From Nitrosospira sp. Nl5 (GTDB lineage: Bacteria; Pseudomonadota; Gammaproteobacteria; Burkholderiales; Nitrosomonadaceae): a DNA stretch of 64,000 bases. The notes beneath the pieces were generated by a model. The model saw only the letters and a list, made by a program, of their open reading frames with translations, was not told where the DNA came from and ran no database searches. The stretch spans positions 1 through 64,000 of the forward strand of contig NZ_FMVQ01000004.1 in NCBI RefSeq assembly GCF_900102495.1, written 5' to 3'. Positions 1 to 64,000 of this stretch are shown one piece after another (within the stretch, counting starts at the first letter, position 1; the number at the start of each line of letters is the position of its first letter). A program made the translations under genes and the position numbers.

Positions 1-1
1 T

Positions 2-442
2 TGCCACCATCGGACCGGCACCTTGTGGGAAGGGCGCTACAAAGCCACCCTGATTGATACTGAAGCGTATTTACTGATCTGCATGCGCTATATAGAACTG
101 AACCCCATGCGTGCAAACATGGCGGCGCATCCGTTCGAATATCCATGGTCAAGCTACGGCTACAATGCCTGGGGCCAGGCGAATGACTTGATAACGCCCT
201 ATCTGGAATATCAACGTTTGGGAGTAACTGCCGAGGAACGTCAGGCTGCGTATCGGCAGCTATTCGAGCAACCCATATCTGACAAGGATATGAGCGAGAT
301 CAGAGAGGCGACCAATAAAGCCTGGGTATTGGGAAATGCGCGGTTTAAACAGAATATTCAAAAGAGATTAAAAAGACGGGTAGAGCCAGCAGCAAAGGGT
401 GGAGACAGACGCTCAGAACAATTCAGGATCAATCGAATCTGA
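2..442 (+). CDS. REP-associated tyrosine transposase (RAYT), 3' part
   Basis: The window opens inside this gene: the frame is already open at base 2 and 146 residues are visible up to the stop. The visible start, HHRTGTLWEGRYK, followed by the YIELNPMRANM segment and the PWSSYGYNA segment, is the typical second half of the Y1 (IS200-like) transposase domain of RAYT proteins. The catalytic HUH motif would lie upstream of the window. RAYTs are single-domain Y1 nucleases linked to the spread of short palindromic REP sequences. The basic C-terminal tail (KRLKRRVEPAAKGGDRRS) is also usual. Only the N-terminus is missing and that is due to the window edge, so nothing shows that the gene is broken. 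Confidence 0.85.
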   Translation, partial: CHHRTGTLWEGRYKATLIDTEAYLLICMRYIELNPMRANMAAHPFEYPWSSYGYNAWGQANDLITPYLEYQRLGVTAEERQAAYRQLFEQPISDKDMSEIREATNKAWVLGNARFKQNIQKRLKRRVEPAAKGGDRRSEQFRINRI

Positions 443-542
443 CCCCATTGATCGATCCTTTCTGAAAATTATGGGTTACTGGTACTATTCATCCTCGGGG
501 ATACAGCAACCTGTCGCGATGTTGCATAACAAATGGACATAA

Positions 543-1343
543 ATGAGCGAAGAAACTTCAAAGCTGCTCGGGTTTTTGGAGCCGTCCGGAATAATGATCG
601 AAACGCTTACGCGGACGACCTCATGGGGCGGACATATACCATTCATGTTCTGCCTCATGAATTACATGCGTCCACGCACGTATCTGGAGCTTGGCACGCA
701 CTATGGGGCAAGTTTTTTTGCGGTTTGCCAGGCAATACGGGACCTTAGGATAGATTGTTCACCTACTGCTGTCGATCTCTGGCTGGGGGACGAGCATGCG
801 GGAAAATACGACGAAGATGTTTATAAAAGTTTTACCCGGATACTTGAGGATAGATATGCCGGTATTGGGCATGTACTTAGAAAAGACTTTACTGAAGCAG
901 CAGCCGACTTCGGGAATCACACGCTTGACCTCATTCATATAGATGGACTGCATACTTATGAGGCTGTTAAGAATGACTATGAAACGTGGCTCCCAAGAGC
1001 GTCGGAAAATGGCGTTATCTTGTTTCATGATACTAACGTCAGGGAAAGGGGGTTTGGTGTTTGGAAGTTATGGGACGAAATCAAGGATAACTACGCAAGT
1101 TTCAACTTTACGCACACACATGGGCTGGGCATGATCGCGCTCGGATCGGCCGCATCAAACCCGGTAATTTCGTTACTCCAAGCAATCAATTGTTCAGAGT
1201 CTTCTAAAAGATCATTCGATAATTTCTTTCGCTTAGCTGGTGAACGTGCTGTAAAGGAAGCAATCTCTAAAAGAAGATTTCAAGCGGTGCCGCAGCTGAT
1301 TATTAACTTTCTTCGACCTTTCAGGCGTGATCTACGCCGATAA
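543..1343 (+). CDS. class I SAM-dependent methyltransferase (Methyltransf_24 type)
   Basis: The 266-residue protein has a Rossmann methyltransferase core: a first strand and glycine loop at about residues 48-57 (YLELGTHYGAS), an acidic strand end near residue 78 (AVDLW) and the motif LDLIHIDGLHTYEAVKNDYE near residues 130-149, followed by GVILFHDT. The HIDG-H-YE and FHDT motifs are typical of the CmcI/Methyltransf_24 group that modifies sugars or small molecules. It lies just upstream of an O-antigen ligase and a family 2 glycosyltransferase, so methylation of a surface polysaccharide is the natural guess. The substrate cannot be read from the sequence. No strong ribosome binding site precedes the ATG. 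Confidence 0.8.
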   Translation: MSEETSKLLGFLEPSGIMIETLTRTTSWGGHIPFMFCLMNYMRPRTYLELGTHYGASFFAVCQAIRDLRIDCSPTAVDLWLGDEHAGKYDEDVYKSFTRILEDRYAGIGHVLRKDFTEAAADFGNHTLDLIHIDGLHTYEAVKNDYETWLPRASENGVILFHDTNVRERGFGVWKLWDEIKDNYASFNFTHTHGLGMIALGSAASNPVISLLQAINCSESSKRSFDNFFRLAGERAVKEAISKRRFQAVPQLIINFLRPFRRDLRR

Positions 1344-1640
1344 TTTATACACATCTTTGCTCGCGATATCGATTTACCGCGGTATGAAAGAATCGCAAGC
1401 CGCAAATCCTCCTTGCAACAATGGTGTAGCTTGCTATGCGCGTAAAGGAAAGATGAAAATTTCGGCGGTTGGCATGATCTCTTCCCCTATCCAATTCTTT
1501 CATTGACACTAAATTAAGCTGACCTACGTCGCCGGACGAAGCCCAAGAAACATGAGGATTGAATCAAAAATTAACAATCCGGAGAAACGGATTCATGACG
1601 GCGCCACAGATTCGCCCAGTCAAATACAAGGTGCTTATAG

Positions 1641-2855
1641 GTGCGCGATGCGCTAGCAAAGTCTGCTCTACTCTTTTTTGGCATCGCCTTGTGGAGCAAG
1701 GGGCTGAGCTTATATGCCTATTATCTTCTAACCCTGGCCTGGATTTTGGATGGCGGTCTTGGAAGATACCGAGAAACAATTAAAGAGCCTTTCATTTTGG
1801 CAATGCTCATTTTGTGCGTTATCGTAGCCTTGGGAATTTTCTGGAGCGACCATCCTAAACTCGGGGTTAAGGTCTGGAAGAAATATTCTGCATTGCTGAT
1901 TTTCATTCCCTACCTATCCCTTTTGGACAAGGGACGATTACCATGGGCGATGAGCGGCCTATTTATAGGTTATTTCGGCATTCTGCTCGCGGGCGTGTAT
2001 CAGTGGAGGGCTGTGGGCTCTCAAGGTATCCGCGCCCTTGATATAACTTACGTCGATTTTTCTGCGACGCTCGGTATCGGGGTAATACTTGCACTCTACC
2101 TCGCAGGTAAAAGAGATAATAAAAAAGCAAGAGCACTACTGTGGGTTCTGGCGGCTTCCTTACTATTTATTCAATTTAATCAGAACGCGCGGGGGCTGCT
2201 TCTATCCACCCTTGTTTCATCAGGGCTTTTAGTTTTTTTGCTGCACAAAAAAAGAATCAGAACTCTTCTCGCTATAACGGCATCGTTAATAGTTGCGATC
2301 GCAGTTTTCGCGTATAGCAGCGCCAGCTTTCAACAAAGACTGGCTCAAGCCCAGAGTGATATTGAATTGTCCACACAGGGAAGATATGACACCAGCCTCG
2401 GCTATCGTCTCGCCATATGGGATATCGGTCTATACGGTATAGCCGAACGACCGTTGTTTGGTCACGGTACAGGGGCAGCGGCCCCCTATTTTGATAAAAC
2501 CGTAGAAACATACAAGGACGGCCGCTATAAGGATCTGCCGAGATTTCTCAGAACTTATCATTACCACAATGATTGGATCGAGATCGGAATGCATGTTGGA
2601 ATGCTTGGCCTTCTAGCGTATGCCTTTTTATTGTGGAGCTGGTTTCAAACACTAAAGATATACAAGCTACCTATTCTAGGCGCAGCGTTTATGTGCTTTA
2701 TTCTCCTGTTCGGCATGACGGACGTGCTGGTTATACTCAGACAAAATCTCTATCTACTCCTTGCTATAACCGCTGTAGCTATCAGTTGGCAAAGAGCGCA
2801 TAGGGCTGACCATTCTACTAAAAAAGAATTTTTGAGGAAATTTGATGAACAATAA
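1641..2855 (+). CDS. O-antigen ligase/polymerase family membrane protein (Wzy_C)
   Basis: This 404-residue protein has about ten to twelve hydrophobic segments and a long periplasmic loop near residues 220-315. Within that loop the pattern GYRLAIWDIGL, then RPLFGHGTG and a HYHNDWIEIG segment match the Wzy_C family (WaaL O-antigen ligases, Wzy polymerases, PglL-like transferases). The His-Asn pair and the Arg residues in this loop are the conserved features. The start is a GTG; an in-frame TAG lies directly before it, so no upstream start is possible. It probably joins or polymerises lipid-linked glycans at the periplasmic face of the inner membrane. Ligase and polymerase roles cannot be separated from sequence alone. 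Confidence 0.8.
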   Translation: MRDALAKSALLFFGIALWSKGLSLYAYYLLTLAWILDGGLGRYRETIKEPFILAMLILCVIVALGIFWSDHPKLGVKVWKKYSALLIFIPYLSLLDKGRLPWAMSGLFIGYFGILLAGVYQWRAVGSQGIRALDITYVDFSATLGIGVILALYLAGKRDNKKARALLWVLAASLLFIQFNQNARGLLLSTLVSSGLLVFLLHKKRIRTLLAITASLIVAIAVFAYSSASFQQRLAQAQSDIELSTQGRYDTSLGYRLAIWDIGLYGIAERPLFGHGTGAAAPYFDKTVETYKDGRYKDLPRFLRTYHYHNDWIEIGMHVGMLGLLAYAFLLWSWFQTLKIYKLPILGAAFMCFILLFGMTDVLVILRQNLYLLLAITAVAISWQRAHRADHSTKKEFLRKFDEQ

Positions 2856-2934
2856 AGTAATGAATAGCGGTGGATTTCTTGGAACGCAATCGGTCATCAT
2901 GCTTTTGCGAGTGGGCAACAATTTCTCACAGTAA
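2845..2934 (+). CDS. small open frame (29 aa) between ligase and glycosyltransferase
   Basis: A short frame begins with ATG 7 nt behind a good ribosome binding site (GAGGAAA), overlaps the last 11 bases of the ligase gene in another frame, and ends with TAA two bases before the ATG of the glycosyltransferase. The peptide begins MNNKVMNSGGFLGTQS. It could be the stub of a deleted gene, a translational coupler that delivers ribosomes to the next ATG (which lacks its own clear SD), or chance. I do not recognise it. Confidence 0.35.
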   Translation: MNNKVMNSGGFLGTQSVIMLLRVGNNFSQ

Positions 2935-2935
2935 T

Positions 2936-3895
2936 ATGAATACACGGCTCTCATTATCTATCGCCTTGGCAAGTTACAACGGCGAACGCTATATCAGTGA
3001 GCAGCTTGATAGCATTGCGCGGCAGACTCGTCTTCCAGACGAGTTGATAATCTCTGATGACGCTTCTAATGATGCAACGCGGGCTATCGTGCTGGATTTT
3101 GCCCAGCGCGCCTCCTTCCCTGTGCTGCTACGAACAAACAGCGAGCGCCTCGGCTCGACGCGTAATTTCGAAGTAGCGATACGTGCATGCAGTGGCGACA
3201 TCATCTTCCTTTGCGATCAGGACGATGTGTGGTATCCGGATAAGTTGGCTTTTATCGAGAGGCGCTTCCTCAGTAACACGGGGGCGGGTGCTGTATTTAC
3301 TGACGGCGATGTAGTGGACCAAGATTTGCATCCACTCGGGGTACAGCTATGGAAAGTCTTCAAATTTGGTCTAAAAAATCAGGCACGAATTGCGGCTGGG
3401 GATGCGCTCGGAGTATTGCTTAAACGCCCGGTAGTGACAGGCGCGACTATGGCCTTTCGCTCTATATATCGCGATCTCGTATTGCCCCTGCCGAATATGT
3501 GGCACGATGCTTGGATCGCTTTGCTTATCGGCGCTGTATCTCGCCTCGATACTGTGCGGATGCCGCTGATCGCCTATCGCCAGCACGGCGCCAATCAGCT
3601 TGGCATACCGCGTCGTGGCAGGAACCGCAACAAGACTTGTGCTACGATCTACGGACCACAGGTTAGTTACTATGAGGCGGCTCGCACCCGCCTGCTGGAG
3701 GTCGGCAATCGTTTTCCCATCAGCGAACAGAAGATTCGTTGCCTTTATGAGGCTTTAATTTTCCTGCGTGCTCGCGCCGCCTTGCCCGATGCAAGGTGGC
3801 GTCGGTTGACCGGCACTCTCCATGAGCTTGTCGTACTGCGCTATCATCGCTACGCTTTTGGATTGAGTAGCTTTTGCAAAGATCTGATGCGCTAA
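2936..3895 (+). CDS. family 2 glycosyltransferase
   Basis: The 319-residue protein starts with the GT-A fold signature SIALASYNGERYISEQLDSI, followed by ELIISDDASNDAT and, near residue 87, FLCDQDDVWYPDKL. The D-x-D-type DQDD segment and the following VWxPDKL are typical of the rhamnosyl/galactosyl transferases of the GT2 family. I start at ATG 2936 because the homologous domain begins right there; the longer frame from a GTG at 2870 adds 22 residues of no family resemblance. It probably adds a sugar to a lipid-linked O-antigen or exopolysaccharide unit in the cytoplasm, together with the ligase and methyltransferase upstream. The sugar donor is unknown. Confidence 0.85.
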   Translation: MNTRLSLSIALASYNGERYISEQLDSIARQTRLPDELIISDDASNDATRAIVLDFAQRASFPVLLRTNSERLGSTRNFEVAIRACSGDIIFLCDQDDVWYPDKLAFIERRFLSNTGAGAVFTDGDVVDQDLHPLGVQLWKVFKFGLKNQARIAAGDALGVLLKRPVVTGATMAFRSIYRDLVLPLPNMWHDAWIALLIGAVSRLDTVRMPLIAYRQHGANQLGIPRRGRNRNKTCATIYGPQVSYYEAARTRLLEVGNRFPISEQKIRCLYEALIFLRARAALPDARWRRLTGTLHELVVLRYHRYAFGLSSFCKDLMR

Positions 3896-4148
3896 CTGAT
3901 TTTACCTGCTACGGGGGGTGATTAGACGCAAGCAAACCTTTTGAAAGCATCTACTCTCATTGATCGCAAGGGCGCATCCGTAGAGGTAGGCAATGTGAGA
4001 ATCACTCCCATTCACCTTGGATAAAACCACGATACCCAGCATGATGACAACATAATATAGAGAGATGATTATGCTTATAGCATTGAGACTGCCCGCATTA
4101 TGAAGGTCGAATTGCACAAAAAAGAACTAAAGGAAACTACTACTTGAT
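3896..4148. other. junction between chromosomal sugar genes and prophage, no gene seen
   Basis: About 250 bases separate the glycosyltransferase stop from the stop of the last prophage gene, which is convergent. I see no tRNA, integrase remnant or obvious attachment-site repeat shared with the right end near 29870-30300. A hydrophobic 71-codon frame on the - strand here has no ribosome binding site, and I do not call it. Confidence 0.5.
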
Positions 4149-4850
4149 CTATTGAGAAAGAATTGACGAAGGAAGAAAACCAGCCGCTAATTCCTTTAAG
4201 TTTGTATCTTGATCGCCACCATTTTCCAGTCTAAATTTCCAACGATAATTTTGCGGATCATTCGGGTCCGCCGGCACCGGATCATCCACCAGGTTTATGC
4301 CGCCTTTCTTCAGGGTTTCCCTGGCAGCTTTCGCATTTCCGGTTAACAGGAAATGCAATGCATCGGGGATCCCCTTTTTCTTTGCTTCATAAACTCTGTT
4401 CATCCATGGCGCCATTTCCTCCAGGAGGCCATGTTTCTTGTAGATGCTTGCCATGCGTGTAAGCGCATCCGCATCTTCCAGGAGATTGCCCCTCAGCATT
4501 CGCCTGCCGATCATTTCGTCCGCTGGCATTAGCGCGTTGTCAGGGTATTTTCGTACCATAGGTCTTTTATATTGGCTCATCAGGCCCCAGCCGCCAGCAT
4601 TCGCCGCAACGCCGCTATCCCGCCGGGCCACCGGTGTTTTTGATTGGAGTCCTCCCATTGAAATGGGCATATCGGATTTCTCCAAAGCCCCGACTGCCAT
4701 AGCTGAATTAGTTAGATCCGCCGAGTCGGAGCTTGACTGATCAGGATCAGTCATCGTGGGGCGCGGCGGTTGCCGCCAATCAGCGGCTATTTCATCGCTG
4801 GCGGCCCGTAACCGGTCGCGCCGGTCCTTGTTGAAAGCGGCCTTATCCAT
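4149..4850 (-). CDS. phage virion-associated protein, last gene of late operon
   Basis: This 233-residue protein is polar, with a disordered N-terminal 80 residues rich in Ser, Asp and Pro, then a helical region (ALTRMASIYKKHGLLEEMAPWMNRVYEAKK) that resembles a TPR-like helical pair, and a C-terminal block starting near PDALHFLLTGNAKAARETL. I do not recognise a named family. It closes the late operon, where podoviruses of this type place internal or ejected virion proteins. The start at 4850 overlaps a 65-codon frame upstream in another phase, and the two may once have been a single gene. Confidence 0.65.
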   Translation of the reverse strand: MDKAAFNKDRRDRLRAASDEIAADWRQPPRPTMTDPDQSSSDSADLTNSAMAVGALEKSDMPISMGGLQSKTPVARRDSGVAANAGGWGLMSQYKRPMVRKYPDNALMPADEMIGRRMLRGNLLEDADALTRMASIYKKHGLLEEMAPWMNRVYEAKKKGIPDALHFLLTGNAKAARETLKKGGINLVDDPVPADPNDPQNYRWKFRLENGGDQDTNLKELAAGFLPSSILSQ

Positions 4851-4984
4851 TCTTGCGTGATGTATTTCCGCTGCACGCTCATCGGCTCGGCCCCCCGCTC
4901 CGCGAGCCGCCGTTTAAGCTCCATCTCTCCGCCGCTGCGAATGCCCTCCGCCAAGCCGCCGGCAAATGCGCCTAGGTTAAACAT
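4787..4984 (-). CDS. small phage protein, or N-terminal part of the next gene
   Basis: The 65-residue frame begins MFNLGAFAGGLAEGIRSGGEMEL, a Gly-rich helical start that looks like the N-terminus of phage internal virion proteins. It overlaps the stop region of the gene before it by a few bases and runs 64 bases into the following gene in another frame. Its last 18 residues have lower-quality composition, as expected if the authentic frame leaves near 4850. It is either a true small gene or the 5' part of a 290-residue gene split by a frameshift; the sequence does not decide. Confidence 0.5.
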   Translation of the reverse strand: MFNLGAFAGGLAEGIRSGGEMELKRRLAERGAEPMSVQRKYITQEWIRPLSTRTGATGYGPPAMK

Positions 4985-6152
4985 GGCCGCCCTCCTTCAC
5001 GATTTTATTTTCCTGCTCCCCTGCCTTGCGTGGGCGCTTTAATCCACGCAGGCCAGCGCTATTGACCCGATGTATGAAATTCTCGCCCAGCAGTTCCACC
5101 GCTTCGGCATTCAGTACCGCTTCGCCATTTGATAGCCGGACCGGTTGCAGCCCTTCGACGGTAGCGGGGATGGAATCACTGCTGCCGGTGCCGGGACCGC
5201 GTATCACGCCTCCCCTGGCATGGCCCTCTTCGACGTGACCTGCTTCATCATGGTCTCGCTTGGCCTTGAGGGAGGTGAGGCCCGCCAGGCCATGCACACG
5301 ATAATTCCTGATGACGCCGCCTTTGCGAAGCTTCTTTGTTATGGCCGCCGAGCCGAGTTGACCAAGCAGGCTTCCTAATCCCGCCGCTCCCAATGCCGAA
5401 TTCTGGTTCGCCTGTTGCCATGCGTCAAGTTGCCCTTGGTATTGCCCCAGTCCCAGATTACCGGAAGACGAGTTTGCACTGGTTGCGCCGCCGAACCAGT
5501 TTTGCGCGGCATTCATTCCGGCGTTGCGGATTCCCGCGCCGGTCGCAATATTGCTGGTGGCGGAGTTTCCTGCATGAAGCGATGCGGCATCGGCGGCCAG
5601 TCCCGTATTCGGCATGTTGCGTCCGAATTTCGCCGCCCCTTCGCGCATGGCCATACCCTGCAATTCGGTATCACGCCGTGCCTTGTTCATTGCCCCGGCG
5701 GTATCTTTGGCGAACCCCAGGGTGGCTTCGGTCGCCAGCGCCTGGAACCTGCCGGAGTTCGGATTAACGCCCATGCGTTCCATTTGCCTCTGGTTCGATG
5801 CCAGCGCGCCTTGATAACCGCGTGCAATATCAGCCCCCGCCTCCGCCGCCATCCGGTCTTTGCGCTCCCGCGAATCGAACCGGCTGGCGTCGGCAACCAT
5901 GCGCTCCTCAACCGGAGCGAAGAGGTCGCGGTAAACCTGCCATTGAGATTCTGCCCGGGCTGCGTTGGCATCGCCCGACGCAATCTGCTGGTTAACGATT
6001 TCCTCTATCAGCGGATCCTGCCTTGCTGCGCGGTCCTTCTCCCAGGCGAGCTGCTCGCGCCCGGCCTGGGCCATCTCCCTGGCAAGTTCCGCATTGGACA
6101 TCGCGGCCTGCCCGATCAATGGATCAGGTTTCGGTGGCTTTAAGCTACACAT
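4977..6152 (-). CDS. phage internal/ejection protein-like, 391 aa
   Basis: The protein has a long Ala-, Gln- and Arg-rich helical region (residues 20-210), an Asn/Ser/Gly-rich stretch, and a C-terminal part with the pattern GPGTGSSDSIPATVEG and VRLSNGEAVLNAEAVELLG. The last pattern, SDSIPA followed by LSDGE-type residues, is a motif seen at the ends of phage tape-measure or internal virion proteins. Its place near the end of the structural operon supports an internal virion protein released with DNA into the host. It overlaps the acetyltransferase gene by 8 bases. The assignment to the ejection apparatus is inference. Confidence 0.65.
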   Translation of the reverse strand: MCSLKPPKPDPLIGQAAMSNAELAREMAQAGREQLAWEKDRAARQDPLIEEIVNQQIASGDANAARAESQWQVYRDLFAPVEERMVADASRFDSRERKDRMAAEAGADIARGYQGALASNQRQMERMGVNPNSGRFQALATEATLGFAKDTAGAMNKARRDTELQGMAMREGAAKFGRNMPNTGLAADAASLHAGNSATSNIATGAGIRNAGMNAAQNWFGGATSANSSSGNLGLGQYQGQLDAWQQANQNSALGAAGLGSLLGQLGSAAITKKLRKGGVIRNYRVHGLAGLTSLKAKRDHDEAGHVEEGHARGGVIRGPGTGSSDSIPATVEGLQPVRLSNGEAVLNAEAVELLGENFIHRVNSAGLRGLKRPRKAGEQENKIVKEGGHV

Positions 6153-6759
6153 TTTCGACCTCCAGTATTTTGATCAATCCGTTTTCGACATGCCGATAGC
6201 CGAGCATACGGAAGAACCGCCCGGCCTTGTTTACGGTCTTTACCGTGATATTGATTTCCTTGGCGCCGATCTGCCGCAAAGATTGCTCTACGTATGCCAC
6301 AAACAGCATTGCGACCCTTCCCCGGCGCGCGGCAGGCAACAGGTATAGGGTATCCTCGGTCGCAATGAGGGTTTGCGTATGCGCGGACATATCCAAGTAC
6401 ATCGCGCAGTTACCCAATAATTTACCTTCGTCTCTCAGCGTGAAAAGAACGTACCTTCCCGCGCGCTCATAGCGGACGAATGTTTCATAATCCGGATTGA
6501 ATGGCAGGCCATGCCGGTGCTCCTCGGTCTCATCCCAATGCGCCCGGTGAAGCGGATTTATCTCTTCAATGATGTTTCCAATATGCTCAACAGCGAAGGT
6601 AAAACCTTGATAATCTTCCGGTGGAATCTCGTCAATCAGGGCGCGCGGCATGAGGGGAGATAACCAGTCTGCGGCAATGAGAATGTCGGCACCGAGTTCA
6701 GGAGATAAAGGCCGTCCCATGTTGGCCTTTAAAACGGCAAACAATCGACTGTTGGTCAT
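6145..6759 (-). CDS. GNAT-like acetyltransferase in the virion operon
   Basis: The 204-residue protein carries a GNAT-like fold in its second half: VRYERAGRYVLFTLRDEGKLLG as strands 2 to 4, then TLYLLPAARRGRVAMLFVAYVE as the acetyl-CoA loop (RRGRVA in place of R/Q-x-x-G-x-G/A) and a C-terminal AGRFFRMLGYRHVE segment. GNAT enzymes transfer an acetyl group from acetyl-CoA to amines. The gene overlaps both neighbours by a few bases (TGATG at 6759), so it is translated with the structural genes. Acetyltransferases occur in other phage structural operons, but the target is not known. It might modify a virion protein or a host target. Confidence 0.75.
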   Translation of the reverse strand: MTNSRLFAVLKANMGRPLSPELGADILIAADWLSPLMPRALIDEIPPEDYQGFTFAVEHIGNIIEEINPLHRAHWDETEEHRHGLPFNPDYETFVRYERAGRYVLFTLRDEGKLLGNCAMYLDMSAHTQTLIATEDTLYLLPAARRGRVAMLFVAYVEQSLRQIGAKEINITVKTVNKAGRFFRMLGYRHVENGLIKILEVENV

Positions 6760-7106
6760 CAGCTATCAAACCTTGTAATCATTTCGTTGAGCGCTGCGCG
6801 AACCTCGTTTGTGTAGGCATAGAGCGCTTCGCATTCGGCTTTTGTCGGTGTAGCGGAGAAGGTAAGCGCCTGTGCCACTGGAACAGTTATCTTGTTTCCG
6901 CGCCTTCCTGTCAGGATTTCAAGTGTGTTTCGAAGCCACGGTGCCGCATTTGCCGGAATACCTGGTTTCTTGATGCGAACCGTTGCGGTAATGCCGGTCC
7001 TTAACGATGTCTCAACGGTTGACCCGTCATTATAGAACTTGCCGGCAAAAATCCCGTTTCGCCTTGTCCCGTACCCGCCAGAGCCTAGCCTTGAGATAGC
7101 AGCCAT
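6759..7106 (-). CDS. phage structural protein, 115 aa, unknown
   Basis: This small protein starts MAAISRLGSGGYGTRRNGIF, a Gly-rich N-terminus, followed by a mixed alpha/beta region ending in a helix (ECEALYAYTNEVRAALNEMI). I do not recognise a named domain. It sits between the 551-residue fibre-like gene and the acetyltransferase, with its stop overlapping the next start. Position suggests a minor virion component or a fibre-associated protein. Confidence 0.6.
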   Translation of the reverse strand: MAAISRLGSGGYGTRRNGIFAGKFYNDGSTVETSLRTGITATVRIKKPGIPANAAPWLRNTLEILTGRRGNKITVPVAQALTFSATPTKAECEALYAYTNEVRAALNEMITRFDS

Positions 7107-7114
7107 GGGCTAAA

Positions 7115-8770
7115 TCACGTAATGACAAAAGTGTCTGTACTCGCGGGGGCTGTAGTCAAAGCCGTTACCGTAAAGGTTGGCGTGGCGGCAGCCGTGCTGG
7201 ATGTTATATCGGTGCTCTGGCCCCTGAGTGCCGCAGTAGTCGTGTCGTCAGCAAAGGTCATAATTCTCCCCTTGAACTGTGTCGATACCGATCCGGCAGG
7301 AGTGAGGGAAGATGACACCACGCTGGTCGTGGTCGAACCCACCCCTACCGTGCCGATTACATTTCCTTTGACTGCCCGCTTAAAAGCATCCAATGCCGCC
7401 GTGCTATTGCCGATTGCGGACAGGGTGCTATCCATACGCCCACCAACAAGCGCGGCCGGGAGCCGGATTTGAATATCATTGATGTCAGTCTGAATACTCG
7501 CTGTTTCGGCCTTTATCGCCGCAATCTCACTATCGAGGAGGTCGTCAATCGTATTGACGCTGGCCTGAGTGGCAAGTGCTGTTAAGCCAGCGCCCGCCGC
7601 GCCTATCTCTGCTGTATCTATCAGGATTGCCACCGTGTCGGATTTGATCGCGGCTATTTCCGTATCCAGGAGATCGTCAACAGTATCAACACTGGCCTGC
7701 GACGCCCTGCTTGAGATAGTGGCGTTAATGTTGTCGCCGAGTATCTTGCCGGCCGTGCCAGCGCCATAGGCGCCTGGCAATGCCGTTGCCCACGGGTCTC
7801 CAGCAGAACCTGACGCGTCAAGCGCGTACCCTGTGCTACCAGCGGTCAAGTGCCCGGATAGAACCTCGTCCCATACAGCATCGGCAATACCGGCCTCTGT
7901 GAGGCTCCCGCCACCTACAGTGCTCACCTGCGCGTCAAGATTGGTTTCTATCAGCAAACCATAGCTGCCAGAGATGCCGTAGGTCGCGGTTGCCGCATTC
8001 CATGTGGCCGCCGCCACGCCTGCCGCATCAAGATCATTGAACCCGGTAATTCCAGTACCTTTGGCCAGCGTGATATTCGTGCCGGCAGTCAGTACGCGCG
8101 CCGCCGTGCCCCATGCTTTATCAGCCGCCGCCTGAGTAATATCCACCAGACCGCCCGCGGTGATGGACAGTGCGGCGAAATTCGCCGGAAACGACTGAGT
8201 GAGCGAGTATCCTGTTTTTCCGATATTCCAGTCACCCTTGCCATTGAGCGCACCCGCCGCAATGCCGGAAGCGGTCAACCACCCGGCAGTAATGGCCGGA
8301 AGGTTCGTTAGGTTGGTGACAGTGGTAATCGTCCCGCCCGTGATGTTCGTCGGGCTTGCAACGCTCGTCGGAAAAGTCACGCCAGCCGCAGCCGTGATGG
8401 TCTGGCCCGCCAGTTGCACGGCAGACGCATCAAGATAATCGGTCCCAAGCACCAGCGCGTCGTAGACGTTCGCCGGCAGCACCATGAATTCGCGCCGCAC
8501 GGCGAGCGCTCCGGCGACATGCACATTGACCTCGAGTTTTCCAAGGGTGTTGGTATCGGTGGCGTCGAGCACTGCGTAATACCGGCCTGACGCGATGTGT
8601 GTCGCGCCGCCCGAATTCTTGCTTGCCTCGGTGGTCGCGCCTTCCTTCCAGAGCTTTATGTCGGTGTTGGCGATAGTTAGCGCCGTTTCGACGGTGCTGC
8701 CATCCGTGCTATCCAAAAAGCTGCCCAGCAGAATCTCCTGGCTTGCCGTGGCGTATCTCAAATAAAGCAT
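7115..8770 (-). CDS. large phage fibre/baseplate-like protein, 551 aa
   Basis: The N-terminal 110 residues (LYLRYATASQEILLGSFLDS, then TALTIANTDIKLWKEG) look like the BppU-type immunoglobulin-like domain that anchors receptor-binding proteins. The rest is low-complexity Ala, Thr, Gly and Ser sequence as in phage fibre shafts. Near residues 330-450 there is an internal repeat: SQASVDTVDDLLDTEIAAIK followed by a second copy TQASVNTIDDLLDSEIAAIK about 50 residues later, which points to a repeated helical unit. It probably forms part of the tail fibre. The receptor and any enzymatic activity are unknown. Confidence 0.7.
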   Translation of the reverse strand: MLYLRYATASQEILLGSFLDSTDGSTVETALTIANTDIKLWKEGATTEASKNSGGATHIASGRYYAVLDATDTNTLGKLEVNVHVAGALAVRREFMVLPANVYDALVLGTDYLDASAVQLAGQTITAAAGVTFPTSVASPTNITGGTITTVTNLTNLPAITAGWLTASGIAAGALNGKGDWNIGKTGYSLTQSFPANFAALSITAGGLVDITQAAADKAWGTAARVLTAGTNITLAKGTGITGFNDLDAAGVAAATWNAATATYGISGSYGLLIETNLDAQVSTVGGGSLTEAGIADAVWDEVLSGHLTAGSTGYALDASGSAGDPWATALPGAYGAGTAGKILGDNINATISSRASQASVDTVDDLLDTEIAAIKSDTVAILIDTAEIGAAGAGLTALATQASVNTIDDLLDSEIAAIKAETASIQTDINDIQIRLPAALVGGRMDSTLSAIGNSTAALDAFKRAVKGNVIGTVGVGSTTTSVVSSSLTPAGSVSTQFKGRIMTFADDTTTAALRGQSTDITSSTAAATPTFTVTALTTAPASTDTFVIT

Positions 8771-8891
8771 TCGAGCCTCTTGAAAGGTGAGGAATTATTG
8801 GTATTCCCAATATCCATGAACAAACCGGCTTTAGCCATGGGGATATAAGGCGCAGCGAAGTTGGAAGCCCCTGCCGTTAGGCATGGGTAAT

Positions 8892-9662
8892 TCACATGAT
8901 CCCCTGATTTCGATAGTGATTGACGAATACCGCGATTGGAGAACTGGCGGGAGGGGCCCCTTCTACGCCCCGGCTATACTCCGGTGCCCACACATAAGGC
9001 GTCTGCGCATCTTCCTCGCTCGTCCCGTAGCCTGTGCCTTGCCTGGTTGCTACATGTCCGCCGATCAGGTCGGTAATCGTTGCATCGTTTGCGCTCCTGC
9101 CATGCAACAGAAACTTGATCGACGGCGCAAAGGGCATGCCGAGCAGGGGCGCGCCCTTTGCAAGCTCCACTGCTTGCGCTGCGGTTATCCCTGCGCCTGA
9201 GACGAAGGCGACTTGTCCCCATTTACCTAGCCAAAATCTGACGGTATTAAGGTCATTCCTGGTCCCGATATACAGCAAAGTTCCGTTCGACGTGCCAGAT
9301 ATAACTTGCCCCGATGACTCACTTACCGAACCGGAAAGCGGCACATAGCCTACGTAAAGAGACCCACTTCGACGCGTTGCATACATCCACATCCAAGTGC
9401 CAGTAGCTGGCGCACCAGTAACCTCTAAAAGGGATCCAGTGTTGACCTGAACGGCGGCCTGATTCGAGCCGCTTGCGATAAGCAAATTGAATGAATCCGC
9501 ACCGCCGACTGTATTCGTCGAGATTAAATATCTCGGATTGGCGCTCGCTTCGACTTGCGCTAACGTAACCCACGCCCAATTACCGTCTGGGAGCGTGAAA
9601 TCCGCATGATCCGGGACCGAATGGTATCGAGTGGAGTTACTCGCTCCGAGGTCTATCGCCAT
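8892..9662 (-). CDS. phage lectin-like protein (concanavalin A/LamG-type fold)
   Basis: The 256-residue protein has the layout of a LamG/concanavalin A-like jelly roll: short beta strands with the pattern WAWVTLAQVE, then FNLLIASGSNQAAVQVNTG, TWMWMYATRRSGSLYVGYV, GTLLYIGTRND and FWLGKWGQVAFVSG, which is the usual strand-and-aromatic pattern ending in a tryptophan-rich motif. Such domains bind glycans and are common at fibre tips. The start ATG lies directly after the TAA stop of the previous gene, so the two are coupled. The specific ligand cannot be predicted. Confidence 0.7.
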   Translation of the reverse strand: MAIDLGASNSTRYHSVPDHADFTLPDGNWAWVTLAQVEASANPRYLISTNTVGGADSFNLLIASGSNQAAVQVNTGSLLEVTGAPATGTWMWMYATRRSGSLYVGYVPLSGSVSESSGQVISGTSNGTLLYIGTRNDLNTVRFWLGKWGQVAFVSGAGITAAQAVELAKGAPLLGMPFAPSIKFLLHGRSANDATITDLIGGHVATRQGTGYGTSEEDAQTPYVWAPEYSRGVEGAPPASSPIAVFVNHYRNQGIM

Positions 9663-10148
9663 TTAGGTTGTCGTGTAGGTCAGCGCGATTGCCCATACTT
9701 CCATGTCGCCAGTGGCGTTGGTTCCGGGAGATACGGCATTCTCGCGCCGGAGTTGCACAGAGATGTAGTCGCCTGCCGCGAGTGAATCGACAGTCGGGAA
9801 TGCGAGGCTGATTTCGCCCATCAGTCCTGCGGTAGCCGGAACCGTCACATCGGCTGGCGTATTTTGTGTGTCATAGCTATCCGTGTCGATGTTATCTCCG
9901 TCACTCGCTGCCATGACCTGCGCGCCGATACGAACCACTCCCGTAGTCGCGCTGAGCATCGAGTATTGCCATTTGACTGCCAGGCCAGAGGCGTAATCGG
10001 AGGGCATGCGAAACGACCATGTAATCAGTTCGTCTGTGGTGCCGTCGAACAGAAGATAAGGACGAGCTCCAACCCAGGCCATGCCCGGAGGATTGGTGGA
10101 ATCCCGCACTCCGCCGAGTATGGGTAGGTTAATTTGTGAGGTTGCCAT
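9663..10148 (-). CDS. phage fibre-associated beta protein, 161 aa
   Basis: The protein is beta-rich (ITWSFRMPSDYASGLAVKWQYSM, VVRIGAQVMAASDGDNI) with a compact repeat-like C-terminal part ending in VWAIALTYTTT. It resembles small jelly-roll proteins that accompany fibre genes in podovirus-like prophages, where I know the pattern but no function. It is followed immediately by the lectin-like gene. A structural role at the tail tip is inference. Confidence 0.6.
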   Translation of the reverse strand: MATSQINLPILGGVRDSTNPPGMAWVGARPYLLFDGTTDELITWSFRMPSDYASGLAVKWQYSMLSATTGVVRIGAQVMAASDGDNIDTDSYDTQNTPADVTVPATAGLMGEISLAFPTVDSLAAGDYISVQLRRENAVSPGTNATGDMEVWAIALTYTTT

Positions 10149-10246
10149 GTTTAGCCCAATTTGTTTCTGATCGCGGTTCTTGGTTGCGCCGAAGTCCGGG
10201 GTGGGTAGTCTGGAATGGCAGCAACGGCGGTCTTTGAATCCGGAAA

Positions 10247-12283
10247 CTACGCCCCCTTCAACCCATCCATCGTCTCCGCCAGGACCATGCCCGTTACCTT
10301 TACGTTGCCGGACAGCACCACTTCCACGTTGTCGGCCTTATAGCCCGCTGGAAGCCGGAAAGCACGGTTATTGGTGACCTGTTTGGTAAACTTCAGCATG
10401 CCATCCGCCCACAACTGGAATTGCAGCGTGTCAATAATCAGCGGCGGGATCATCTCCATTTCGTCTCCGCCTATTTCATACTCTCCAAGTGACGGATCCG
10501 CCAAGCCATCATTCAGGGTTCCGGCAGTGACAAGCGCCTGGTTTGCAGCGATAGCGGTGTCGTAAGAAGTTTGCGCCGCGCCCGTTTCCTCCTCCGACAT
10601 GTCAAAATCGGCGTCTATCTTAGCCGCGCCGTAATTGACGGGTGGCGCGGTGATGAATTTCTTGCTCTTCCATTCATAGGAAAGCTTTGTCCCGACATCC
10701 CCCTCCCACTGGTATATTTTCCTGTCCATTGCGACATAGAGCTTGCCGGTCCAGGGATCCGCCCAGATCGCGGTAATGCGCTGGTTGACCTTGATAAACG
10801 ATGCGGCCTCATTCTTGTCGATCACGAACATCAGGGAACTGTCGTCCACCGAATAACCGGAGTAATACCGGTTATCGGCGGAGGCGGCGATGAACGTGTC
10901 GGGGTGCAGCTCCACCCATTCTTTTTGCGTGAACAGATCCTTGGTCACAATGTCGCTGCTCGCACCGATGATCACCATCCCTTGCGGCGCGGGATACCCC
11001 ACACCGAAGGCGAAACTTGCCACCCCCCGCTTCGCCATACATGGCCAGGCAACGCCCAGCTTCTCCATGCCGCCGCCCATGGTCGCCGGTTCGACGCCGG
11101 TAATAGTGAACGGATTGCCTTTCGTCATGCCGACCAGCGTCGTGCCGGTAACACCGATGGCCACAATATCCTGGTCGTATGTCTGCCGGTAAGCAGTCGG
11201 CCAGGCGTAGGGCTTGAACGGTTCCGAGAAGCAAATCTCGTTGCCGAAAAATCCACAGGCAATGCCATTCGCCATGATGATGATTCCCTTCATGTCCGAC
11301 GGAGGCATGAGCCAGCCGGTGGACGGAAGCACTTCGCCCAGCGCGGCATCTTCATCACTGGTCGTATCGTCATAGGTGGTGGTGATCGCCGCAACGGTCG
11401 CGATGTAGTGATACTCGGTACCGGAGGAAGTGGTCAGCGTGCGGTAAATCCGCTTTGTCATGCTGGACGTGTTGTGGCGTGCTACACGGGTCCAAGTGCC
11501 GCCGGACGTGTAGGTTTGGGTGGTGGATAGCAGGATGACCGCTTTGGTTGCAGCGGAGTCCACGCTCACAAGCGTGAAGGTTGCATTGAGGTCAGTCATG
11601 CCAGCCACGGCTGCGAAGGTGATGGTTTCCCCGAGACGTAGACCGAAAACGGTATCAAGCGTGACCTGGACATAGCCTGCCGACGGCGTGCCTTTAACCG
11701 CGGCTGATACGGTGCCGGAGTTCGGCGGTGCGGTATCAAGGCTGGATAATGTCCAGATGTCATCGACCTTGCCGGTAGTCACGGCTGAGGCCGGGGATGG
11801 CGCCGATTCCTCGCCCCATTGCGTGATGAAGGTATAAACGTAGGAGCGCGTCAGCGTCGATCCCATGCCGCCCGATGGCATCACCGTCGGGGCGGTAATG
11901 GGCTGCGTCACCCCCAGCACATAGCACCCGGACGGATAACGGCCGGCGCCAGCGGTGGCTGTTTCGTAATCTGATGCGCGCGGTTCGCCGTCGCCGGTGT
12001 AATAGAAACGCCTCTCGGTATTCCCCGCAACAGGCGAGCGCGCCACGTCCACATCCTTATCCCACGCCAGCCACTTCTCGTTGCCGTCCTTCTCCATGCG
12101 GAACATGGAAACGACGTCGTTCTCGATGACAGGCGCAAACACCAGCAAAGGACCATTTCTCGGCCGCAGGTCACCGGATGTCAGTATGCAATTGGTGGCA
12201 ACCTGTGCCTGGTTGTTGCCAAGCAGTTGCTTTGAAAGCCTGGGAACAAGCCCCGAGAAACCGGCGATTCTGAATGCAGTCAC
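10247..12283 (-). CDS. tail tube/hub-like structural protein, 678 aa
   Basis: The protein starts MTAFRIAGFSGLVPRLSKQLL and continues with QVATNCILTSGDLRPRNGP, the N-terminal pattern of large podovirus tail proteins (tubular protein B-like). A beta-rich body follows with RSYVYTFITQWGEESAPSPA, a fibronectin-like strand pair, and a long C-terminal half with many Trp and Tyr residues. I choose GTG 12283 because GAAGG lies 10 bases upstream, whereas the TTG at 12292 has the same GAAGG only one base away. Two MITE elements separate this gene from the lysozyme gene, which would otherwise end only a few bases upstream. Confidence 0.7.
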   Translation of the reverse strand: MTAFRIAGFSGLVPRLSKQLLGNNQAQVATNCILTSGDLRPRNGPLLVFAPVIENDVVSMFRMEKDGNEKWLAWDKDVDVARSPVAGNTERRFYYTGDGEPRASDYETATAGAGRYPSGCYVLGVTQPITAPTVMPSGGMGSTLTRSYVYTFITQWGEESAPSPASAVTTGKVDDIWTLSSLDTAPPNSGTVSAAVKGTPSAGYVQVTLDTVFGLRLGETITFAAVAGMTDLNATFTLVSVDSAATKAVILLSTTQTYTSGGTWTRVARHNTSSMTKRIYRTLTTSSGTEYHYIATVAAITTTYDDTTSDEDAALGEVLPSTGWLMPPSDMKGIIIMANGIACGFFGNEICFSEPFKPYAWPTAYRQTYDQDIVAIGVTGTTLVGMTKGNPFTITGVEPATMGGGMEKLGVAWPCMAKRGVASFAFGVGYPAPQGMVIIGASSDIVTKDLFTQKEWVELHPDTFIAASADNRYYSGYSVDDSSLMFVIDKNEAASFIKVNQRITAIWADPWTGKLYVAMDRKIYQWEGDVGTKLSYEWKSKKFITAPPVNYGAAKIDADFDMSEEETGAAQTSYDTAIAANQALVTAGTLNDGLADPSLGEYEIGGDEMEMIPPLIIDTLQFQLWADGMLKFTKQVTNNRAFRLPAGYKADNVEVVLSGNVKVTGMVLAETMDGLKGA

Positions 12284-12300
12284 GCTGGACAAGCCTTCAA

Positions 12301-12536
12301 CCTAAACCCGGCAGTTGGACAAGGTGGAGTGTGCGGTTTTTGGGGTGCAGGGCAAGGCGCAACGACGCGGAATGGTCATTCCATTCCAAGAAGTTGCAAC
12401 GCCGCCATGTGCCGCAAAAACCGTGCAATCCGCCCTGTAGCGGCCTCACCTGGAAGATGAGTATCAAATAATCCAAAATATCGTTATTAGTCATAATATT
12501 GATCTATTCAATGAGCGACCAACTACCGGATTTAGG
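12301..12536. mobile_element. MITE-A copy 1, 236 bp
   Basis: The element starts CCTAAACCCGGCAGTTG and ends with the inverted counterpart CAACTACCGGATTTAGG, giving imperfect 17-bp terminal inverted repeats. It has the same length as the copy at 26932-27167 and shares its first 145 bases closely, while the inner right third has diverged. The 5-bp flanks are ttcaa on the left and tttaa on the right, so a target duplication with one later mutation is likely. It encodes no transposase; a 65-codon frame on the - strand lies almost entirely inside it, is found in both copies and is probably meaningless. Confidence 0.85.
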
Positions 12537-12541
12537 TTTAA

Positions 12542-12715
12542 CCCAGATAATTCATTAGGCGGCTCCGCGAGCCTACCCGAGTACGGGCGGTCAGTTTGCG
12601 GCCATTTTCGCCGCCTGCCCGGCGTCCATAAACCGGGCTATGGACTTCTCCCAACCGACAAAACTGCCTCGCAACCTGCCTCTCCATCATCTCGCGTCCT
12701 AATGAATTATCTGCG
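12542..12715. mobile_element. MITE-B copy 1, 174 bp, next to MITE-A
   Basis: The element begins CCCAGATAATTCATTAGG and ends CCTAATGAATTATCTGCG, an inverted repeat of 18 bp with one mismatch. It matches the copy at 29692-29865 along its whole length and has the same size. It is flanked by tttaa and ttcaa, and shares the middle flank with MITE-A copy 1, so one element inserted into the target duplication made by the other. It encodes no transposase. Confidence 0.85.
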
Positions 12716-12716
12716 T

Positions 12717-13262
12717 TCAATTTTGGGTTAACTCCGAGGATTGAGGCGACTTCCCGCCTTCGCACAATGCCCGCTCTTCTGCCCGCCGTTTTACCAGTCC
12801 CGGCAATACCTTTCTGCCCGGCCCGTATTTGAATGCTTCGATGCGCTCGCAGGCTTCCGCATATTTCCCGGCATTGATCAGGTCAATCAGATTAGGCGGT
12901 TTGCCGGGCTTTGCCTTGCGGCAGAAGGCCGCAACCCCAATGTTATAAGCCAGGCTCACATATGCTTCATATTCGTGCTGGTATAGCGGCACAGTGACGC
13001 ACTTTTTCACTCCGGCGGCATAGACGCCCTCGACTTCATCGAGCAACCGTACCAGCGAGCGTCCCGGCGTGGTCTTGTCGCCCATCCTGACACCGGCGGT
13101 ACTGCCGAAACCGATGGTCGGCACATCGCCGGGAGCGGGAATGTAGGCCTCATCCTTGTAGCCTTCGTGCACGGCGATCCCGACAAGCGTCGAAGCCGCC
13201 AGCACCATGACAGCAACCGCGGACCGGGCTTGCCGGATTTGTGTTGGAGACGGCTTGATCAT
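12717..13262 (-). CDS. SAR endolysin, GH24 phage lysozyme
   Basis: The 181-residue enzyme hydrolyses peptidoglycan at lysis. A weakly hydrophobic N-terminal segment (residues 14-31, SAVAVMVLAASTLVGIAV) is rich in Ala, Val and Ser and is followed at once by the catalytic part HEGYKDEAYIPAPGDVPTIG with the active-site glutamate at residue 33. This is the layout of signal-arrest-release lysozymes, which reach the periplasm through the Sec system and become active when released from the membrane. The YNIGVAAFC segment is also typical of the family. The TGA stop lies inside the target duplication of the MITE pair that follows. It belongs to a lysis cassette with two membrane proteins and a lipoprotein upstream. 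Confidence 0.9.
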   Translation of the reverse strand: MIKPSPTQIRQARSAVAVMVLAASTLVGIAVHEGYKDEAYIPAPGDVPTIGFGSTAGVRMGDKTTPGRSLVRLLDEVEGVYAAGVKKCVTVPLYQHEYEAYVSLAYNIGVAAFCRKAKPGKPPNLIDLINAGKYAEACERIEAFKYGPGRKVLPGLVKRRAEERALCEGGKSPQSSELTQN

Positions 13263-13338
13263 TTTGTGCGTCCTTCAGGTTTTTGCCCTCTTCCGCCGGC
13301 CTCCTTTTTTCGGAATGCCTGCCGACAGTGTTTACATG

Positions 13339-13647
13339 TCATTTGGCGTTCTCCGTGATGCAATCAAGCTTGGCTTTTATGGTTTCTTTCAGATCCCCGG
13401 CATTCAGCTTGGCACACGACGAGACTTCGGATGAAGGTGGAGGTGGAGGTGGAGGTAGAGGTGGAGGCGATGGCTTGAGTTTAGGCTTGCGGGCATCCGT
13501 TTTGCTCTCCGGTTGTTCCGGATTCACCTCGGCGTTAACCGCGGGATTGACTGCGGGACGAGGCTGCTCAACCGTGCGCTCCTCTACCGGCGCAGGCGTG
13601 AGCATGGCGCAGGAGGCCAGGGATACGACGGCGGCCACGTATCTCAT
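13339..13647 (-). CDS. proline-rich lipoprotein, o-spanin-like
   Basis: I start at ATG 13647, which gives a short signal peptide MRYVAAVVSLASC with a LASC lipobox and a Cys at residue 13. The mature protein contains an acidic, Pro-rich stretch and then an uninterrupted run of about ten prolines broken by one leucine, encoded by a GGT/GGA triplet repeat visible on the + strand at 13437-13470. Proline-rich small lipoproteins next to a lysozyme gene are typical of phage outer-membrane spanins (Rz1). It overlaps the preceding gene by 4 bases. The role is inferred from layout. Confidence 0.6.
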   Translation of the reverse strand: MRYVAAVVSLASCAMLTPAPVEERTVEQPRPAVNPAVNAEVNPEQPESKTDARKPKLKPSPPPLPPPPPPPSSEVSSCAKLNAGDLKETIKAKLDCITENAK

Positions 13648-13955
13648 TGCTTTCTCCCGCGCGGCCACTGCTCGATGATCCTGTCGAGCTTCTCGTTAAA
13701 TTCCTTCATCGTTTCCCGCTGTTCGATCCTTGCGGTTTTAAGCTCCTCCGTCAGGCGTTCATTGGTTCGCTCCTGGTACACTTCCCCGCGTTTTAAACTG
13801 GCAATATCGTTTTGCACCGCGTTATAAGTGGCCACGCCCGATGCGAGGAGACCCGCTATCGCGATAATTCCGCTAAATGACAACGTCGAGGTGGACGGCC
13901 CGCGCCGCCGTTCTTTTCTGGGCTCGCTGCCGTTATCGTCGTCTTCACCGGTCAT
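13644..13955 (-). CDS. membrane protein with coiled coil, i-spanin-like or holin-associated
   Basis: The 103-residue protein has a basic, acidic N-terminus (TGEDDDNGSEPRKERRRG), one transmembrane segment at about residues 27-45 (FSGIIAIAGLLASGVATY), and a long charged coiled coil from residue 50 to the end (KRGEVYQERTNERLTEELK). This is the shape of inner-membrane spanins, although its N-terminal cytoplasmic part is longer than usual. The following gene encodes a proline-rich lipoprotein, which completes a spanin-like pair. A second, more typical Rz/Rz1 pair lies at the other end of the operon, so one of the two may have another role. Confidence 0.55.
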   Translation of the reverse strand: MTGEDDDNGSEPRKERRRGPSTSTLSFSGIIAIAGLLASGVATYNAVQNDIASLKRGEVYQERTNERLTEELKTARIEQRETMKEFNEKLDRIIEQWPRGRKQ

Positions 13956-13956
13956 G

Positions 13957-14139
13957 TCAGAACAGCCCCCACAAAACGGCGACCATGACGATCAGGGCCA
14001 CAGCGAACAACAGCGCTCCCGTCCACTTCGATGCCTTCAATTTATCGAGCAAGCTGTCAGCGCCAGCCTCGGCCTCCGCGTGTTGCCGGTCCATCTCTTC
14101 CTTGATATCCCTGATTCGCTTGCGCTGGAACATAGTCAT
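13957..14139 (-). CDS. small tail-anchored membrane protein, holin candidate
   Basis: ATG 14139 follows an excellent ribosome binding site (GGAGG, 5 bases upstream), which rules out the longer frame. The 60-residue product has a charged N-terminal half (QRKRIRDIKEEMDRQHAEAE) and a C-terminal transmembrane segment (GALLFAVALIVMVAVLWGLF). It is the first gene of the lysis cassette, where holins are found, and its TGA stop is one base from the next ATG. Class III-like holins have one transmembrane segment, so this is plausible, but small membrane proteins with other roles look the same. Confidence 0.6.
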   Translation of the reverse strand: MTMFQRKRIRDIKEEMDRQHAEAEAGADSLLDKLKASKWTGALLFAVALIVMVAVLWGLF

Positions 14140-14151
14140 TCGTGCCTCCAA

Positions 14152-14177
14152 TAAAAAAGGCCGCCAGGCGGCCTCTG
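14152..14177 (-). terminator. intrinsic terminator between fibre-chaperone and lysis genes
   Basis: On the - strand the sequence reads GAGGCCGCCTGGCGGCC followed by six T, a short GC stem with the T run of a Rho-independent terminator. It lies between the 196-residue gene and the ribosome binding site of the small membrane protein, and may partly separate the lysis genes from the fibre genes. Confidence 0.7.
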
Positions 14178-14191
14178 TTGAACATCTACGA

Positions 14192-14782
14192 TTACCATCG
14201 AATTGCGTCCAACTCCTCTTGTGATGGACTCTCGCCGAGTGCCGCGATCCGATCGCGCAATCTCTGCCGCTTGCCGGTAAGTTCGCCGTGCAATGGCGCA
14301 AACAAAGCGGCTTTCGCCATGATCCTGCCTACCAGTTCAGCCTTGGCTATGCCCCGCCCTGCCGCCGCCTGATCAATCCACGGCGTGGCGGCACCAGCGT
14401 CTGCCAACCATGCGCGCGCCTCCATTTCCTGCCGGGGCCAGCTTTTAACCTCATCCTGCGGGTAGTCCTCGGTCAGGGCTGCTACGGCGGCGCCGTATGC
14501 CTCATTGATACGGCCAAGCGCCGCGGCTTTCAGTTCGGCGGCGCGCGGCCGCGCTGGCGGTTGCGGCGCGGCGGCGATCCAGCGATCGATAAATGGCTGA
14601 AAATCCGTGATTGTCTCCAAAGGGGTATTTTCCGCTTTGGCGGAATCGGTATATTCAACGTGCCCGCTTGCGCCATTCCACTGCACGGCGCGGATCTCTC
14701 TGGGCAGCGTGGATAAGTCGACCGGCCTGAATAGTCCGTCAACCCCGACAACGCCATCGTCTCGAATAATCGTCATTCGCAT
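14192..14782 (-). CDS. phage fibre-chaperone-like protein, 196 aa
   Basis: The start at 14782 has a GGAGG ribosome binding site 8 bases upstream; the frame overlaps the previous gene by 10 bases. The N-terminal part reads MRMTIIRDDGVVGVDGLFRP, followed by REIRAVQWNGASGHVEY, a pattern I know from small proteins in tail-fibre clusters, and the C-terminal two thirds are helical and rich in Ala, Glu and Arg (ELKAAALGRINEAYGAAVA). The same layout, a small N-terminal beta part with a helical C-terminus, is seen in DUF4376-type fibre assembly proteins. It follows the collar-fibre gene, consistent with that job. Confidence 0.55.
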   Translation of the reverse strand: MRMTIIRDDGVVGVDGLFRPVDLSTLPREIRAVQWNGASGHVEYTDSAKAENTPLETITDFQPFIDRWIAAAPQPPARPRAAELKAAALGRINEAYGAAVAALTEDYPQDEVKSWPRQEMEARAWLADAGAATPWIDQAAAGRGIAKAELVGRIMAKAALFAPLHGELTGKRQRLRDRIAALGESPSQEELDAIRW

Positions 14783-15096
14783 GCGCTATCCTCCCCTTGC
14801 AACAGGCGCCGCGCCGCGAGACGCACCTGTTGCGCCTGCGTTTCCTGCTTCACCATCGCGTTGCGGAACGACTCGGTAGCCGCGGCGCCTTTGCGCGACT
14901 CGTTGGCCGTGTTGATCATGAGGGTTGGCATCCAGGCAATGGCGCAGCCCCAGTTATCAATTTGCTGCCCCGTGTTAACGTCAACACCTCGAACCTGCAC
15001 ATACCACGGACAGCGGTAGATAACGGGCTTTTCATCCTCGGTTTTAATCTCTTCGCACTTGGCCCCCAGGGGGCAGCCTGCAACTTTGATTTCCAT
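14773..15096 (-). CDS. phage protein with conserved cysteines, 107 aa
   Basis: The N-terminal half contains the pattern CPLGAKCEEI, then RCPWYVQVRGVDVNTGQQ and IDNWGCAIAWMP, which has four conserved Cys residues in two CPxG/CPW motifs and one GC motif. This arrangement suggests a small metal-binding or disulfide-like fold. The C-terminal half is a helix (KQETQAQQVRLAARRLLQG). I know such CPLGAKC proteins only as unnamed phage proteins next to fibre genes. No function can be given. Confidence 0.6.
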   Translation of the reverse strand: MEIKVAGCPLGAKCEEIKTEDEKPVIYRCPWYVQVRGVDVNTGQQIDNWGCAIAWMPTLMINTANESRKGAAATESFRNAMVKQETQAQQVRLAARRLLQGEDSACE

Positions 15097-15996
15097 CTAA
15101 TCCTTGCTCGCCAAAATCATATCGATGTACTGTACAGCCAGGTTGATGGCCGTACCGGTGAAGGCGTGGTTGTGCGAACCACCGCCGCCAGTCAGCCCTG
15201 TGTAAGGCAACGGCTGAGTATTTTGGTGCACAAAAAAACTAGTAGGACCACCTGTAATGGTGTTTACAATTGTATCCATGCCACCACTGTGGGCATGAGC
15301 AGGAATCTGAGCGGATGTTAGAGTCGTCGCACTATTTGACCCTGTAACTGCCTGCGACGCGAAAGCCGCCGTAAACGCTACCGAGCCGCCCGAACCTCCA
15401 CCCGCGCCGCTGACTATTCGCAGTGCTTTGTCGTTATGTGTCGTGAGCTGTGTCCAGCCAACCGGGGCGGCAGCCTGAAACCAATCCGTGACCGAGCCGG
15501 GAGGGATAATGTTTAATGGAGCGGCGCCAAGTGTCGCCCTTGCCGTGGCAGCGTCGGCATCGTCCAGCAAAGCCCGAATGAACGACGATAATCCGGTTAA
15601 CGCCGCCACGCCGGCTCCCGTAAAATACGGCAGCTCGTCGGCGGATGCCGACAGCGCGCCAAGGGCAGCGAGGTTGGCATTGGATAGGGATTCTTCCAGG
15701 GCTGCGTTCGTCAAACCCGCAACAAAGTAATCCCCGGCCGCCCAGGTCCTGGCCGTGGTGCCATCCAATCCGCGCCCGCCTGCTGCTATGGTGAGACTGT
15801 CGGTACTGCGCGTGTCAATCTTCACGACTTCCCGGTTACCGGAAGCATCCTTGAAGATTCCGTAGAAATAGTCTCCGGTGCCGAGGGACGGAAAGAGAAG
15901 ACCCTTCCCGGCTTCAACCGTGAAGCTCAGCCCCGTTGTGCCGCTGGGCGCGGAACTGACGACCGCCTTGCCAAAATTCGAGAACCTGAGTCCCAT
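15097..15996 (-). CDS. tail fibre protein with phage collar domain
   Basis: The 299-residue protein begins with a beta-rich domain (residues 5-95), has a central fibre segment with the motif RALLDDADAATARATLG, which recurs in phage tail fibres, and ends with a collar-like domain: PPGSVTDWFQAAAPVGW and a C-terminal SHNHAFTG segment with a His-x-His pair, as in the metal-binding H-x-H motifs of T4 short fibre type trimers. I use ATG 15996, which has GAGG 6 bases upstream, rather than the TTG at 16002. It is placed behind the head-tail adaptor genes and probably forms part of the receptor-binding apparatus. Confidence 0.75.
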   Translation of the reverse strand: MGLRFSNFGKAVVSSAPSGTTGLSFTVEAGKGLLFPSLGTGDYFYGIFKDASGNREVVKIDTRSTDSLTIAAGGRGLDGTTARTWAAGDYFVAGLTNAALEESLSNANLAALGALSASADELPYFTGAGVAALTGLSSFIRALLDDADAATARATLGAAPLNIIPPGSVTDWFQAAAPVGWTQLTTHNDKALRIVSGAGGGSGGSVAFTAAFASQAVTGSNSATTLTSAQIPAHAHSGGMDTIVNTITGGPTSFFVHQNTQPLPYTGLTGGGGSHNHAFTGTAINLAVQYIDMILASKD

Positions 15997-15998
15997 TT

Positions 15999-16622
15999 TC
16001 AACCTCGCTGCAAGATTGCAGTGATTAATGGAGCACGAGTGTGGCTGCTGGCTACGCGTATGCCCGCCGCGGCTGTTTTGATGGCGAATTGCTGCGCGTG
16101 ATGCTGCGCAAGTGGAAGATCGGTATACGGTTTCTTCGGCGACAACATCATTCGCGCCATTGCGCCATGAGCAATCGCCTCGCGATATTCGTTGTATTGC
16201 GTGTCATCTATCCCGGTACTGGCGGGAGCCGGTTTGAGTGCCACGATCATTGTCAGGGACCCATCCGCGCAGGGCGCTGGCACAAGGGTTAAAAATGCTG
16301 GACCGCCCAGAATGTATTCCGGGGTGCCGGTCCGGTGGCGCCAGCGCGCAATCCTGATACCCGATTCACCGGCATGTGATTCGATTTCCTTGTCATCCAG
16401 TTCCGCATAGGTAATCGCGTGCACTGCGGCTTCGGCGGGCGGAATGAAAGCATAGGTCGCGGTACCGGCCACCACCGAAACAGAAGGATGGACGTATTTC
16501 CATGCCAGCGACTGTTCGCAAAAGGCAATAGCGGCCTGGCGCAATGCACTGTCTACAGCTGCGAATGGGCAACCGGGAAGGTCTGGCACGACCAGGTCGT
16601 AGAAATCGCTCCACAGCTTCAT
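15999..16622 (-). CDS. phage adaptor/tail connector protein, 207 aa
   Basis: The protein begins MKLWSDFYDLVVPDLPGCP, followed by LRQAAIAFCEQSLAWKY, a helix pair typical of small podovirus head-tail connector (gp11-like) proteins. The middle is beta-rich (ATYAFIPPAEAAVHAITYA), and the C-terminal part has a helix-rich block (EYREAIAHGAMARMMLSPKKPYTDL). The ATG overlaps the TGA of the gene before it (ATGA). It lies between the capsid block and the fibre genes, where the tail tube is attached to the portal. Confidence 0.65.
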   Translation of the reverse strand: MKLWSDFYDLVVPDLPGCPFAAVDSALRQAAIAFCEQSLAWKYVHPSVSVVAGTATYAFIPPAEAAVHAITYAELDDKEIESHAGESGIRIARWRHRTGTPEYILGGPAFLTLVPAPCADGSLTMIVALKPAPASTGIDDTQYNEYREAIAHGAMARMMLSPKKPYTDLPLAQHHAQQFAIKTAAAGIRVASSHTRAPLITAILQRG

Positions 16623-16951
16623 GGTTGTGCCTCTGCACCGAACAACTGCCCGAATGCCGCGGCACGCCCCGAATTCACATGCTCATCATCTGTCATCTCG
16701 GCCCGCGCCGTCACGTAATCCGCCACGGTTTGGACATAGCCGGCCGGAAGGGGGAAAGTGTCGGCAAGCACTTTCTCCGCATCCGGCAGGCTGGCGAATT
16801 GGCCGACGAACAGGTCAGGCCGGCGCTTGAGTACCTGCAGCATTCCATGGTTGGCAAATGCCAGCAATGTGGCGTCCGAATACCGGGTCTTGTCCAGATC
16901 GTTCAACGGAAGGCGCGCCAAGTCGACAACAGATTGATACGTAAATGCCAT
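16619..16951 (-). CDS. phage adaptor-like protein (DUF6682 type), 110 aa
   Basis: The 110-residue protein is mostly helical: VDLARLPLNDLDKTRYSDATLL, then HGMLQVLKRRPDLFVGQF and TFPLPAGYVQTVADYVTARAE. This pattern, with the RYSD and LPLP-like pieces, is that of small adaptor proteins of N4-gp56-capsid phages. The start ATG overlaps the TAA of the upstream gene (TAATG). It presumably sits on the portal ring. Confidence 0.65.
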   Translation of the reverse strand: MAFTYQSVVDLARLPLNDLDKTRYSDATLLAFANHGMLQVLKRRPDLFVGQFASLPDAEKVLADTFPLPAGYVQTVADYVTARAEMTDDEHVNSGRAAAFGQLFGAEAQP

Positions 16952-17319
16952 TACAGCGGCATCTCGTGTCGTGAGAACAGCGCAACCACCTTGTGCCGGA
17001 GGGTATCTTCATCTTGCCGCTTGTCCAGCCGTTCGTTGTATTGGCGTTCGGCAAATTCGATCAGCGTTTTTTTATCCATGGCATGAAAATCGACCACTGG
17101 GAGCGGCTCTTCAACCGGCTTTTCCGCTGGTGCCAGGCCGATCGGTTCCGCATGGGCAGCTTTCCCCCTCGCTTCTTTCGCCCAGGTATCCCGGAAGGCA
17201 AGCAGGCGTTCGGCCACCTCGGCGGTCACATTGCGAATCTGGCCCGGCTCCCAGCATAACCCCACGCCGTTGACGCTATCCGTCTTGGCGCAGTTGCCGA
17301 TGTACTTCACTTGGGGCAT
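16951..17319 (-). CDS. small phage head-associated protein, 122 aa
   Basis: I use ATG 17319 because GGAG lies 6 bases upstream; the in-frame ATG at 17331 is inside the T-run of a terminator. The product begins MPQVKYIGNC, then GVGLCWEPGQIRNVTAEVAE and RLLAFRDTW, the small beta fold seen in phage proteins that accompany the capsid gene. The C-terminal half is charged and helical (LIEFAERQYNERLDKRQDED). I do not know a function; a minor head component is likely. Confidence 0.6.
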   Translation of the reverse strand: MPQVKYIGNCAKTDSVNGVGLCWEPGQIRNVTAEVAERLLAFRDTWAKEARGKAAHAEPIGLAPAEKPVEEPLPVVDFHAMDKKTLIEFAERQYNERLDKRQDEDTLRHKVVALFSRHEMPL

Positions 17320-17330
17320 ATCAAACTCCA

Positions 17331-17362
17331 TAAAAGGGCGACCCCCGGAAGGACCGCCCGAA
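17331..17362 (-). terminator. intrinsic terminator behind the capsid-associated gene
   Basis: On the - strand the sequence reads GGGCGGTCCTTCCGGGGGTC then GCCC and a T run (CTTTTAT). A GGGCG/CGCCC stem encloses a GC-rich loop. It ends the capsid block and lies directly ahead of the start of the next gene, whose ATG it would precede by a few bases. Confidence 0.7.
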
Positions 17363-17378
17363 CCGTGGCGCAGTGCCG

Positions 17379-17819
17379 TTACTTGACGCCTTCGCCGTCA
17401 CCCTTGACGATAGCGGTGATTGCGCCGGAGGCGAATGTCGTTGCCGCAACTGTTACGGTCAATATCACAAACACATCCTTCTCGAACTTGATGGGCTGAA
17501 ACGCGCATGCCTTGCGGCCAGCGGCCGACAGGAATGTGCTGGCAGCGGAGAAATAGTCATCGTCCGCAACCGGACCCTCCGCCGAATTCACCGGCTCATA
17601 GCCAACCTTGGCGGCAAACGCCGTGCCGCCGGTATCCAGATCATCGTTAACGATATCCAGATCGGTAACACGAACACCTGCCGGGATTCTGACGGGACGG
17701 TAAACATCCACCAGGGCACCCGTGGCCGGCGTGACAGAGCCGTAGACGACGACGGTATTGCCATAACCACCCATGTGACGGTTCCTGGTATTCAAATCTG
17801 CTGCATTGAAAGTAGCCAT
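17379..17819 (-). CDS. capsid-associated protein, decoration-like, 146 aa
   Basis: The start ATG follows AAGGAG by 8 bases. The product is beta-rich with a decoration-like pattern: GGYGNTVVVYGSVTPATGALV, VYRPVRIPAGVRVTDLDI and FKVILTVTVAATTFASG-like strands at the end. It follows the major capsid gene and ends at a terminator. Head decoration is the most likely role by position; no family name can be assigned with confidence. Confidence 0.6.
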   Translation of the reverse strand: MATFNAADLNTRNRHMGGYGNTVVVYGSVTPATGALVDVYRPVRIPAGVRVTDLDIVNDDLDTGGTAFAAKVGYEPVNSAEGPVADDDYFSAASTFLSAAGRKACAFQPIKFEKDVFVILTVTVAATTFASGAITAIVKGDGEGVK

Positions 17820-17890
17820 TGATACACTCCTTGAAAATTCCGGCCGCTGATGGTTGAAGGAAGCAAGGCTGTTACAGCCTCGTTATCGTT

Positions 17891-19165
17891 CTAGGTTAGG
17901 GGAACGGCGGAATCGACCGCGATCACACCGAAATCGGTCGGCACTTTGGTGCCGGTACCGTCGTCGACGGACATGCGCACTTTTGCCTTGCCGCACACCT
18001 TTTCGCCCATGACTTCCAGATTGCTCTCGAAGTTGTACCAATGCTCTTTCCAGCCGAACTGCATACCGCTGACCTTGGTTTTGCCGTAGGCGATGCCCAG
18101 CGCTTGCGCACCGAGCAACAGACCGCGTTCCACCGCATAACCGGAGGTCAGCGCGGGATTCACTGGTTGATCGGTTTCGGTTGCGGTCGGCGCATTGCCG
18201 GAAGTGACGATCCTGGTGGATTCGGAAGGCAGAAAACGTATCGCCCGTTCGTTCTTGATCACCAGGATGCCGTTCCACATCCCGACTTCGCCCGCAAACA
18301 ACGGATGGCGGGTATCAAGGTAGGCGGCGCGGTTTACCGCGTTTTGCTGGAATGCGCGCAACGAGCCTTCGGTCAACAGTACCGAGTACTGGTTTGGCGT
18401 GGCAAGGAATACCCACATCTTCGAAGTCTGCGCGGCCCGATCGCCGGCAAGCTTTACCGATTGCAGGGGTTGGTCCATGTCGTCCAACCGTTTGCGCAGA
18501 TTGTCCAGGTGGCCCAATCTCAGCAGATCGGTGGAAACGATGGAGCCGAGCTGCGCCCCGCCCTGGGTCAGATTTGCACCGTTGACCACGAAGTGGCGGT
18601 TGTAGGTCGGCGCCTTGACCGGGTTGACCATGATCGAGCTGAAATTCGCAGCGCTTTGCAGTGGCACCGCCCAGTCCGTGCCGGTCTGGGAGCCGCGCGC
18701 ACCGGCGAGATGCACCAGCGACTCCTGCGTATCAAGCCGGGGGAAATAGCCGGACAACTGCGCCAGCGCGATCTCGCGCAAATTATGCTTGGTGCGCTGC
18801 TGCGACATGCTGCCGCCTGCATCGATCACCTTGCTCGCCAGGTCGATCTTGATTTCCATCGAAGAGAAGTTCAGCGTATTGCCCTTGCCTTCGCGATTGA
18901 CGTCGCCCATCAGGGGTTCCCCGCTTACCGTATCCACCAGGTCCAGCGAGACGATATCCCCTGCGCTTTTCAGCAGGTTATCGATCCGCACCAGCGGCAT
19001 GCCGGGTTGTGTCTGTCCGGCGACCTTCTGCATTGCGGAAGTCGGCTCCACCGGCCCGACCAGGTTTTCCATGGCGGACGCACCTTTCAGGGTATTGGCA
19101 AAGAGTGCAGCGCTATAGTGTTTAACGGCGATCGAACTGCCGCTTGCTACGTTGGTTTCAGCCAT
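17891..19165 (-). CDS. major capsid protein, N4-gp56 family
   Basis: The 424-residue protein shows the family pattern: MAETNVASGSSIAVKHYSAA, FANTLKGASAMENLVG and a middle segment with SQQRTKHNLREIALAQLSGYF, followed by LRKRLDDMDQPLQSVKLAGD and VERGLLLGAQALGIAYGK near the C-terminus. N4-gp56-type coats have the HK97 fold and assemble with a scaffold. The gene has AAGGA upstream of its ATG and lies directly after the scaffold gene, the standard order. This is the clearest head protein in the operon. Confidence 0.9.
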   Translation of the reverse strand: MAETNVASGSSIAVKHYSAALFANTLKGASAMENLVGPVEPTSAMQKVAGQTQPGMPLVRIDNLLKSAGDIVSLDLVDTVSGEPLMGDVNREGKGNTLNFSSMEIKIDLASKVIDAGGSMSQQRTKHNLREIALAQLSGYFPRLDTQESLVHLAGARGSQTGTDWAVPLQSAANFSSIMVNPVKAPTYNRHFVVNGANLTQGGAQLGSIVSTDLLRLGHLDNLRKRLDDMDQPLQSVKLAGDRAAQTSKMWVFLATPNQYSVLLTEGSLRAFQQNAVNRAAYLDTRHPLFAGEVGMWNGILVIKNERAIRFLPSESTRIVTSGNAPTATETDQPVNPALTSGYAVERGLLLGAQALGIAYGKTKVSGMQFGWKEHWYNFESNLEVMGEKVCGKAKVRMSVDDGTGTKVPTDFGVIAVDSAVPLT

Positions 19166-19180
19166 TTCGGTTAATTCCTT

Positions 19181-20149
19181 TTAATCAAGATCGGCTCTCA
19201 AGGCTGATGCCTGTTGCGGCGACATCTTCATGAGCTTCTGAGTCAATTCAAATGGACTCAGGTTTTCAAGCTGCTCACGTTCAGAGGCGGGATTTGCTCC
19301 ACCTTGAATATCCGACAAGGTTGTGGGTTTCCTCACTGGGGCGCTCGATAGCCTGGCCTGCGCTTCGGCTTTTGTCTGCTCCGGGTCGGCTTGTTTTTGT
19401 GGCACGGAGGCTTCCGGCATGATTGCCCTGACGCGCCGGACAACTTCCTGGAACCTTTCGGCATAGGCCTTGTTCGCCCATTTGCCGCTGGTTCTCAGAA
19501 TCTCATCCTGCTTCAAGGCTTCATCCCATGCTTCCGGGTCCTTGCTTTCCCAATGCGTCAAGTCCGGGTTATTGTCCTTGGCTTCGGCGACTTGCTCTTC
19601 CACGCTGAATTGCTTCATGCGATCGGATTCCTCCTTTTCGCGCCGCAATTCCTCAAGCGTCTGGTTGAGCGTTTCGCCTTGCTTGCGACTTCCCTCAAGA
19701 ACAGCACTGATTACCTGATGGAGATCAGGCATATCCTTCCTGATGGTTTCCAGATGTTTTGCGATGGCGTCATCCGCCTCGGCAACACTCGCACCAGTTG
19801 CGTTCTCTTTCTGTTTCAAAAGAGCTTCGAGCTTCTCGGCCGCTTGACTGTTTTCCAGTTGAGCGGCCTTCAATTGCTCGCGCAAAGCCAAGTTTTCCAC
19901 CCGCAGTTGCTTGTGCTTTTCGTAAGGAATAATCCCTTTGCCGCTCTTTGTTTGAACGACCGGCTCATCTTCACCCGCACCGCTACTCGTAACACCGAGT
20001 TGGCTCTCCTGCTCCTCCTGTTCGGGTTCGTCCTTTGCCGCTTGCTTGCCGAGAATCTCGCCGAGCTTGTCCGGGTTGTTCTCCAGCATCTCGATTTGTT
20101 CCGGCGTCAGGTTTGCAATTTGCGCATCCGTCAGCTGATCTGCTTCCAT
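19181..20149 (-). CDS. phage scaffold protein, 322 aa
   Basis: The protein is acidic and mostly helical, with a long coiled coil from residue 79 to 190 (HKQLRVENLALREQLKAAQ, ETLNQTLEELRREKEESDRM), a Pro- and Gln-rich linker and a C-terminal helical part rich in Met, Gln and Ala. It precedes the major capsid gene with 15 bases between, and a GGAGG site precedes its ATG. Internal scaffold proteins of P22-type and N4-like phages have these features: long, charged, coiled coil, and basic or helix-rich C-terminus that binds the coat. Confidence 0.75.
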   Translation of the reverse strand: MEADQLTDAQIANLTPEQIEMLENNPDKLGEILGKQAAKDEPEQEEQESQLGVTSSGAGEDEPVVQTKSGKGIIPYEKHKQLRVENLALREQLKAAQLENSQAAEKLEALLKQKENATGASVAEADDAIAKHLETIRKDMPDLHQVISAVLEGSRKQGETLNQTLEELRREKEESDRMKQFSVEEQVAEAKDNNPDLTHWESKDPEAWDEALKQDEILRTSGKWANKAYAERFQEVVRRVRAIMPEASVPQKQADPEQTKAEAQARLSSAPVRKPTTLSDIQGGANPASEREQLENLSPFELTQKLMKMSPQQASALRADLD

Positions 20150-20280
20150 TGCCTTTCCTCCTACTGCTTAACCCAGTGAGCGGGCCTGTCGTATAAGTGC
20201 GGCAGGGTTGATAAAACTGCGGTATCGCCGTGAGCGCGCTTCTAAGCTATTGGGGATTTTCCAAAAGTTCGAATTTGTAA

Positions 20281-20316
20281 TAAAAAAGCCGCTCAGGATT
20301 GCTCCTAGCGGCTTGT
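20281..20316 (-). terminator. intrinsic terminator behind the cargo block
   Basis: On the - strand an AAGCCGCT/AGCGGCTT stem with a 13-base loop is followed by TTTTTTATT. It sits between the last heparin-lyase-like gene and the scaffold gene. Confidence 0.75.
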
Positions 20317-20336
20317 GCTTTGATCTATATAGTAAG

Positions 20337-21068
20337 TTACAGCTGTAGCGTTCTTGCCGGCGCCAAAGGTACCCCGCCCATTACCGTCTGATAGCCGTCA
20401 TTGCCAGACCAAATATTTACATCCCTAACATACATGGTCTTCGTGCCAACGGCCTTGTTGTAGTCGTAGATGCCCAATTTGAGATATGCGCCGACAACAT
20501 CGTCATAAGCATTTGCGAATCCGTACCGCTTGAACATTGGCACCCTGTCCACGAACAGTTCCCAAAAACCAGTGGAATCACGCTGCCAGTTAGCATGGAA
20601 GCACATGGAATACCAGCGATCAAACTCGAACGGACAGTCCGCCGATCGGTACGATGAATTTCCAGGTGCAAGAACATCTACCGGAACCCTGGTAACGAGA
20701 TGGTTACCCTCGAACGTCAGCAGAAATTGCGGTGCGGGAGTGGGAGCTCCCGCATTGGTTGTCTCGTGAATCTGCATGATTGCGCAGGCTGTACTGGTGG
20801 GCCATGACGGCGGAATCATAAACTTCCATGTATACCAACGCTCGCCCGTCGGATCGAGTTGATGACTGAATGTCATCTCAGTACGACGCCCGCCGTAGGT
20901 ATCAGGATCCGTATCTTTCACTGTGCACTTTGCCGCACCGTTAGCCAGATCAAGCCTGCCTGGAACTCCCAAAAGCGCTGAGTCGTTGAAATACCCCGAT
21001 CCCAGTGTCTGCAAGCTGAATACGCCCGCGAAAGTCGTAGACAGCGGATGGCTAGCCAAGAGCGTCAT
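20337..21068 (-). CDS. heparin-lyase-like polysaccharide lyase, second copy
   Basis: ATG 21068 overlaps the TAA stop of the preceding lectin-like gene (TAATG), so the two are coupled; the longer frame from 21185 is not needed. The 243-residue protein shows the PF14099-type jelly-roll pattern: YTWKFMIPPSWPTSTAC, ACAIMQIHETTNAG, FLLTFEGNHLVTRVPVDV and FDRWYSMCFHANWQRDSTGF, ending with LFVDRVPMFKRYGFANAY. This family cleaves acidic polysaccharides. In a virion it would probably act as a depolymerase on a host capsule or exopolysaccharide. It pairs with the gene at 21068-21949, exactly as the copy at 22269-23090 pairs with the gene upstream of it. Confidence 0.7.
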   Translation of the reverse strand: MTLLASHPLSTTFAGVFSLQTLGSGYFNDSALLGVPGRLDLANGAAKCTVKDTDPDTYGGRRTEMTFSHQLDPTGERWYTWKFMIPPSWPTSTACAIMQIHETTNAGAPTPAPQFLLTFEGNHLVTRVPVDVLAPGNSSYRSADCPFEFDRWYSMCFHANWQRDSTGFWELFVDRVPMFKRYGFANAYDDVVGAYLKLGIYDYNKAVGTKTMYVRDVNIWSGNDGYQTVMGGVPLAPARTLQL

Positions 21069-21949
21069 TAGAATGCGCTCGCCAGAAGCAGCTTGCCGGG
21101 GTTCGCCCTGAGTTGCTTGAACACGACTGTCATGCTTGCTAGAGTCGGAACGGGGTACGATGCGGGAAGCCTTAGGATTACACATGCCCGTATACTTGTG
21201 GCGATTCCGGTCGTGTCTCCGGGTGCCGGGGTGACAGACCCAATATTGACCGTATTCGTACTCCGTGTATCGAAGTCCGCACCGTTTGAGAATGTCAAAT
21301 AGGCTGAACTGAAAAATGGGTCAACAGCACCGTCAACCCAGACACAATACTTTTTAGCCTGTCCATCGAGGACAACCCCGAAGTCCCGTAATGTGCCATT
21401 AAACGGCGTCGAAATTAAAACTCCGCCAAATCCGGAAGTAGCTCCGCGCAGTACCGGCTGAAGTTTGCCGCTGGCCATTACTCGTATCTGCCAGCCACGT
21501 TGTCCCGGCAAGGTATTGTACCCATCTCCGATCATACCTGTGTCGCTGCCCTCTGGCGTCCATTTACCGAGCATCCAGACAATGAGCTTCTCACCGCCAG
21601 AATAGTCAAAGTTGATCGCGGGTATGCGAAGAACAGAATCGGCCAGACTGGGGGCCGGGTCGATTGTCGAAGCGTAGCCGGGCACAGTTGTCCAGAGTTG
21701 CGAGACGGACAGATTGGCTCCTCGTACCGCGTGATTAATACCAGATTTATCGTAGAAAACGCTGTCGTCCGAGGCCTGATCGCCGGCGAAGCCGTGGAAA
21801 TGATAGTATGGGTGCAACATCTCCAGATTCGCGCTCGCCGCATCGCCCGAGGCAATTAACTGCGACTCAATCACGGTGCCAAGATCGAGCATTACGCCCT
21901 CACCGTGCCGCGTTCCGCCAACTGTTTTGTCAAATAGTAATCGAATCAT
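21068..21949 (-). CDS. lectin-like phage protein with small head-type N-terminus
   Basis: I use ATG 21949, which has AAGG 6 bases upstream; the TTG at 22018 adds 23 residues. The first 40 residues (MIRLLFDKTVGGTRHGEGVM, then ESQLIASGDAAS) resemble the small beta module found in phage head-associated proteins. The rest has the LamG/ConA-like pattern: ADSVLRIPAINFDYSGGEKL, LIVWMLGKWTPEGSDTGMIG, RGWQIRVMASGKLQPVLRG and YCVWVDGAVDPFFSSAYLTF. It most likely binds a surface sugar and brings the lyase encoded next to it to the substrate. Confidence 0.6.
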   Translation of the reverse strand: MIRLLFDKTVGGTRHGEGVMLDLGTVIESQLIASGDAASANLEMLHPYYHFHGFAGDQASDDSVFYDKSGINHAVRGANLSVSQLWTTVPGYASTIDPAPSLADSVLRIPAINFDYSGGEKLIVWMLGKWTPEGSDTGMIGDGYNTLPGQRGWQIRVMASGKLQPVLRGATSGFGGVLISTPFNGTLRDFGVVLDGQAKKYCVWVDGAVDPFFSSAYLTFSNGADFDTRSTNTVNIGSVTPAPGDTTGIATSIRACVILRLPASYPVPTLASMTVVFKQLRANPGKLLLASAF

Positions 21950-22268
21950 ATAAACCTTATATCTTGCATGAGCCATCGCCAATTTCTCAGCCGCCGATTT
22001 GTCGGCATACTGCGACAACGTGACTAGTACTATTTACGAGAAGGCTTGAGCTGCCCGGCCGAAGCTCGGCGGCCGGGTGTCCTCAAGCATTTACCTTGAC
22101 CTGTGCGGTGGCGATGTGGTTTTCGATCCCGTTGCCGGTATCGCGGTTGATAAAAAAAACATTCTCTTTTTATTGCCGCTACACAGGACAACGCCAAGCC
22201 GTCTCAAAGCGGCTTGGGATTTCCCCCGAAACTGCCGGGTCAGTCAAATAACTCGTTTATAGATTACA
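21950..22268. other. intergenic space within the cargo block: two hairpins, no clear gene
   Basis: About 320 bases separate the two lectin-lyase pairs. A perfect GC stem (CCCGGCCG/CGGCCGGG, 8-base loop) lies at 22054-22077, and CCAAGCCG/CGGCTTGG lies at 22194-22217, which could terminate the upstream lyase transcript although no T run follows. A short - strand frame without a start codon reads KENVFFINRDTGNGIENHIA before a stop, and may be a remnant of a lost gene. It is more AT-rich than the surrounding genes. Confidence 0.4.
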
Positions 22269-23090
22269 TCAGCTTACGCGTCGAATCGTAGCGGTCTCGA
22301 GTGCGGAATGACCGGTTACTTCAAGGTAAGACGATGTACTGTCGCCAATCACCACGCCCTTGCTATAGCGCATGCGGACGGCCGGAGAGAGTGAACTAAA
22401 AAATTTATAGAAACCGCATTTGAAAAAGGGTCCCTCAGCATCATTATATGTGTTGGGCGCATTTGTTTCGCTGTATACCAGCCTGCGATCCTTATAGAGA
22501 TGAAAGAATCCATTGGAGCTTGCCGCCCAATTGACATGTAATACCCACTCGATCCAGCGCATTTTTTCGAGCGGCCATGAGCCGTGAACAGTTAAATTAG
22601 GTGCGGCGGTAGTAGTCTGGGCAGCAGTATCCCATGTTCGCAGGAACTTCAGCTTTTTGCCCTCAACGTAAATTGCGAAATGAGGAAAGTGAGGCCGGTC
22701 CGTAACGTCGTCTGCGCTGTGAGCTTGCGCAATAATATCCTTCGAGCCGCTCAAAAGATTGCTTTCGGGATCAGCTGGTCCTGGTATCTCGTCTACCCAT
22801 TCCGCGGGGAACAAATCCCACCATGCATACCATAACTCCCCATAGTCTGGACCTGCGGCTACAATGTCCCGCGCAAATGGACGAATCTCGCAGCGCCCGA
22901 GCGGGGCGCTTTTCATAGTAAGTTTTGCGACAGGCGATCCGCTCCCTAATGGGTCAGTCACGATTTCATAAGAACCCGCTTCGCTTGATGAAATCGTGGG
23001 AGGGATCGAGGGTAATGGACTACGCTCTATGCGATCGTATAAACTGAAATTCGGTGTAGTGTTAAACCGTCCATCGAAAAGGATTGTCAT
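22269..23090 (-). CDS. heparin-lyase-like polysaccharide lyase, first copy
   Basis: The 273-residue protein shows the family pattern of PF14099: VAKLTMKSAPLGRCEIRPF, ELWYAWWDLFPAEWVDEIPG, PHFAIYVEGKKLKFLRTWD and KMRWIEWVLHVNWAASSNGF, ending with FHLYKDRRLVYSETNAPNTY. It is more complete than the second copy and has the typical W-W-W pattern of the sugar-binding face. The ATG overlaps the stop of the lectin-like gene before it (ATGA). It probably breaks down a host or rival surface polysaccharide. Which bond it cuts is unknown. Confidence 0.75.
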   Translation of the reverse strand: MTILFDGRFNTTPNFSLYDRIERSPLPSIPPTISSSEAGSYEIVTDPLGSGSPVAKLTMKSAPLGRCEIRPFARDIVAAGPDYGELWYAWWDLFPAEWVDEIPGPADPESNLLSGSKDIIAQAHSADDVTDRPHFPHFAIYVEGKKLKFLRTWDTAAQTTTAAPNLTVHGSWPLEKMRWIEWVLHVNWAASSNGFFHLYKDRRLVYSETNAPNTYNDAEGPFFKCGFYKFFSSLSPAVRMRYSKGVVIGDSTSSYLEVTGHSALETATIRRVS

Positions 23091-24151
23091 ACTTCACCTC
23101 TCGAAAATCTGTGATAGTTCGACACGGCGGCACGTGCAATCAGATCATCAATATTGCCAGGTAGCGAACCTGTCCACGCGAATGCGTGACAGTCGCGGAA
23201 GCCTGCGGCATGGGCGTTGTTTGCCGCTGCCCCGCCGAAACGCAGGTCTGTGGTGAAGTTCATCGCGGCCACCGCAGATAGGTTCAGAGCGCCGATATTG
23301 AAATCCCGATCCCCATCAATCCAGATAGCTGCTGTTGCGTTTGGCCCATCAAGGGCCAAAGCGATATGGTGCTCGGTGTTTGTGGAGCAAGCCTCGGCAG
23401 CGGAATTGATCGATGTGACGACGCTCCCGGCATGCGCCACTTGTAGCCTTAATCTGCTCGCGTCACTCGAAGCAACGTGCAGCCTAGGGCCGTGGGTGAG
23501 TCCACTCGTTCCATTTCCAAAAAATGACCTGCCGGCAACCAGCGTTCCAAATCTGACACGAAAGAAACAGAGAAAGGTGTCGGCAGGCCACACGAATCTT
23601 CTACGAAGCGTGGTGTAATCAAGACGACCTGCTACCGCGTCGAAACTTCCACTCGACGAACTGGACATGTAAGGAAAAGAACCAAATGCCACGGTATCAA
23701 ATGTACTTTGGCCGTATAGCAGGTCGTTCCCCTGACCGGAATAGTCTTTGATGTAGGCAGGGTAAACTGTTAGGTTTCCGCTGCCTTGGCGTGTGATGTC
23801 AACTACACCGTTTCCCGCAAGGGCATCGGTTTTAGTCAGATGCAACGTCAACCGATCAGCCGTCGGTTTACCGGCATAATACATAACACTGTTTGACAAC
23901 CCGCCTGGTATGGTGCCGCTGCTTCTCACTTTAATGGGGGTGCCTGCCACCGCCCATGTAGATGATGCAAACCCTGTAATCCAGTTATTGGTTGCATCCA
24001 CTGCTGAAGTGGAAACCTGAGTCAGAAAAGCATATGTGGTCGGAGTAAGCCACATCGACATGGGCCAGTAGCCTATATACTTGGGGCTCGGTGTAGAGGC
24101 AGGTGACCCCGACGAGAGCAGGGAATTTGACATTCTTTCGGTTAGCTTCAT
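23087..24151 (-). CDS. lectin-like phage protein (LamG/ConA fold), 354 aa
   Basis: The protein has the pattern of a concanavalin A-like domain in its second half: DTFLCFFRVRFGTLVAGRSF, RLHVASSDASRLRLQVAHAG, HHIALALDGPNATAAIWIDG and FTTDLRFGGAAANNAHAAGF, which is the standard LamG_3 layout with a final aromatic strand. The first half is beta-rich and may attach it to the virion. Its start overlaps the stop of the 126-residue gene (ATGA), and it is coupled to the lyase that follows. Confidence 0.65.
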   Translation of the reverse strand: MKLTERMSNSLLSSGSPASTPSPKYIGYWPMSMWLTPTTYAFLTQVSTSAVDATNNWITGFASSTWAVAGTPIKVRSSGTIPGGLSNSVMYYAGKPTADRLTLHLTKTDALAGNGVVDITRQGSGNLTVYPAYIKDYSGQGNDLLYGQSTFDTVAFGSFPYMSSSSSGSFDAVAGRLDYTTLRRRFVWPADTFLCFFRVRFGTLVAGRSFFGNGTSGLTHGPRLHVASSDASRLRLQVAHAGSVVTSINSAAEACSTNTEHHIALALDGPNATAAIWIDGDRDFNIGALNLSAVAAMNFTTDLRFGGAAANNAHAAGFRDCHAFAWTGSLPGNIDDLIARAAVSNYHRFSRGEV

Positions 24152-24528
24152 ACCAATGTCTTTCCACTGAAGGCAATTTTGCTGGCACCCGTTTCGACCG
24201 TATGGGATTTAATATCTACTCGGTAGCAGGGCGTGGCGGCACCGAATTGAAAAGACCTGCGTTCGCCAAGGAACACTGTCTCACGGCTGGTGGCGACGCC
24301 CAGTTTGGTTGCGGCGTCAGCATCGTCCAGCGCATCGAAAACAACGTAGACTGCCTTGCCTGCAGCGGATCCCATGTCACCATATCCTATAACCAGAGAG
24401 CTCAGCCCGGACACAAACCTTTTTAAGGTTGGCGTTGTAGACTGATTATTGATTTCATCCGTTACGCCAACGCCGTAAACTTCCGACCGGATGACTAAAG
24501 TAGTATCGCTAGATGCTAATGGCCACAT
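24148..24528 (-). CDS. phage protein of the cargo block, 126 aa
   Basis: The ATG has AGGAGT 9 bases upstream. The product is beta-rich (TTLVIRSEVYGVGVTDEI, LVIGYGDMGSAAGKAVYVVF) and contains DALDDADAATKLGVATS, which echoes the DDADAATAR motif of the collar fibre at 15097-15996. It is the first gene of the cargo block, and its stop overlaps the start of the lectin-like gene. A fibre-anchor role is possible; no family is recognised. Confidence 0.5.
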   Translation of the reverse strand: MWPLASSDTTLVIRSEVYGVGVTDEINNQSTTPTLKRFVSGLSSLVIGYGDMGSAAGKAVYVVFDALDDADAATKLGVATSRETVFLGERRSFQFGAATPCYRVDIKSHTVETGASKIAFSGKTLV

Positions 24529-24801
24529 TATTTTTTACTCCTATAAAATTTCAATGAATGCTCCGGTTGTTGCTCATAGTCCTGTAAGACGGATGCGTGA
24601 AAACTTTAAAGTGAAAGCCAATCAGTTGTTGAGGTGCTCTGGATCACGGCTTAAAATATTCAATTCCGCCATCTGTGAAAATTCAATTAGCCTTCCGGCA
24701 TGTGAGTATTGGTAATTGGAAGTTAGGCGCTACTGACTGCGCTTATGAACGGTTTTATTATTAAGACTCGCCATTCATTCGATCTCCTCCTCAAGTATTG
24801 T
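24529..24801. other. AT-rich gap behind the portal gene, with an orphan start site
   Basis: This stretch separates the portal gene from the cargo block and is clearly more AT-rich than both. On the - strand, immediately behind the portal stop, a strong GAGGAGGAG site (24784-24792) is followed by ATG 24774 and a frame of only 14 codons (MASLNNKTVHKRSQ) that ends at 24730. A second ATG 4 bases upstream gives only 5 codons. It looks like the start of a lost gene. The rest shows no frame or convincing promoter. Confidence 0.45.
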
Positions 24802-26931
24802 TCAAATATTGTTTCGTGCTTGCTCTATATGAGCCATCAGGATTTTTTCCGTCTTGAGTTTCGCGGTAACCTCGATCCGCTCCTGCTCAATATCCAACTC
24901 GCGCGCCTTTAAATCCAGTTCCACTGATTTGTCAGCTAACCGCGCTTTCAATGCTTCGATTTGCTGCCGCAACTGTGCAACCTGACCTTGATCTTCGCCG
25001 TCTTGCGAGCGCCGGAGGTTAAGTGTTTCCGCTTCAGTCTTTTCCACATCTGCCGCTTTCAGAGCCATTTCCAGTTGGCTCATCTGCTGCTGAATAGCTT
25101 GCTGCTGCATCTGCTGCGCCTGCCCAGCTTCCTCCTGCGGTATTGAGGGAATCATATTGCCCACCTTGCGCAACTGGTCCGCCAACTCATGCCGATTCGG
25201 CACATCGGTTAATTCCAGCATGGCTGGGTAGAGAACAGCCTGATATGCCGGGGGTGCGGCCTGCACAATCTGCGTGAACGCCTGCAACTGCTGCGCCCTG
25301 AAACTCGGCGTGGCGGGTATGTCTTCCAGCACAACCCTGATCTGCGCGGTCTCGATATCGTTCTCGATCACCGGGCCGGAATCCGTCATCACCTCGCGGT
25401 TGAAATACACCGTCTTTTGCTTGTTGCCCTGCCTTACCGCCACAGCTGAGGGTTTGCCCAGCATGTCGTATTTGACGAACGCCAGAAGCTGCTCCCCGAC
25501 CAGGCGCCGGGCATAGCGGAAGTTATCATTGGGCTCGGCCAGTACTGTGGAGCCCTGCTGCACCAGGTTGTTGATGGCAACACCGCTGGTGGCTTGCGTC
25601 GACGCACCCAGCATCGCGCGGTACACGCCGCTCACGGCTTCAATCCTGTGCTTGCGCTCCTCGACCAGCTGAAATACTTGCGCAGCCAGTGCATGTTCCC
25701 GCGTCACCCTGAATCCGCCGGCATTTCTGCGCTGCGAATTCAGCACGGTCATCGACCGCAGACTGCTGATATTGTGCGCAACTTCCTGATACGTGTTCTG
25801 GCTGAGGTCGAGCGCGTCGTTATCCACTTCGACTTTTACCGAATTCAGGACCTCGTACAGCAGAATATCCAGATCGAGGATCTGGTCCTGCGGCCCGCGC
25901 ATATCGCGAATCAGGCCATACGGCGTCCTGCTGCGGTCCTTGCGAAAGCACCAGAAGGGCACATATGGGAAGTTTCCGTGCGGCAACGGGGTCGGGACAT
26001 CCATCAATTTATGCGGCCCCAGCCAGATCGCGACCCGCGTTCGAGGAAGCAGGGATTTCTGCACGTGCACCAGGCCGCTGCCTAGCGCGGCCTGGTGATA
26101 CGGGTTGTCTTCCCGGTATTCAATTGCCTTGCCCTCAGGCAGTACCAGCACAAATGCATCCTCAAAATGCCGGTACCACAACTCGGAGAGGCGAACCATT
26201 CCGGAACTGCGATTAAGATAATCTTCCTGGCTATGTCCCCACGCCTGCTCGATCTCGTACGCCCGCGCCATGCCCGTATCGGAACCTTCGTACACGTCCA
26301 GATTGTTCCATCCGTTCCAGCTGTTGCCGATGAGCTCGGTCTGGTCCGGAAACATTCTTGCAACTTGCGCGCGGTCAACCCATTTATTCCGCCGCAAATA
26401 ACGTGCGTCGGACAAGTCCGGCTCTTTCGATGTCCAGTCCCACCAGATTTCATTGCGATGGATTTCCCGCACGCGGTACGGATACTTGAGCGGATCAAAC
26501 TCGCGTGACACCTCGACCCATCCGACACCCGCGCGGATCATGCTTGAATAGGCATCGGATATGGCCCTATCCGCCCTGGATTCGGTTTCGACCTCTTTAA
26601 TCTTTGCCGAGAGTCCCTCGGCGATTTCGGCTTGCCGCTCATCATCGGCTGTGATCTTGTAATCCGTGCGGCTGCGCGCCTCGATACCCAGCACCGCATT
26701 GATCGTCGGCTTGATGAGATTCGAGTCCTGGGGAGGAATGCCAGCGTCTTTTAAACGCTGGTTTACCTCTACCGATGTCTGCGCACCATCGTAATAGTCG
26801 CAATCGGTATCCGAGTCGAGCCGCCATTTCGGCTGGTTGCGTAGCTCCCGGCTGATGCGGTCGTATGCCTCGATCGATATGTCCGCCCCGATATCCGCCA
26901 ATGTGTCCGCCCCGGCCGAAGAGTCGATCAT
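24802..26931 (-). CDS. phage portal protein, P22 gp1-like, 709 aa
   Basis: The protein forms the DNA-passage ring at the head vertex. It has the family pattern: SIEAYDRISRELRNQPKWR, DSNLIKPTINAVLGIEARSR, RVREIHRNEIWWDWTSKEPD, ARYLRRNKWVDRAQVARMFP, then FPYVPFWCFRKDRSRTPYG and LIRDMRGPQDQILDLDILLY, and a C-terminal coiled coil from about residue 620 to the end. Its natural start is ATG 26931, which is part of the 5-bp duplication made by MITE-A copy 2. An open frame extends upstream into the element. The native ribosome binding site, in the end of the terminase gene, is now 236 bases away, so portal synthesis may be changed. Confidence 0.85.
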   Translation of the reverse strand: MIDSSAGADTLADIGADISIEAYDRISRELRNQPKWRLDSDTDCDYYDGAQTSVEVNQRLKDAGIPPQDSNLIKPTINAVLGIEARSRTDYKITADDERQAEIAEGLSAKIKEVETESRADRAISDAYSSMIRAGVGWVEVSREFDPLKYPYRVREIHRNEIWWDWTSKEPDLSDARYLRRNKWVDRAQVARMFPDQTELIGNSWNGWNNLDVYEGSDTGMARAYEIEQAWGHSQEDYLNRSSGMVRLSELWYRHFEDAFVLVLPEGKAIEYREDNPYHQAALGSGLVHVQKSLLPRTRVAIWLGPHKLMDVPTPLPHGNFPYVPFWCFRKDRSRTPYGLIRDMRGPQDQILDLDILLYEVLNSVKVEVDNDALDLSQNTYQEVAHNISSLRSMTVLNSQRRNAGGFRVTREHALAAQVFQLVEERKHRIEAVSGVYRAMLGASTQATSGVAINNLVQQGSTVLAEPNDNFRYARRLVGEQLLAFVKYDMLGKPSAVAVRQGNKQKTVYFNREVMTDSGPVIENDIETAQIRVVLEDIPATPSFRAQQLQAFTQIVQAAPPAYQAVLYPAMLELTDVPNRHELADQLRKVGNMIPSIPQEEAGQAQQMQQQAIQQQMSQLEMALKAADVEKTEAETLNLRRSQDGEDQGQVAQLRQQIEALKARLADKSVELDLKARELDIEQERIEVTAKLKTEKILMAHIEQARNNI

Positions 26932-27167
26932 CCTAAACCCGGCAGTTGGGCAGGGTGGAGGGTGCGGTTTTTGGGGTGCAGGGCAAGGCGCAACGACGCG
27001 GAATGGTTGTTCCATTCCAAGAAGTTGCAACGCAGCCATGTGCCGCAAAAACCGTGCAATCCGCCCTGTAGCGAACTCACCTTATCGGTGAAGGTCAAGT
27101 GACTCAGGAAGCCTTTGTGGGTCATTGCGCTAAATTAAAAAATGAGCGGTCAATTGCCGGATTTAGG
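26932..27167. mobile_element. MITE-A copy 2, 236 bp, between terminase and portal
   Basis: The element starts CCTAAACCCGGCAGTTG and ends CAATTGCCGGATTTAGG; the 17-bp ends are inverted repeats with two mismatches. It is flanked on both sides by atcat (26927-26931 and 27168-27172), a perfect 5-bp target duplication. On the - strand the duplicated pentamer is ATGAT, which gave the terminase stop (TGA) and the portal start (ATG). Removing the element and one copy restores an ATGA overlap of the two genes. It encodes no transposase. Confidence 0.9.
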
Positions 27168-27168
27168 A

Positions 27169-28422
27169 TCATGCGCGCCAGCCTTTCATGCTGATCCCGC
27201 GCGCGCTGCCGGCGGGCTTATCGTCTTCCGTGGATACGGCAAAATACCTGAAGGCATCCGACGCGTGGCTGTGGTAGTCATGCAACGGCTTTCCGCTCAA
27301 TTGCCTGGAATCAGGATCCACATCGAATCGATAATGCCGCAAGCTCTGCAATCCTTCGGCACACCTCTCGGCATCAAAATAACAACGATTGAATAACGTT
27401 CGCGCGGCATTGATACCGTCGGAAACGGATAGATTCGGCACTATCCTCACCTTGCGTCCCGCGGCGAGCATGATTTCCTCCACGCTGCGGCCCGTCGCCA
27501 GAGTCTTGGCACGGGCGTCGTGCGGCAGCCAATCCGTACCGTACAGGTATGCCTTGTCCTGCAGCACCGAAATATAATGTTGAATGGGCATCTGGTTGTT
27601 GGAGTAATAATCGATTAGCCGGAGCTCGCCGCCGACGGATTGCGCAAACCATATGCTGGTGTTATCGGCCCAGCCCAGATCAAAGAACGTATGCACCAGT
27701 CTCGCCGCATCGTAAGGCACGCTGCATATACGTCCCTCTTCCTGTGCCAGCCTCAACTCCCTGGCGTAGATCGCGCCATCCAGCGTTACCCTGCAATGGC
27801 CTTCCCACACGTTCTGGTAGGCATCGGGATCACGCGCCTTGAGCTCGTCCTTTTCCCGTAGCAGCGTCTCCGGAAACCACGGATTGTCGTTCCAGTTGAT
27901 CTTTACCACCGCTGCATCCGTCGGTGGATTGATGACAAAGCGCCGGTGCGTCTCGTCGGTTTCCAGTTCCGGGTTGTACGTGACCCAGATTTCCGAACCA
28001 TCTTTGCGGATAGTCGGTATGAGCGTTTCCCAACTGGATTTGCTGACGGTCTGCGCTTCCTCCACCCAAACCCGGTCAACGCCCTCGAACGATTTTATTT
28101 TGGTTACATTGTTGCGCAACCCGGCGAATAAGAACTCGGAACCGTTTCTCCCTAAAATGACGTTATTCTGCACTTCGTAAAATGATCGCAGTCCGATAGC
28201 GGCGATCTGGGCTTGCAGCAGGTGATGCACCGACTCGGCAATCGAATTCTGGAACTCGCGTGCGCACAGTATGCGCAGCGGCGTGGCTGCGGCCTGGATC
28301 AGCAAAGCCCTGGCGGCACCCCATGACTTCGCGCCGCCACGCCCCCCGTATAAGATCTTGTATCTTGCAGGTTCGAATAAAAACCGGAGTTTTTGGGGAA
28401 ATTCCGCCTTGTGCGCGGCCAT
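27169..28422 (-). CDS. terminase large subunit (PBSX-type)
   Basis: The 417-residue motor protein packages phage DNA. A Walker A motif GGRGGAKS lies near residue 27, after ARYKILY, and a Walker B-like VDRVWVEEAQ lies near residue 115. The C-terminal nuclease domain has acidic residues in TFFDLGWADNTSIWF and HDYHSHASDAFRYF, as in the RNase H-like family. The pattern SAPS/C, the nucleotide-binding ARE segment (ILCAREFQNSI) and length match the Terminase_3/PBSX family. Its TGA stop is in the duplication of MITE-A copy 2. It follows the small subunit by 32 bases. Confidence 0.9.
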   Translation of the reverse strand: MAAHKAEFPQKLRFLFEPARYKILYGGRGGAKSWGAARALLIQAAATPLRILCAREFQNSIAESVHHLLQAQIAAIGLRSFYEVQNNVILGRNGSEFLFAGLRNNVTKIKSFEGVDRVWVEEAQTVSKSSWETLIPTIRKDGSEIWVTYNPELETDETHRRFVINPPTDAAVVKINWNDNPWFPETLLREKDELKARDPDAYQNVWEGHCRVTLDGAIYARELRLAQEEGRICSVPYDAARLVHTFFDLGWADNTSIWFAQSVGGELRLIDYYSNNQMPIQHYISVLQDKAYLYGTDWLPHDARAKTLATGRSVEEIMLAAGRKVRIVPNLSVSDGINAARTLFNRCYFDAERCAEGLQSLRHYRFDVDPDSRQLSGKPLHDYHSHASDAFRYFAVSTEDDKPAGSARGISMKGWRA

Positions 28423-28454
28423 GCGGCTAGGAAACGCCGGGAAACATGGGGTGA

Positions 28455-28985
28455 TTACTTGGTTGCGGCGCCCGCGTCGGCAGCGGCAGTGGCAACGAAG
28501 GCCACCTCGACCCGGTGCACGACCGACTTGCCGATATCGCCGCTGTCGTTTCCATTCAGTAATTTATCCCCATATTTTTTCGGAGCCAGCCTTGACGCAT
28601 ACCATTTGCGTGCATCGATGCGCAGCTGGGAACGCGCGATAACCTCCCGGTCTATTACCTCACGCCCCTTTTCGTCGGTGTAGGTATCTTTCGACCCGTC
28701 GTCCGAAATTTCAATGATTTCTTCCGCATAGGCGTCGATACAAAGCTCCTTGGCACGCAGGTATTGCCGCATAAGCTCCGCATCGCTCGCCAGCCAATTC
28801 CATAAAACCCGTTGGCTGATGCCGGCCTCGATACACATCGTCCGCGCCGATTTACCAAGCGAGATGCCGGCACAGATTGCATCCAGCAGCTCAGGGGTTT
28901 TGATTGTCGGCGCACCCCTTTTTTTGGCTGCCGGCCCTGCGCTCGCCGTAACTTCCGCCAGCCTCAAGAATTCACGTTCATTCAT
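28455..28985 (-). CDS. terminase small subunit
   Basis: The 176-residue protein has a helix-turn-helix near residues 25-65 (PELLDAICAGISLGKSARTM, then AGISQRVLWNWLASDAEL), a helical region LRAKELCIDAYAEEIIEISD and the motif DREVIARSQLRIDARKWYAS RLAPKKYGDK (space added). This is the typical phage small terminase that recognises pac or cos sites and activates the large subunit. It is the first packaging gene of the operon. Confidence 0.85.
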   Translation of the reverse strand: MNEREFLRLAEVTASAGPAAKKRGAPTIKTPELLDAICAGISLGKSARTMCIEAGISQRVLWNWLASDAELMRQYLRAKELCIDAYAEEIIEISDDGSKDTYTDEKGREVIDREVIARSQLRIDARKWYASRLAPKKYGDKLLNGNDSGDIGKSVVHRVEVAFVATAAADAGAATK

Positions 28986-29018
28986 GATTTAACCTAAAAT
29001 TGAAAAAAAGCAGGTCAA

Positions 29019-29315
29019 TTACCGAAGCACATCACTAGGTTCGACCTTCAGCGGCAAGCTGTTGCATCCCTTTACCGCCGCAAGCAGCTTAATCTCGCAT
29101 GCCGAGCGTTCCTCGATCTCGGTTCTCAGAGCCCGATTGATGGTAAGAACATCGTCCTTCACAGACACGCGATCAATCGCATAGGCTGACTTGCACTCCG
29201 CGGGGGTTTCCACATGGCATAAGACGGCAACCGGTTTTTCGACGACTTGTGTCTGAATGACGGGTTTGCCGGCGCAACCGGCCAAAAAACACATGAATGG
29301 CGCCAATCTAGTCAT
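29019..29315 (-). CDS. o-spanin (Rz1-like lipoprotein)
   Basis: ATG 29315 overlaps the stop of the Rz-like gene by 8 bases, and gives the signal peptide MTRLAPFMCFLAGC with a lipobox (LAGC). The mature part is short, with several Cys residues (VLCHVETPAECKS and SACEIKL) and no long proline run. Outer-membrane spanins join an inner-membrane partner to disrupt the outer membrane at the end of lysis. The overlap with the Rz-like frame is the family's usual layout. A longer form from 29336 adds 7 residues and is less likely. Confidence 0.7.
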   Translation of the reverse strand: MTRLAPFMCFLAGCAGKPVIQTQVVEKPVAVLCHVETPAECKSAYAIDRVSVKDDVLTINRALRTEIEERSACEIKLLAAVKGCNSLPLKVEPSDVLR

Positions 29316-29691
29316 TTTGATGGCGGCTCTGCACATACCTTATTTGCTCGACGGCGAGCGCTTCGCATTGTTTCGCTGGCGCCACCGGCGGAAGAGCGCG
29401 TATTTTTTTAGCATTGTCCGTCCGCTTTGCCGCTGCCGTTGCCGCGCCTTGCATTGCCCTGGCCGCGTTTTTTTCCCTCGCGGCCGTGGTGGCGGTCAGC
29501 GTCTCCATCGCCATGCGCGCGGATTGAATATCGGTAGCGCATTGATCGTTTGCCGCCGATAACACTGCATTATTGGAATTGAGCCGCTGTATCTGCGAGG
29601 CCATGCGCCAGTCGCTCAGCGCAAATCCCCCGCCAAACGCAAGCGCGGCGAGGACGGCAATGACGATTGCGGTAATCGCTGGAGTGATCAT
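29308..29691 (-). CDS. i-spanin (Rz-like)
   Basis: The 127-residue protein has one N-terminal transmembrane segment (ITAIVIAVLAALAFGGGF) and a long periplasmic coiled coil (RMASQIQRLNSNNAVLSAAND onward, and ATAAAKRTDNAKKI), the typical spanin shape. Its ATG (29691-29689) is part of the 5-bp duplication of MITE-B copy 2, so its natural ribosome binding site is now on the far side of the element. It overlaps Rz1 by 8 bases. Confidence 0.75.
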   Translation of the reverse strand: MITPAITAIVIAVLAALAFGGGFALSDWRMASQIQRLNSNNAVLSAANDQCATDIQSARMAMETLTATTAAREKNAARAMQGAATAAAKRTDNAKKIRALPPVAPAKQCEALAVEQIRYVQSRHQND

Positions 29692-29865
29692 CCCAGATAA
29701 TCCATTAGGCGGCTCTGCGAGCCTACCCGAATGCTGACGGTCTGTTTGCGGCCATTTTCGCCGCTTGCCCGGCGTCCATAGACCAGGCTATGGACTTCTT
29801 CCAACCGACAAAACTGTCTCGCAACCTGCCTCGCCATCAACTCGCGTCCTAATGGATTATCTGGG
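29692..29865. mobile_element. MITE-B copy 2, 174 bp, at the start of the i-spanin gene
   Basis: The 18-bp ends are perfect inverted repeats: CCCAGATAATCCATTAGG and its complement. The flanks are atcat at 29687-29691 and atcat at 29866-29870, a perfect 5-bp duplication. On the - strand this is ATGAT and includes the i-spanin start codon. It encodes no transposase; a frame of about 60 codons crosses it and shares the segment RQVARQFCRL with the frame in copy 1, but looks like a by-product of the repeat. Confidence 0.9.
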
Positions 29866-29887
29866 ATCATTTGCGTTGCCTATGAAA

Positions 29888-30054
29888 AATCCGCCCGGAT
29901 CGGGCGAGAAAGCCCGCAAAAGCAGGCAGCCATAAAAAAAACCGCAAGCGGCAGGCGGTCGTAAAAAAACCCGCACTCGGCGGGTTTTGGAATACCGGAC
30001 AAAAAAATACCCGCTTAAATGGGCGGGCAATAAAAAACCCGCCTGGGCGGGTTC
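29888..30054 (-). terminator. six tandem intrinsic terminators at the head of the late operon
   Basis: Six GC stems lie end to end, each with its T run on the - strand: at about 30037-30052 (CCCGCC/GGCGGG), 30010-30027 (CCCGC/GCGGG), 29967-29987 (CCCGC/GCGGG), 29941-29961 (CCGC/GCGG), 29911-29928 (GC-rich, short T run) and 29890-29907 (CGCCC/GGGCG). Four have runs of six to eight T. All are placed to stop leftward transcription just before it reaches the phage genes. Transcription from the promoter at 30101-30128 would meet the first stem after about 40 bases. Confidence 0.8.
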
Positions 30055-30100
30055 GGTATAAACATTGTCCTGCGCATAGAAATGCACAATATGGGTTCGC

Positions 30101-30128
30101 ATTATATAGCGTTACCGGCGTTTGTCAA
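30101..30128 (-). promoter_or_regulatory. consensus sigma-70 promoter reading into the prophage
   Basis: On the - strand the sequence reads TTGACA (30128-30123), a 16-base spacer and TATAAT (30106-30101). Both hexamers match the consensus exactly. The start of transcription would be near 30094, 40 bases before the first terminator. It is the only strong promoter I could find for the late operon. Confidence 0.8.
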
Positions 30129-30178
30129 GGGATTTGTTGCCAGCTTCTAAACAATGCCAATCCGGCCCTTTTCCTGCA

Positions 30179-30206
30179 TTGACTTCTCTTTGACGAATGC
30201 TATAAA
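30179..30206 (+). promoter_or_regulatory. probable sigma-70 promoter of the exported-protein gene
   Basis: TTGACT at 30179-30184, a 16-base spacer and TATAAA at 30201-30206 give a good promoter about 85 bases upstream of the next + strand gene. A second TATAAT-like box lies at about 30231. The phage promoter reads in the opposite direction 50 bases to the left, so the two are divergent. Confidence 0.6.
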
Positions 30207-30295
30207 TAATTGCGGAGAAGCGGGCTGGTATATAATCGTTTGCAACAGACCATGAGTTTGATTCCTGGGTATTTTTTGAATAAACTGAAAGCGCA

Positions 30296-30868
30296 ATGAC
30301 CAAACATTCCGCATTGCTCATCGTACTCGGCTTGGCCGCTTATTCAGGTCATTCAGGTTACATCTCGGCGCAGGAAGTCAACTACGCGGATGCAAACATG
30401 GGCTTCGGTCCGGTGGGGATGACTCAGGATATGGCGCAGAACAGCCCGTTCCTCTCGCCGGGAGCAGCCCCGGCGCATGGTCATTCTCCCCAATACCCCG
30501 GAAACAGCTTCCCTCCCGCCCGTTCATCCGGCTATCCCGGCGGCCCGCTGGTGGTGCTGCCTGTGCCGTTACCCGCGAATGGCATGTCCGGATTGAATAG
30601 CGGGTCGGGGTTCCCCGGCAGTTACATGCCGCAGGGCACGCCTCTCCACCGATTCAATGGTTATATCGTGTGCGATCCCCCTGACCTGGCTGCGGAGGCA
30701 ACGACAGGGGCAACCCCGAAGCGCGTGGTCAAGATCACAACAACACGGTCCCTTTCCGCGCCCGGTCATTCGCAACCATGCCCTGTCTACACGGTAAACG
30801 GGGAGATCCAGAGGCAGAAAGACTATACAACGGGCACCACACCTCCGGTTCCCAATGCACTGCAATGA
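30296..30868 (+). CDS. exported Pro/Gly-rich protein of unknown function, 190 aa
   Basis: A signal peptide (MTKHSALLIVLGLAAYSGHS, cleavage probably near ISAQE) precedes a disordered region rich in Pro, Gly, Ser and Asn (residues 40-115), and a C-terminal region with two Cys residues (YIVCDPPDL, SQPCPVYTVNGE). The Cys pair may form a disulfide. I do not recognise a family. It is the first chromosomal gene next to the prophage. The next gene codes for a lipoprotein on the same strand. Confidence 0.65.
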   Translation: MTKHSALLIVLGLAAYSGHSGYISAQEVNYADANMGFGPVGMTQDMAQNSPFLSPGAAPAHGHSPQYPGNSFPPARSSGYPGGPLVVLPVPLPANGMSGLNSGSGFPGSYMPQGTPLHRFNGYIVCDPPDLAAEATTGATPKRVVKITTTRSLSAPGHSQPCPVYTVNGEIQRQKDYTTGTTPPVPNALQ

Positions 30869-30930
30869 TCCGGGTGACAAACAAGCGTCAGACGCCTGCC
30901 ATAGCACATAGCAAAATAAGGAGAGCGGCA

Positions 30931-31344
30931 ATGACTTCCGCCACGGGGATAGTTCCCGAAATAATGAAAGGTCTTCGCGCAACATGTCTTATCGCCAGCA
31001 TGGCCGGCCTTCTGGTCCTGTCCGGCTGCGCCAGCTTCCAGATCACGGTGCCGGATTCGGATCCTATCCAGCCCAGGGGATATACCGAGGGGTATCTGAA
31101 GAAGACCATGCATGCCTACTTCTGGGGACTGGTGCTTGATCCGCAGGTTCTCTCGGCCGAATGCGAGGGCCAGGGCATTAATGACGTTATCATCTATCGC
31201 ACTCTGGCGCATGACCTCGCGGGTGTTGTTACCCTTGGTCTATGGATGCCAACGGAAGTTTATTTCCGGTGCAAGGCGCCCCCAACGAGACCCGGGATAC
31301 TTCCGTCGCCTTCTAAAAGACCGCGATCACGGCAGCTTTCCTGA
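30931..31344 (+). CDS. Bor-like outer-membrane lipoprotein, 137 aa
   Basis: ATG 30931 follows AAGGAGAG by 6 bases, which is much better than the GTG- or ATG-starts upstream. The product has an N-terminal signal with the lipobox VLSGC (LVLSGCASFQITV) and then a region with TEGYLKKTMHAYFWGLV and AECEGQGINDVIIYRTLAHD. The pattern resembles Bor/YhfL-type lipoproteins. It may be a serum-resistance-like envelope protein, but I do not assign a role. Confidence 0.65.
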   Translation: MTSATGIVPEIMKGLRATCLIASMAGLLVLSGCASFQITVPDSDPIQPRGYTEGYLKKTMHAYFWGLVLDPQVLSAECEGQGINDVIIYRTLAHDLAGVVTLGLWMPTEVYFRCKAPPTRPGILPSPSKRPRSRQLS

Positions 31345-31375
31345 GACCGATTCTGAAAGAATAAGGAAATAAATC

Positions 31376-32941
31376 ATGCCCAATGGAGACGGACGCAGTT
31401 TCTTCAGGCCGCAGACGCTCGAAACCGGACGACACCAGTCCTATGAACAGGCGCTGGAGGGAGAATACGCCTTTGATATCGACCGGGGCGAGAAGCCGCC
31501 CTTCGAAACCTACAACAACGCGACCGGGGAATTGCAGGGCATCATCCAGGCCTGTATTCAGGATGGCGCGTCGCTGCGCGCGCACGGCAGCCTGTGGTCG
31601 CTGAGCACGGTCGCTGTTACGAATGGCCGTCTGATCGACACCACTGCTCTGCGCCTGGCGTTCGAGGTGCCGCCGGACTTGACCGACGCAGCGTATGCCG
31701 GAGACGCCGCGAAACTGCGCTTCGTCGAGTGCGGCAACTCCGTTGCCGCGCTGAACGACTATCTCTTTGCCGCCGGCCTGTCGATCAAGGGTTGCGGCTC
31801 CAACAACGGCCAGACCATCGCCGGCGCGCTATCGACAGGGACGCATGGTAGCGCCTACCGATTCGGCGCCATGCAGGAAATGGTGGTTGGCTTGCACCTC
31901 ATCACCGGACCGGACAAGCACGTCTATCTCGAACGGAAGTCTTCCCCAGTCATGCTGCCCGCCTTCGCCGAAAGCATCGGCGCCGATTTCATACAGGATG
32001 ACACGCTGTTCAACGCCGCCCTCGTGAGCTTCGGCTCTTTTGGGATCCTGCACGGCATCATGATCGAAACGCGCGAGCTGTTCCTCCTCAATGCGGTGCG
32101 CTTCCGGCATCCCTACGATGCCACGCTCAAGGCGGCGATCGCCGCTTGCGACCCGACCCTGGTTCCCCTGCCGGCGGAGGCCAACGCCGTGCCCAGGGAT
32201 AAGCCCTATCACTTCGAGATTTTTTTCAATCCCAACGAGGGCACGCCTCCCGCCGAGGCGATCGTTCTCATCATATATGAAGGACCCTACGACCCGGACA
32301 ACTACACGCCCCCGGAGTGGAACGCCGGCGAGCCCGGGCTGGGTGCCTCGGGGCTCGATGTCATGGGAACGCTGGTGGGCAGGATACCCAGCCCCCTCAA
32401 CAAGCTGGCTGTGCCCTTCCTGAACAGCCAGGTGAATCAGGAATTCGCGCCCTACTTCAAGCAAGCCCTTATCCGCGACCTCTTCCGTGGCGAGAAGACT
32501 TTGGGCAAGACGCTGGCCTGCGGGGTCGGAATGCCGGTGGCGCGCGCGGTCGAAGCAATGGAAATTGCTTTCAAGGCATATGAGGATTCAAATGTGGTCC
32601 TGCCGGTGATCCTCTCGCACCGTTTCGTCAAAGGCACCAGGGCGTCGCTGGGATTCACCCGCTTCGACACGACCGCGATCATGGAGCTGGATGCGGTGAA
32701 CACCCCGGAAACACGCGCGTTCTACAGTCGGGTCTGGAATGATCTGGATGCGGCGGGAATCCCCTTTACGCTGCACTGGGGCAAATACAATTCCTTCCTG
32801 ACGCCGGAGCGTGTACGCAACCGCTATGGTGATGCCGCCGTCGATCAGTGGATTGCGAGCCGCGAAACCCTGCTGGAAAACGCGGCGGTGAGGCAAGCCT
32901 TTACCAACGCCTTCATGGCCGATCTGGGACTGGCGACATAA
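31376..32941 (+). CDS. FAD-linked oxidase, D-arabinono-lactone oxidase-like, 521 aa
   Basis: The protein has an FAD-binding PCMH domain at about residues 45-230: ELQGIIQACIQDGASLRAHG, LWSLSTVAVTNGRLIDTTAL, RFVECGNSVAALNDYLFAAG and LSIKGCGSNNGQTIAGALST GTHGSAYRFG (space added), where the GT-x-G-x(2)-H-G pattern holds the flavin. The C-terminal part has the substrate-domain pattern of sugar-lactone oxidases (ALO family), ending with PFTLHWGKYNSFLTPERVRN. It oxidises an aldonolactone or a related substrate using FAD; the natural substrate is not known. It has no signal peptide. Confidence 0.8.
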   Translation: MPNGDGRSFFRPQTLETGRHQSYEQALEGEYAFDIDRGEKPPFETYNNATGELQGIIQACIQDGASLRAHGSLWSLSTVAVTNGRLIDTTALRLAFEVPPDLTDAAYAGDAAKLRFVECGNSVAALNDYLFAAGLSIKGCGSNNGQTIAGALSTGTHGSAYRFGAMQEMVVGLHLITGPDKHVYLERKSSPVMLPAFAESIGADFIQDDTLFNAALVSFGSFGILHGIMIETRELFLLNAVRFRHPYDATLKAAIAACDPTLVPLPAEANAVPRDKPYHFEIFFNPNEGTPPAEAIVLIIYEGPYDPDNYTPPEWNAGEPGLGASGLDVMGTLVGRIPSPLNKLAVPFLNSQVNQEFAPYFKQALIRDLFRGEKTLGKTLACGVGMPVARAVEAMEIAFKAYEDSNVVLPVILSHRFVKGTRASLGFTRFDTTAIMELDAVNTPETRAFYSRVWNDLDAAGIPFTLHWGKYNSFLTPERVRNRYGDAAVDQWIASRETLLENAAVRQAFTNAFMADLGLAT

Positions 32942-32973
32942 AAGATTGGATTCAGTAAGAGCCATAAATCGTC

Positions 32974-32994
32974 ATTCCGGGCCTGACCCGGAAT
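32974..32994. repeat. palindromic REP-like repeat
   Basis: The sequence ATTCCGGG, a 5-base loop and CCCGGAAT form a perfect 8-bp inverted repeat. It sits between the FAD oxidase gene and the PEP-CTERM gene. Palindromes of this kind are common intergenic repeats and a RAYT transposase is present at the left end of the window, so the two may be related; that is inference. Confidence 0.6.
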
Positions 32995-33099
32995 CCAAGC
33001 TATGTGTGATAGGTGTAGTAAAACCAACCCGCCAAAACCAAACACGATATACAAACCATGACCGGTTACCGGCGCGATGAATTCAACTAAGAGGTAACA

Positions 33100-33681
33100 A
33101 TGATAAAACCACTTTTAGCCACCGCCGCGCTAGCGATCTCGACGTCCGCAAATGCGGTGACTTACGAGTACGGAAACCTGTTATCGGGTAACTATGCTCC
33201 TGCCGAAAGCTTTGCATCGCTCACCGTGAATAATAGCGGGAATGTTTATGACGTGACCTTCAACGTTTTTGACCTGGACGCGATTTTTACCCAAGGCGCA
33301 TTCATCGGTGCTGTCGCGATCAATAATGTGCCGGGGAATGATTTCGTTCCTACCATCTCAAACATTTCGGGCGACGCGCCTGTCGCGATTTCCCCTGGAG
33401 TTGGCCCAACCCCAATTTATGAAACCCGGTTTGATTTTACCGACCCGCAGTCACGCTTGACGGCTAACGAGTCGGTGTCTTTTACTGCTACCTTCACAAA
33501 TACAGTAGAACCGGATATCGCCAACTTCGCCGTTCATGTTCAAGGACTCACCGAGGTGCAAGGCGGCAGCGCCTGGTATGTCGCCTCGGCCGTGCCGGAA
33601 CCCGAAACCTACGCGATGCTGCTTGCGGGGCTGGGTTTGATGGGTTTCATGGCCAGAAGAAAGGCTTCGTCAGTCAAATAA
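33100..33681 (+). CDS. PEP-CTERM exported protein, 193 aa
   Basis: A signal peptide (MIKPLLATAALAISTSANAV) is followed by a beta-rich body (residues 25-160) and the C-terminal sorting signal VPEPETYAMLLAGLGLMGFM with a short basic tail (ARRKASSVK). The VPEPxTY motif, hydrophobic segment and Arg-Arg cluster are the full PEP-CTERM signal, recognised by exosortase and linked to exopolysaccharide-dependent surface display. No exosortase gene lies in this window. The body is not recognised; it is FxxA-type, similar to other small PEP-CTERM proteins. Confidence 0.9.
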   Translation: MIKPLLATAALAISTSANAVTYEYGNLLSGNYAPAESFASLTVNNSGNVYDVTFNVFDLDAIFTQGAFIGAVAINNVPGNDFVPTISNISGDAPVAISPGVGPTPIYETRFDFTDPQSRLTANESVSFTATFTNTVEPDIANFAVHVQGLTEVQGGSAWYVASAVPEPETYAMLLAGLGLMGFMARRKASSVK

Positions 33682-33733
33682 CAGGTGGGGCATCCCGCTG
33701 TAACCGCATTCAGGCAAGAGAAAATCCGGTCGA

Positions 33734-34348
33734 TTATTGCACGGGGGTGACGCGTATCACGCGCGGATCGTCGGCAAACTCCAGCAGCAGGCGCCGCACC
33801 CTGTCCTGCCAGGCATCGGCGAACGCAGTCCGCTGGGAATCATCGGCCGTATCTTGCAAAATGGCCGCCATACGCGCTCCCTGGGCGGGATCTCCCGGAA
33901 CCGGGGAAACATCGAGGCTGACAGCGACACTTTCACCATTGTCGAGGCGTTTGAAGGCAATGGCTTCCCCTTCGCGATGATCCGCAAAACTCAGTAATCC
34001 CCTCCGTCTGAAGCGCCCCTGGATGCCGTGAAAGCCATTATCGGCGGCGGCGCCGGTGAGTAGCGTCAGCACTTGGGCAACGACGCCGGTAGTGCCTTCT
34101 TTTTCCGGCGCGGGCATATGTACAGCAATGGCGCCACGCTCGGCGGGGGCATCCGGATAGAGCGCGGTCAGTGCCGCGCGTCCGACCAGGAACGCGCCGG
34201 CGACAGTGGGGCAGGAATGGCCTGCCAGGCGCACCGCATCAAGATAGCGGTATTCGAAGAGGCCGTCGCGCGCCGCGCCAAGCATGGCGGCGAATGGATC
34301 GTAGGTACGCACAACCGGGGCTTGTTCATAGAAGTCGGGAAAGTTCAT
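33734..34348 (-). CDS. FmdE-like protein, 204 aa
   Basis: The protein has the motif GHSCPTVAGAFLVGRAAL near residues 43-60, in which a His and a Cys of the pattern H-x-C-P-x(5)-G-x(2)-G-x(2)-A occur as in the FmdE superfamily (formylmethanofuran dehydrogenase subunit E-like). The last part has a helix AFADAWQDRVRRLLLEFADD. FmdE proteins bind metals, often through a Cys and His set. It follows a hemerythrin gene by 12 bases, so the two are probably one transcript. A role in metal or gas-related redox handling is only a guess. Confidence 0.6.
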   Translation of the reverse strand: MNFPDFYEQAPVVRTYDPFAAMLGAARDGLFEYRYLDAVRLAGHSCPTVAGAFLVGRAALTALYPDAPAERGAIAVHMPAPEKEGTTGVVAQVLTLLTGAAADNGFHGIQGRFRRRGLLSFADHREGEAIAFKRLDNGESVAVSLDVSPVPGDPAQGARMAAILQDTADDSQRTAFADAWQDRVRRLLLEFADDPRVIRVTPVQ

Positions 34349-34360
34349 GCGGAATCACCT

Positions 34361-34792
34361 TTATGGGTTGGATTGGATTGGGCTAGGCGTCGTGGCGGAC
34401 GCGACCGCAACGCAGGGATGCGATTGCAGTTGTGGAAAAAATGTGCGTTCCTCATACCGGACATGCGCGATTGTAAGGTCAGCGAATCGGCGCAGGCGCG
34501 CCGCCGGCTCAAGTGAACAGGGTCCCCCCGCGAGGGTACGCAGTTCGGCATGATCAGCAAAAATACGCGCCATCAATGCGGGGTCGAGCGTATCCGCCGC
34601 CATCCGTATCAGCCGCTCCTCCTGGTCGACGTGCGCAGCCATCAAGTTGTGCCAGTGCGCTTCGATACGGGTGATGGCAGCCGCACAGGCAGCCGCATCA
34701 TTGTCATTGGCGGCGTGCTTGGCATCACGCGCCATGACCAGCGAGGTATGATGCTCGCGAGATAACGCGAGCAAGGGGCCGATCCGGGGCAT
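34361..34792 (-). CDS. hemerythrin-like HHE-domain protein, 143 aa
   Basis: The protein is a four-helix bundle with the iron-binding pattern: REHHTSLVMARDAKHA near residue 14, then HWHNLMAAHVDQEERLI, FADHAELRTLAGG and TIAHVRYEERTFFPQLQ. His and Glu residues in these four segments form a di-iron site. Hemerythrins sense or carry O2 or NO. It lies just upstream of the FmdE-like gene. The C-terminal 18 residues are disordered. Confidence 0.85.
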   Translation of the reverse strand: MPRIGPLLALSREHHTSLVMARDAKHAANDNDAAACAAAITRIEAHWHNLMAAHVDQEERLIRMAADTLDPALMARIFADHAELRTLAGGPCSLEPAARLRRFADLTIAHVRYEERTFFPQLQSHPCVAVASATTPSPIQSNP

Positions 34793-35049
34793 CTCAGCCG
34801 AAGGTAGTACAGTTGATCATAATTCCAGGTCCGGTGACAATCCGTCAAGGATGAAAATCAAAGAATTTGTGCGGATACGAGGCGAAAACGAATAAAAAAA
34901 TGCGCGTCGGTCGATTGCTGGACTCGGGATAATGATGCGATCAAGAGTTTCAATTGCCTCATTGTTTTCAGCGCCTGTGCCCATTTATGCAATTCGTTCA
35001 GCAACGATGTACCCGAGCTCAGGTGATGAGGACTAGGGGTAAGGTTCTT

Positions 35050-35377
35050 GTCATGATCAGATAGCCCAGCAACATTCCGCACTGCGAGCCTCCACTATTG
35101 GCATTATCTTCAATGTCGTCAAAGTGAGCTTTTGCACGAGGGTCGAGCGCTGTCACGCGAGACTCCACCATAACTGACAATCCCGGCAGGTTTGTAGTTC
35201 CATTCCCTGTTAACGTGATTCAGCGCGTTGGAAAGTGACCGCGGCGGTTGGTAATTGTATTTCGGGTGACGCATGCATAAGCGTCGGCCCGCATTCATGC
35301 CGGCGGCCCATGACATCGGCTCCTCCCCGGGAGGGCGAGTAGGTGGTTTCCAATCGGCTTATCGGCACCCATATTGA
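35050..35377 (-). pseudogene. decayed NADPH-dependent FMN reductase gene
   Basis: A frame on the - strand (35119-35316) contains HPKYNYQPPRSLSNALNHVN and REWNYKPAGIVSYGGVS, the typical core of NADPH-dependent FMN reductases (NY-x-P-x-x-L-x-NAL ... WxYKPxGxVSYGGVSG). Past SYGGVS the frame shifts: the expected QKLTLTTLKIMP continues in another frame at about 35100. Upstream, an ATG with a good AGGAGG site (35367 region) opens a frame of about 20 codons that then ends. The gene therefore has at least two breaks and is not functional. Confidence 0.7.
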
Positions 35378-35378
35378 T

Positions 35379-35947
35379 GCCTCCTTTTATAGTCTACGGG
35401 TTTTTAAAATCAACCCTGGCCATGCAGTCGAAGAGATTTCATTTAAAATTACTTGTAAAACAAAGAATTATTAAAACAACCTGCAGTTCTACATTAACAG
35501 TACAAAGTCCCTTCACGCCTTCCTCCCCTTAAATCTCATACCCGGCGGTACGGTTGGAGCACAGAGGTATAGAAGGGGATGAAAAGCATTCCTCGGATAA
35601 GCCTCTGCACGAGAAAACAAAGACATCCCGTCTGCTGCCACCCTCGATAAATCCCCATGTTTTTCCGCCGTTAGCGATCCTTGCCTACATCGTACCGAAC
35701 AGCGGAACTTGCCTATGAAAATATAATTGTAGGTGGCTCTGATTTATGTGGAAGTTTATTTGCCGTTATGCTATAACGCGAACGCGTCGCATTATTAATA
35801 CCTTTAAGATTATTGATGTTATTTATAAAGGCACATTAAAGCTGCACCGTACAAGGCGATGCGGGGAATCAATATATAGAAAAACAACAAGAGCTTAAGT
35901 GCAAAAATAAAGCTGGCACAATCAATTAATTGCAAAGGGGAAGTATC
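35379..35947. other. non-coding AT-rich region upstream of the TonB receptor gene
   Basis: No open frame is convincing in these 570 bases. It has several A/T-rich stretches that may contain the receptor promoter (for example near 35790-35840, TATAACGCG and TTTATAAAGG), but I see no clear Fur box. GGGGAAG at about 35936 is the ribosome binding site of the receptor gene. Confidence 0.5.
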
Positions 35948-38452
35948 ATGCGACCGAGTAATGTCCATTTAAAAGCAGCGTGCAATCGCATCGCGGAAAG
36001 CGGCAACAAAAAAAAGTATCGTCGTACTTCGCTGGCAAAAGTATTGGCATTGCACAGCGCGTTAATCTGCTTTGGGGTGAGTACCGCCGTGATTCTCCCC
36101 GGCAGCGCTTTTGCCGAAACGGATAAGCCCGTTAGCGCCGCCGTCCAGGCATACGATATCTCATCCGGGTCGCTTGAAACAGCGCTCAATCAATTTTCGA
36201 AACAGGCGGGCATAAACGTTTCGTTCGCTGCGGCGGATGTGAAAGGAATAGCAGCCCAGGAACTGAAGGGCAGCTTTACCGTTCAGGCCGGGTTGAACCG
36301 CCTGCTGGCGGGAAGCGGCCTGCAAGCGGTGCCGCAGGCCGGCGGATATGTCATCAGGAAATCTACCCCGGCGGACGCTCAAGTCGCCGTCCTGCCACCG
36401 GTCAATGTCACCGCGCACACGTTAGGCCCGGTGGACGGTTATCTCGCCACGCAGGCGTTCAGCGCTACCCGGACCAACACCCCTTTGCGCGATGTACCGC
36501 AATCCATAACCGTTGTGACGCAGGATCAAATCAGGGATCAAAATATGCTGGGCATCTCCGACGTGGTACGTTACGTGCCGGGTGTCCATGTATCGCAAGG
36601 GGAAGGCAATCGCGACGCGGTGATTTTCCGTGGCAACAACTCGACAGGAGATTTCTATGTTGATGGGCTGCGCGATGACGTTCAGTATATTCGCGATCTC
36701 TACAACATACAGCGGGTTGAAGTCCTGAAGGGTTCCAACGGCATGATTTTCGGCCGTGGCGGCGCCGGCGGCGTGATCAACCGTGTAACCAAGGAGGCTG
36801 GCTGGACGCCTATCAATGAAATTGCGGTACAGTATGGGTCTTTCAGTCATAAGCGCATCGCAATCGACATCGGCCGACCCTTGAATGATGTCGTTGCATT
36901 CCGGCTCAACGCCATGTACGAACATTCGAACAGCTTCCGTAACGGGGTGGAGCTCGAACGTGGCGGGGTCAACCCCACCTTTACCATCAAGCCCGGCGCG
37001 CAAACCAAAATTGTTTTGGGTGGGGAGTATTTTACCGATAACCGCGTGGCGGATCGCGGCATCCCTTCGTTTGGAACGACATCTGGCGTCATTGATTCAG
37101 GCCGTCCGGCCGACACCCATCGCTCGACATTTTTCGGCGATCCGAACCGCAGCCCGGTCATTATCGACGTCAAGGCACTCAACTCGCTTGTGGAGCACAC
37201 ATTCGACAACAACCTCACCGTGCGCAATCGCACGCGTTATGCCGTTTACGACAAGTTTTACCAGAATATATTTGCCAACGGAGCGGCAACCACAGGAACG
37301 GTAGCTATTCAGGCCTATAACGATGCGACCGAGCGCAGCAATGTTTTCAATCAGACCGATTTTTTGTATACCCTGAATACCGGTCCGCTAAAGCATGAGT
37401 TCATGGCCGGCGTGGAGTATGGCCGCCAGGTGACGGATAACTTCCGCAATAACGGCTATTTCAATAACAATTTTACGGGGGGCGGCAGGAATTCAAGCGT
37501 ACCCTTTTCCAATCCGATTAGCCTGACTCCCGTCACATTCAGACCTGACCCACTCGGCATCGCCGGTGGCCCGACCGCTAACAATCACGGCGTGGTCGAA
37601 GTAGCCGCTGTATATCTGCAGGATCAGATTACACTCCATCCTAAACTTAACGCCATCCTGGGCTTACGCTACGATAGCTTCGATTTAAAATTCCGCAACA
37701 ACAACAATGGTCAGCAATTCCATGTTACCGACAACTTGCTTTCACCAAGAGTCGGTTTGATTTATAAGCCGATCGAATCGGTTTCGATTTACGGCAACTA
37801 CAGCCTGGCCTATGTGCCCCGGGCCGGCGACCAGTTAACCTCGCTAGCGCTGAGTAATGCGGCGCTTAAACCGGAACAGTTCACGAATCTGGAGCTGGGC
37901 GCCAAGTGGGATGTCCGTCCCGATCTGGCGCTTACCGCGGCGCTATATCAACTGGACCGCAGCAATGTCATCGCACCCGTTCCCGGTGATCCCAGCCAAA
38001 CCATGCTGGTCGACGGGCAGCGCGCCAGGGGAGCTGAAGTTGGCTTGATCGGACGCATCACCCCGCAATGGAGCATCATGGGAGGATACGCTTATACGGA
38101 TGCCGAAATTACTCGCGCGATAAGCGGTGCCAACGCCGGCGCGGTGGTGGCACAAGTCCCCAAACATACGGTGTCGGCGTGGAATCGCTATGATTTTTCG
38201 CCGGTGCTGGGCGGCGGGTTGGGCGTGGTTCATCGCAGCAGCATGTACGCCTCGCTCGACAATACCGTGCTACTTCCGGGTTATACGCGGCTGGACGCGG
38301 CAATCTTCCTCAAGCTCACCAAGGTTTTGCGGGTGCAGGCAAATCTTGAAAATATAGCCGATGTCGACTACGTTGCGGCCGCCCACAACAACAACAACAT
38401 ACTGCCCGGTGCGCCACGCATCTATCGCGTGACGGTCATCGCAAATTTTTAG
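35948..38452 (+). CDS. TonB-dependent siderophore receptor with STN domain, 834 aa
   Basis: I use ATG 35948 with GGGGAAG upstream; the TTG at 35930 only adds six residues. After the signal peptide (ALHSALICFGVSTAVILPGS), an STN domain follows (YDISSGSLETALNQFSKQAG, SGLQAVPQAGGYVIRK), then the plug (PLRDVPQSITVVTQDQIRDQ, GVHVSQGEGNRDAVIFRGNN), and a 22-strand barrel ending in RIYRVTVIANF with a terminal Phe. The STN domain suggests signalling to an anti-sigma factor, although no fecI/fecR pair is next to it. The layout resembles Fiu/catecholate-type receptors. It imports a ferric siderophore. Confidence 0.9.
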   Translation: MRPSNVHLKAACNRIAESGNKKKYRRTSLAKVLALHSALICFGVSTAVILPGSAFAETDKPVSAAVQAYDISSGSLETALNQFSKQAGINVSFAAADVKGIAAQELKGSFTVQAGLNRLLAGSGLQAVPQAGGYVIRKSTPADAQVAVLPPVNVTAHTLGPVDGYLATQAFSATRTNTPLRDVPQSITVVTQDQIRDQNMLGISDVVRYVPGVHVSQGEGNRDAVIFRGNNSTGDFYVDGLRDDVQYIRDLYNIQRVEVLKGSNGMIFGRGGAGGVINRVTKEAGWTPINEIAVQYGSFSHKRIAIDIGRPLNDVVAFRLNAMYEHSNSFRNGVELERGGVNPTFTIKPGAQTKIVLGGEYFTDNRVADRGIPSFGTTSGVIDSGRPADTHRSTFFGDPNRSPVIIDVKALNSLVEHTFDNNLTVRNRTRYAVYDKFYQNIFANGAATTGTVAIQAYNDATERSNVFNQTDFLYTLNTGPLKHEFMAGVEYGRQVTDNFRNNGYFNNNFTGGGRNSSVPFSNPISLTPVTFRPDPLGIAGGPTANNHGVVEVAAVYLQDQITLHPKLNAILGLRYDSFDLKFRNNNNGQQFHVTDNLLSPRVGLIYKPIESVSIYGNYSLAYVPRAGDQLTSLALSNAALKPEQFTNLELGAKWDVRPDLALTAALYQLDRSNVIAPVPGDPSQTMLVDGQRARGAEVGLIGRITPQWSIMGGYAYTDAEITRAISGANAGAVVAQVPKHTVSAWNRYDFSPVLGGGLGVVHRSSMYASLDNTVLLPGYTRLDAAIFLKLTKVLRVQANLENIADVDYVAAAHNNNNILPGAPRIYRVTVIANF

Positions 38453-38514
38453 GTTCATCAGAAGGGGGAGCCGGCCATTTACGCAATCTATCCATGAAAC
38501 ACCTCCCCTAAGCA

Positions 38515-38542
38515 GGATGGATAGAGCAGAGCGCAATCCATC
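38515..38542. repeat. imperfect inverted repeat, GATGG...CCATC family, copy 1
   Basis: The sequence GGATGGATAGAGCAGAGC, then GCAATCCATC, is an imperfect palindrome behind the TonB gene. It resembles the sequences at 41984-42017 and 62036-62070, which share GATGG, AGCAnAGCG and CCATC. It is the most degenerate copy. Confidence 0.5.
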
Positions 38543-38634
38543 AAAATACCCGGATCAGTGGGCAAATAACGGGCTTGTCAAGACGGAAAATAGGCCAAAT
38601 CGCTTTGCCAAGGTGACAGCGCGTCAGGGTATTG

Positions 38635-41049
38635 TTACTTTCCCCTGTGCTCTTCTATCAGCGCCAGTAACTGCTTGAAATCAATTGGCTTGGTCAGATG
38701 AACGTCAAACCCGGCTTCCTTTGCAAGCATCTTGTCCTTTTCCTGTCCCCACCCGGTAGCCGCGAACAGGCGCATGTCCGCGCCCCATGAGGCGGCGCGG
38801 ATTTCGCGTGCCACTTCGTAGCCATTGAGATGAGGCATGCCGATGTCCAGCAACGCGATGTCCGGCAGAAACCGCGCTGCCTCTTCCAAGGCTGCGCGGC
38901 CGTCGTGAACGGCCCTTGTCTCATGCCCGTCGCGTTGCAATAACATGGAAATCGCGGTGGCTGCCGCCGTGTTGTCGTCCGCGATAAGGATGCGATATCG
39001 CGCCTTGGCATGAGGAGATACATGAGATTCTTGCGACGCGTCAGACTCAGAATCAGAATGTGGCGGCAGTAAAGATGATGCTGGCTGGACTGGGGGGGTT
39101 GGCACAGGCGAGGCGATCTCGCGCGCCGTCGCCAGGGGAAGGCCAACATGGAAAGTACTGCCCTGCCCTAACCCGTTACTCTCGGCGCGAACCCAGCCGC
39201 TGTGCAACTCGGCGATGGCGCGCACCAGGGCAAGCCCGATACCCAATCCGGCGGCGGCCCGGTCGCTCTTGGTTTTCCTCTGCGAAAACATGCCGAATAT
39301 TTCCTCGGTGCAGGATGGCTCGATACCTATGCCGTTGTCCCCAACGCTTATCACGACATTTTCAGCGCCCGTCTTGACATCAAGGGTGATCCTGCCCCCC
39401 GCATCGGTATACTTGGCTGCATTGGATAACAGGTTGGAGAAAACCTGGGTAAGCCGTATCGGGTCGCCGTAAACCACCACTGACGAAGGCGGTTTTGTTA
39501 CCGACAACGTATGATTGGGCCCGTCGATAAGAGGCTGTACGGTTTCCAGCGCGGAGTCGATGACGGAAGCCAGCGTCACGTTTTGCTTGTGCAGCGTCAT
39601 CCGCCCCAGCGTCAGGCGCGACACATCCAGGAGATCGTCCAGCAGAATCTTCATCGCCTTGCATTGGCGTTGAACCACCTGCGCCGCGAATTCGCATTGG
39701 CTGCCGTCGAGTCCCGGCGACTGCATCAGCCGCGCCGAGCTGTCTATCGCCGCGATGGGGTTGCGCAATTCGTGTGAAAGAGTCGCGATAAACTCATCTT
39801 TGCGCCGATCGGCATCCTGCAGCCGCTCTGCGATAAGCAGGCGCTCGATGAAATCGGCCGCCTGCCGCGCGTACAAATCCAGTATTCTCAGTTCACGCTT
39901 GGCCGGCATATGCGGGGTGCGAAAATGCGTGGACAGCATGCCGAGCGGTTTTCCATCGCGGCTGAACAGGGGCGTGGACTGGACTGCCCGGTAGCCGGCG
40001 CGGTTGGCGACCGCGCGGTGGATTGCATAGCGTTCGTCCACCTGGACATCCTCGATCACCATCCGCTGCTGGCTGGCGAGCGCGCGCGAGCATGCCGCAT
40101 CGCCCTCCGCATCGACAGTTCCGAAATAGTCGAGAAAATCCTGTTTAAAGCCTTGGTGAGCGGCAATGGTCAATGATTTAGTGACTGGATCATACAGCTG
40201 GATCGTTCCCATATTGGTCCCGAGCAACGCAACGGCCGCTCCCAGGATTTCTTCCAGCGCGGACGGCAGATCCGAGGTGTTCACCAGGCGAGAACTGAGC
40301 GCATGGAGACGATTCATGGAGGAAAGCTCGGCTTCGAGGCGGCTTTGGGCCTCCCGCAGTGCTTCCGCGATCCGTTCGCGTTCTGAAATCTGGTCTCGAA
40401 GCGCCCTGTTTGCCACCGACAACGCTTTCGTGCGCTCGTCTACCCGTTTTTCCAGGAAGTCGCGCGCATTCATGCCCTTATCTATGGAACGAATAAATTG
40501 ATATGCTGCCGAGGCAAAGCGTGACAGGCTCGCCAGCAGGCGAACATCTTCCCCGTCGAACTTGCGGTCGGGAGAATGTGCGATCACCCATACCGTTCCA
40601 ATAGGCTTCTTCCCATCATGAAAAGGCAGGAGTAAAAGCTCCGCAATGGGCGGTATGTTGGGCGGAAGGGCGAAAAAACTGGATGGTTTTTCAATCAGGA
40701 TGGGCGAATCGCGCTCTATCACCATCCCGCAGGGGCTGCCGACCCGAACCATCAAAGTGCCGATATTCTTTTCCAGCAATCCTGCGCACGCATCCCAGCG
40801 GAACGACTTTCCATCAGATTCGAGAATATTGACCCCGGCCGAGTCGGCGTGGCATAGTTCAAGCGCCACCTCTGTCAGCCTCTGCAGCAAGTTACGCGGA
40901 TGATTCGAAAGCTCATCGGCCAGGCCAACAAGCGCGCGGCTTTCGGCCTCGAAATCCGCAACGCGGGATGGTCGCCTCAGCAACGCCCCGATCCCGGGGA
41001 TTTTCTCCAGGGGAGGATACGGCAAGCTTATAAGATCCTCGTTGGTCAA
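38635..41049 (-). CDS. GAF hybrid sensor histidine kinase with receiver, 804 aa
   Basis: The start is TTG 41049 with GAGG six bases upstream. It has two GAF domains (residues about 40-190 and 245-400), a coiled coil, a HisKA box (FIATLSHELRNPIAAI near residue 425), a HATPase domain (NAAKYTDAGGRITLDVKTG, VGDNGIGIEPSCTEEIFG) and a C-terminal receiver (ILIADDNTAAATAISMLLQR, ALLDIGMPHLNGYEVAREIR) with the phosphoacceptor Asp. GAF domains suggest a soluble small-molecule or redox input. There is no transmembrane segment. Partner regulator genes are not adjacent, so the output is unknown. It is one of three such kinases in this window. Confidence 0.9.
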   Translation of the reverse strand: MTNEDLISLPYPPLEKIPGIGALLRRPSRVADFEAESRALVGLADELSNHPRNLLQRLTEVALELCHADSAGVNILESDGKSFRWDACAGLLEKNIGTLMVRVGSPCGMVIERDSPILIEKPSSFFALPPNIPPIAELLLLPFHDGKKPIGTVWVIAHSPDRKFDGEDVRLLASLSRFASAAYQFIRSIDKGMNARDFLEKRVDERTKALSVANRALRDQISERERIAEALREAQSRLEAELSSMNRLHALSSRLVNTSDLPSALEEILGAAVALLGTNMGTIQLYDPVTKSLTIAAHQGFKQDFLDYFGTVDAEGDAACSRALASQQRMVIEDVQVDERYAIHRAVANRAGYRAVQSTPLFSRDGKPLGMLSTHFRTPHMPAKRELRILDLYARQAADFIERLLIAERLQDADRRKDEFIATLSHELRNPIAAIDSSARLMQSPGLDGSQCEFAAQVVQRQCKAMKILLDDLLDVSRLTLGRMTLHKQNVTLASVIDSALETVQPLIDGPNHTLSVTKPPSSVVVYGDPIRLTQVFSNLLSNAAKYTDAGGRITLDVKTGAENVVISVGDNGIGIEPSCTEEIFGMFSQRKTKSDRAAAGLGIGLALVRAIAELHSGWVRAESNGLGQGSTFHVGLPLATAREIASPVPTPPVQPASSLLPPHSDSESDASQESHVSPHAKARYRILIADDNTAAATAISMLLQRDGHETRAVHDGRAALEEAARFLPDIALLDIGMPHLNGYEVAREIRAASWGADMRLFAATGWGQEKDKMLAKEAGFDVHLTKPIDFKQLLALIEEHRGK

Positions 41050-41467
41050 TTGCCACCTCTTGGCTCGAATGCATCCTTCTGCAAATATTGCCGCTTTAAA
41101 AAATTGTCCTTTTTTATCCTTTTTTATCTTGTAATGGCTTTTTTATATGCGCAAGTTCGCATTATTTCTGTGCGACAACGCTCATATACAAAAAAACCCT
41201 TTTTACAGAGTATCTTAAGAGAACAAATGAAGGCCGCGGTAGGTTCCGGGCTGGCGGGCGGGGTGTCCCCCGCCAGCATGCAATCCGTGCCGCTGGCGGA
41301 TGCCGCCACACGGCGGGGCCGTCGCTCATACGGGATGCGGTTTTTGCCGGCGGGGGAATGGACAGGGGGACGGAGCAAGGGCATCCAGCAATCGGTTGTT
41401 CTTTCCGAACGCTAAAACCCAAGCCGGTTGTCGTAGCGTAACCGGCTAACACTTCTAATTGTTCCTT
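41050..41467. other. non-coding region, no convincing gene
   Basis: The 400 bases between the hybrid kinase and the BON-domain gene contain an AT-rich part near 41090-41215 and a GC-rich half (41240-41430) with short inverted pieces (GGCGGG and CCCGCC). Two frames of about 86 to 171 codons are open here but have low-complexity composition, and I do not support them. Confidence 0.4.
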
Positions 41468-41788
41468 TCAGAGCTTGATGTGGTTAATGATCTTGGTAAC
41501 GCCGTTCACAGAGCGTGAAATTGAAATCGCCTGGTTCATCTCGGACTGGCTCTTCGCGTTTCCGCTCAGCACGACAACACCATCCTTATCCGTATCGACG
41601 TTGATGTTCATCGGGCTGACGTGCTTGTCAGCAGCCATTTTCGCCCTTATTTTTGTGGTTATTACCGAGTCCTTGCTGGATTCTCCGGCACTTGAATGAT
41701 GCCTGTTCTTATCCCCGGAATACCCGGCGGTGGGTGTCAGCAACAGGCCGATGACAAAACAGCCTGCCGCAAGTTTGATTGTTTTCAT
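41468..41788 (-). CDS. BON-domain periplasmic protein (OsmY-like), 106 aa
   Basis: A signal peptide (LAAGCFVIGLLLTPTAGYSG) is followed by a single BON domain: KDSVITTKIRAKMAADKHVS, INVDTDKDGVVVLSGNAKSQ and MNQAISISRSVNGVTKIINH. BON domains bind phospholipids and are found in osmotic-stress proteins such as OsmY. The ATG has AAGGATG upstream. It probably acts in the periplasm to stabilise the envelope. Confidence 0.85.
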   Translation of the reverse strand: MKTIKLAAGCFVIGLLLTPTAGYSGDKNRHHSSAGESSKDSVITTKIRAKMAADKHVSPMNINVDTDKDGVVVLSGNAKSQSEMNQAISISRSVNGVTKIINHIKL

Positions 41789-41983
41789 GGCTCATCCTTA
41801 AAGGATTTTGATTAAAGGTTGCATGGTTGCACGCGCTCACCGGCCTCGTATGTTCGCTTGATTACGTAAATCAAACCGAAGGGGAGACCGAAATAAGAAA
41901 AACTTGCCGAAGCAGGTTCTTGAAGAGAATTACCCGAAATTTCTGTCCCGGCAAGCCGCAAGACACTTTCCATCCGCCCCGGA

Positions 41984-42017
41984 GGCGTAGGATGGGTGCA
42001 GCAAAGCGAAACCCATC
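41984..42017. repeat. GATGG...CCATC family repeat, copy 2
   Basis: The sequence GGCGTAGGATGGGTGCAGCA, then AAGCGAAACCCATC, is a well-known type of proteobacterial intergenic repeat with GATGGGT and ACCCATC ends. It lies directly behind the chelatase-like gene and shares about 25 bases with the inverted copy at 62036-62070. Confidence 0.6.
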
Positions 42018-42035
42018 ACCAGCTGTTGATCGATT

Positions 42036-43865
42036 TCACCACCACCCTTTTTCCGGGTATGAAACATAATTCTCCGCCTCCACCGTGGCCATTCCACTAC
42101 TGCGCGCATCGGCGAATTGCGCCAACCCCGTCTTGACGTTTTCATCCACCCATCGCACAAACATCGGATGCGGCGCAAATCCGCTGCCTAAATCATATTC
42201 CAGTCCGGCCAGGAATTTTTTCTCGGGACCCACGCCGGTGGTTCTCGCGGGGATCACAATGGCTCTTCCACCGCCACTTTTTGCCTCTTCAACGAGGGTA
42301 CGGATCTTGTCGATCCAGGGTGCGCGCTTGTCGGGCCAATCTTCCCGCCAGGTAGCCACCTTGATCGCCCGAAATTCGCCGCTGGCGCCATTGGCCTTCC
42401 GCATATGCTCCGCGATTTCCTCCAGCCTCCTGTTCCATTGCGCATTCTGGTGGTCGCTGCCGGAACCGTGTGCGACCAGGATAACGGTATCCTGCGCCGG
42501 ATTTTTTGATAGCGTGCGCGCCCGGTCAAGCAGCGCGGCGGCAAACAGGGGGCTGGAGCCAAGACCGCCCACTGTTTGAATTGGCAGACTGGTACGAATA
42601 CGGGAACCCGGAACAGCACTGACTGCTCCATGTCCATGTCCATGGCCATGGCCATGACTGGCATGGGCGTCGGAGGCGTTCTGGACTCCACTTTCTATAT
42701 CCAGTCCGGCCATACGCTCGATACTCTTGCGAAAGCTGTCTTCCATGGCAAATACGCGCACGATTACCGCTGCTCTTGCGCCGCGCTGCTCCAGCTTGCG
42801 TAGTGCGCGTTCGATGGTCGCCTGGTCCGCCATGGAGAACGCAAACTCGATTTTGTACCGCTCCATCAGCGGCTGGACTGCCTCGCGCATGGTCTCGTTC
42901 CAGTTAAAATCGGAACCATGGGATAAAATCACCACACCGACATCCTCCCTGGCAATCGGCTGGCTCCGGTTTGCTTCGCGTTGCAGCCAGGTTGCCAGGT
43001 TTCCCGTCGCCGCGCTGGCATCGGTGCGAATATCCGGCTTGCCATCGGCCAGAAGCTCAACGCCGGAAGGCAGCAACCGTTTCAGCCCCCCATCGAAAGT
43101 CATCATACTGTCGAACTTGGGACCGAAATGAAACGGCACCACGAGGGTTTTATGCGTTCCATCCGCGGCGCTCCTGGCTCCGTCCGCTGCCTCGGCCAGT
43201 CCCTGTTTTAACCTGGCGGCGCGCTCCTCCGCATCGTCGTCTTTTTTATCACGGCCGATCACTACGTTGATCGATGAAAAACCAAAACCCGCAGCCGCTT
43301 TCTCTGCGATACGTTGCCAGTCCGCCTTCATCTTCCGTTCGCTTGCGTCATCGATGGCTCCATAACCGACAACCACCACGCTGGCAGCCGCGGGTTGCGA
43401 GATGACGCGAAATTTATCGGCCAGATCCTCAACTGCAAGGAAGCTCTCGCCATAAGGACGCGCATAGGAAATGGGAACCGCCGGCTTTTCGCCTTCCAGC
43501 AGCTGGCAGGCAAGTTCATAACGCGGCGCCGCGGCGGAGATAAACAGGGGAATCACCACAATACGCTCGGCCCCTTTCTTCAGGAGCATATCCACACCGC
43601 TTTTGAGATATTTCCGGGTACGCTCGTCGGTAACGAATATCAATGAGGCATTGCGCCCTTTGGCAAACATGTGGAACTCATCAATAATCTCCTCGTTCCC
43701 CACAAAGCCGCGATCCGCGGCCAAAACCAGGAAACCTGTTTGCCTGTCCTTTCTACTGAGGGCCTCATTCGCAAAGGCAGGTTTGATCAAAGCCGCGCCC
43801 AGCAACGCCGCCAGGATAAAGCAATAAAAGCGTTCAAGCGTTGACATGTATTTTTGCCTGTTCAT
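42036..43865 (-). CDS. exported tandem class II chelatase-like (CbiX/SirB) protein with poly-His
   Basis: The start is ATG 43865 behind GAGGAAG; the longer frame lacks a site. A signal peptide (FYCFILAALLGAALIKPAFA) precedes four CbiX-like half-modules: TGFLVLAADRGFVGNEEIID, SVVVVGYGAIDDASERKMKA, DVGVVILSHGSDFNWNETMR and DTVILVAHGSGSDHQNAQWN, with the companion segments KKGAERIVVIPLFISAAAP and QRGARAAVIVRVFAMEDSF. A chelatase fold needs two halves, so this holds two tandem copies. Between halves three and four lies SHGHGHGHGHG, a His-rich metal-binding stretch. CbiX proteins insert Co or Ni into tetrapyrroles in the cytoplasm, so export is unusual. The role is probably metal handling in the periplasm. 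Confidence 0.8.
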   Translation of the reverse strand: MNRQKYMSTLERFYCFILAALLGAALIKPAFANEALSRKDRQTGFLVLAADRGFVGNEEIIDEFHMFAKGRNASLIFVTDERTRKYLKSGVDMLLKKGAERIVVIPLFISAAAPRYELACQLLEGEKPAVPISYARPYGESFLAVEDLADKFRVISQPAAASVVVVGYGAIDDASERKMKADWQRIAEKAAAGFGFSSINVVIGRDKKDDDAEERAARLKQGLAEAADGARSAADGTHKTLVVPFHFGPKFDSMMTFDGGLKRLLPSGVELLADGKPDIRTDASAATGNLATWLQREANRSQPIAREDVGVVILSHGSDFNWNETMREAVQPLMERYKIEFAFSMADQATIERALRKLEQRGARAAVIVRVFAMEDSFRKSIERMAGLDIESGVQNASDAHASHGHGHGHGHGAVSAVPGSRIRTSLPIQTVGGLGSSPLFAAALLDRARTLSKNPAQDTVILVAHGSGSDHQNAQWNRRLEEIAEHMRKANGASGEFRAIKVATWREDWPDKRAPWIDKIRTLVEEAKSGGGRAIVIPARTTGVGPEKKFLAGLEYDLGSGFAPHPMFVRWVDENVKTGLAQFADARSSGMATVEAENYVSYPEKGWW

Positions 43866-44213
43866 ATCTTCCTCGTTAGTAAACCTGATAATACTCGCAG
43901 AGTTTGCGGGAGCATAGGGAACCTTTGAATATGCTGATTTTGTCACTGACAGGCTTGACGGAAGGATTATTCAGAGGCTCCTCTTCGAGGATAGGTTCCA
44001 GGAAAGTTCAATGAGGGTTGGCAGCAATGCTCGCAAGAGCCCGCTTGTGCCCCTACCTGCCCTGCCAGCCATATCACTGGATGTTGAAGGTGTCGAAAGC
44101 GGGGCACAGGGAGGCAGTAAAGGCAATGGAGCGAGCTGGTTGCGGGAGAAAATTGGCATTGGGGCTGCTACGCTTGAATTTCTACCGGACGATATTTCAT
44201 TCGCTGCTCTCTC
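43866..44213. other. non-coding region, no convincing gene
   Basis: About 350 bases upstream of the chelatase-like gene and behind the small Gly-rich gene. A 70-codon frame at 44011-44220 has no ribosome binding site and looks accidental. No hairpin with a T run was found. Confidence 0.4.
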
Positions 44214-44405
44214 TCAATAACCGCCGCCCCCGCCTCCACTTCCGATTCCGGTGGCGCCTCCACCCGCACTGCTTCCGGTACCGCTACCCGCGCTGCTACC
44301 TGAACTATACCCCGAGTTGCCGCCGTCTCCCCGCCAATCCATATCCGTATCGTTCTTCGATTGGCCGTCCTTCTTCCCGTATCCCTGGTTTTGACCGGGC
44401 TTCAT
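44214..44405 (-). CDS. small Gly/Ser-rich protein, 63 aa
   Basis: The frame overlaps the upstream gene by ATGA, so it is probably translated with it. It has a polar, charged start (KPGQNQGYGKKDGQSKND) and then a Ser/Gly repeat region with a GGGGGGY end. I do not recognise it. A disordered surface-associated protein, or the continuation of the 72-residue frame after a frameshift, are both possible. Confidence 0.45.
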   Translation of the reverse strand: MKPGQNQGYGKKDGQSKNDTDMDWRGDGGNSGYSSGSSAGSGTGSSAGGGATGIGSGGGGGGY

Positions 44406-44620
44406 GGTTTGCGCGCCGGGAATACGCGGCTTGCCCCGTGTCCTGGAATATTATCCTGCCCTTGCATACCACCTGCCCCTGGCGGAGCGGCGCGTTGTCC
44501 TGCCGGGGTTACCAAACCGCCCTCGGCGCGCAGAACTCCGGCCGCTCCCACGCCGATGACCAGCGCGGTCAGCGTCAGGGAATGAATAAGCGTGTTTTTC
44601 AATATCGCGAATCTTTTCAT
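44402..44620 (-). CDS. small exported protein, 72 aa
   Basis: The product has an N-terminal signal (LKNTLIHSLTLTALVIGVGA, Ala-rich end) and a short Gly/Pro-rich mature part (AAPPGAGGMQGQDNIPGHGA). Its stop overlaps the ATG of the 63-residue Gly-rich frame. I do not recognise a family. If a frameshift separates the two, the whole would be a 130-residue exported glycine-rich protein. Confidence 0.5.
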   Translation of the reverse strand: MKRFAILKNTLIHSLTLTALVIGVGAAGVLRAEGGLVTPAGQRAAPPGAGGMQGQDNIPGHGASRVFPARKP

Positions 44621-44738
44621 GCGAACTCCGCAAATAATAAAGAGCGACAGAAAAGCGAGCGTTCTGCGCCCTTCCTCAAAATGATGCCACTTACCAAAAA
44701 GATGAAGTTCAAGTGCCGCAAAAAGTTTGTTTGCGCTA

Positions 44739-44897
44739 GCAGCCTGTCGGACTTGAATCGATGCGAGAGAGTGACCTGGCGAGGACAGATTTTGACGATT
44801 CTGAAAGCCAATAGTTGCTCTATTGGTCGAAAAAGCGGTGAAATATCTCCCGTCCAGACGCTTTTGCAGCCGATTTCCGTTAAGCCCGGCAGGCTGC
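44739..44897. mobile_element. MITE-C, about 159 bp
   Basis: The left end reads GCAGCCTGTCGGACTTGA and the right end reads, as complement, GCAGCCTGCCGGGCTTAA, giving an 18-bp inverted repeat with three mismatches. It encodes no transposase. It has a - strand frame containing AFRIVKICPRQVTLSHRFKS, which is a typical by-product of such repeats. No clear target duplication was found. There is only one copy in the window. Confidence 0.55.
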
Positions 44898-44941
44898 CAG
44901 CTGCTGATTTCAGCTCGCAGAGTCCGGGAGAATCACAGAGT

Positions 44942-45202
44942 TCAATGATAGCGCGTCGCGGTGTCACCGAAACGGGCGAGGAGCCCGTCGGCATCCATGC
45001 CTGTCCTGCCGGCCATATAGAAACCTGCCTGAATATCGATGTTATCGGAGGCAGGGTGCAGCACGAGCATATGGAGGTGATGGGCGATGGCCGACTGGGT
45101 GGCGCGATCGGGAGGACACCGCCGCCTGGTGGTTAGCCATGACAAGGCGGCTAACAGCAGCCTGACCGAGGGTTTATCGTGCTGGTCTTTGAAATTTTTC
45201 AT
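44942..45202 (-). CDS. hypothetical protein or fragment, 86 aa
   Basis: The frame has no good ribosome binding site. The product contains SVRLLLAALSWLTTRRRCPP and a C-terminal part DADGLLARFGDTATRYH, which looks protein-like but not recognisable. It ends about 45 bases from MITE-C. It may be a remnant of a gene interrupted in this region; no function is offered. Confidence 0.3.
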   Translation of the reverse strand: MKNFKDQHDKPSVRLLLAALSWLTTRRRCPPDRATQSAIAHHLHMLVLHPASDNIDIQAGFYMAGRTGMDADGLLARFGDTATRYH

Positions 45203-45353
45203 AGGGTAAAAACGACTGTGACAACCGGAAGATGCTCCAAATTATGTGACTGCGATGGCGGTGACTGCCCGTATGAAAGCTTCTCCATTTACAGACAGAC
45301 GGAATACAGGTGCTCTCTTCTCAAAGAGTGTTCCCGCTATAGGTAATGCTAAT

Positions 45354-45372
45354 AATAATGATAATTATTGTC
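45354..45372. promoter_or_regulatory. putative Fur box
   Basis: The 19 bases AATAATGATAATTATTGTC match the Fur consensus GATAATGATAATCATTATC at 16 of 19 positions. The region is AT-rich and promoter-like. No iron-uptake gene lies directly downstream on either strand, so the site may be a remnant or control a small RNA or distant gene. Confidence 0.6.
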
Positions 45373-46037
45373 AATAATAGATTGTTCCTCCTGCTCAAGG
45401 AGCATGAGGTGTTAACAGTTTTCCTCCACAAAATTATGCTTGTACGACTTGAAAAAAAATGGCTGCAAAAGCGCTATTTTCCGCTACAAACCCCCAAGCA
45501 TGATCGACCGTTAGTTTCCGTACAGACTCCACTTCTTGAAAGAGGCATATTTATACATGGGCGCGTACGAGCTGAAGCTATATACGATACCACTCAATGT
45601 CATCAGGGTTGCCTTGAGCAGCCGTGAATCGTTGTTGAGGCAGGCAGCAAGCGGAAGCCAGGCGTTTTCGTCTGATGACGAATTGTGCAAAAATCTGCCA
45701 GGCCTCGGCTAATTTTCGCTGAGCAGTGCGCAGAGCGCCGCGAAATGTCCAGCAGCGCCACTTGATCTCTGTCCCGGAGAGCCGGTTGCAAATTGGGACG
45801 GTGAAATTCGTGTAATTTAACCATCACTGTCTACGATACAGAAGAGAAGTGAGCGAACAGCGAGGGCTCGATATCGCTGCAACCCGCGGGCGCAGATGAT
45901 GCCCGGCGGTACTTTTACAGGCTTCTGCGAAGGAAATTGACTATCGCGACGCGGCCTTTTGAGGCTGGTCCAACTGGATGGAGCGCGTCGATGGGTTTTT
46001 ACTTTCTTTTTTTGTTCACGTATCAAACCGCTAAAAA
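45373..46037. other. gene-poor stretch behind the Fur box
   Basis: Frames on both strands are short and without ribosome binding sites. A - strand frame at 45603-45827 contains ALRDRDQVALLDISRRSAHC and AKISRGLADFCTIRHQ, which looks like a recurrent repeat-derived segment or transposon remnant, but I cannot assign it. No hairpins or inverted repeats of note were seen. Confidence 0.35.
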
Positions 46038-47540
46038 ATGACTAGAGAGCGTAATAACGAGCCACGCCAATCAGGTCTTCTTCAGGAGGAAAGGAAGGAG
46101 GAAGCTGAAGACAGCGTGGTTGAATCATTCGGGGGGAATGAAAGCAAGCAGGACATGCTGTTGCGATCTGCCGCCGCGCAAACTTCCAACGCCATTCTCG
46201 TGGGGCGTGAGCGTGCCGAATACGAGCTAGACTGGGCAAAAAAAGCATTGGAGGAAAAAACGGCGGAACTTGATCGCTCTCTTTCCATGTTGCGAGCAAC
46301 CATAGAATCGACGGCCGACGGCATTCTGGTCACAGACGAGAATGGCAAGATACTTTGCTATAACCAGCTTTATCTTGAGATGTGGCAAATGCCGCGCGAA
46401 CTCATGGAAACTGCGAGACACCCGCCTCTCATCCGATATTGCTGCAACCATTTGAAAGATCCTCAGCAGTTCACTCTGTTAACCGAAAAAATTTATGCGA
46501 CATGGCCGCAACAAACTTTTGATATGCTTCATTTTAACGATGGTCGGGTGTTTGAACGATATACGAAGGTCAAGCTTGTGGAAGAGGGAAACACAGGTCG
46601 TGTCTGGAGCTTCAGAGACGTCACAGAACGCAAACAGGCCGAGGTCCTCACAGCACAGTTGGCGGCCATCGTGGAGTCCTCGTATGATGCAATCATTGTC
46701 AAAGATCTCAACGGTATCATTACGAACTGGAATGCCGGCGCCGAAAGAATTTTTGGCTATCGTGCGAGCGAAATCATAGGTTGTTCCATCTATGGGTTGA
46801 TTCCCTCTGACCGTTTGGAAGAAGAAAGCAGAATCATGGGTCTCATCAAGAGCGGAAAAATCGTAGATCATTTCGAGACCGTGCGGTGGGGCAAGAACAA
46901 CAAGCCAATTGATGTTTCCGTTACGATATCACCGGTGAAGGATGGTACAGGCAGGATTATTGGCGCATCCAAGGTTGCGCGCGATATTACCCAGCGCAAA
47001 GAGTCGGAAGAGCGCATTCAGCATCTCGCCTACTACGATTCGCTGACCGGCCTGCCTAACCGCGCGTTGCTGGCAGATCGCATGAAAATTGCCATCGGGA
47101 ACGCTGCCCGGTATTCCAATCGGTTGGCGTTATTGTTCGTCGATCTCGATCGTTTCAAGCTGATTAACGATTCGCTTGGCCATGAAATTGGCGACAGGCT
47201 GCTTAAAATTGTCGCAGAGCGCATGCAATCCGCAGTGCGCCGTACCGACACGGTAAGCCGGCGGGGAGGTGATGAGTTTATTGTCTTGCTAAGCCAGATT
47301 GAAGCCGCGGAAGACGCGGGACGGGTTGCCGAGAAGCTCATTGCAGCGTTGTCTCTACCCTATTCAATAGAGGAACATGAGCTGACGATCACCGCAAGCA
47401 TAGGGATAAGCCTTTATCCGGACAGCGGTAACGATGCAAGCAGCTTGCTCCGCACCGCTGATACGTCGATGTATTCTGCCAAAGAGGCCGGCCGGAACCA
47501 GTATAAATTCTATTCTGAACACCTGGCCTCGGGCAACTGA
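46038..47540 (+). CDS. PAS-PAS-GGDEF diguanylate cyclase, 500 aa
   Basis: After a coiled coil (residues 40-90) comes a first PAS-like sensor (ATIESTADGILVTDENGKIL onward, to VWSFRDVTERKQAE), a second PAS (IVESSYDAIIVKDLNGIITN, NWNAGAERIFGYRASEIIGC) and a GGDEF domain (YYDSLTGLPNRALLADRMKI, FVDLDRFKLINDSLGHEIGD, RRGGDEFIVLL). The GGDEF motif and its metal-binding Asp are intact, so it can make cyclic di-GMP. The first sensor domain is almost the same type as in the kinase at 56932-59037. The gene ends early compared with GGDEF-EAL relatives; an EAL remnant lies directly downstream. Confidence 0.9.
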   Translation: MTRERNNEPRQSGLLQEERKEEAEDSVVESFGGNESKQDMLLRSAAAQTSNAILVGRERAEYELDWAKKALEEKTAELDRSLSMLRATIESTADGILVTDENGKILCYNQLYLEMWQMPRELMETARHPPLIRYCCNHLKDPQQFTLLTEKIYATWPQQTFDMLHFNDGRVFERYTKVKLVEEGNTGRVWSFRDVTERKQAEVLTAQLAAIVESSYDAIIVKDLNGIITNWNAGAERIFGYRASEIIGCSIYGLIPSDRLEEESRIMGLIKSGKIVDHFETVRWGKNNKPIDVSVTISPVKDGTGRIIGASKVARDITQRKESEERIQHLAYYDSLTGLPNRALLADRMKIAIGNAARYSNRLALLFVDLDRFKLINDSLGHEIGDRLLKIVAERMQSAVRRTDTVSRRGGDEFIVLLSQIEAAEDAGRVAEKLIAALSLPYSIEEHELTITASIGISLYPDSGNDASSLLRTADTSMYSAKEAGRNQYKFYSEHLASGN

Positions 47541-47763
47541 AAACGCAGCCTTGAACGCGACTTGCGCTGGTGCTGGATGTGGTGAAATCTTCACGGTAGA
47601 CCAGCCGCAGATAGCGCTTTCAACCGGACGTGTTATCGGCACGGAAATACTCCACTGGAACGTAGTAATTGACGATTTCGGTATCGGCTATTCCAGCCTG
47701 TCGTATTTTCCGGTGCTCTCGCGAGGGCATTCGACCGTTCGCTTCTCGTTTCCCTGCCTCTGA
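47541..47763 (+). pseudogene. decayed EAL-domain remnant
   Basis: Directly behind the GGDEF stop, different frames read SLERDLR and then QPQIALSTGRVIGTEILHWN, the N-terminal part of an EAL phosphodiesterase (QPQVDLATGRVxGxEALLRW), followed at once by VVIDDFGIGYSSLSYFPVL, which belongs near the middle of the domain. About 130 residues between them are missing. The EAL tripeptide itself appears as EIL. This shows that the cyclase once had a C-terminal phosphodiesterase domain that has been lost. Confidence 0.75.
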
Positions 47764-47835
47764 GGCAACCCAAAAAGCCCCACGCCATGGACTACCTCGA
47801 TGAGTTGGTCAAATATTCTCTAACTCCGATATTCC

Positions 47836-48105
47836 CTAGTACCGGTCAAGCGGCGCCGGGCCTTCTCCCGGATGTTCGTTCCTGTTGTCTTTGTGCGGTT
47901 CGGATCCGGTAATGGACTTTGCCTCCTCGTGCGTCTGCTGTTTTTTGGCAGCGCGCTCTTCTATTTTCTCTTCAGCCCTGTTTCCATGAGTTTCATCACT
48001 GACGGGGTCGCCTTCATCCACGGATTTTTCCGGTGACTGGTCCGATGTCTGTTCAACTGGTTCGTCCGCTGACTGATCCGCTTTGTTTTCAGGGGAATTT
48101 CCCAT
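47836..48105 (-). CDS. small acidic protein of unknown function, 89 aa
   Basis: ATG 48105 has AGGAG six bases upstream; the longer frame from 48171 lacks a site. The product is highly charged and disordered (MGNSPENKADQSADEPVEQT, SDQSPEKSVDEGDPVSDETH) with a helical middle (EEKIEERAAKKQQTHEEAKS). It lies behind the phosphorylase gene. It may be a stress-related hydrophilin-like protein; no family was recognised. Confidence 0.55.
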   Translation of the reverse strand: MGNSPENKADQSADEPVEQTSDQSPEKSVDEGDPVSDETHGNRAEEKIEERAAKKQQTHEEAKSITGSEPHKDNRNEHPGEGPAPLDRY

Positions 48106-48236
48106 GATGGCTCCTGGAATGAGTGTGGCAACAGCGCCAAACAATATGCTATACCCGCGTTGCAGGCACATTCAGTGCGATACCGTACAACCGTGCGGCA
48201 GCCAGGCAATACCTGTTCAGGTAGCCGTTGCCAATA

Positions 48237-50780
48237 TCATCGCTGCCATAGAATTTGCGGGGCTTCCAGGGGAACGGTTACGCCATCGTGGTTTGGTATC
48301 AGGCGCGCCGTATAGTCGGAGGTGGCACGGGCGGCAGGCACCCTTGCTTCATATGCATAACCGTTGCTTGCGGCCAGTTGATGCAGGCGCTTCATCTCCT
48401 GTCGCACCGGCGTATTTTCGATAATTCCCTGGGCATACAGCTCGACACGCACCGCATCCGGATCGAGGTCATCGAAATAGACCTGGACCGTGAATACATG
48501 CTGCCCGTTGTCAGTCTCGACCGTCATTTCGCCGAAGCGCAAGGCGAACCATTTCCGTTCCAGCTCCTGCTGCCAGTTTGAAATTTTCTTGCCAAGGGCG
48601 CAGTTGCCGGCAGTCCGCTCGTGATAGGCAACGGCGGACGGGAGGTAGTGTTGCAGCGTATATTCCCGCACCACGCGATTTGTCGAAAAGCGAGGTGTCA
48701 ACTGCGCCATGCTCTTTCGCATGCGCGTCACCCAGGCAACAGGAACGCCTTGCTTGTCGCGGTTATAGAACTCGGGAATCACCTCGTATTCAAGCAGGTT
48801 GTAGAGAGCTTCCGCTTCGACAGCGTCCCAGGCGGGATCATCGCCGTGTTCCTGCCCGTCCCCTAGCGCCCACCCCAGTTCCGGCATGTAGGCTTCCGCC
48901 CACCATCCATCCAGTACAGATAGATTGATGCCGCCATTGACGAGTACCTTCATTCCGCTCGTCCCGCTCGCCTCCCAGGGTCGCCGCGGCGTGTTGAGCC
49001 AGACATCCACTCCCCGGACCAGCTGTTCGGTCAATTGCATGTCGTAGTCGCTAAGAAAGATCACGGAGGCGCTCGCCCCGGCGCGGCGGATAAAATGCGT
49101 CCACTCCCGAATCAGGGCCTGACCGGCTTGATCCGCGGGATGCGCCTTGCCCGCCATGATGAGCTGCACCGGGCGCTTCGGATTATTCAATAACCGCAAC
49201 AGCCGTTCCGGATCATGCAACAGCAGGTCCGGTCTCTTGTAAGTTGCGAACCGCCGCGCAAAACCCAGCGTCAAGGCGTCGGGGTCAAGCAAGCGCTTTG
49301 CGGCTTCAGCGGTGTGCGGCAACGCTCCCGATACGGCGAGTTGCAGGGACAGCCGTTCCCGGACGAACTCAACCAGCGCCCTGCTCTCCGCCAGGCGGAA
49401 CCGCCAGAGATCCAGGTCGGAGACGCAGAGGATATTCTGCTCCAGCGTTTCCGTTGTCCCCAGCCATGGTCCTTTTCCGCAGGCCAGGGTCCAGAGCTTG
49501 TCGGCGGCCTCGGAATCCCAGGTGGGGATATGAACCCCATTGGTCACATGGCCGACCGGTACTTCTTCCGTGGGCCAGCGTGGAAAAAGGGGTGCAAAGA
49601 GATGCCTGCTCACGCGTCCATGCAAGCGGCTCACGCCATTGACCGCCCCGCTCCCGCGAATCGCCAGGTAGGCCATGTTGAAAGGCTCTGAGGGATCATC
49701 GGGATTCTTCCGGCCCAGGGCCAGTAAATCGCGGCGCGTTATCCCGAGTTGCCTTTCAGCGTAGTCACCGAGATATTGTTCAATAAGAGCTGGAACGAAA
49801 CGGTCGAAGCCGGCAGTCACCGCGGTATGCGTGGTGAACAGATTGCCCGCGCGTGTAACGGATAGCGCGGCATCGAAAGTCTGTCCGGTTTCCTCCATGA
49901 AACGGCGGGCACGTTCCAATATGGCAAATGCCGCGTGGCCTTCGTTCAAATGGCAGACTTCCGGCTTGATGCCGAGCGCATCCAGCAGCTGCCATCCGCA
50001 AATTCCAAGAAGCAGTTCCTGCTTGAGACGCAATTCCGGGCCGCCGCCATAAAGCTCGCTGGTGATGCCCCGGTGCGCCGGAAAATTTGCCGCATCATTG
50101 CTATCCAGCAGATACAGCTTCACCTTCCCTACCTGCACTTGCCAGGTGCGTACCCAGACGGAGTAACCTGGGAGCTTGATTTCCAACCGCAGCCATTCCC
50201 CATCCCTCCGGCGCAATGGCGTAATCGGCAACTGCCCGGGGTCGTTATACGGAAACAGGGCTTCCTGGCTTCCATCCTTGTTGATCACCTGCCGGAAATA
50301 CCCTTGCTGGTAGAGCAGCCCCACACCGACAACCGGTACGCCGAGATCACTCGCGGCCTTGAGCTGATCGCCGGCCACATTGCCAAGCCCGCCCGAATAA
50401 ATCGGCAGTGCCTCGCTTAACATGAACTCCATGCTGAAATAGGCGACGCACGTGAGCGAAGATTGCGGGCATTTTTGTTGGAACCAGGCTGGCACCTTTG
50501 CCGCGTCGCGCTGCGCTTGCACAAGGTCATCGACATTCTTGCGGAACGTGGGATCGGCAAAAACGTGCTGGAGCTTCTCCCGCGAAACGGTCTGTAAAAC
50601 GACCCAGGGATTATGCGTCAGCCCCCAAAGCGCCGCATCCAGTTGTCGCCATATATGATCCGCATCGTGCCGCCAGGACGACCGCATATCCAGCGCCAGC
50701 TCGGCCAGGGAATCGAATCCCTCTACGTCTCTTGCGGCCTGAGGCGCATAGAGCGGTTTGTCACCCGTTGCGGGAGTCAT
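48237..50780 (-). CDS. glgP: alpha-glucan (glycogen/maltodextrin) phosphorylase, 847 aa
   Basis: The enzyme releases glucose-1-phosphate from glycogen or maltodextrins. The N-terminal part contains the family signature: CVAYFSMEFMLSEALPIYSG GLGNVAGDQLKAASDLG (space added), then LNEGHAAF and GHVTNGVHIPTW; the PLP-binding segment EASGTSGMKVLVNGGINLSV lies near residue 615. It belongs to the group of alpha-glucan phosphorylases with a short N-terminus. The start is uncertain: I use ATG 50780 (AGG at a good distance), but ATG 50798 and GTG 50807 are also possible. No other glycogen gene lies next to it. Confidence 0.9.
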   Translation of the reverse strand: MTPATGDKPLYAPQAARDVEGFDSLAELALDMRSSWRHDADHIWRQLDAALWGLTHNPWVVLQTVSREKLQHVFADPTFRKNVDDLVQAQRDAAKVPAWFQQKCPQSSLTCVAYFSMEFMLSEALPIYSGGLGNVAGDQLKAASDLGVPVVGVGLLYQQGYFRQVINKDGSQEALFPYNDPGQLPITPLRRRDGEWLRLEIKLPGYSVWVRTWQVQVGKVKLYLLDSNDAANFPAHRGITSELYGGGPELRLKQELLLGICGWQLLDALGIKPEVCHLNEGHAAFAILERARRFMEETGQTFDAALSVTRAGNLFTTHTAVTAGFDRFVPALIEQYLGDYAERQLGITRRDLLALGRKNPDDPSEPFNMAYLAIRGSGAVNGVSRLHGRVSRHLFAPLFPRWPTEEVPVGHVTNGVHIPTWDSEAADKLWTLACGKGPWLGTTETLEQNILCVSDLDLWRFRLAESRALVEFVRERLSLQLAVSGALPHTAEAAKRLLDPDALTLGFARRFATYKRPDLLLHDPERLLRLLNNPKRPVQLIMAGKAHPADQAGQALIREWTHFIRRAGASASVIFLSDYDMQLTEQLVRGVDVWLNTPRRPWEASGTSGMKVLVNGGINLSVLDGWWAEAYMPELGWALGDGQEHGDDPAWDAVEAEALYNLLEYEVIPEFYNRDKQGVPVAWVTRMRKSMAQLTPRFSTNRVVREYTLQHYLPSAVAYHERTAGNCALGKKISNWQQELERKWFALRFGEMTVETDNGQHVFTVQVYFDDLDPDAVRVELYAQGIIENTPVRQEMKRLHQLAASNGYAYEARVPAARATSDYTARLIPNHDGVTVPLEAPQILWQR

Positions 50781-51020
50781 TGAACCTGCATCCGGCATGT
50801 AGCGCACTCACCAGCAAGGCAGACGTCAAGCGCCGAAAGAAGTCATAGCGAGTCATGGCTCAACTTGCCAAAGAGCGGGCCCATGAGTTGAAGAACTGAA
50901 CGCGCATGAAGTGACGATTCAAGAAGTCGTGCTTAATTCTCATTACGCAACACTGCCGGCAGAAATTTCAGGCAGATTTGAGGCCCGACCAGCAAGGACA
51001 CTGGTAAGGCGAAGATATAT

Positions 51021-51051
51021 AAAAACAGCGCGGGCACGTTCCAGCCCGCGC
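51021..51051 (-). terminator. intrinsic terminator of the small exported protein gene
   Basis: On the - strand AGCGCGGG, a 10-base loop and CCCGCGCT are followed by GTTTTTATA. It lies directly behind the stop of the gene at 51060-51359. Confidence 0.75.
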
Positions 51052-51059
51052 TTCGCTTA

Positions 51060-51359
51060 TCAGGGGTTCGGATCCTTGCGATGTTTGCTCGGGTCCAATT
51101 TGTGCTCTTTGTCCCGCTTTATGTCTTTCTCTACACTGCGGTCAATTTCTTCCTTTGCCTGGCCCTTCACCCCCTCTGACTGATCGTAGTCCTTCTTCGG
51201 CTTTTGCGAAGACTGGCCTGATGTAGAGCCGGAAGAACTTGCGGAATCCTTGTCTCCTGAGCCGTAACTTTGCGCATGCCCGGCGCCAGCTAGGGCCAAG
51301 GCGCTCAAAAGCGTCAGGGCTTGAACTGTCCGGCCTTTCAAAATTGTCTGGAAATTCAT
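51060..51359 (-). CDS. small exported hydrophilic protein, 99 aa
   Basis: ATG 51359 follows GGAGAG by 5 bases. The product has a signal peptide (VQALTLLSALALAGAGHAQS) and a charged, Ser/Lys/Asp-rich mature part (SDQ, KEEIDRSVEKDIKRDKEHK). No family is recognised. Such hydrophilic periplasmic proteins often relate to osmotic stress or desiccation; that is only a guess. It is next to a PepSY pseudogene on the same strand. Confidence 0.6.
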   Translation of the reverse strand: MNFQTILKGRTVQALTLLSALALAGAGHAQSYGSGDKDSASSSGSTSGQSSQKPKKDYDQSEGVKGQAKEEIDRSVEKDIKRDKEHKLDPSKHRKDPNP

Positions 51360-51424
51360 GATAGCTCTCCTGTAATAAAAAATGTATGTGAAAACACCCG
51401 ACAGGGTTGGCAACCGGATGCAAT

Positions 51425-51714
51425 CTAATCGTCTTTCACCTTGATGAGCTTGCCGTCTTCGGCGACTTTAATTTCAATCTTCTTGCCATCGGGCTTCCTT
51501 ACTTCGGCTTCGTAGACGGTAATTGGCTTGCCAGCCACTATTTCCTTGCATCTTTCTCGACTTCCTCGATTTTCCCGCCGCCGGCGTGACTGGTTATTGT
51601 TTTCTGGCCCTGCGCCGGCACATCAGACCATTGAACTTTTTCATCGGCAAAAGCCGAAGCGGCGTATGCCAGCGTATTCGGCAGGGCAAGTAACAGAAAT
51701 GCCTTATTCATCAT
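51425..51714 (-). pseudogene. PepSY-like periplasmic protein gene broken by a 1-base deletion
   Basis: From ATG 51714 or 51711 the frame gives MNKAFLLLALPNTLAYAASA, a signal peptide, then QGQKTITSHAGGGKIEEVEK and DARK followed by a stop. In the next frame it continues, without a break, as KEIVAGKPITVYEAEVRKPD and GKKIEIKVAEDGKLIKVKDD, a typical PepSY domain. A missing base in GAT-GC-AAG explains the shift. The domain is otherwise intact, so this is a recent loss or a sequencing error. Confidence 0.75.
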
Positions 51715-51920
51715 ATTTTCCTGTATCTATCGGTATCAATATGAGAGGGTGGAGATATCCGCCTACGAATTGCATGGCGAGCCGAGGTTTAATAGCCACC
51801 GGTTTCGGCGGCGCCTCCTAAGCCAGTCAATAATGACCGGTAACACGGGCTGCTTCTCCACGCATTAAATAGAAGAGCGAAAAAAGGTGAAGGAATCCCC
51901 ACCTTTTTCCGCAAATGGCA

Positions 51921-52115
51921 TTAACCGTTTTTATGGCTCTGGCTGCCGGCCTTGGCGTGCTGCCCCGAGCTCCCCCCACGGCTGGAGGAAGACTTGGAAC
52001 TGCTCGCGTGGGAAGCCTTCCCGCCCTTGCTGGCAATTTCCCGCTGTTTCTTTTCGTCCATGGAAGCAAAACCGCGTTTGCTCTGGCCGTCGCCACCGCT
52101 TTTTGATGTAGGCAT
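51921..52115 (-). CDS. KGG-domain stress protein (con-10-like), 64 aa
   Basis: ATG 52115 has AAGGAG 7 bases upstream; the longer frame has none. The product contains RGFASMDEKKQREIASKGGK ASH (space added), the KGG motif of the general stress protein family (Con-10, YciG type). The C-terminal part is Ser/Gly/His rich. These are small hydrophilic, disordered proteins made under desiccation, heat or entry into stationary phase. Confidence 0.8.
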   Translation of the reverse strand: MPTSKSGGDGQSKRGFASMDEKKQREIASKGGKASHASSSKSSSSRGGSSGQHAKAGSQSHKNG

Positions 52116-52329
52116 GTTTATCTCCTTGTTGGCTGATTGCTGACTATGAAATTTTCCGCCGGCATCCTTTTTACCCAACACGCATTGATGTCTTCGGAAG
52201 CGCTATCTTCACTATGAAAAGCTAAAGATATGTATTCATGTTATGCGGCAGAATTGCCTTTTTATGTACGGAGACGCACATAAACTCAAAAAAATCAAGG
52301 TGGATTCCTCAGAATGGAAACAAGTCACA

Positions 52330-53226
52330 TCAAGATTCATCAAGCGCGTGGCCGTAAATCAAGCCAGTTTTTCCGGGCTCGTATAACGTGCCTTCGGGAT
52401 GACTTGGCGCGGAGTTTTCCTGTTGACTTTCCATCCGTCGGGCAGACATTTTGTCGCCAAGGCTCGGCATCAGCTTCGCTATCGTGGTGTTGACAACCGA
52501 CATCGCACCAACCTTTATATCGCGGCCGCCGTCGGTTGCCGCTTTCAGAATCGCTTCGGCAACTTCCTCGGGGTCGATCAGGGGCGGCGGTAATTTTGGT
52601 TCCCTGTCCATATAGTTCTTGGCATGCTGCGGATACGGCGTATCGACGGCGGTCGGCTGAATCAGCGTAATCGATACCGGTGCCTTGTCCACGTCTTCGA
52701 CTTCCACGCGAAGCGCATCGGTAAATCCTTTGACCGCGTGCTTGGATGCCGAATACATGCCCTGCAGCGGCACCACGGCTTCGGATACTTCGCTGCCCAC
52801 ATTAATGAGAGCACCGCCATTCGCTTTCAGCTGTGGCAGGGCGGCAAGCGAGCCATTTACCACGCCCCAGAAATTTGTGTCGAAAAGGCGCCGGCTGTCG
52901 GCTTCGCTGACTTCGTCCAGGCGGCCAAAGATCGATACGCCGGCGTTATTGATCCAGGTGTCGATACGGCCGAAGCGAGCGATGGCTTCCTGGGCAACGA
53001 ACAGCATTCTCTCTCGATCGCCGACATCCGCGACAACATGCATGGCTTCACCGCCGGCATCGACTAATTGCGCCGCCAGATCCTGAAGGGTCGCTTCGCT
53101 GCGTGCGACCAGCACTAGCCGCGCGCCGCGCGCCGCGGCCAGTTTTGCAGTGCAAAGGCCGATGCCGCTTGAGGCACCGGTCAGAACGATCACCTGTTCA
53201 TTCAGAGGTTTAAGTGAAGCGGACAT
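52330..53226 (-). CDS. short-chain dehydrogenase/reductase, 298 aa
   Basis: The protein has the SDR signature: VLTGASSGIG (residue 14 onward) binds NAD(P), DTWINNAGVS is the NNAG motif, and MYSASKHAVKGFTDALRVEV contains the catalytic Y-x-x-x-K. The C-terminal 60 residues extend beyond the standard length with GDKMSARRMESQQENSAPSH. It is similar to the group that is found with general stress genes. The substrate is unknown. Confidence 0.85.
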   Translation of the reverse strand: MSASLKPLNEQVIVLTGASSGIGLCTAKLAAARGARLVLVARSEATLQDLAAQLVDAGGEAMHVVADVGDRERMLFVAQEAIARFGRIDTWINNAGVSIFGRLDEVSEADSRRLFDTNFWGVVNGSLAALPQLKANGGALINVGSEVSEAVVPLQGMYSASKHAVKGFTDALRVEVEDVDKAPVSITLIQPTAVDTPYPQHAKNYMDREPKLPPPLIDPEEVAEAILKAATDGGRDIKVGAMSVVNTTIAKLMPSLGDKMSARRMESQQENSAPSHPEGTLYEPGKTGLIYGHALDES

Positions 53227-53655
53227 GGTTTTCTCCCTGCTAAATTACCATAAACAACGATGAAAATGACCGGCTACAAGTCCAAGGCAAGCTCTCGGAG
53301 ATACGTCGCTGCTGAACGGAACCGACGTGCTTGAGCAGATTCCATAAACTCTCTGGAAGAGCGAAGTAAAACGCCATTCATCATCCATTTACCACCCATG
53401 GAAAAACTGCGCCGGTTGCAAAAGTGGTTGCGCCGGCTGCGGTACCGCGGTCCGCACAAGCATCAAACCGGGAATGACCCAAGACTGGATACTATGGGCA
53501 ATATCTTGCGCTAGCTGTGCAGTAGCGCACTTAACGATATGCGGGGTGCCGGCCGGCTTGGCGCAGACATCCGGGGACAACGCATCAAAAAGTATGCGCA
53601 AAAAAAGGCGAGAAAAGACACGTGGGCGCGGCAGACAGGAAAAACGGGATTGACT
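53227..53655. other. non-coding region between SDR and hybrid kinase
   Basis: About 430 bases with no convincing frame, promoter or terminator. A GC-rich segment near 53420-53560 has short open frames on both strands without ribosome binding sites. Confidence 0.4.
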
Positions 53656-56457
53656 CTACATCGCAGCGATCAAATCCTCAAGGACCTTGAAATCCACCGG
53701 TTTCGTCAGGTGATGATCGAAACCGCTGGCACGGGAAAGCCGGCGGTCTTCCTCCTGGCCCCACCCGGTCAGCGCCACCAGCTTGATATCCTTGAATTGC
53801 GGCTGCTCGCGGATACGGCGTGCGACCTCGTATCCGTCCATGCCCGGCATGCCGATGTCCATCAGGATCACGTTTGGCTGATAGTCCGGAATTGCCGCAA
53901 GCGCCGCCGGCCCGCTGTTCGCGACCTGAACGTTAATGCCGATTGATGCAAGCAGCATGCCAAGGATTTCCGCGGCGTCATGATTATCATCGACCACCAG
54001 GACGCGCAACCCGGGGGGCGCCGGAACCGCTTTCTCCGGTCCGGCGCTTTTCGCGCGTGCGGATACTTCCGACAACGGCAGGCGCACGACGAATTCACTG
54101 CCCCGATCCTTTCCTTCACTTGTGGCTTCCACCGTGCCGCCATGCATTTGCAGCAGACGGGAAACCAGGTTAAGCCCGATGCCGAGACCCTCATGCGCCC
54201 CCACGCCGTTACGGCGCTCCTGCGCAAACATGTCGAACAAACGCGGCAACATGTCCGGCAGGATACCGATACCGTTATCCCGTACGGATACAACGGCATT
54301 ATCGCCTTCCTGGCGCGCGGTCAACCAGATCTGCCCGCCATTCCTGGTATACCGCGCCGCATTATTGAGCAGATTGGTAAATATCTGCTCCAGGCGAACG
54401 GCGTCGGCATGGACAATCAAAGGCCCTTCAGGAATGAATACGCTCAATGTATGTCCTTTTTCGTTGATCAGCGACATGCTCGCTTCAACGGCGTTGCGCA
54501 GCACGCCAGCCAGTTCGGTAGGCGCCTGCCGCAGTTCGATCTTTCCGCTGGTAATGCGCGATATCTCCAGCAGGTCATCCACCAGGCGAACCATGTAATT
54601 GACCTGCCGGTTGATGACCGGCAGCAGGCGGGGAATAGCTGCGGCGCCATCGGGGCGCGCGATAAGCGCCAGTGCGTTGGAAATCGGCGCAAGCGGATTA
54701 CGCAGCTCATGCGCCAGCGTAGCCAGAAATTCGTCCTTGCGGCGATCGGTCTCCTTCAACGCTGTTTCCGCACTGACCGCATCGGTGACATCTATCGACA
54801 GGCCGGCATGTCCCGCATACTCGTCGGCCGCGGTAAACCATGGCAGCGCATACGATTCAAACCAGCGCCATTCGCCTTTGCTGGTTTTCGCCCTGACGCG
54901 CTGCTGAAAACGGGAACGGTCGCGCAATACCTGCTCGAACGCGGCGAGGTAACCGGTTGCATCGTCCGGATGAATAATTGAACGCCAGCCAACACGCATC
55001 AGCTTTTCCGCCGTCACTCCCATCATCTCCACGAATCGCGGGTTGACATACACCGGGTTCCCGCGCGCATCCACTTGCCAGATCAGGGCGGGCGATGCTT
55101 CCGCCACGGCGCGAAACCTTGCCTCGCTCTCCCGCAAGCTCTGCTCGGCGCGCTTGCGCTCGGTTATGTCAATCACATATTCAACACCTTCACGCTCGCT
55201 GAGTTGTTTTGCGGAGAGCAAAGCCCACCAGCGTGACCCGTCCTTGCGAAAAAACTCCTTCTCGTAGGGTGTGGTCCGTCCCGTGGCCTTGAATTCCTCG
55301 ATACCTCGCAACGAAACTGAAGTCCATTCCGCCGGAGTCATTTCATCGCAGCGCAATCGCCCCGCCTTCTCATCCTCGCGGCTGAAGCCGCTCATCGCCA
55401 GGAATGCATCATTGGCTTCCGTAATATTGCCTTCCGAATTCAAGAAAATGATGCCGACCGTATCGATCTGAAGTGCGCGGCGAAAACGGATCTCGCTCTC
55501 GCGCAGCGCCAGCTCGGCTTTTTCACGCTTTTCCACATGTGCAGTAACATCGATGCCATATACCAGGATACGCTGGCAAGCGCCATTCTCATCGACCAGG
55601 GGCAGGTAACTGACATCGATAAATCGCTCCTCAGGAGAGTCGCCAGGTGTGCGAACGACTTTTACCGGCTGCTCGAATCCAATGAACGGCTTGCCGGACG
55701 CCATTACCTGGATCAGGCTGTGCTGGAAGCCGTCCTGCGCTGCTTCAGGGAGCGCTTCGAAGGCCGGGCGGCCGATCAGCTCGCGATGGCCCACCAGCTG
55801 ATAGAACGCCTCATTGGCGAACTCAAAGACGAATTCCGGTCCGCTGAGCACATACAGGAATGACGGCGTGTTGCGGAATACCTCCTCGAACAGTTGAATC
55901 CGTTTTGCCTGCAGCGCCTCCTGGAGACGGATGCGTTCCGCTTCGAGCGCGCGCGTGCGGACCAATTCGGTCGTCTCGGTTACCGTCAGGAGCACCCCTC
56001 CGGGCAGGCCGGCGTCGCCATCGCCATGATTGAAAATGTCGCCGGGAACGGGACTGAACGTGAGTTTGAAGAATCCCTCTTCGGGGGTCCCGTTGCGGTT
56101 TACGGTTAACGGTTGATCGTCGAAGGTGAACGACTCGCGCCGCTGCATGACGCCCTGGCAGACCGGCTCGGTAAAACTCCATGCCTCCGGCCAGCATTCC
56201 CGCGACGCCCGGCCCAGGCACATGGGATGCTTGGCATTCATCATGTCACGACTACGGTCATTATAGATCTGTATGAGCTCCGGACCCCAAAGCAACGTGG
56301 CAGGCGTTGGCAGCAACAGCACAATGTTAACTGCGATCTTGAGGCTGGCGGGCCACGCATGGACCGGACCCAAGCCGGACTCCGTCCAGTCGTGGACATA
56401 AATGAGCTCGCCCATTTCGCTGCCGCGCAGCCAGGCCGGAATTTCAGACTGATTCAT
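53656..56457 (-). CDS. multi-PAS hybrid sensor histidine kinase with receiver, 933 aa
   Basis: ATG 56457 has GGAGAAGAG upstream, unlike the longer frame. The protein has four PAS-type domains (about residues 10-160, 180-320, 325-450 and 455-585; the fourth contains RVGWRSIIHPDDATGYLAAF), a HisKA box (FLATLAHELRNPLAPISNAL), a HATPase domain (NNAARYTRNGGQIWLTARQE, VRDNGIGILPDMLPRLFDMF) and a receiver (VLVVDDNHDAAEILGMLLAS, VILMDIGMPGMDGYEVARRI). The first PAS reads TESGLGPVHAWPASLKIAVN, the layout of the PAS domains of some light or redox kinases. No transmembrane segment. Output and partner unknown. Confidence 0.9.
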   Translation of the reverse strand: MNQSEIPAWLRGSEMGELIYVHDWTESGLGPVHAWPASLKIAVNIVLLLPTPATLLWGPELIQIYNDRSRDMMNAKHPMCLGRASRECWPEAWSFTEPVCQGVMQRRESFTFDDQPLTVNRNGTPEEGFFKLTFSPVPGDIFNHGDGDAGLPGGVLLTVTETTELVRTRALEAERIRLQEALQAKRIQLFEEVFRNTPSFLYVLSGPEFVFEFANEAFYQLVGHRELIGRPAFEALPEAAQDGFQHSLIQVMASGKPFIGFEQPVKVVRTPGDSPEERFIDVSYLPLVDENGACQRILVYGIDVTAHVEKREKAELALRESEIRFRRALQIDTVGIIFLNSEGNITEANDAFLAMSGFSREDEKAGRLRCDEMTPAEWTSVSLRGIEEFKATGRTTPYEKEFFRKDGSRWWALLSAKQLSEREGVEYVIDITERKRAEQSLRESEARFRAVAEASPALIWQVDARGNPVYVNPRFVEMMGVTAEKLMRVGWRSIIHPDDATGYLAAFEQVLRDRSRFQQRVRAKTSKGEWRWFESYALPWFTAADEYAGHAGLSIDVTDAVSAETALKETDRRKDEFLATLAHELRNPLAPISNALALIARPDGAAAIPRLLPVINRQVNYMVRLVDDLLEISRITSGKIELRQAPTELAGVLRNAVEASMSLINEKGHTLSVFIPEGPLIVHADAVRLEQIFTNLLNNAARYTRNGGQIWLTARQEGDNAVVSVRDNGIGILPDMLPRLFDMFAQERRNGVGAHEGLGIGLNLVSRLLQMHGGTVEATSEGKDRGSEFVVRLPLSEVSARAKSAGPEKAVPAPPGLRVLVVDDNHDAAEILGMLLASIGINVQVANSGPAALAAIPDYQPNVILMDIGMPGMDGYEVARRIREQPQFKDIKLVALTGWGQEEDRRLSRASGFDHHLTKPVDFKVLEDLIAAM

Positions 56458-56931
56458 GGATAATCTCTTCTCCGTTTTCTGGTTGGCGTTCCTGGTCCTG
56501 ATGTCTGGAGGGTTCACCGGTTGCGATAGTAAATCCGAGCGGCGATAAAAAGAAAAATGTTCGCTCAGACATTCGCCCTTTCCCATTCCAGATTAGCACA
56601 AATCTTGCAAGGCGGCCTTCATGCCGGTCTGAGCAACCACCGCCAACACCCTTGCTTTATATGCTTCCGGCTGTTCCGGCCAGGCATTACTTTCTCCATG
56701 TATCCATGAACCAGGCGTTCGCGGCGGACCAGCGCATAATCCGGTGGTAATCATCCGCGTTCAGTCGTATATTACCCCTTACGAAGCACGGGCTTGGCGA
56801 GCACGCGGTCCGCGGTTTACGTCCGGCGCGGATATTTTATTGACCTGAATCTGAATGGGGTTATACTCAAACGCGCTGATGGGGATAGGCGTTTGTCACC
56901 ACGTCGCGACAAATCAATGAAAGGGAAAGCA
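56458..56931. other. intergenic region between two divergent hybrid kinase genes
   Basis: The two kinases are divergent with about 470 bases between them. A frame is open from 56794 in phase with the right kinase, but its first 46 codons have no ribosome binding site. Promoters of both genes should lie here; I could not pick them with confidence. Confidence 0.45.
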
Positions 56932-59037
56932 ATGATAGAAGAGAATGAGGAGAAATTGCTGCGTTCCGTTGCTTTGCAAACCTCCAACACTATTCTCCGG
57001 GCGCGCCAGCGTGCCGAACACGAGCTCGAGCAGGCCAAAAAATCACTGGAAGAGAGAGCGAGGCGGCTTGACCACTCTCTCTCGATCCTGCGCGCCACCA
57101 TAGAATCCACTGCCGATGGAATCCTGGTTACCGATGAGGACGGCCTGGTACTGCGATTCAATGAGCTGTATCTGCGAATGTGGCCGATTCCCCAGGACAT
57201 CACGAATTTGAGCGAACACCGGCAACTGCTGAAATACTGCTGCAAATCGTTGAAAGATCCCCAGCGGTTCCTGGAAAGGACGGCACAGATTTACGCCTCC
57301 TGGCCGGCGGACAGCCACGATTTGCTGGAGCTTGCCGATGGCCGGGTTTTTGAACAGTTTTCCAAGATCCAGTCCATTGACGGCCAGAATATCGGCCGCT
57401 TCTGGAATTTCAGGGATGTGACGGCGCGCAAGCACGCCGAAGAAGCCGTACGGGAAAGCGGCGAGCGCCTGCGCTTCATGGCGGAGTCCATGCCGCATAA
57501 ACTATTTACCGCGCGAGCTGACGGCGGCGTGGACTATTTCAATCAACAATGGAGGGATTACACCGGGCATAGCCTTGAGCAGATGGAAGAATGGGAGTGG
57601 ACCAAGCTCATCCATACTGACGATGTGGATGAGCATATCAGACGCTGGCACTACTCTCTCGCCACGGGAGAACCTTTCCAGATGGAGCACCGCTTCCGGC
57701 GGGCCGACGGGCAGTACCGCTGGCATTTGACCAGGGCCCATGCCAAGCGCGATACCAAAGGAAATATATCGATCTGGGTCGGTTCGAATACCGATATAGA
57801 CACCATCAAGCGTGCCGACGAAGAGAAAAAGCAGCTGCTTGAGAATGAACGGATCGCGCGAAGCGAAGCCGAACGGGCCAACCACATCAAGGACGAATTT
57901 CTCGCGACACTGTCCCACGAACTCAGGACGCCGTTAAATGCAATTCTTGGATGGTCCCAGCTCATTCTGCAGGGGACGATGAGCAAGGAGGATATCCAGC
58001 GCGGTTTGGAGACGATCGAACGAAACGCGCGCGCCCAGAATAAGCTTATCGAGGATCTGCTTGAAATGAGCAGCATCATCTCGGGGAAAATAAGGCTGGA
58101 CGTCCAGCGCCTGGACCTCGCCGGCGTCGCCGAGGCGGCAATCGAGTCGATGGCTCCGGCGGCAGAGGCCAAAGCGATCCGGCTGCGGAAAATCATCGAC
58201 CCATCGGCCGGGCCGGTTTCGGGCGACCATAACCGGCTCCAGCAGATCATCTGGAACCTTCTTTCGAATGCGGTCAAGTTTACACCCAAGGGCGGCCATA
58301 TCGAGGTTATCGTCGAACGTGTGGAGTCACATATCGAGGTTACGGTGAAGGATTCGGGGCTGGGTATCAAACCTGAATTCCTGGCATACGTTTTTGACCG
58401 TTTCCGGCAAGCCGACTCTTCACTCACCCGCAATCACGGCGGACTCGGCCTGGGGCTTGCCATCGTGAAGCAACTTGTGGGGCTTCACGGGGGGACGGTT
58501 CGCGCGGAAAGCGCCGGCGAGGGGCAAGGAGCATCCTTTATCGTCAGCCTGCCCGTGGCCCCCATCCGCGACGGCAAAGATCGCGCCCACCCGGCAGCAC
58601 CGAAATACCGTGCCTCCTCGCCTTCTAATGGCGATTACATCGGGCTCTCCGGGGTGACGGTGCTGGTGGTCGACGATGAGCTCGATTCCCGCGATCTCAT
58701 CAATGAGATATTGACGCAATGCGAAGCCGAGGTCATCACCGCGGCGGGCGCGGCGGAAGGATTGGAAATCGTAAAGAGCCATCGTCCGGATGTGATGATA
58801 AGCGACATCGGCATGCCGGAACAGGACGGATACCAGTTCATTCGCGAAGTGAGGAATCTTCCGGCGTCTCACGGAGGAGCAACGCCAGCCATTGCACTCA
58901 CTGCGTTTGCCCGGTCTGAAGACCGAACCAGGGCGATGATCGCCGGCTACCAGATGCATCTTTCCAAGCCTGTCGAATCGCACGAACTGATTGCCACCAT
59001 CGGCAGTCTGACCAGGTGGATGCAGACCAAGAGGTAA
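56932..59037 (+). CDS. PAS hybrid sensor histidine kinase with receiver, 701 aa
   Basis: ATG 56932 has AAGGGAAAG upstream. Its N-terminal 165 residues (LLRSVALQTSNTILRARQRA, STADGILVTDEDGLVLRFNE, PIPQDITNLSEHRQLLKYCC) are closely similar to those of the diguanylate cyclase at 46038-47540. A second PAS follows (RFMAESMPHKLFTARADGGV, HRFRRADGQYRWHLTRAHAK), then HisKA (FLATLSHELRTPLNAILGWS), HATPase (NAVKFTPKGGHIEVIVERVE, LTRNHGGLGLGLAIVKQLVG) and a receiver (VTVLVVDDELDSRDLINEIL, MISDIGMPEQDGYQFIREVR). It is cytoplasmic. A shared sensor with two outputs suggests one signal feeds both cyclic di-GMP and phosphotransfer. Confidence 0.9.
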   Translation: MIEENEEKLLRSVALQTSNTILRARQRAEHELEQAKKSLEERARRLDHSLSILRATIESTADGILVTDEDGLVLRFNELYLRMWPIPQDITNLSEHRQLLKYCCKSLKDPQRFLERTAQIYASWPADSHDLLELADGRVFEQFSKIQSIDGQNIGRFWNFRDVTARKHAEEAVRESGERLRFMAESMPHKLFTARADGGVDYFNQQWRDYTGHSLEQMEEWEWTKLIHTDDVDEHIRRWHYSLATGEPFQMEHRFRRADGQYRWHLTRAHAKRDTKGNISIWVGSNTDIDTIKRADEEKKQLLENERIARSEAERANHIKDEFLATLSHELRTPLNAILGWSQLILQGTMSKEDIQRGLETIERNARAQNKLIEDLLEMSSIISGKIRLDVQRLDLAGVAEAAIESMAPAAEAKAIRLRKIIDPSAGPVSGDHNRLQQIIWNLLSNAVKFTPKGGHIEVIVERVESHIEVTVKDSGLGIKPEFLAYVFDRFRQADSSLTRNHGGLGLGLAIVKQLVGLHGGTVRAESAGEGQGASFIVSLPVAPIRDGKDRAHPAAPKYRASSPSNGDYIGLSGVTVLVVDDELDSRDLINEILTQCEAEVITAAGAAEGLEIVKSHRPDVMISDIGMPEQDGYQFIREVRNLPASHGGATPAIALTAFARSEDRTRAMIAGYQMHLSKPVESHELIATIGSLTRWMQTKR

Positions 59038-59076
59038 GAACGAAGATGTAAGAAGCAGAGCTACCAGGAGTTATGC

Positions 59077-60135
59077 ATGACAATCCCCACCGAGCCCATT
59101 GGCAGCATTCCGAGACCGCCTGAACTGATCGAGGCGCTTGCGGACAGAGACCACATGGACCCGAAGCTCGACGCGCTTTATGAAATTGCCATAAGGGATA
59201 CCATCGAGAGATTTGAGGCGACCGGCTCACCGGTGATTACCGATGGCGAACAGAGGAAGTACCATAATTTCTGGACCTATCCGGTGGATGGGCACCCACA
59301 CACGACTCCGGACGGCTTTATAATTCCATTCGAGGCCGGCCACAACCGCCGGATGCCGCAACTGAAATCCGGGCCATTCCGCTACAGGCTATACGCGGAC
59401 CGCTACCTGGATAGCGCCATGCGGCACACCCGCGTCCCCGTCAAGCAAGCGGTTATCTCGGCTTCCGCCTTGAGCCTCATGTATCCGGCCACGGAGATCC
59501 CGGGCTACTCGCGTGCGCAGTTCATCGATGATCTGCTGCGCGAACATGAGACCGAGATTCGCCGCTGCCTTGGCAAGGGTGCGCACAAGGTTCAGATCGA
59601 CTTCACCGAGGGACGGCTGGCGATGAAACTTGATCCCACCGGGAAACTCCTCAACAGTTTTATCGATTTGAATAACCTGGCACTCTCGCGTTTTACTTCC
59701 GAGGAGTTGATGCGAATTGGAATCCATACGTGCCCTGGCAGCGACCAGAATTCGACGCATAGCGCCGATGTCGATTATGCCGAGCTGTTGCCCAGTCTAT
59801 TCCATTTGAAAGCGGGGAATTTTTATATCGCGTTAGCGGGCGAACAGGATTACGTGCGGGTGCTGAAGATCATCCGTGCGCACATGAAACCGGATCAGCG
59901 GATATTTATCGGCGTCGTCGCGCCCATCGATCCGCACATAGAAAATCCGGAACAAATCCGCGACCGCATACTCGAAGCGGCCAAGTACATTCCTGTCGAC
60001 CAACTGGGCACAACGGATGACTGCGGTTTCGCCCCTTTTTGCGATGACACATCCACCAGTCGTGACACAGCCTTTGAAAAGATACAAGCCCGCGTCATCG
60101 GCACCGCGCTCGCTTCGAAAGTGCTGGCAGGCTAG
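59077..60135 (+). CDS. MetE-like cobalamin-independent methyltransferase (core MetE), 352 aa
   Basis: The protein has the C-terminal catalytic barrel of methionine synthase: MTIPTEPIGSIPRPPELIEA, VITDGEQRKYHNFWTYPVDG, HKVQIDFTEGRLAMKLDP, IGIHTCPGSDQNSTHSADVD with zinc-binding His and Cys, and QLGTTDDCGFAPFCDDTSTS with the third ligand Cys. It lacks the N-terminal domain of full MetE (about 750 residues), like the short MetE-related enzymes of bacteria and archaea. AGGAG precedes its ATG by 6 bases. It may methylate homocysteine or a related thiol; the methyl donor is uncertain. Confidence 0.8.
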   Translation: MTIPTEPIGSIPRPPELIEALADRDHMDPKLDALYEIAIRDTIERFEATGSPVITDGEQRKYHNFWTYPVDGHPHTTPDGFIIPFEAGHNRRMPQLKSGPFRYRLYADRYLDSAMRHTRVPVKQAVISASALSLMYPATEIPGYSRAQFIDDLLREHETEIRRCLGKGAHKVQIDFTEGRLAMKLDPTGKLLNSFIDLNNLALSRFTSEELMRIGIHTCPGSDQNSTHSADVDYAELLPSLFHLKAGNFYIALAGEQDYVRVLKIIRAHMKPDQRIFIGVVAPIDPHIENPEQIRDRILEAAKYIPVDQLGTTDDCGFAPFCDDTSTSRDTAFEKIQARVIGTALASKVLAG

Positions 60136-60314
60136 TTGTTTAACGCGATGCTACGGCTGATAACCGGGATCCTGCATAAGCCCCAAAATCGGGAACGGTG
60201 GATAGTCATAGAAAGAAAATCAGCTAACAGGCGGCTTGGCGCAAGGTATCCGATATCATATCCGTATGCCGACCGCATGATCAGGCTGCTTCGTGGCGGG
60301 AAACACTCAGCTCT

Positions 60315-60545
60315 TCAGCCGGTATGGCGATGATCGAGTTTATCCGCCAGCCAGAGCTTGATCAACGCTTGGCGGGTAACGCCAAGGCGGTGTGCTTCCT
60401 TGTCGAGCGATTGCACCATCCAGGCGGGGAAATCCACATTGACGCGCCGCGCTTCAAGACCAGGCCGTCGCGCTTTTTTTAAGTCCAGCCACGCCGTTAC
60501 GTCGTCATTCTCATCGAATTTCTTATCAAGGTCAGAAGCTTTCAT
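60315..60545 (-). CDS. brnA: BrnA-type antitoxin, 76 aa
   Basis: The protein has a BrnA domain: EARRVNVDFPAWMVQSLDKE, AHRLGVTRQALIKLWLADKL, with a ribbon-helix-helix-like C-terminal part that binds DNA, and a polar N-terminus (DLDKKFDENDDVTAWLDLKK) that binds the toxin. Its start overlaps the toxin gene by 14 bases. BrnA binds BrnT and represses the operon. The order (toxin first) is the family's usual one. Confidence 0.85.
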   Translation of the reverse strand: MKASDLDKKFDENDDVTAWLDLKKARRPGLEARRVNVDFPAWMVQSLDKEAHRLGVTRQALIKLWLADKLDHRHTG

Positions 60546-60795
60546 AGTGTTCCATCTCCTCTTTTCGAGAGCGCCTGACCGAGATCAAACGGATACTTTC
60601 ATTGCCGTAAGTCATTACGGCAGACCAGTGCCCGCCGTCGATTTTGCCGATGACCAGATAACGCGGCTTATCCAAACCTCTGGCGGGGATTTCCGCCCGG
60701 TCCGGGTCATCCCATATGGCTTGCGCTCTATCAAAATCAATTCCGTGCCTGCTTTTATTGGCGGCACTTTTCTCGTGGTCATATTCAAAACGCAT
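60532..60795 (-). CDS. brnT: BrnT-type toxin (ribonuclease), 87 aa
   Basis: The protein shows the BrnT pattern: FEYDHEKSAANKSRHGIDFD RAQAIWDDPDRAEIPARG (space added), then DKPRYLVIGKIDGGHWSAVM, YGNESIRLISVRRSRKEEME. The conserved N-K-x-K-H-G-type segment, the R/H residues and final RRSRKEE helix make up the RelE-like fold, which cuts RNA. Together with BrnA it forms a type II toxin-antitoxin module. Its promoter carries a perfect palindrome. Confidence 0.9.
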   Translation of the reverse strand: MRFEYDHEKSAANKSRHGIDFDRAQAIWDDPDRAEIPARGLDKPRYLVIGKIDGGHWSAVMTYGNESIRLISVRRSRKEEMEHYESF

Positions 60796-60811
60796 CCGTA
60801 ACTCTGTAAAA

Positions 60812-60837
60812 GTATAATAACAATGTTGTTATTATAC
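60812..60837 (-). promoter_or_regulatory. palindromic operator/promoter of the BrnT-BrnA operon
   Basis: GTATAATAACAA, a 2-base centre (TG) and TTGTTATTATAC form a perfect 12-bp inverted repeat 16 bases upstream of the toxin start. TATAAT is inside each arm, so a repressor bound there would cover the -10 box. Autorepression by BrnA is known in this family; this site is its likely target. Confidence 0.8.
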
Positions 60838-60953
60838 CTTATTGATGAAATAGCAGATCCGGGCTACGCAGCGCAACCCGGCAATCCGCCCGCCATCCGT
60901 GCAAGACAGAAAAATAAACGCGTTTTTATTTAGCCCATCAACCATCCGAAAAC

Positions 60954-61850
60954 ATGCGCCGCTGGATTCTGCTAGGAATGTCGGCTTGCCTGGCCGCCGT
61001 AATACTTGTCGCCATTGGCGTTGGCGAATTGCTGACAGGCGCCGCCCCCACCGCCGTGGATTCCCTCGCCGGCACGCTGTCAACCGATTTTCCGGTCGAG
61101 CCTGTGCAAATTCCCGTCAAGGCCGGCTCCCGCGATAGGGATGCGAGGGTGCATGGCTGGCTGCGGCGCGGTGCGCGCGGAGGCGGCGTGCTATTGCTGG
61201 TTCATTCGATCCGGAGCAACCGGGTGGAGATGCTGAGCCGTGCCAGGTTCCTGAACGCGCAGGGGTATGGCGTCCTTCTCATTGATCTGCAGGCGCACGG
61301 CGAGACAGACGGAGACCGGATCACCTTTGGCGTTCGCGAATCGGAAGACGTGGAAGCTTCCGTTGCCTATCTGCGGGAGAACTTCCCGTCCGAGAGGATC
61401 GCAGCCATCGGCGTGTCGCTGGGCGCGGCTGCCATTGTACTGGCGCAACACGCCTTGAAACTTGACGCCGTGGTGCTCGAATCGCTCCACCCGACCATCG
61501 AGGAAGCCGTCGAAAACCGCTTGAGGCTCCATCTGGGCGAGTTTGGACCAGCGCTTTCGCCGCTCCTGCTGTCGCAGTTATCGTTCCGCCTGGATATTTC
61601 ACCCACCGAATTAAGCCCCATCACACGCATTGGCGATCTCAATGCGCCATTGCTGCTGATTTCCGGTACCGACGATCAACATACCAAAGTGGCGGAAACC
61701 CGACGGTTGTTTGACGCTGCCCGGCAGCCCAAAGAAATGTGGATTGTTCCTGGCGGCGGGCATTTCAACATGCACGCCTATGCAGGCAAGGAATATGAAG
61801 ACCGCATCCTGGATTTTTTCGAACGGTATCTGCGCGAGCGAGAGGATTGA
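60954..61850 (+). CDS. alpha/beta hydrolase with N-terminal membrane anchor, 298 aa
   Basis: The N-terminal 28 residues form a membrane anchor or uncleaved signal (WILLGMSACLAAVILVAIGV). The hydrolase fold shows GVLLLVHSIRSNRVEMLSRA, IDLQAHGETDGD, the nucleophile elbow IAAIGVSLGAAAIV (G-x-S-x-G), ISGTDDQHT with the acid, and PGGGHFNM with the His. It is similar to the BAAT/dienelactone-like hydrolases with a periplasmic position. The substrate is unknown. Confidence 0.85.
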   Translation: MRRWILLGMSACLAAVILVAIGVGELLTGAAPTAVDSLAGTLSTDFPVEPVQIPVKAGSRDRDARVHGWLRRGARGGGVLLLVHSIRSNRVEMLSRARFLNAQGYGVLLIDLQAHGETDGDRITFGVRESEDVEASVAYLRENFPSERIAAIGVSLGAAAIVLAQHALKLDAVVLESLHPTIEEAVENRLRLHLGEFGPALSPLLLSQLSFRLDISPTELSPITRIGDLNAPLLLISGTDDQHTKVAETRRLFDAARQPKEMWIVPGGGHFNMHAYAGKEYEDRILDFFERYLRERED

Positions 61851-62164
61851 CACCGCATCCACCCTGCATTCATTGCACCGTATATCATCAATGATAACGG
61901 GAAAGCGTACCGCCTCTTGTCTCGAAAGAGTTCCAACACGCAAATAGTTTCGGCTTACAATCCCCCTACCATGCACAACGTCAATAAATTGATATGTCCT
62001 ATATGCTCCTCCCGCTTCCGGTAGATACTCTGTTCGATGGATTACGCTTTGCTTCACCCATCCTACGCCTCAAACCAGGAACATAGGCATTGGATTCACT
62101 ATGAATGGAAATACAGCGCTGCAATTCCTGTCAATGGACCCCTGCTTGACCGCATGAGGCCGAC
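61851..62164. other. intergenic region with one repeat, no gene seen
   Basis: About 310 bases separate the hydrolase gene and the phosphatase gene. An inverted copy of the GATGG...CCATC repeat family lies at 62036-62070. No convincing frame, promoter or terminator was found in the rest. Confidence 0.5.
62036..62070. repeat. GATGG...CCATC family repeat, copy 3 (inverted)
   Basis: In the reverse orientation it reads GGCGTAGGATGGGTGAAGCA, then AAGCGTAATCCATCG. It shares most of its length with copy 2 at 41984-42017. It lies between the hydrolase and the phosphatase genes. Confidence 0.6.
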
Positions 62165-63646
62165 ATGAAAATATCCCTCGTGCCCCGCGCTGCGCCGAGC
62201 GACTGTATACGCATATGGGTCGGAATTCTTGCTCCCCATGCGCCTGCGCTTACCTGGTTTCTGGACGGCAAGCCGATTGCCGATGCCCGTCTACATCCGT
62301 TGCGGCCTCTTGCAAGCGCCATCCCGGCGGAGCTTCTCGGCGGCCTGCCCGCGGATAATTTTATCGGGCTATTCGAGATCAGCGGCCTTGACCCAGGCAC
62401 CGCCTACCTGGTGTCGGTCAAGGCGAGCATTCCTGGCGCGACGGCAAGCGCGGAATTACGCACCAGGACGCTCGCCTCCACCGTCCCCAGCCTTCTCGAC
62501 GGCACGTTCAACGTCCTTCTGGCCTCCTGTTTTTACCGGCCGGAAGACAAAGGGCAGGCAGGCGCTCTTGCGAGCCAGCTGAACGGCGCTACCCGGCCCG
62601 ATTTGACGCTGCTGCTGGGCGACCAGGTTTACCTGGATCTGCCCACGCTCGCGAACTTCCCCGACAACGCCGCCGCTCTCGCACAAAGATTTGAAGGCAA
62701 CTACCGCGCGAACTGGCAGGGAGAAACCGGTTATTCGCAACTGCTCGGGCTCGCACCGGCAGCATCCGTTCCTGACGACCATGAATACTGGAATAATTTT
62801 CCCCACGGCAGTCCTTTTATCCAGAACAGCTGGACGCAGTCCGGGCGCGATAACTGGACCGCGGCCGCGGCTGCCTTGTATAAAGCCTTTCAATTCTCCT
62901 GTGAACCCGAGGCGTATCATTTTGGTGGCCAGGCCGAGCTGGGCGACGCATCGGTAATCACTGTCGAGCCACTGTCGTTCTTTCTGGCGGACGGACGGTC
63001 GAAACGTGACCCCGGCCGCGCCACGGTACTCACGGCAAGAGGGAGGAAACAGCTGGAACACTGGGTTTCCGAGGCGATACAAAAACGGCATATCGGCATA
63101 TTCGTCACAGGGCAGTCGATGCTCGATTCTCCGGCAGGGGGATTGAAAGGCGCGCTCGCCGGTTATCAGTTGTCGAATTATGGGGATTTCAGTTATGTCA
63201 CCCATGCGCTGGGGCGGTTCGCCGAGGCAGGCCTGCCCATTACCATGATTACCGGTGACGTGCACTGGGGGCGCGTGGCGGCGGCAAGGGATGCGCGCAC
63301 CGGACGGGAGTCGATATTCGAAATCATCTCCTCTCCCACATCACTCGTAAGCACGGTGGGAAAAGATCAGCTGATCGCCCTCCAGGGGACAATCAAGGGC
63401 CAGACCGATGCCTGGCCGCGCCATTCCAGTCCAGGATCCGTACCGGAATTCCTTTGGTTCGGTGATTTTGGCGCACGGTTTGTCTGCTCGCGGATGCACG
63501 AACAGCGCGGCAATCACTTTGCGCTACTGTCGTTCACCCGTAGCGGCGCCGGCGTACGTCTGCGCATTACCTATTACCCGATTCACGAAGATCTCAACCT
63601 GCGCAAGCCGCAAGCCGTGCGCGAGATATTATTAGTTCCCGACTAA
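62165..63646 (+). CDS. PhoD-like metallophosphatase, 493 aa
   Basis: The protein has an N-terminal fibronectin-like domain (ALTWFLDGKPIADARLHPL, SGLDPGTAYLVSVKASIPGA) and a PhoD-like catalytic domain with LLASCFYRPEDKGQAG, LTLLLGDQVYLDLPT, VPDDHEYWNNFPHGSP and MITGDVHWGRVAAARD, which hold the metal-binding Asp, His and Asn residues. PhoD enzymes cleave phosphodiesters and monoesters, usually outside the cell. No signal peptide is seen, which differs from typical PhoD. The next gene begins 9 bases behind the stop. Confidence 0.8.
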   Translation: MKISLVPRAAPSDCIRIWVGILAPHAPALTWFLDGKPIADARLHPLRPLASAIPAELLGGLPADNFIGLFEISGLDPGTAYLVSVKASIPGATASAELRTRTLASTVPSLLDGTFNVLLASCFYRPEDKGQAGALASQLNGATRPDLTLLLGDQVYLDLPTLANFPDNAAALAQRFEGNYRANWQGETGYSQLLGLAPAASVPDDHEYWNNFPHGSPFIQNSWTQSGRDNWTAAAAALYKAFQFSCEPEAYHFGGQAELGDASVITVEPLSFFLADGRSKRDPGRATVLTARGRKQLEHWVSEAIQKRHIGIFVTGQSMLDSPAGGLKGALAGYQLSNYGDFSYVTHALGRFAEAGLPITMITGDVHWGRVAAARDARTGRESIFEIISSPTSLVSTVGKDQLIALQGTIKGQTDAWPRHSSPGSVPEFLWFGDFGARFVCSRMHEQRGNHFALLSFTRSGAGVRLRITYYPIHEDLNLRKPQAVREILLVPD

Positions 63647-63655
63647 GGAGAATAC

Positions 63656-64000
63656 ATGCCTACCCTATCTTCAAAAGCCAAATCGATCAACAAGGAATTC
63701 GCCGAAGCCAGGAGAGCCCGTGGAAAGACCAACATAGACTGGCTGCGCTCGCATTGGCGGGATGACAGAGTAGCCATATTGCTGCTCGGCGGCACGGGTC
63801 TGATCGACTTCCGCCTCAGGGTTGCGCAATCGCATTTGCGCAACGACCTGACGCCCAGCCACTGGTCGCATGTTGCGCTGCTGGGGCAGAGCGACGTTAA
63901 CAACCTGGCTGCCGCGCCGCTTTACGAAATCTCGCTCATGCCCCCTGCCGGCTTCGGTCTCCCTCCGGCAAGCAACGGCGTGCAGGAATCGGTTTTCGGG
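63656..64000 (+). CDS. protein of unknown function, 5' part (window edge)
   Basis: ATG 63656 has AAGGAG 6 bases upstream and the frame stays open to the window end (115 codons). The product begins with a polar helix (SKAKSINKEFAEARRARGKT), then WLRSHWRDDRVAILLLGGTG and LTPSHWSHVALLGQSDVNNL. The pattern SHWSHVALLG resembles the His-containing strand of NlpC/P60-like or permuted papain-like enzymes, but this is weak. It is co-transcribed with the phosphatase, and presumably shares a pathway. Confidence 0.55.
   Translation, partial: MPTLSSKAKSINKEFAEARRARGKTNIDWLRSHWRDDRVAILLLGGTGLIDFRLRVAQSHLRNDLTPSHWSHVALLGQSDVNNLAAAPLYEISLMPPAGFGLPPASNGVQESVFG

Follow-up and report, generated by a model that had tools for sequence, protein, structure and literature searches.

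In a prophage lying within the window (the whole analyzed stretch of the Nitrosospira sp. Nl5 contig, 64,000 nt), a non-autonomous transposon (MITE) appears to have landed where terL and the portal gene share the 4 nt ATGA. The best explanation, which we favor with modest confidence, is that ribosomes are relayed across the element and the portal gene is still coupled to terL.

The element, MITE A (236 bp, 26932-27167, on the minus strand, which is the coding strand of both genes; ends CCTAAAYCCGGCARTTG), shows the matching ends CCTAAACCCGGCAGTTG and CAATTGCCGGATTTAGG at this site and is flanked by ATCAT at 26927-26931 and 27168-27172, i.e., by the perfect 5-bp duplication noted in the preliminary description. 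On the coding strand both flanks read ATGAT. The terL-side copy (27168-27172) contains the terL TGA (27171-27169) together with the original ATG (27172-27170), and the portal-side copy (26927-26931) contains the portal ATG (26931-26929). The portal gene (24802-26931, minus strand; Pfam P22_portal, E 1.1e-106) encodes 709 aa from the rebuilt ATG, and terL (27169-28422, minus strand; Pfam Terminase_3, E 1.7e-40; 417 aa) ends at a stop rebuilt by the duplication; terS (28455-28985, minus strand; Pfam Sf6_terminase) lies upstream. Removal of MITE A and one flank gives GCGCATGATCG, in which the terL TGA and the portal ATG overlap.

That such an overlap had been split, with the stop of one gene and the start of the other rebuilt by the five duplicated bases, was already proposed in the preliminary description, which named alignment with an element-free relative as the check; the proposal withstood it. 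MITE A was present in none of the 25 other terL-portal junctions of the genus, 17 of which overlap at ATGA (11 of these at ATGAT) and five at TAATG or TGATG, while the remaining three have 178-275 nt from the end of terL to the point where the portal start aligns. As the empty site exists in relatives, we conclude that the element split two genes overlapping at ATGA and that the duplication restored stop and start. The exact duplication, the 41 matches (many partial) in the 3.03-Mb genome of the strain itself and the matches in 41/125 genomes of the family confirm that the arrangement is more than chance.

MITE A has terminal inverted repeats and carries a 65-aa minus-strand ORF without a Pfam match. 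Its 5-bp duplication is exact in 32 of 66 copies; among the 34 that remain, at least four have misplaced edges. An autonomous IS with the same ends was not found in the genome stretches examined. Five pairs of ends spaced 0.5-4 kb occur there; in the three that were opened no transposase was seen, and by eye they hold host genes (a response regulator, a peptidase-like gene and an fmt-like gene). PF13701 (DDE_Tnp_1_4) exceeded its cut-off in 3/23 genomes of the genus and had no match in the strain's own. Among the 12 PF13701 loci checked, only L046 closely matches the MITE ends, as a pair about 140 bp apart, and the longest hit, L041, located near a contig end, has no end-like match at ≤3 mismatches.

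The choice of target is strict: in two samples all 60 exact duplications were WTNAW (32/32 among the 66 copies and 28/28 among 46 further ones), against a background of 7548 in 419,916 pentamers. Whatever its exact bases, a WTNAW pentamer includes TAA or TGA on one of its strands, so an insertion at such a gene end leaves a stop on either side of the element, joined at ATGAW by a start. Position relative to genes was compared with control WTNAW sites from four genomes (876 sites near element ends masked), the copies themselves coming from more genomes. Frames open for 195 nt and ending at the site were found for 19/57 copies vs 605/6544 controls, stop/start overlaps for 7/57 vs 56/6544 (6/56 with the window copy left out, P 1.2e-5), and sites inside long open frames for 8/57 vs 3188/6544. 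The 57 copies remained from 66 after removal of one with a short flank, two without WTNAW on either side and six judged to be shared insertions. The second sample derives from at least 117 core-motif places, of which 54 lacked a recognised end pair and 17 of the remaining 63 repeated earlier copies; of its 46 new copies, five without the motif and three with short flanks were dropped, leaving 38. Enrichment at the ends of long ORFs appeared in both samples and that at stop/start overlaps in the first only (second sample: 1/38 copies vs 39/3559 controls). Copies were taken from the best-scoring listed matches, so diverged ones are under-sampled. L093 and L115, two of the six overlap sites besides that in the window, have upstream ORFs of only about 43 and 50 aa, which were not trusted as genes.

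The same insertion at an ATGA overlap was found in two cellular operons, with empty-site relatives alongside. For mtfA-glk, the empty overlap is present in all four element-free relatives having both genes in the locus, and for the ferredoxin-FAD pair in four of six other loci. As the target motif and these operons give the same outcome, the insertion in the prophage was not a one-off, and its recurrence suggests that such elements may let ribosomes through.

How this could work is suggested by the order of frames read across MITE A: ATG, 16 codons, ATGA, 65 codons, and the portal ATGA. A first putative relay ORF (27122-27172, minus strand; 16 codons and TGA) opens at the terL-side ATG and closes within an internal ATGA, where a second (26928-27125, minus strand; 65 codons and TGA) opens in turn and runs to a TGA (26930-26928) that lies within the portal-side duplication and overlaps the portal ATG by 4 nt. 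Together they possibly form a reinitiation chain over about 240 nt. Ribosomes ending terL would reinitiate at the duplicated ATG, near a native Shine-Dalgarno-like AAAGG in the terL 3' end (27182-27186, minus strand, 9 nt before that ATG), which probably served the portal gene before the insertion; relatives have an A/G-rich stretch at its position. The preliminary description was right that the portal gene lost its native binding site, as AAAGG now stands before the terL-side ATG. The portal start has, in turn, gained an overlapping upstream ORF inside MITE A, and coupling may therefore persist: ribosomes would cross the element in two rounds of translation and start anew at the portal ATG, which would keep the insert from being an untranslated stretch exposed to Rho polarity. 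According to PMC10666635, reinitiation in E. coli at a distance of 38 nt drops by 80-90% or to nothing; of the upstream gene, its final 15 nt are enough.

A strict stop/start chain crosses 38/66 MITE A copies (flanks set to ATGAT); among these copies, which share ancestry, it is found in 7/7 located at overlaps vs 31/59 others (P 0.018). In the second sample it is present in only 9/46. The RNA of MITE A folds strongly (z -6.65), which could hinder ribosomes or by itself constrain the sequence. The 65-codon ORF was rejected as a coding gene (no Pfam match, no codon-phase signal, N/S 1.00), as was a structured-RNA family, the sole Rfam match in 26000-28500 being outside MITE A and far below the gathering score. 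Other ORFs overlap the element, the longest listed having 84 aa and extending into the flanks.

Counted on the tree, 14 new stops arose in the long frame vs 29.8 expected at the same sites and 40.5 at random sites, and none of the 200 simulations under either scheme went as low, while the amino acids drift (N/S 1.00 relative to simulation). A simpler simulation (9 vs 49) was set aside for the tree counts, because it was inflated by shared ancestry. One other frame is also low by one measure (22 vs 30.5, P 0.005; 28.0 by the other measure). A further proposal, less certain than the relay itself, is that within operons copies persist better when their long frame stays open; this would account for the scarcity of new stops in a frame whose amino acids drift.

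The prophage also carries MITE B, a family unrelated to A (174 bp, 29692-29865, minus strand; ends CCCAGATAATYCATTAGG; ATCAT at 29687-29691 and 29866-29870). A 60-codon ORF (29688-29870, minus strand) starts at an ATG upstream of it, passes through it and stops at a TGA that overlaps the next ATG, that of a gene at 29308-29691 with a weak Rz-like match. Second copies of both families lie elsewhere in the window, MITE A at 12301-12536 (plus strand; flanks TTCAA/TTTAA) and, directly after it, MITE B at 12542-12715 (flanks TTTAA/TTCAA). In MITE B, the through-frame gained three new stops vs 10.3 and 9.1 expected (N/S 0.93), and 23 of 41 copies can be crossed by a stop/start chain. The plus-strand through-frame shows no stop depletion (6 vs 7.3 and 8.4), and the lowest N/S (0.66) occurs, unexplained, in a different frame. 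Two of 39 copies are at stop/start overlaps (40 were fetched as the best of a longer list, and two of the 41 copies, lacking the motif, were dropped), a weak count, as the upstream ORF at the window site, a poly-T-rich spacer, looks spurious. It may be tentatively proposed, with less confidence than for the relay at the portal gene, that at least two unrelated MITE families of ammonia-oxidising bacteria have been selected as translation-transparent: a target that copies a stop, and at ATGA overlaps also a start, to both sides and an internal frame kept stop-free but unconstrained in amino acids would together hand ribosomes across the insert within an operon.

A serious possibility, which we rate slightly lower again, is that MITE A is an ordinary tolerated element: the WTNAW choice and purging inside genes would leave copies at gene ends, arithmetic would rebuild stop and start, the ancestor of the family would have had its open frames by chance, and the portal gene would be translated at a reduced level from its ATG. 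The position could follow from the motif together with avoidance of genes, and a strict relay arose by chance in 877/20,000 shuffled elements. MITE A has no codon-position signal, the distinct-mutation test without a tree is not significant (8 vs 11.7, P 0.083), and new stops are not scarce over the initial 42 nt, which the relay crosses in a different frame (4 vs 5.2 and 4.7 on the tree). However, such an element predicts neither the low number of stops that the long frame gained on the tree nor the similar result in the unrelated MITE B.

It is rather improbable that the portal protein acquired a new N-terminus of 28-39 residues, starting in MITE A at ATG 27015 (28 codons), TTG 27030 (33), ATG 27039 (36) or TTG 27048 (39). 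The portal-upstream frame is indeed open, reaching the 39 codons given in the preliminary description, and in-frame element fusions are known (PMC10969869, PMC2229807), those of MITEs in Rickettsia being an example. Nevertheless, by eye no Shine-Dalgarno-like site precedes the four starts, the rebuilt ATG sits in an exact overlap, and the 65-codon frame shows no amino-acid conservation (the extension frame was covered by the frame comparison only). Still a little less probable is that the insertion damaged a decaying prophage whose portal gene is no longer expressed; the two different MITEs in the same phage region would fit such decay, but the portal and terL ORFs are intact, their dN/dS vs seven relatives is low (0.06-0.12 and 0.04-0.08, mostly reflecting time before the insertion), and homologues occur in 23/23 genomes of the genus.

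If true, the favored relay would explain how short repeats can settle in densely packed operons while the genes downstream stay active, and the combination of a stop-poor, amino-acid-neutral frame with a stop-bearing target motif is a signature by which further bacterial repeats could be screened. For reinitiation chains, relatives with the empty site offer natural test pairs. Transposons of the IS1380/ISEcp1 type have CC... ends and 5-bp AT-rich duplications, both shared by MITE A, for which a transposase with matching ends was not found at the 12 PF13701 loci checked. The Correia/NEMIS, ERIC, RUP, and BOX MITEs are alike in being short, with inverted ends, target duplication and no transposase gene, as well as stable hairpin RNA and many copies, and some bacterial MITEs contain ORFs and are transcribed together with operon genes, as stated in PMC2229807 and PMC3049150. 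Unlike them, MITE A has a 5-bp target always holding a stop, is sited at gene stops, and contains a long frame with few new stops in which no peptide is conserved; according to PMC2229807, stops occur in all frames of RUP and of the 155-bp Correia form. Rickettsia palindromic elements are likewise palindromic and are spanned by a translated frame, as MITE A would be; as summarized in PMC10969869, nearly half of those reported are in-frame fusions within genes and each encodes a conserved peptide, whereas only 8/57 MITE A copies lie inside long frames and their amino acids drift. Finally, each step of the proposed chain uses the same 4-nt overlap as termination-reinitiation at ordinary ATGA pairs, the difference being that here the overlaps are supplied by a transposon, three of them within 241 nt.

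MITE A, a 236-bp element (26932–27167) between the terL and portal genes of the window prophage, is flanked on both sides by 5-bp ATCAT duplications. The genes terS, terL, and portal all lie on the minus strand, on which the duplication reads ATGAT; the TGA of terL (27169–28422, Terminase_3) is located within the upstream ATGAT copy and the ATG of portal (24802–26931, P22_portal) within the downstream one, so the preliminary description was right that the duplication supplies both codons. On the coding strand, AAAGG is still present 9 nt before the terL-side ATG. That ATG opens a 16-codon ORF closing at an internal ATGA, and the ATG overlapping this stop opens a 65-codon ORF, whose TGA overlaps the portal ATG. 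According to excerpts of one study (PMC10666635), a spacing of 38 nt between genes in E. coli lowers reinitiation by 80–90% or to nothing, and reinitiation needs no more than the final 15 nt of the upstream gene. By analogy, this makes direct terL–portal coupling across 240 nt unlikely, and leaves stepwise coupling through the two ORFs possible. The insert would stay translated, ORF by ORF, between terL and portal, and judging from the sequence such a translated insert is the likely mechanism.

Portal homologues were found in 23/23 genomes of the genus and in 2 others of the family (25/125 family genomes). The FAD-oxidase gene (31376–32941) has a full-length homologue about 4–8 kb away from a portal gene in 13 further genomes and fragmentary ones so placed in three more, and portal dN/dS is 0.06–0.12. 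Because of this recurrence and constraint, the region 24802–32941 resembles a phage locus that has become fixed and may be domesticated or gene-transfer-agent-like. Among the 28 portal loci read, one was the window's own, two that belong to another genus yielded no match to terL, and 25 had terL beside portal. The junction was an ATGA overlap in 17 of these 25 (ATGAT in 11 of the 17) and a TAATG or TGATG overlap in five, while in three (L027, L028, and L030) 178–275 nt, possibly holding a small gene, separated the terL stop from the aligned portal start. None of the 25 carried a MITE end at the terL stop. The earlier proposal that the insertion split an ATGA overlap, to be refuted by a relative lacking both element and overlap, is thereby supported, and the refutation fails.

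If the flanks are taken as ATGAT, a strict relay (a chain of ORFs handed on at stop/start overlaps from the upstream ATG to the downstream stop) crosses 38/66 copies of MITE A and 7/7 copies at overlaps; by chance it arose in 877 of 20,000 shuffled elements. In a wider sample it was present in 9/46 copies (7/18 among those with window-type ends); the frame that the downstream stop closes stays open over 25–124 codons. Counted along a tree of 102 copies, new stops in the long (65-codon) frame numbered 14 versus 29.8 expected with random bases at the same sites and 40.5 at random sites; a cruder count gave 9 versus 49. Of the other frames, four had counts close to or higher than expected, and one was low by the same-sites measure only (22 versus 30.5; random sites, 28.0). 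A test on distinct mutations did not confirm the scarcity in the long frame (8 versus 11.7, P 0.083), and its nonsynonymous/synonymous ratio relative to simulation (N/S) was 1.00. The RNA folds far better than shuffles (z −6.65). On sequence statistics, family-level selection for a translated insert is plausible.

MITE B (29692–29865, 174 bp) differs from MITE A in its ends but shares the ATCAT duplication. A 60-codon ORF begins at its upstream ATG and closes with a TGA that overlaps the ATG of the next gene, which weakly matches Rz-like spanins (E 8e-5). Among 41 copies, WTNAW, the target motif of MITE A, was seen in 20/22 exact duplications, and 23 copies can be crossed, 22 of them via one ORF. 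The crossing frame acquired 3 new stops versus 10.3 and 9.1 expected (N/S 0.93); another minus frame has an N/S of 0.66 without explanation. MITE B was enriched at open-frame ends (9/39 copies), and its RNA also folds far better than shuffles (z −7.59). At 12296–12720, copies of both MITEs stand end to end with flanks TTCAA, TTTAA, and TTCAA, as if one had used the target duplication of the other. Stops were not scarce in the first 42 nt, where the MITE A relay runs in a different frame (4 versus 5.2 and 4.7 on the tree), or in the plus-strand through-frame of MITE B (6 versus 7.3 and 8.4), which slightly lowers our confidence in two readings. That MITE A entered an ATGA overlap and its relay keeps portal coupled is, taken as a whole, the best explanation and somewhat probable; that at least two unrelated MITE families were selected as transparent to translation is a tentative suggestion.

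Exact duplications were present in 32/66 near-full-length MITE A copies and in 28/46 further copies recovered by core motif among the matches listed, some of which have different ends (CCTAGAAA, CCTAAAAA); all (32/32 and 28/28) were WTNAW, which accounts for 7548/419916 pentamers of control DNA and 7548/70441 of those in which at least four of the five bases are A or T. Every WTNAW contains TAA or TGA on one of its strands, and in 45/60 exact duplications the stop lies on the element strand read here with portal (P 1.3e-4); four G-centred flanks among imperfect duplications have the opposite orientation. Among the matches listed, which include records of Nitrosomonadales and Gallionellales as well as others, the core is bounded by three types of ends (CCTAAATC, CCTAAAAA, CCTAGAAA).

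Positions were scored by frames open for 195 nt, which are not gene calls, with 6544 WTNAW sites from 21 stretches of four genomes as controls (in one genome, 6/7 stretches had been chosen close to known elements, and the DNA around these was masked). Copies were enriched at open-frame ends (19/57 versus 9.2%) and stop/start overlaps (7/57 versus 0.9%; 6/56 leaving out the window copy) and depleted inside open frames (8/57 versus 49%). In the second sample the enrichment at open-frame ends recurred (10/38 versus 378/3559, P 0.006), but the overlap excess did not (1/38 versus 39/3559). Clear gene pairs were found at 4/6 of the other overlap sites, namely Peptidase_M90–glucokinase (the upstream gene being presumably mtfA), FliH–FliI and Fer2_4 protein–FAD oxidoreductase (FliI and the FAD protein named by eye), and LamG-domain protein–GNAT protein, a G107 pair 14 kb away from a portal gene. 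A MITE-like end also lies directly 5′ of an fmt-like gene (named by eye) near the high-coordinate end of L162 (G100), where the TTG of the TTGAA flank is a possible start. At seven mtfA–glk loci, the element was present in two, an ATGA overlap without it in four, and one stretch lacked the upstream gene; six other ferredoxin–FAD loci showed ATGA overlaps (four), a two-base gap after TAA (one), and TAATG (one). Between fliH and fliI, G114 carries the element, G110 a matching 113-bp shortened copy, and G113 and G094 possible remnants; in 18 other relatives the junction varies from an overlap (ATGA or TGATG) to a spacer that can reach about 60 nt.

Among the matches listed in the open-licence literature, no MITE rebuilding stop/start overlaps or bearing reinitiation chains was found. 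Excerpts of published work report ORFs within MITEs and fusions made in frame, especially in Rickettsia (PMC10969869, PMC2229807). They also report that BOX elements supply stop codons or an expressed ORF (PMC3049150) and that each of the six frames of MITEAba12 contains stops (PMC6382973).
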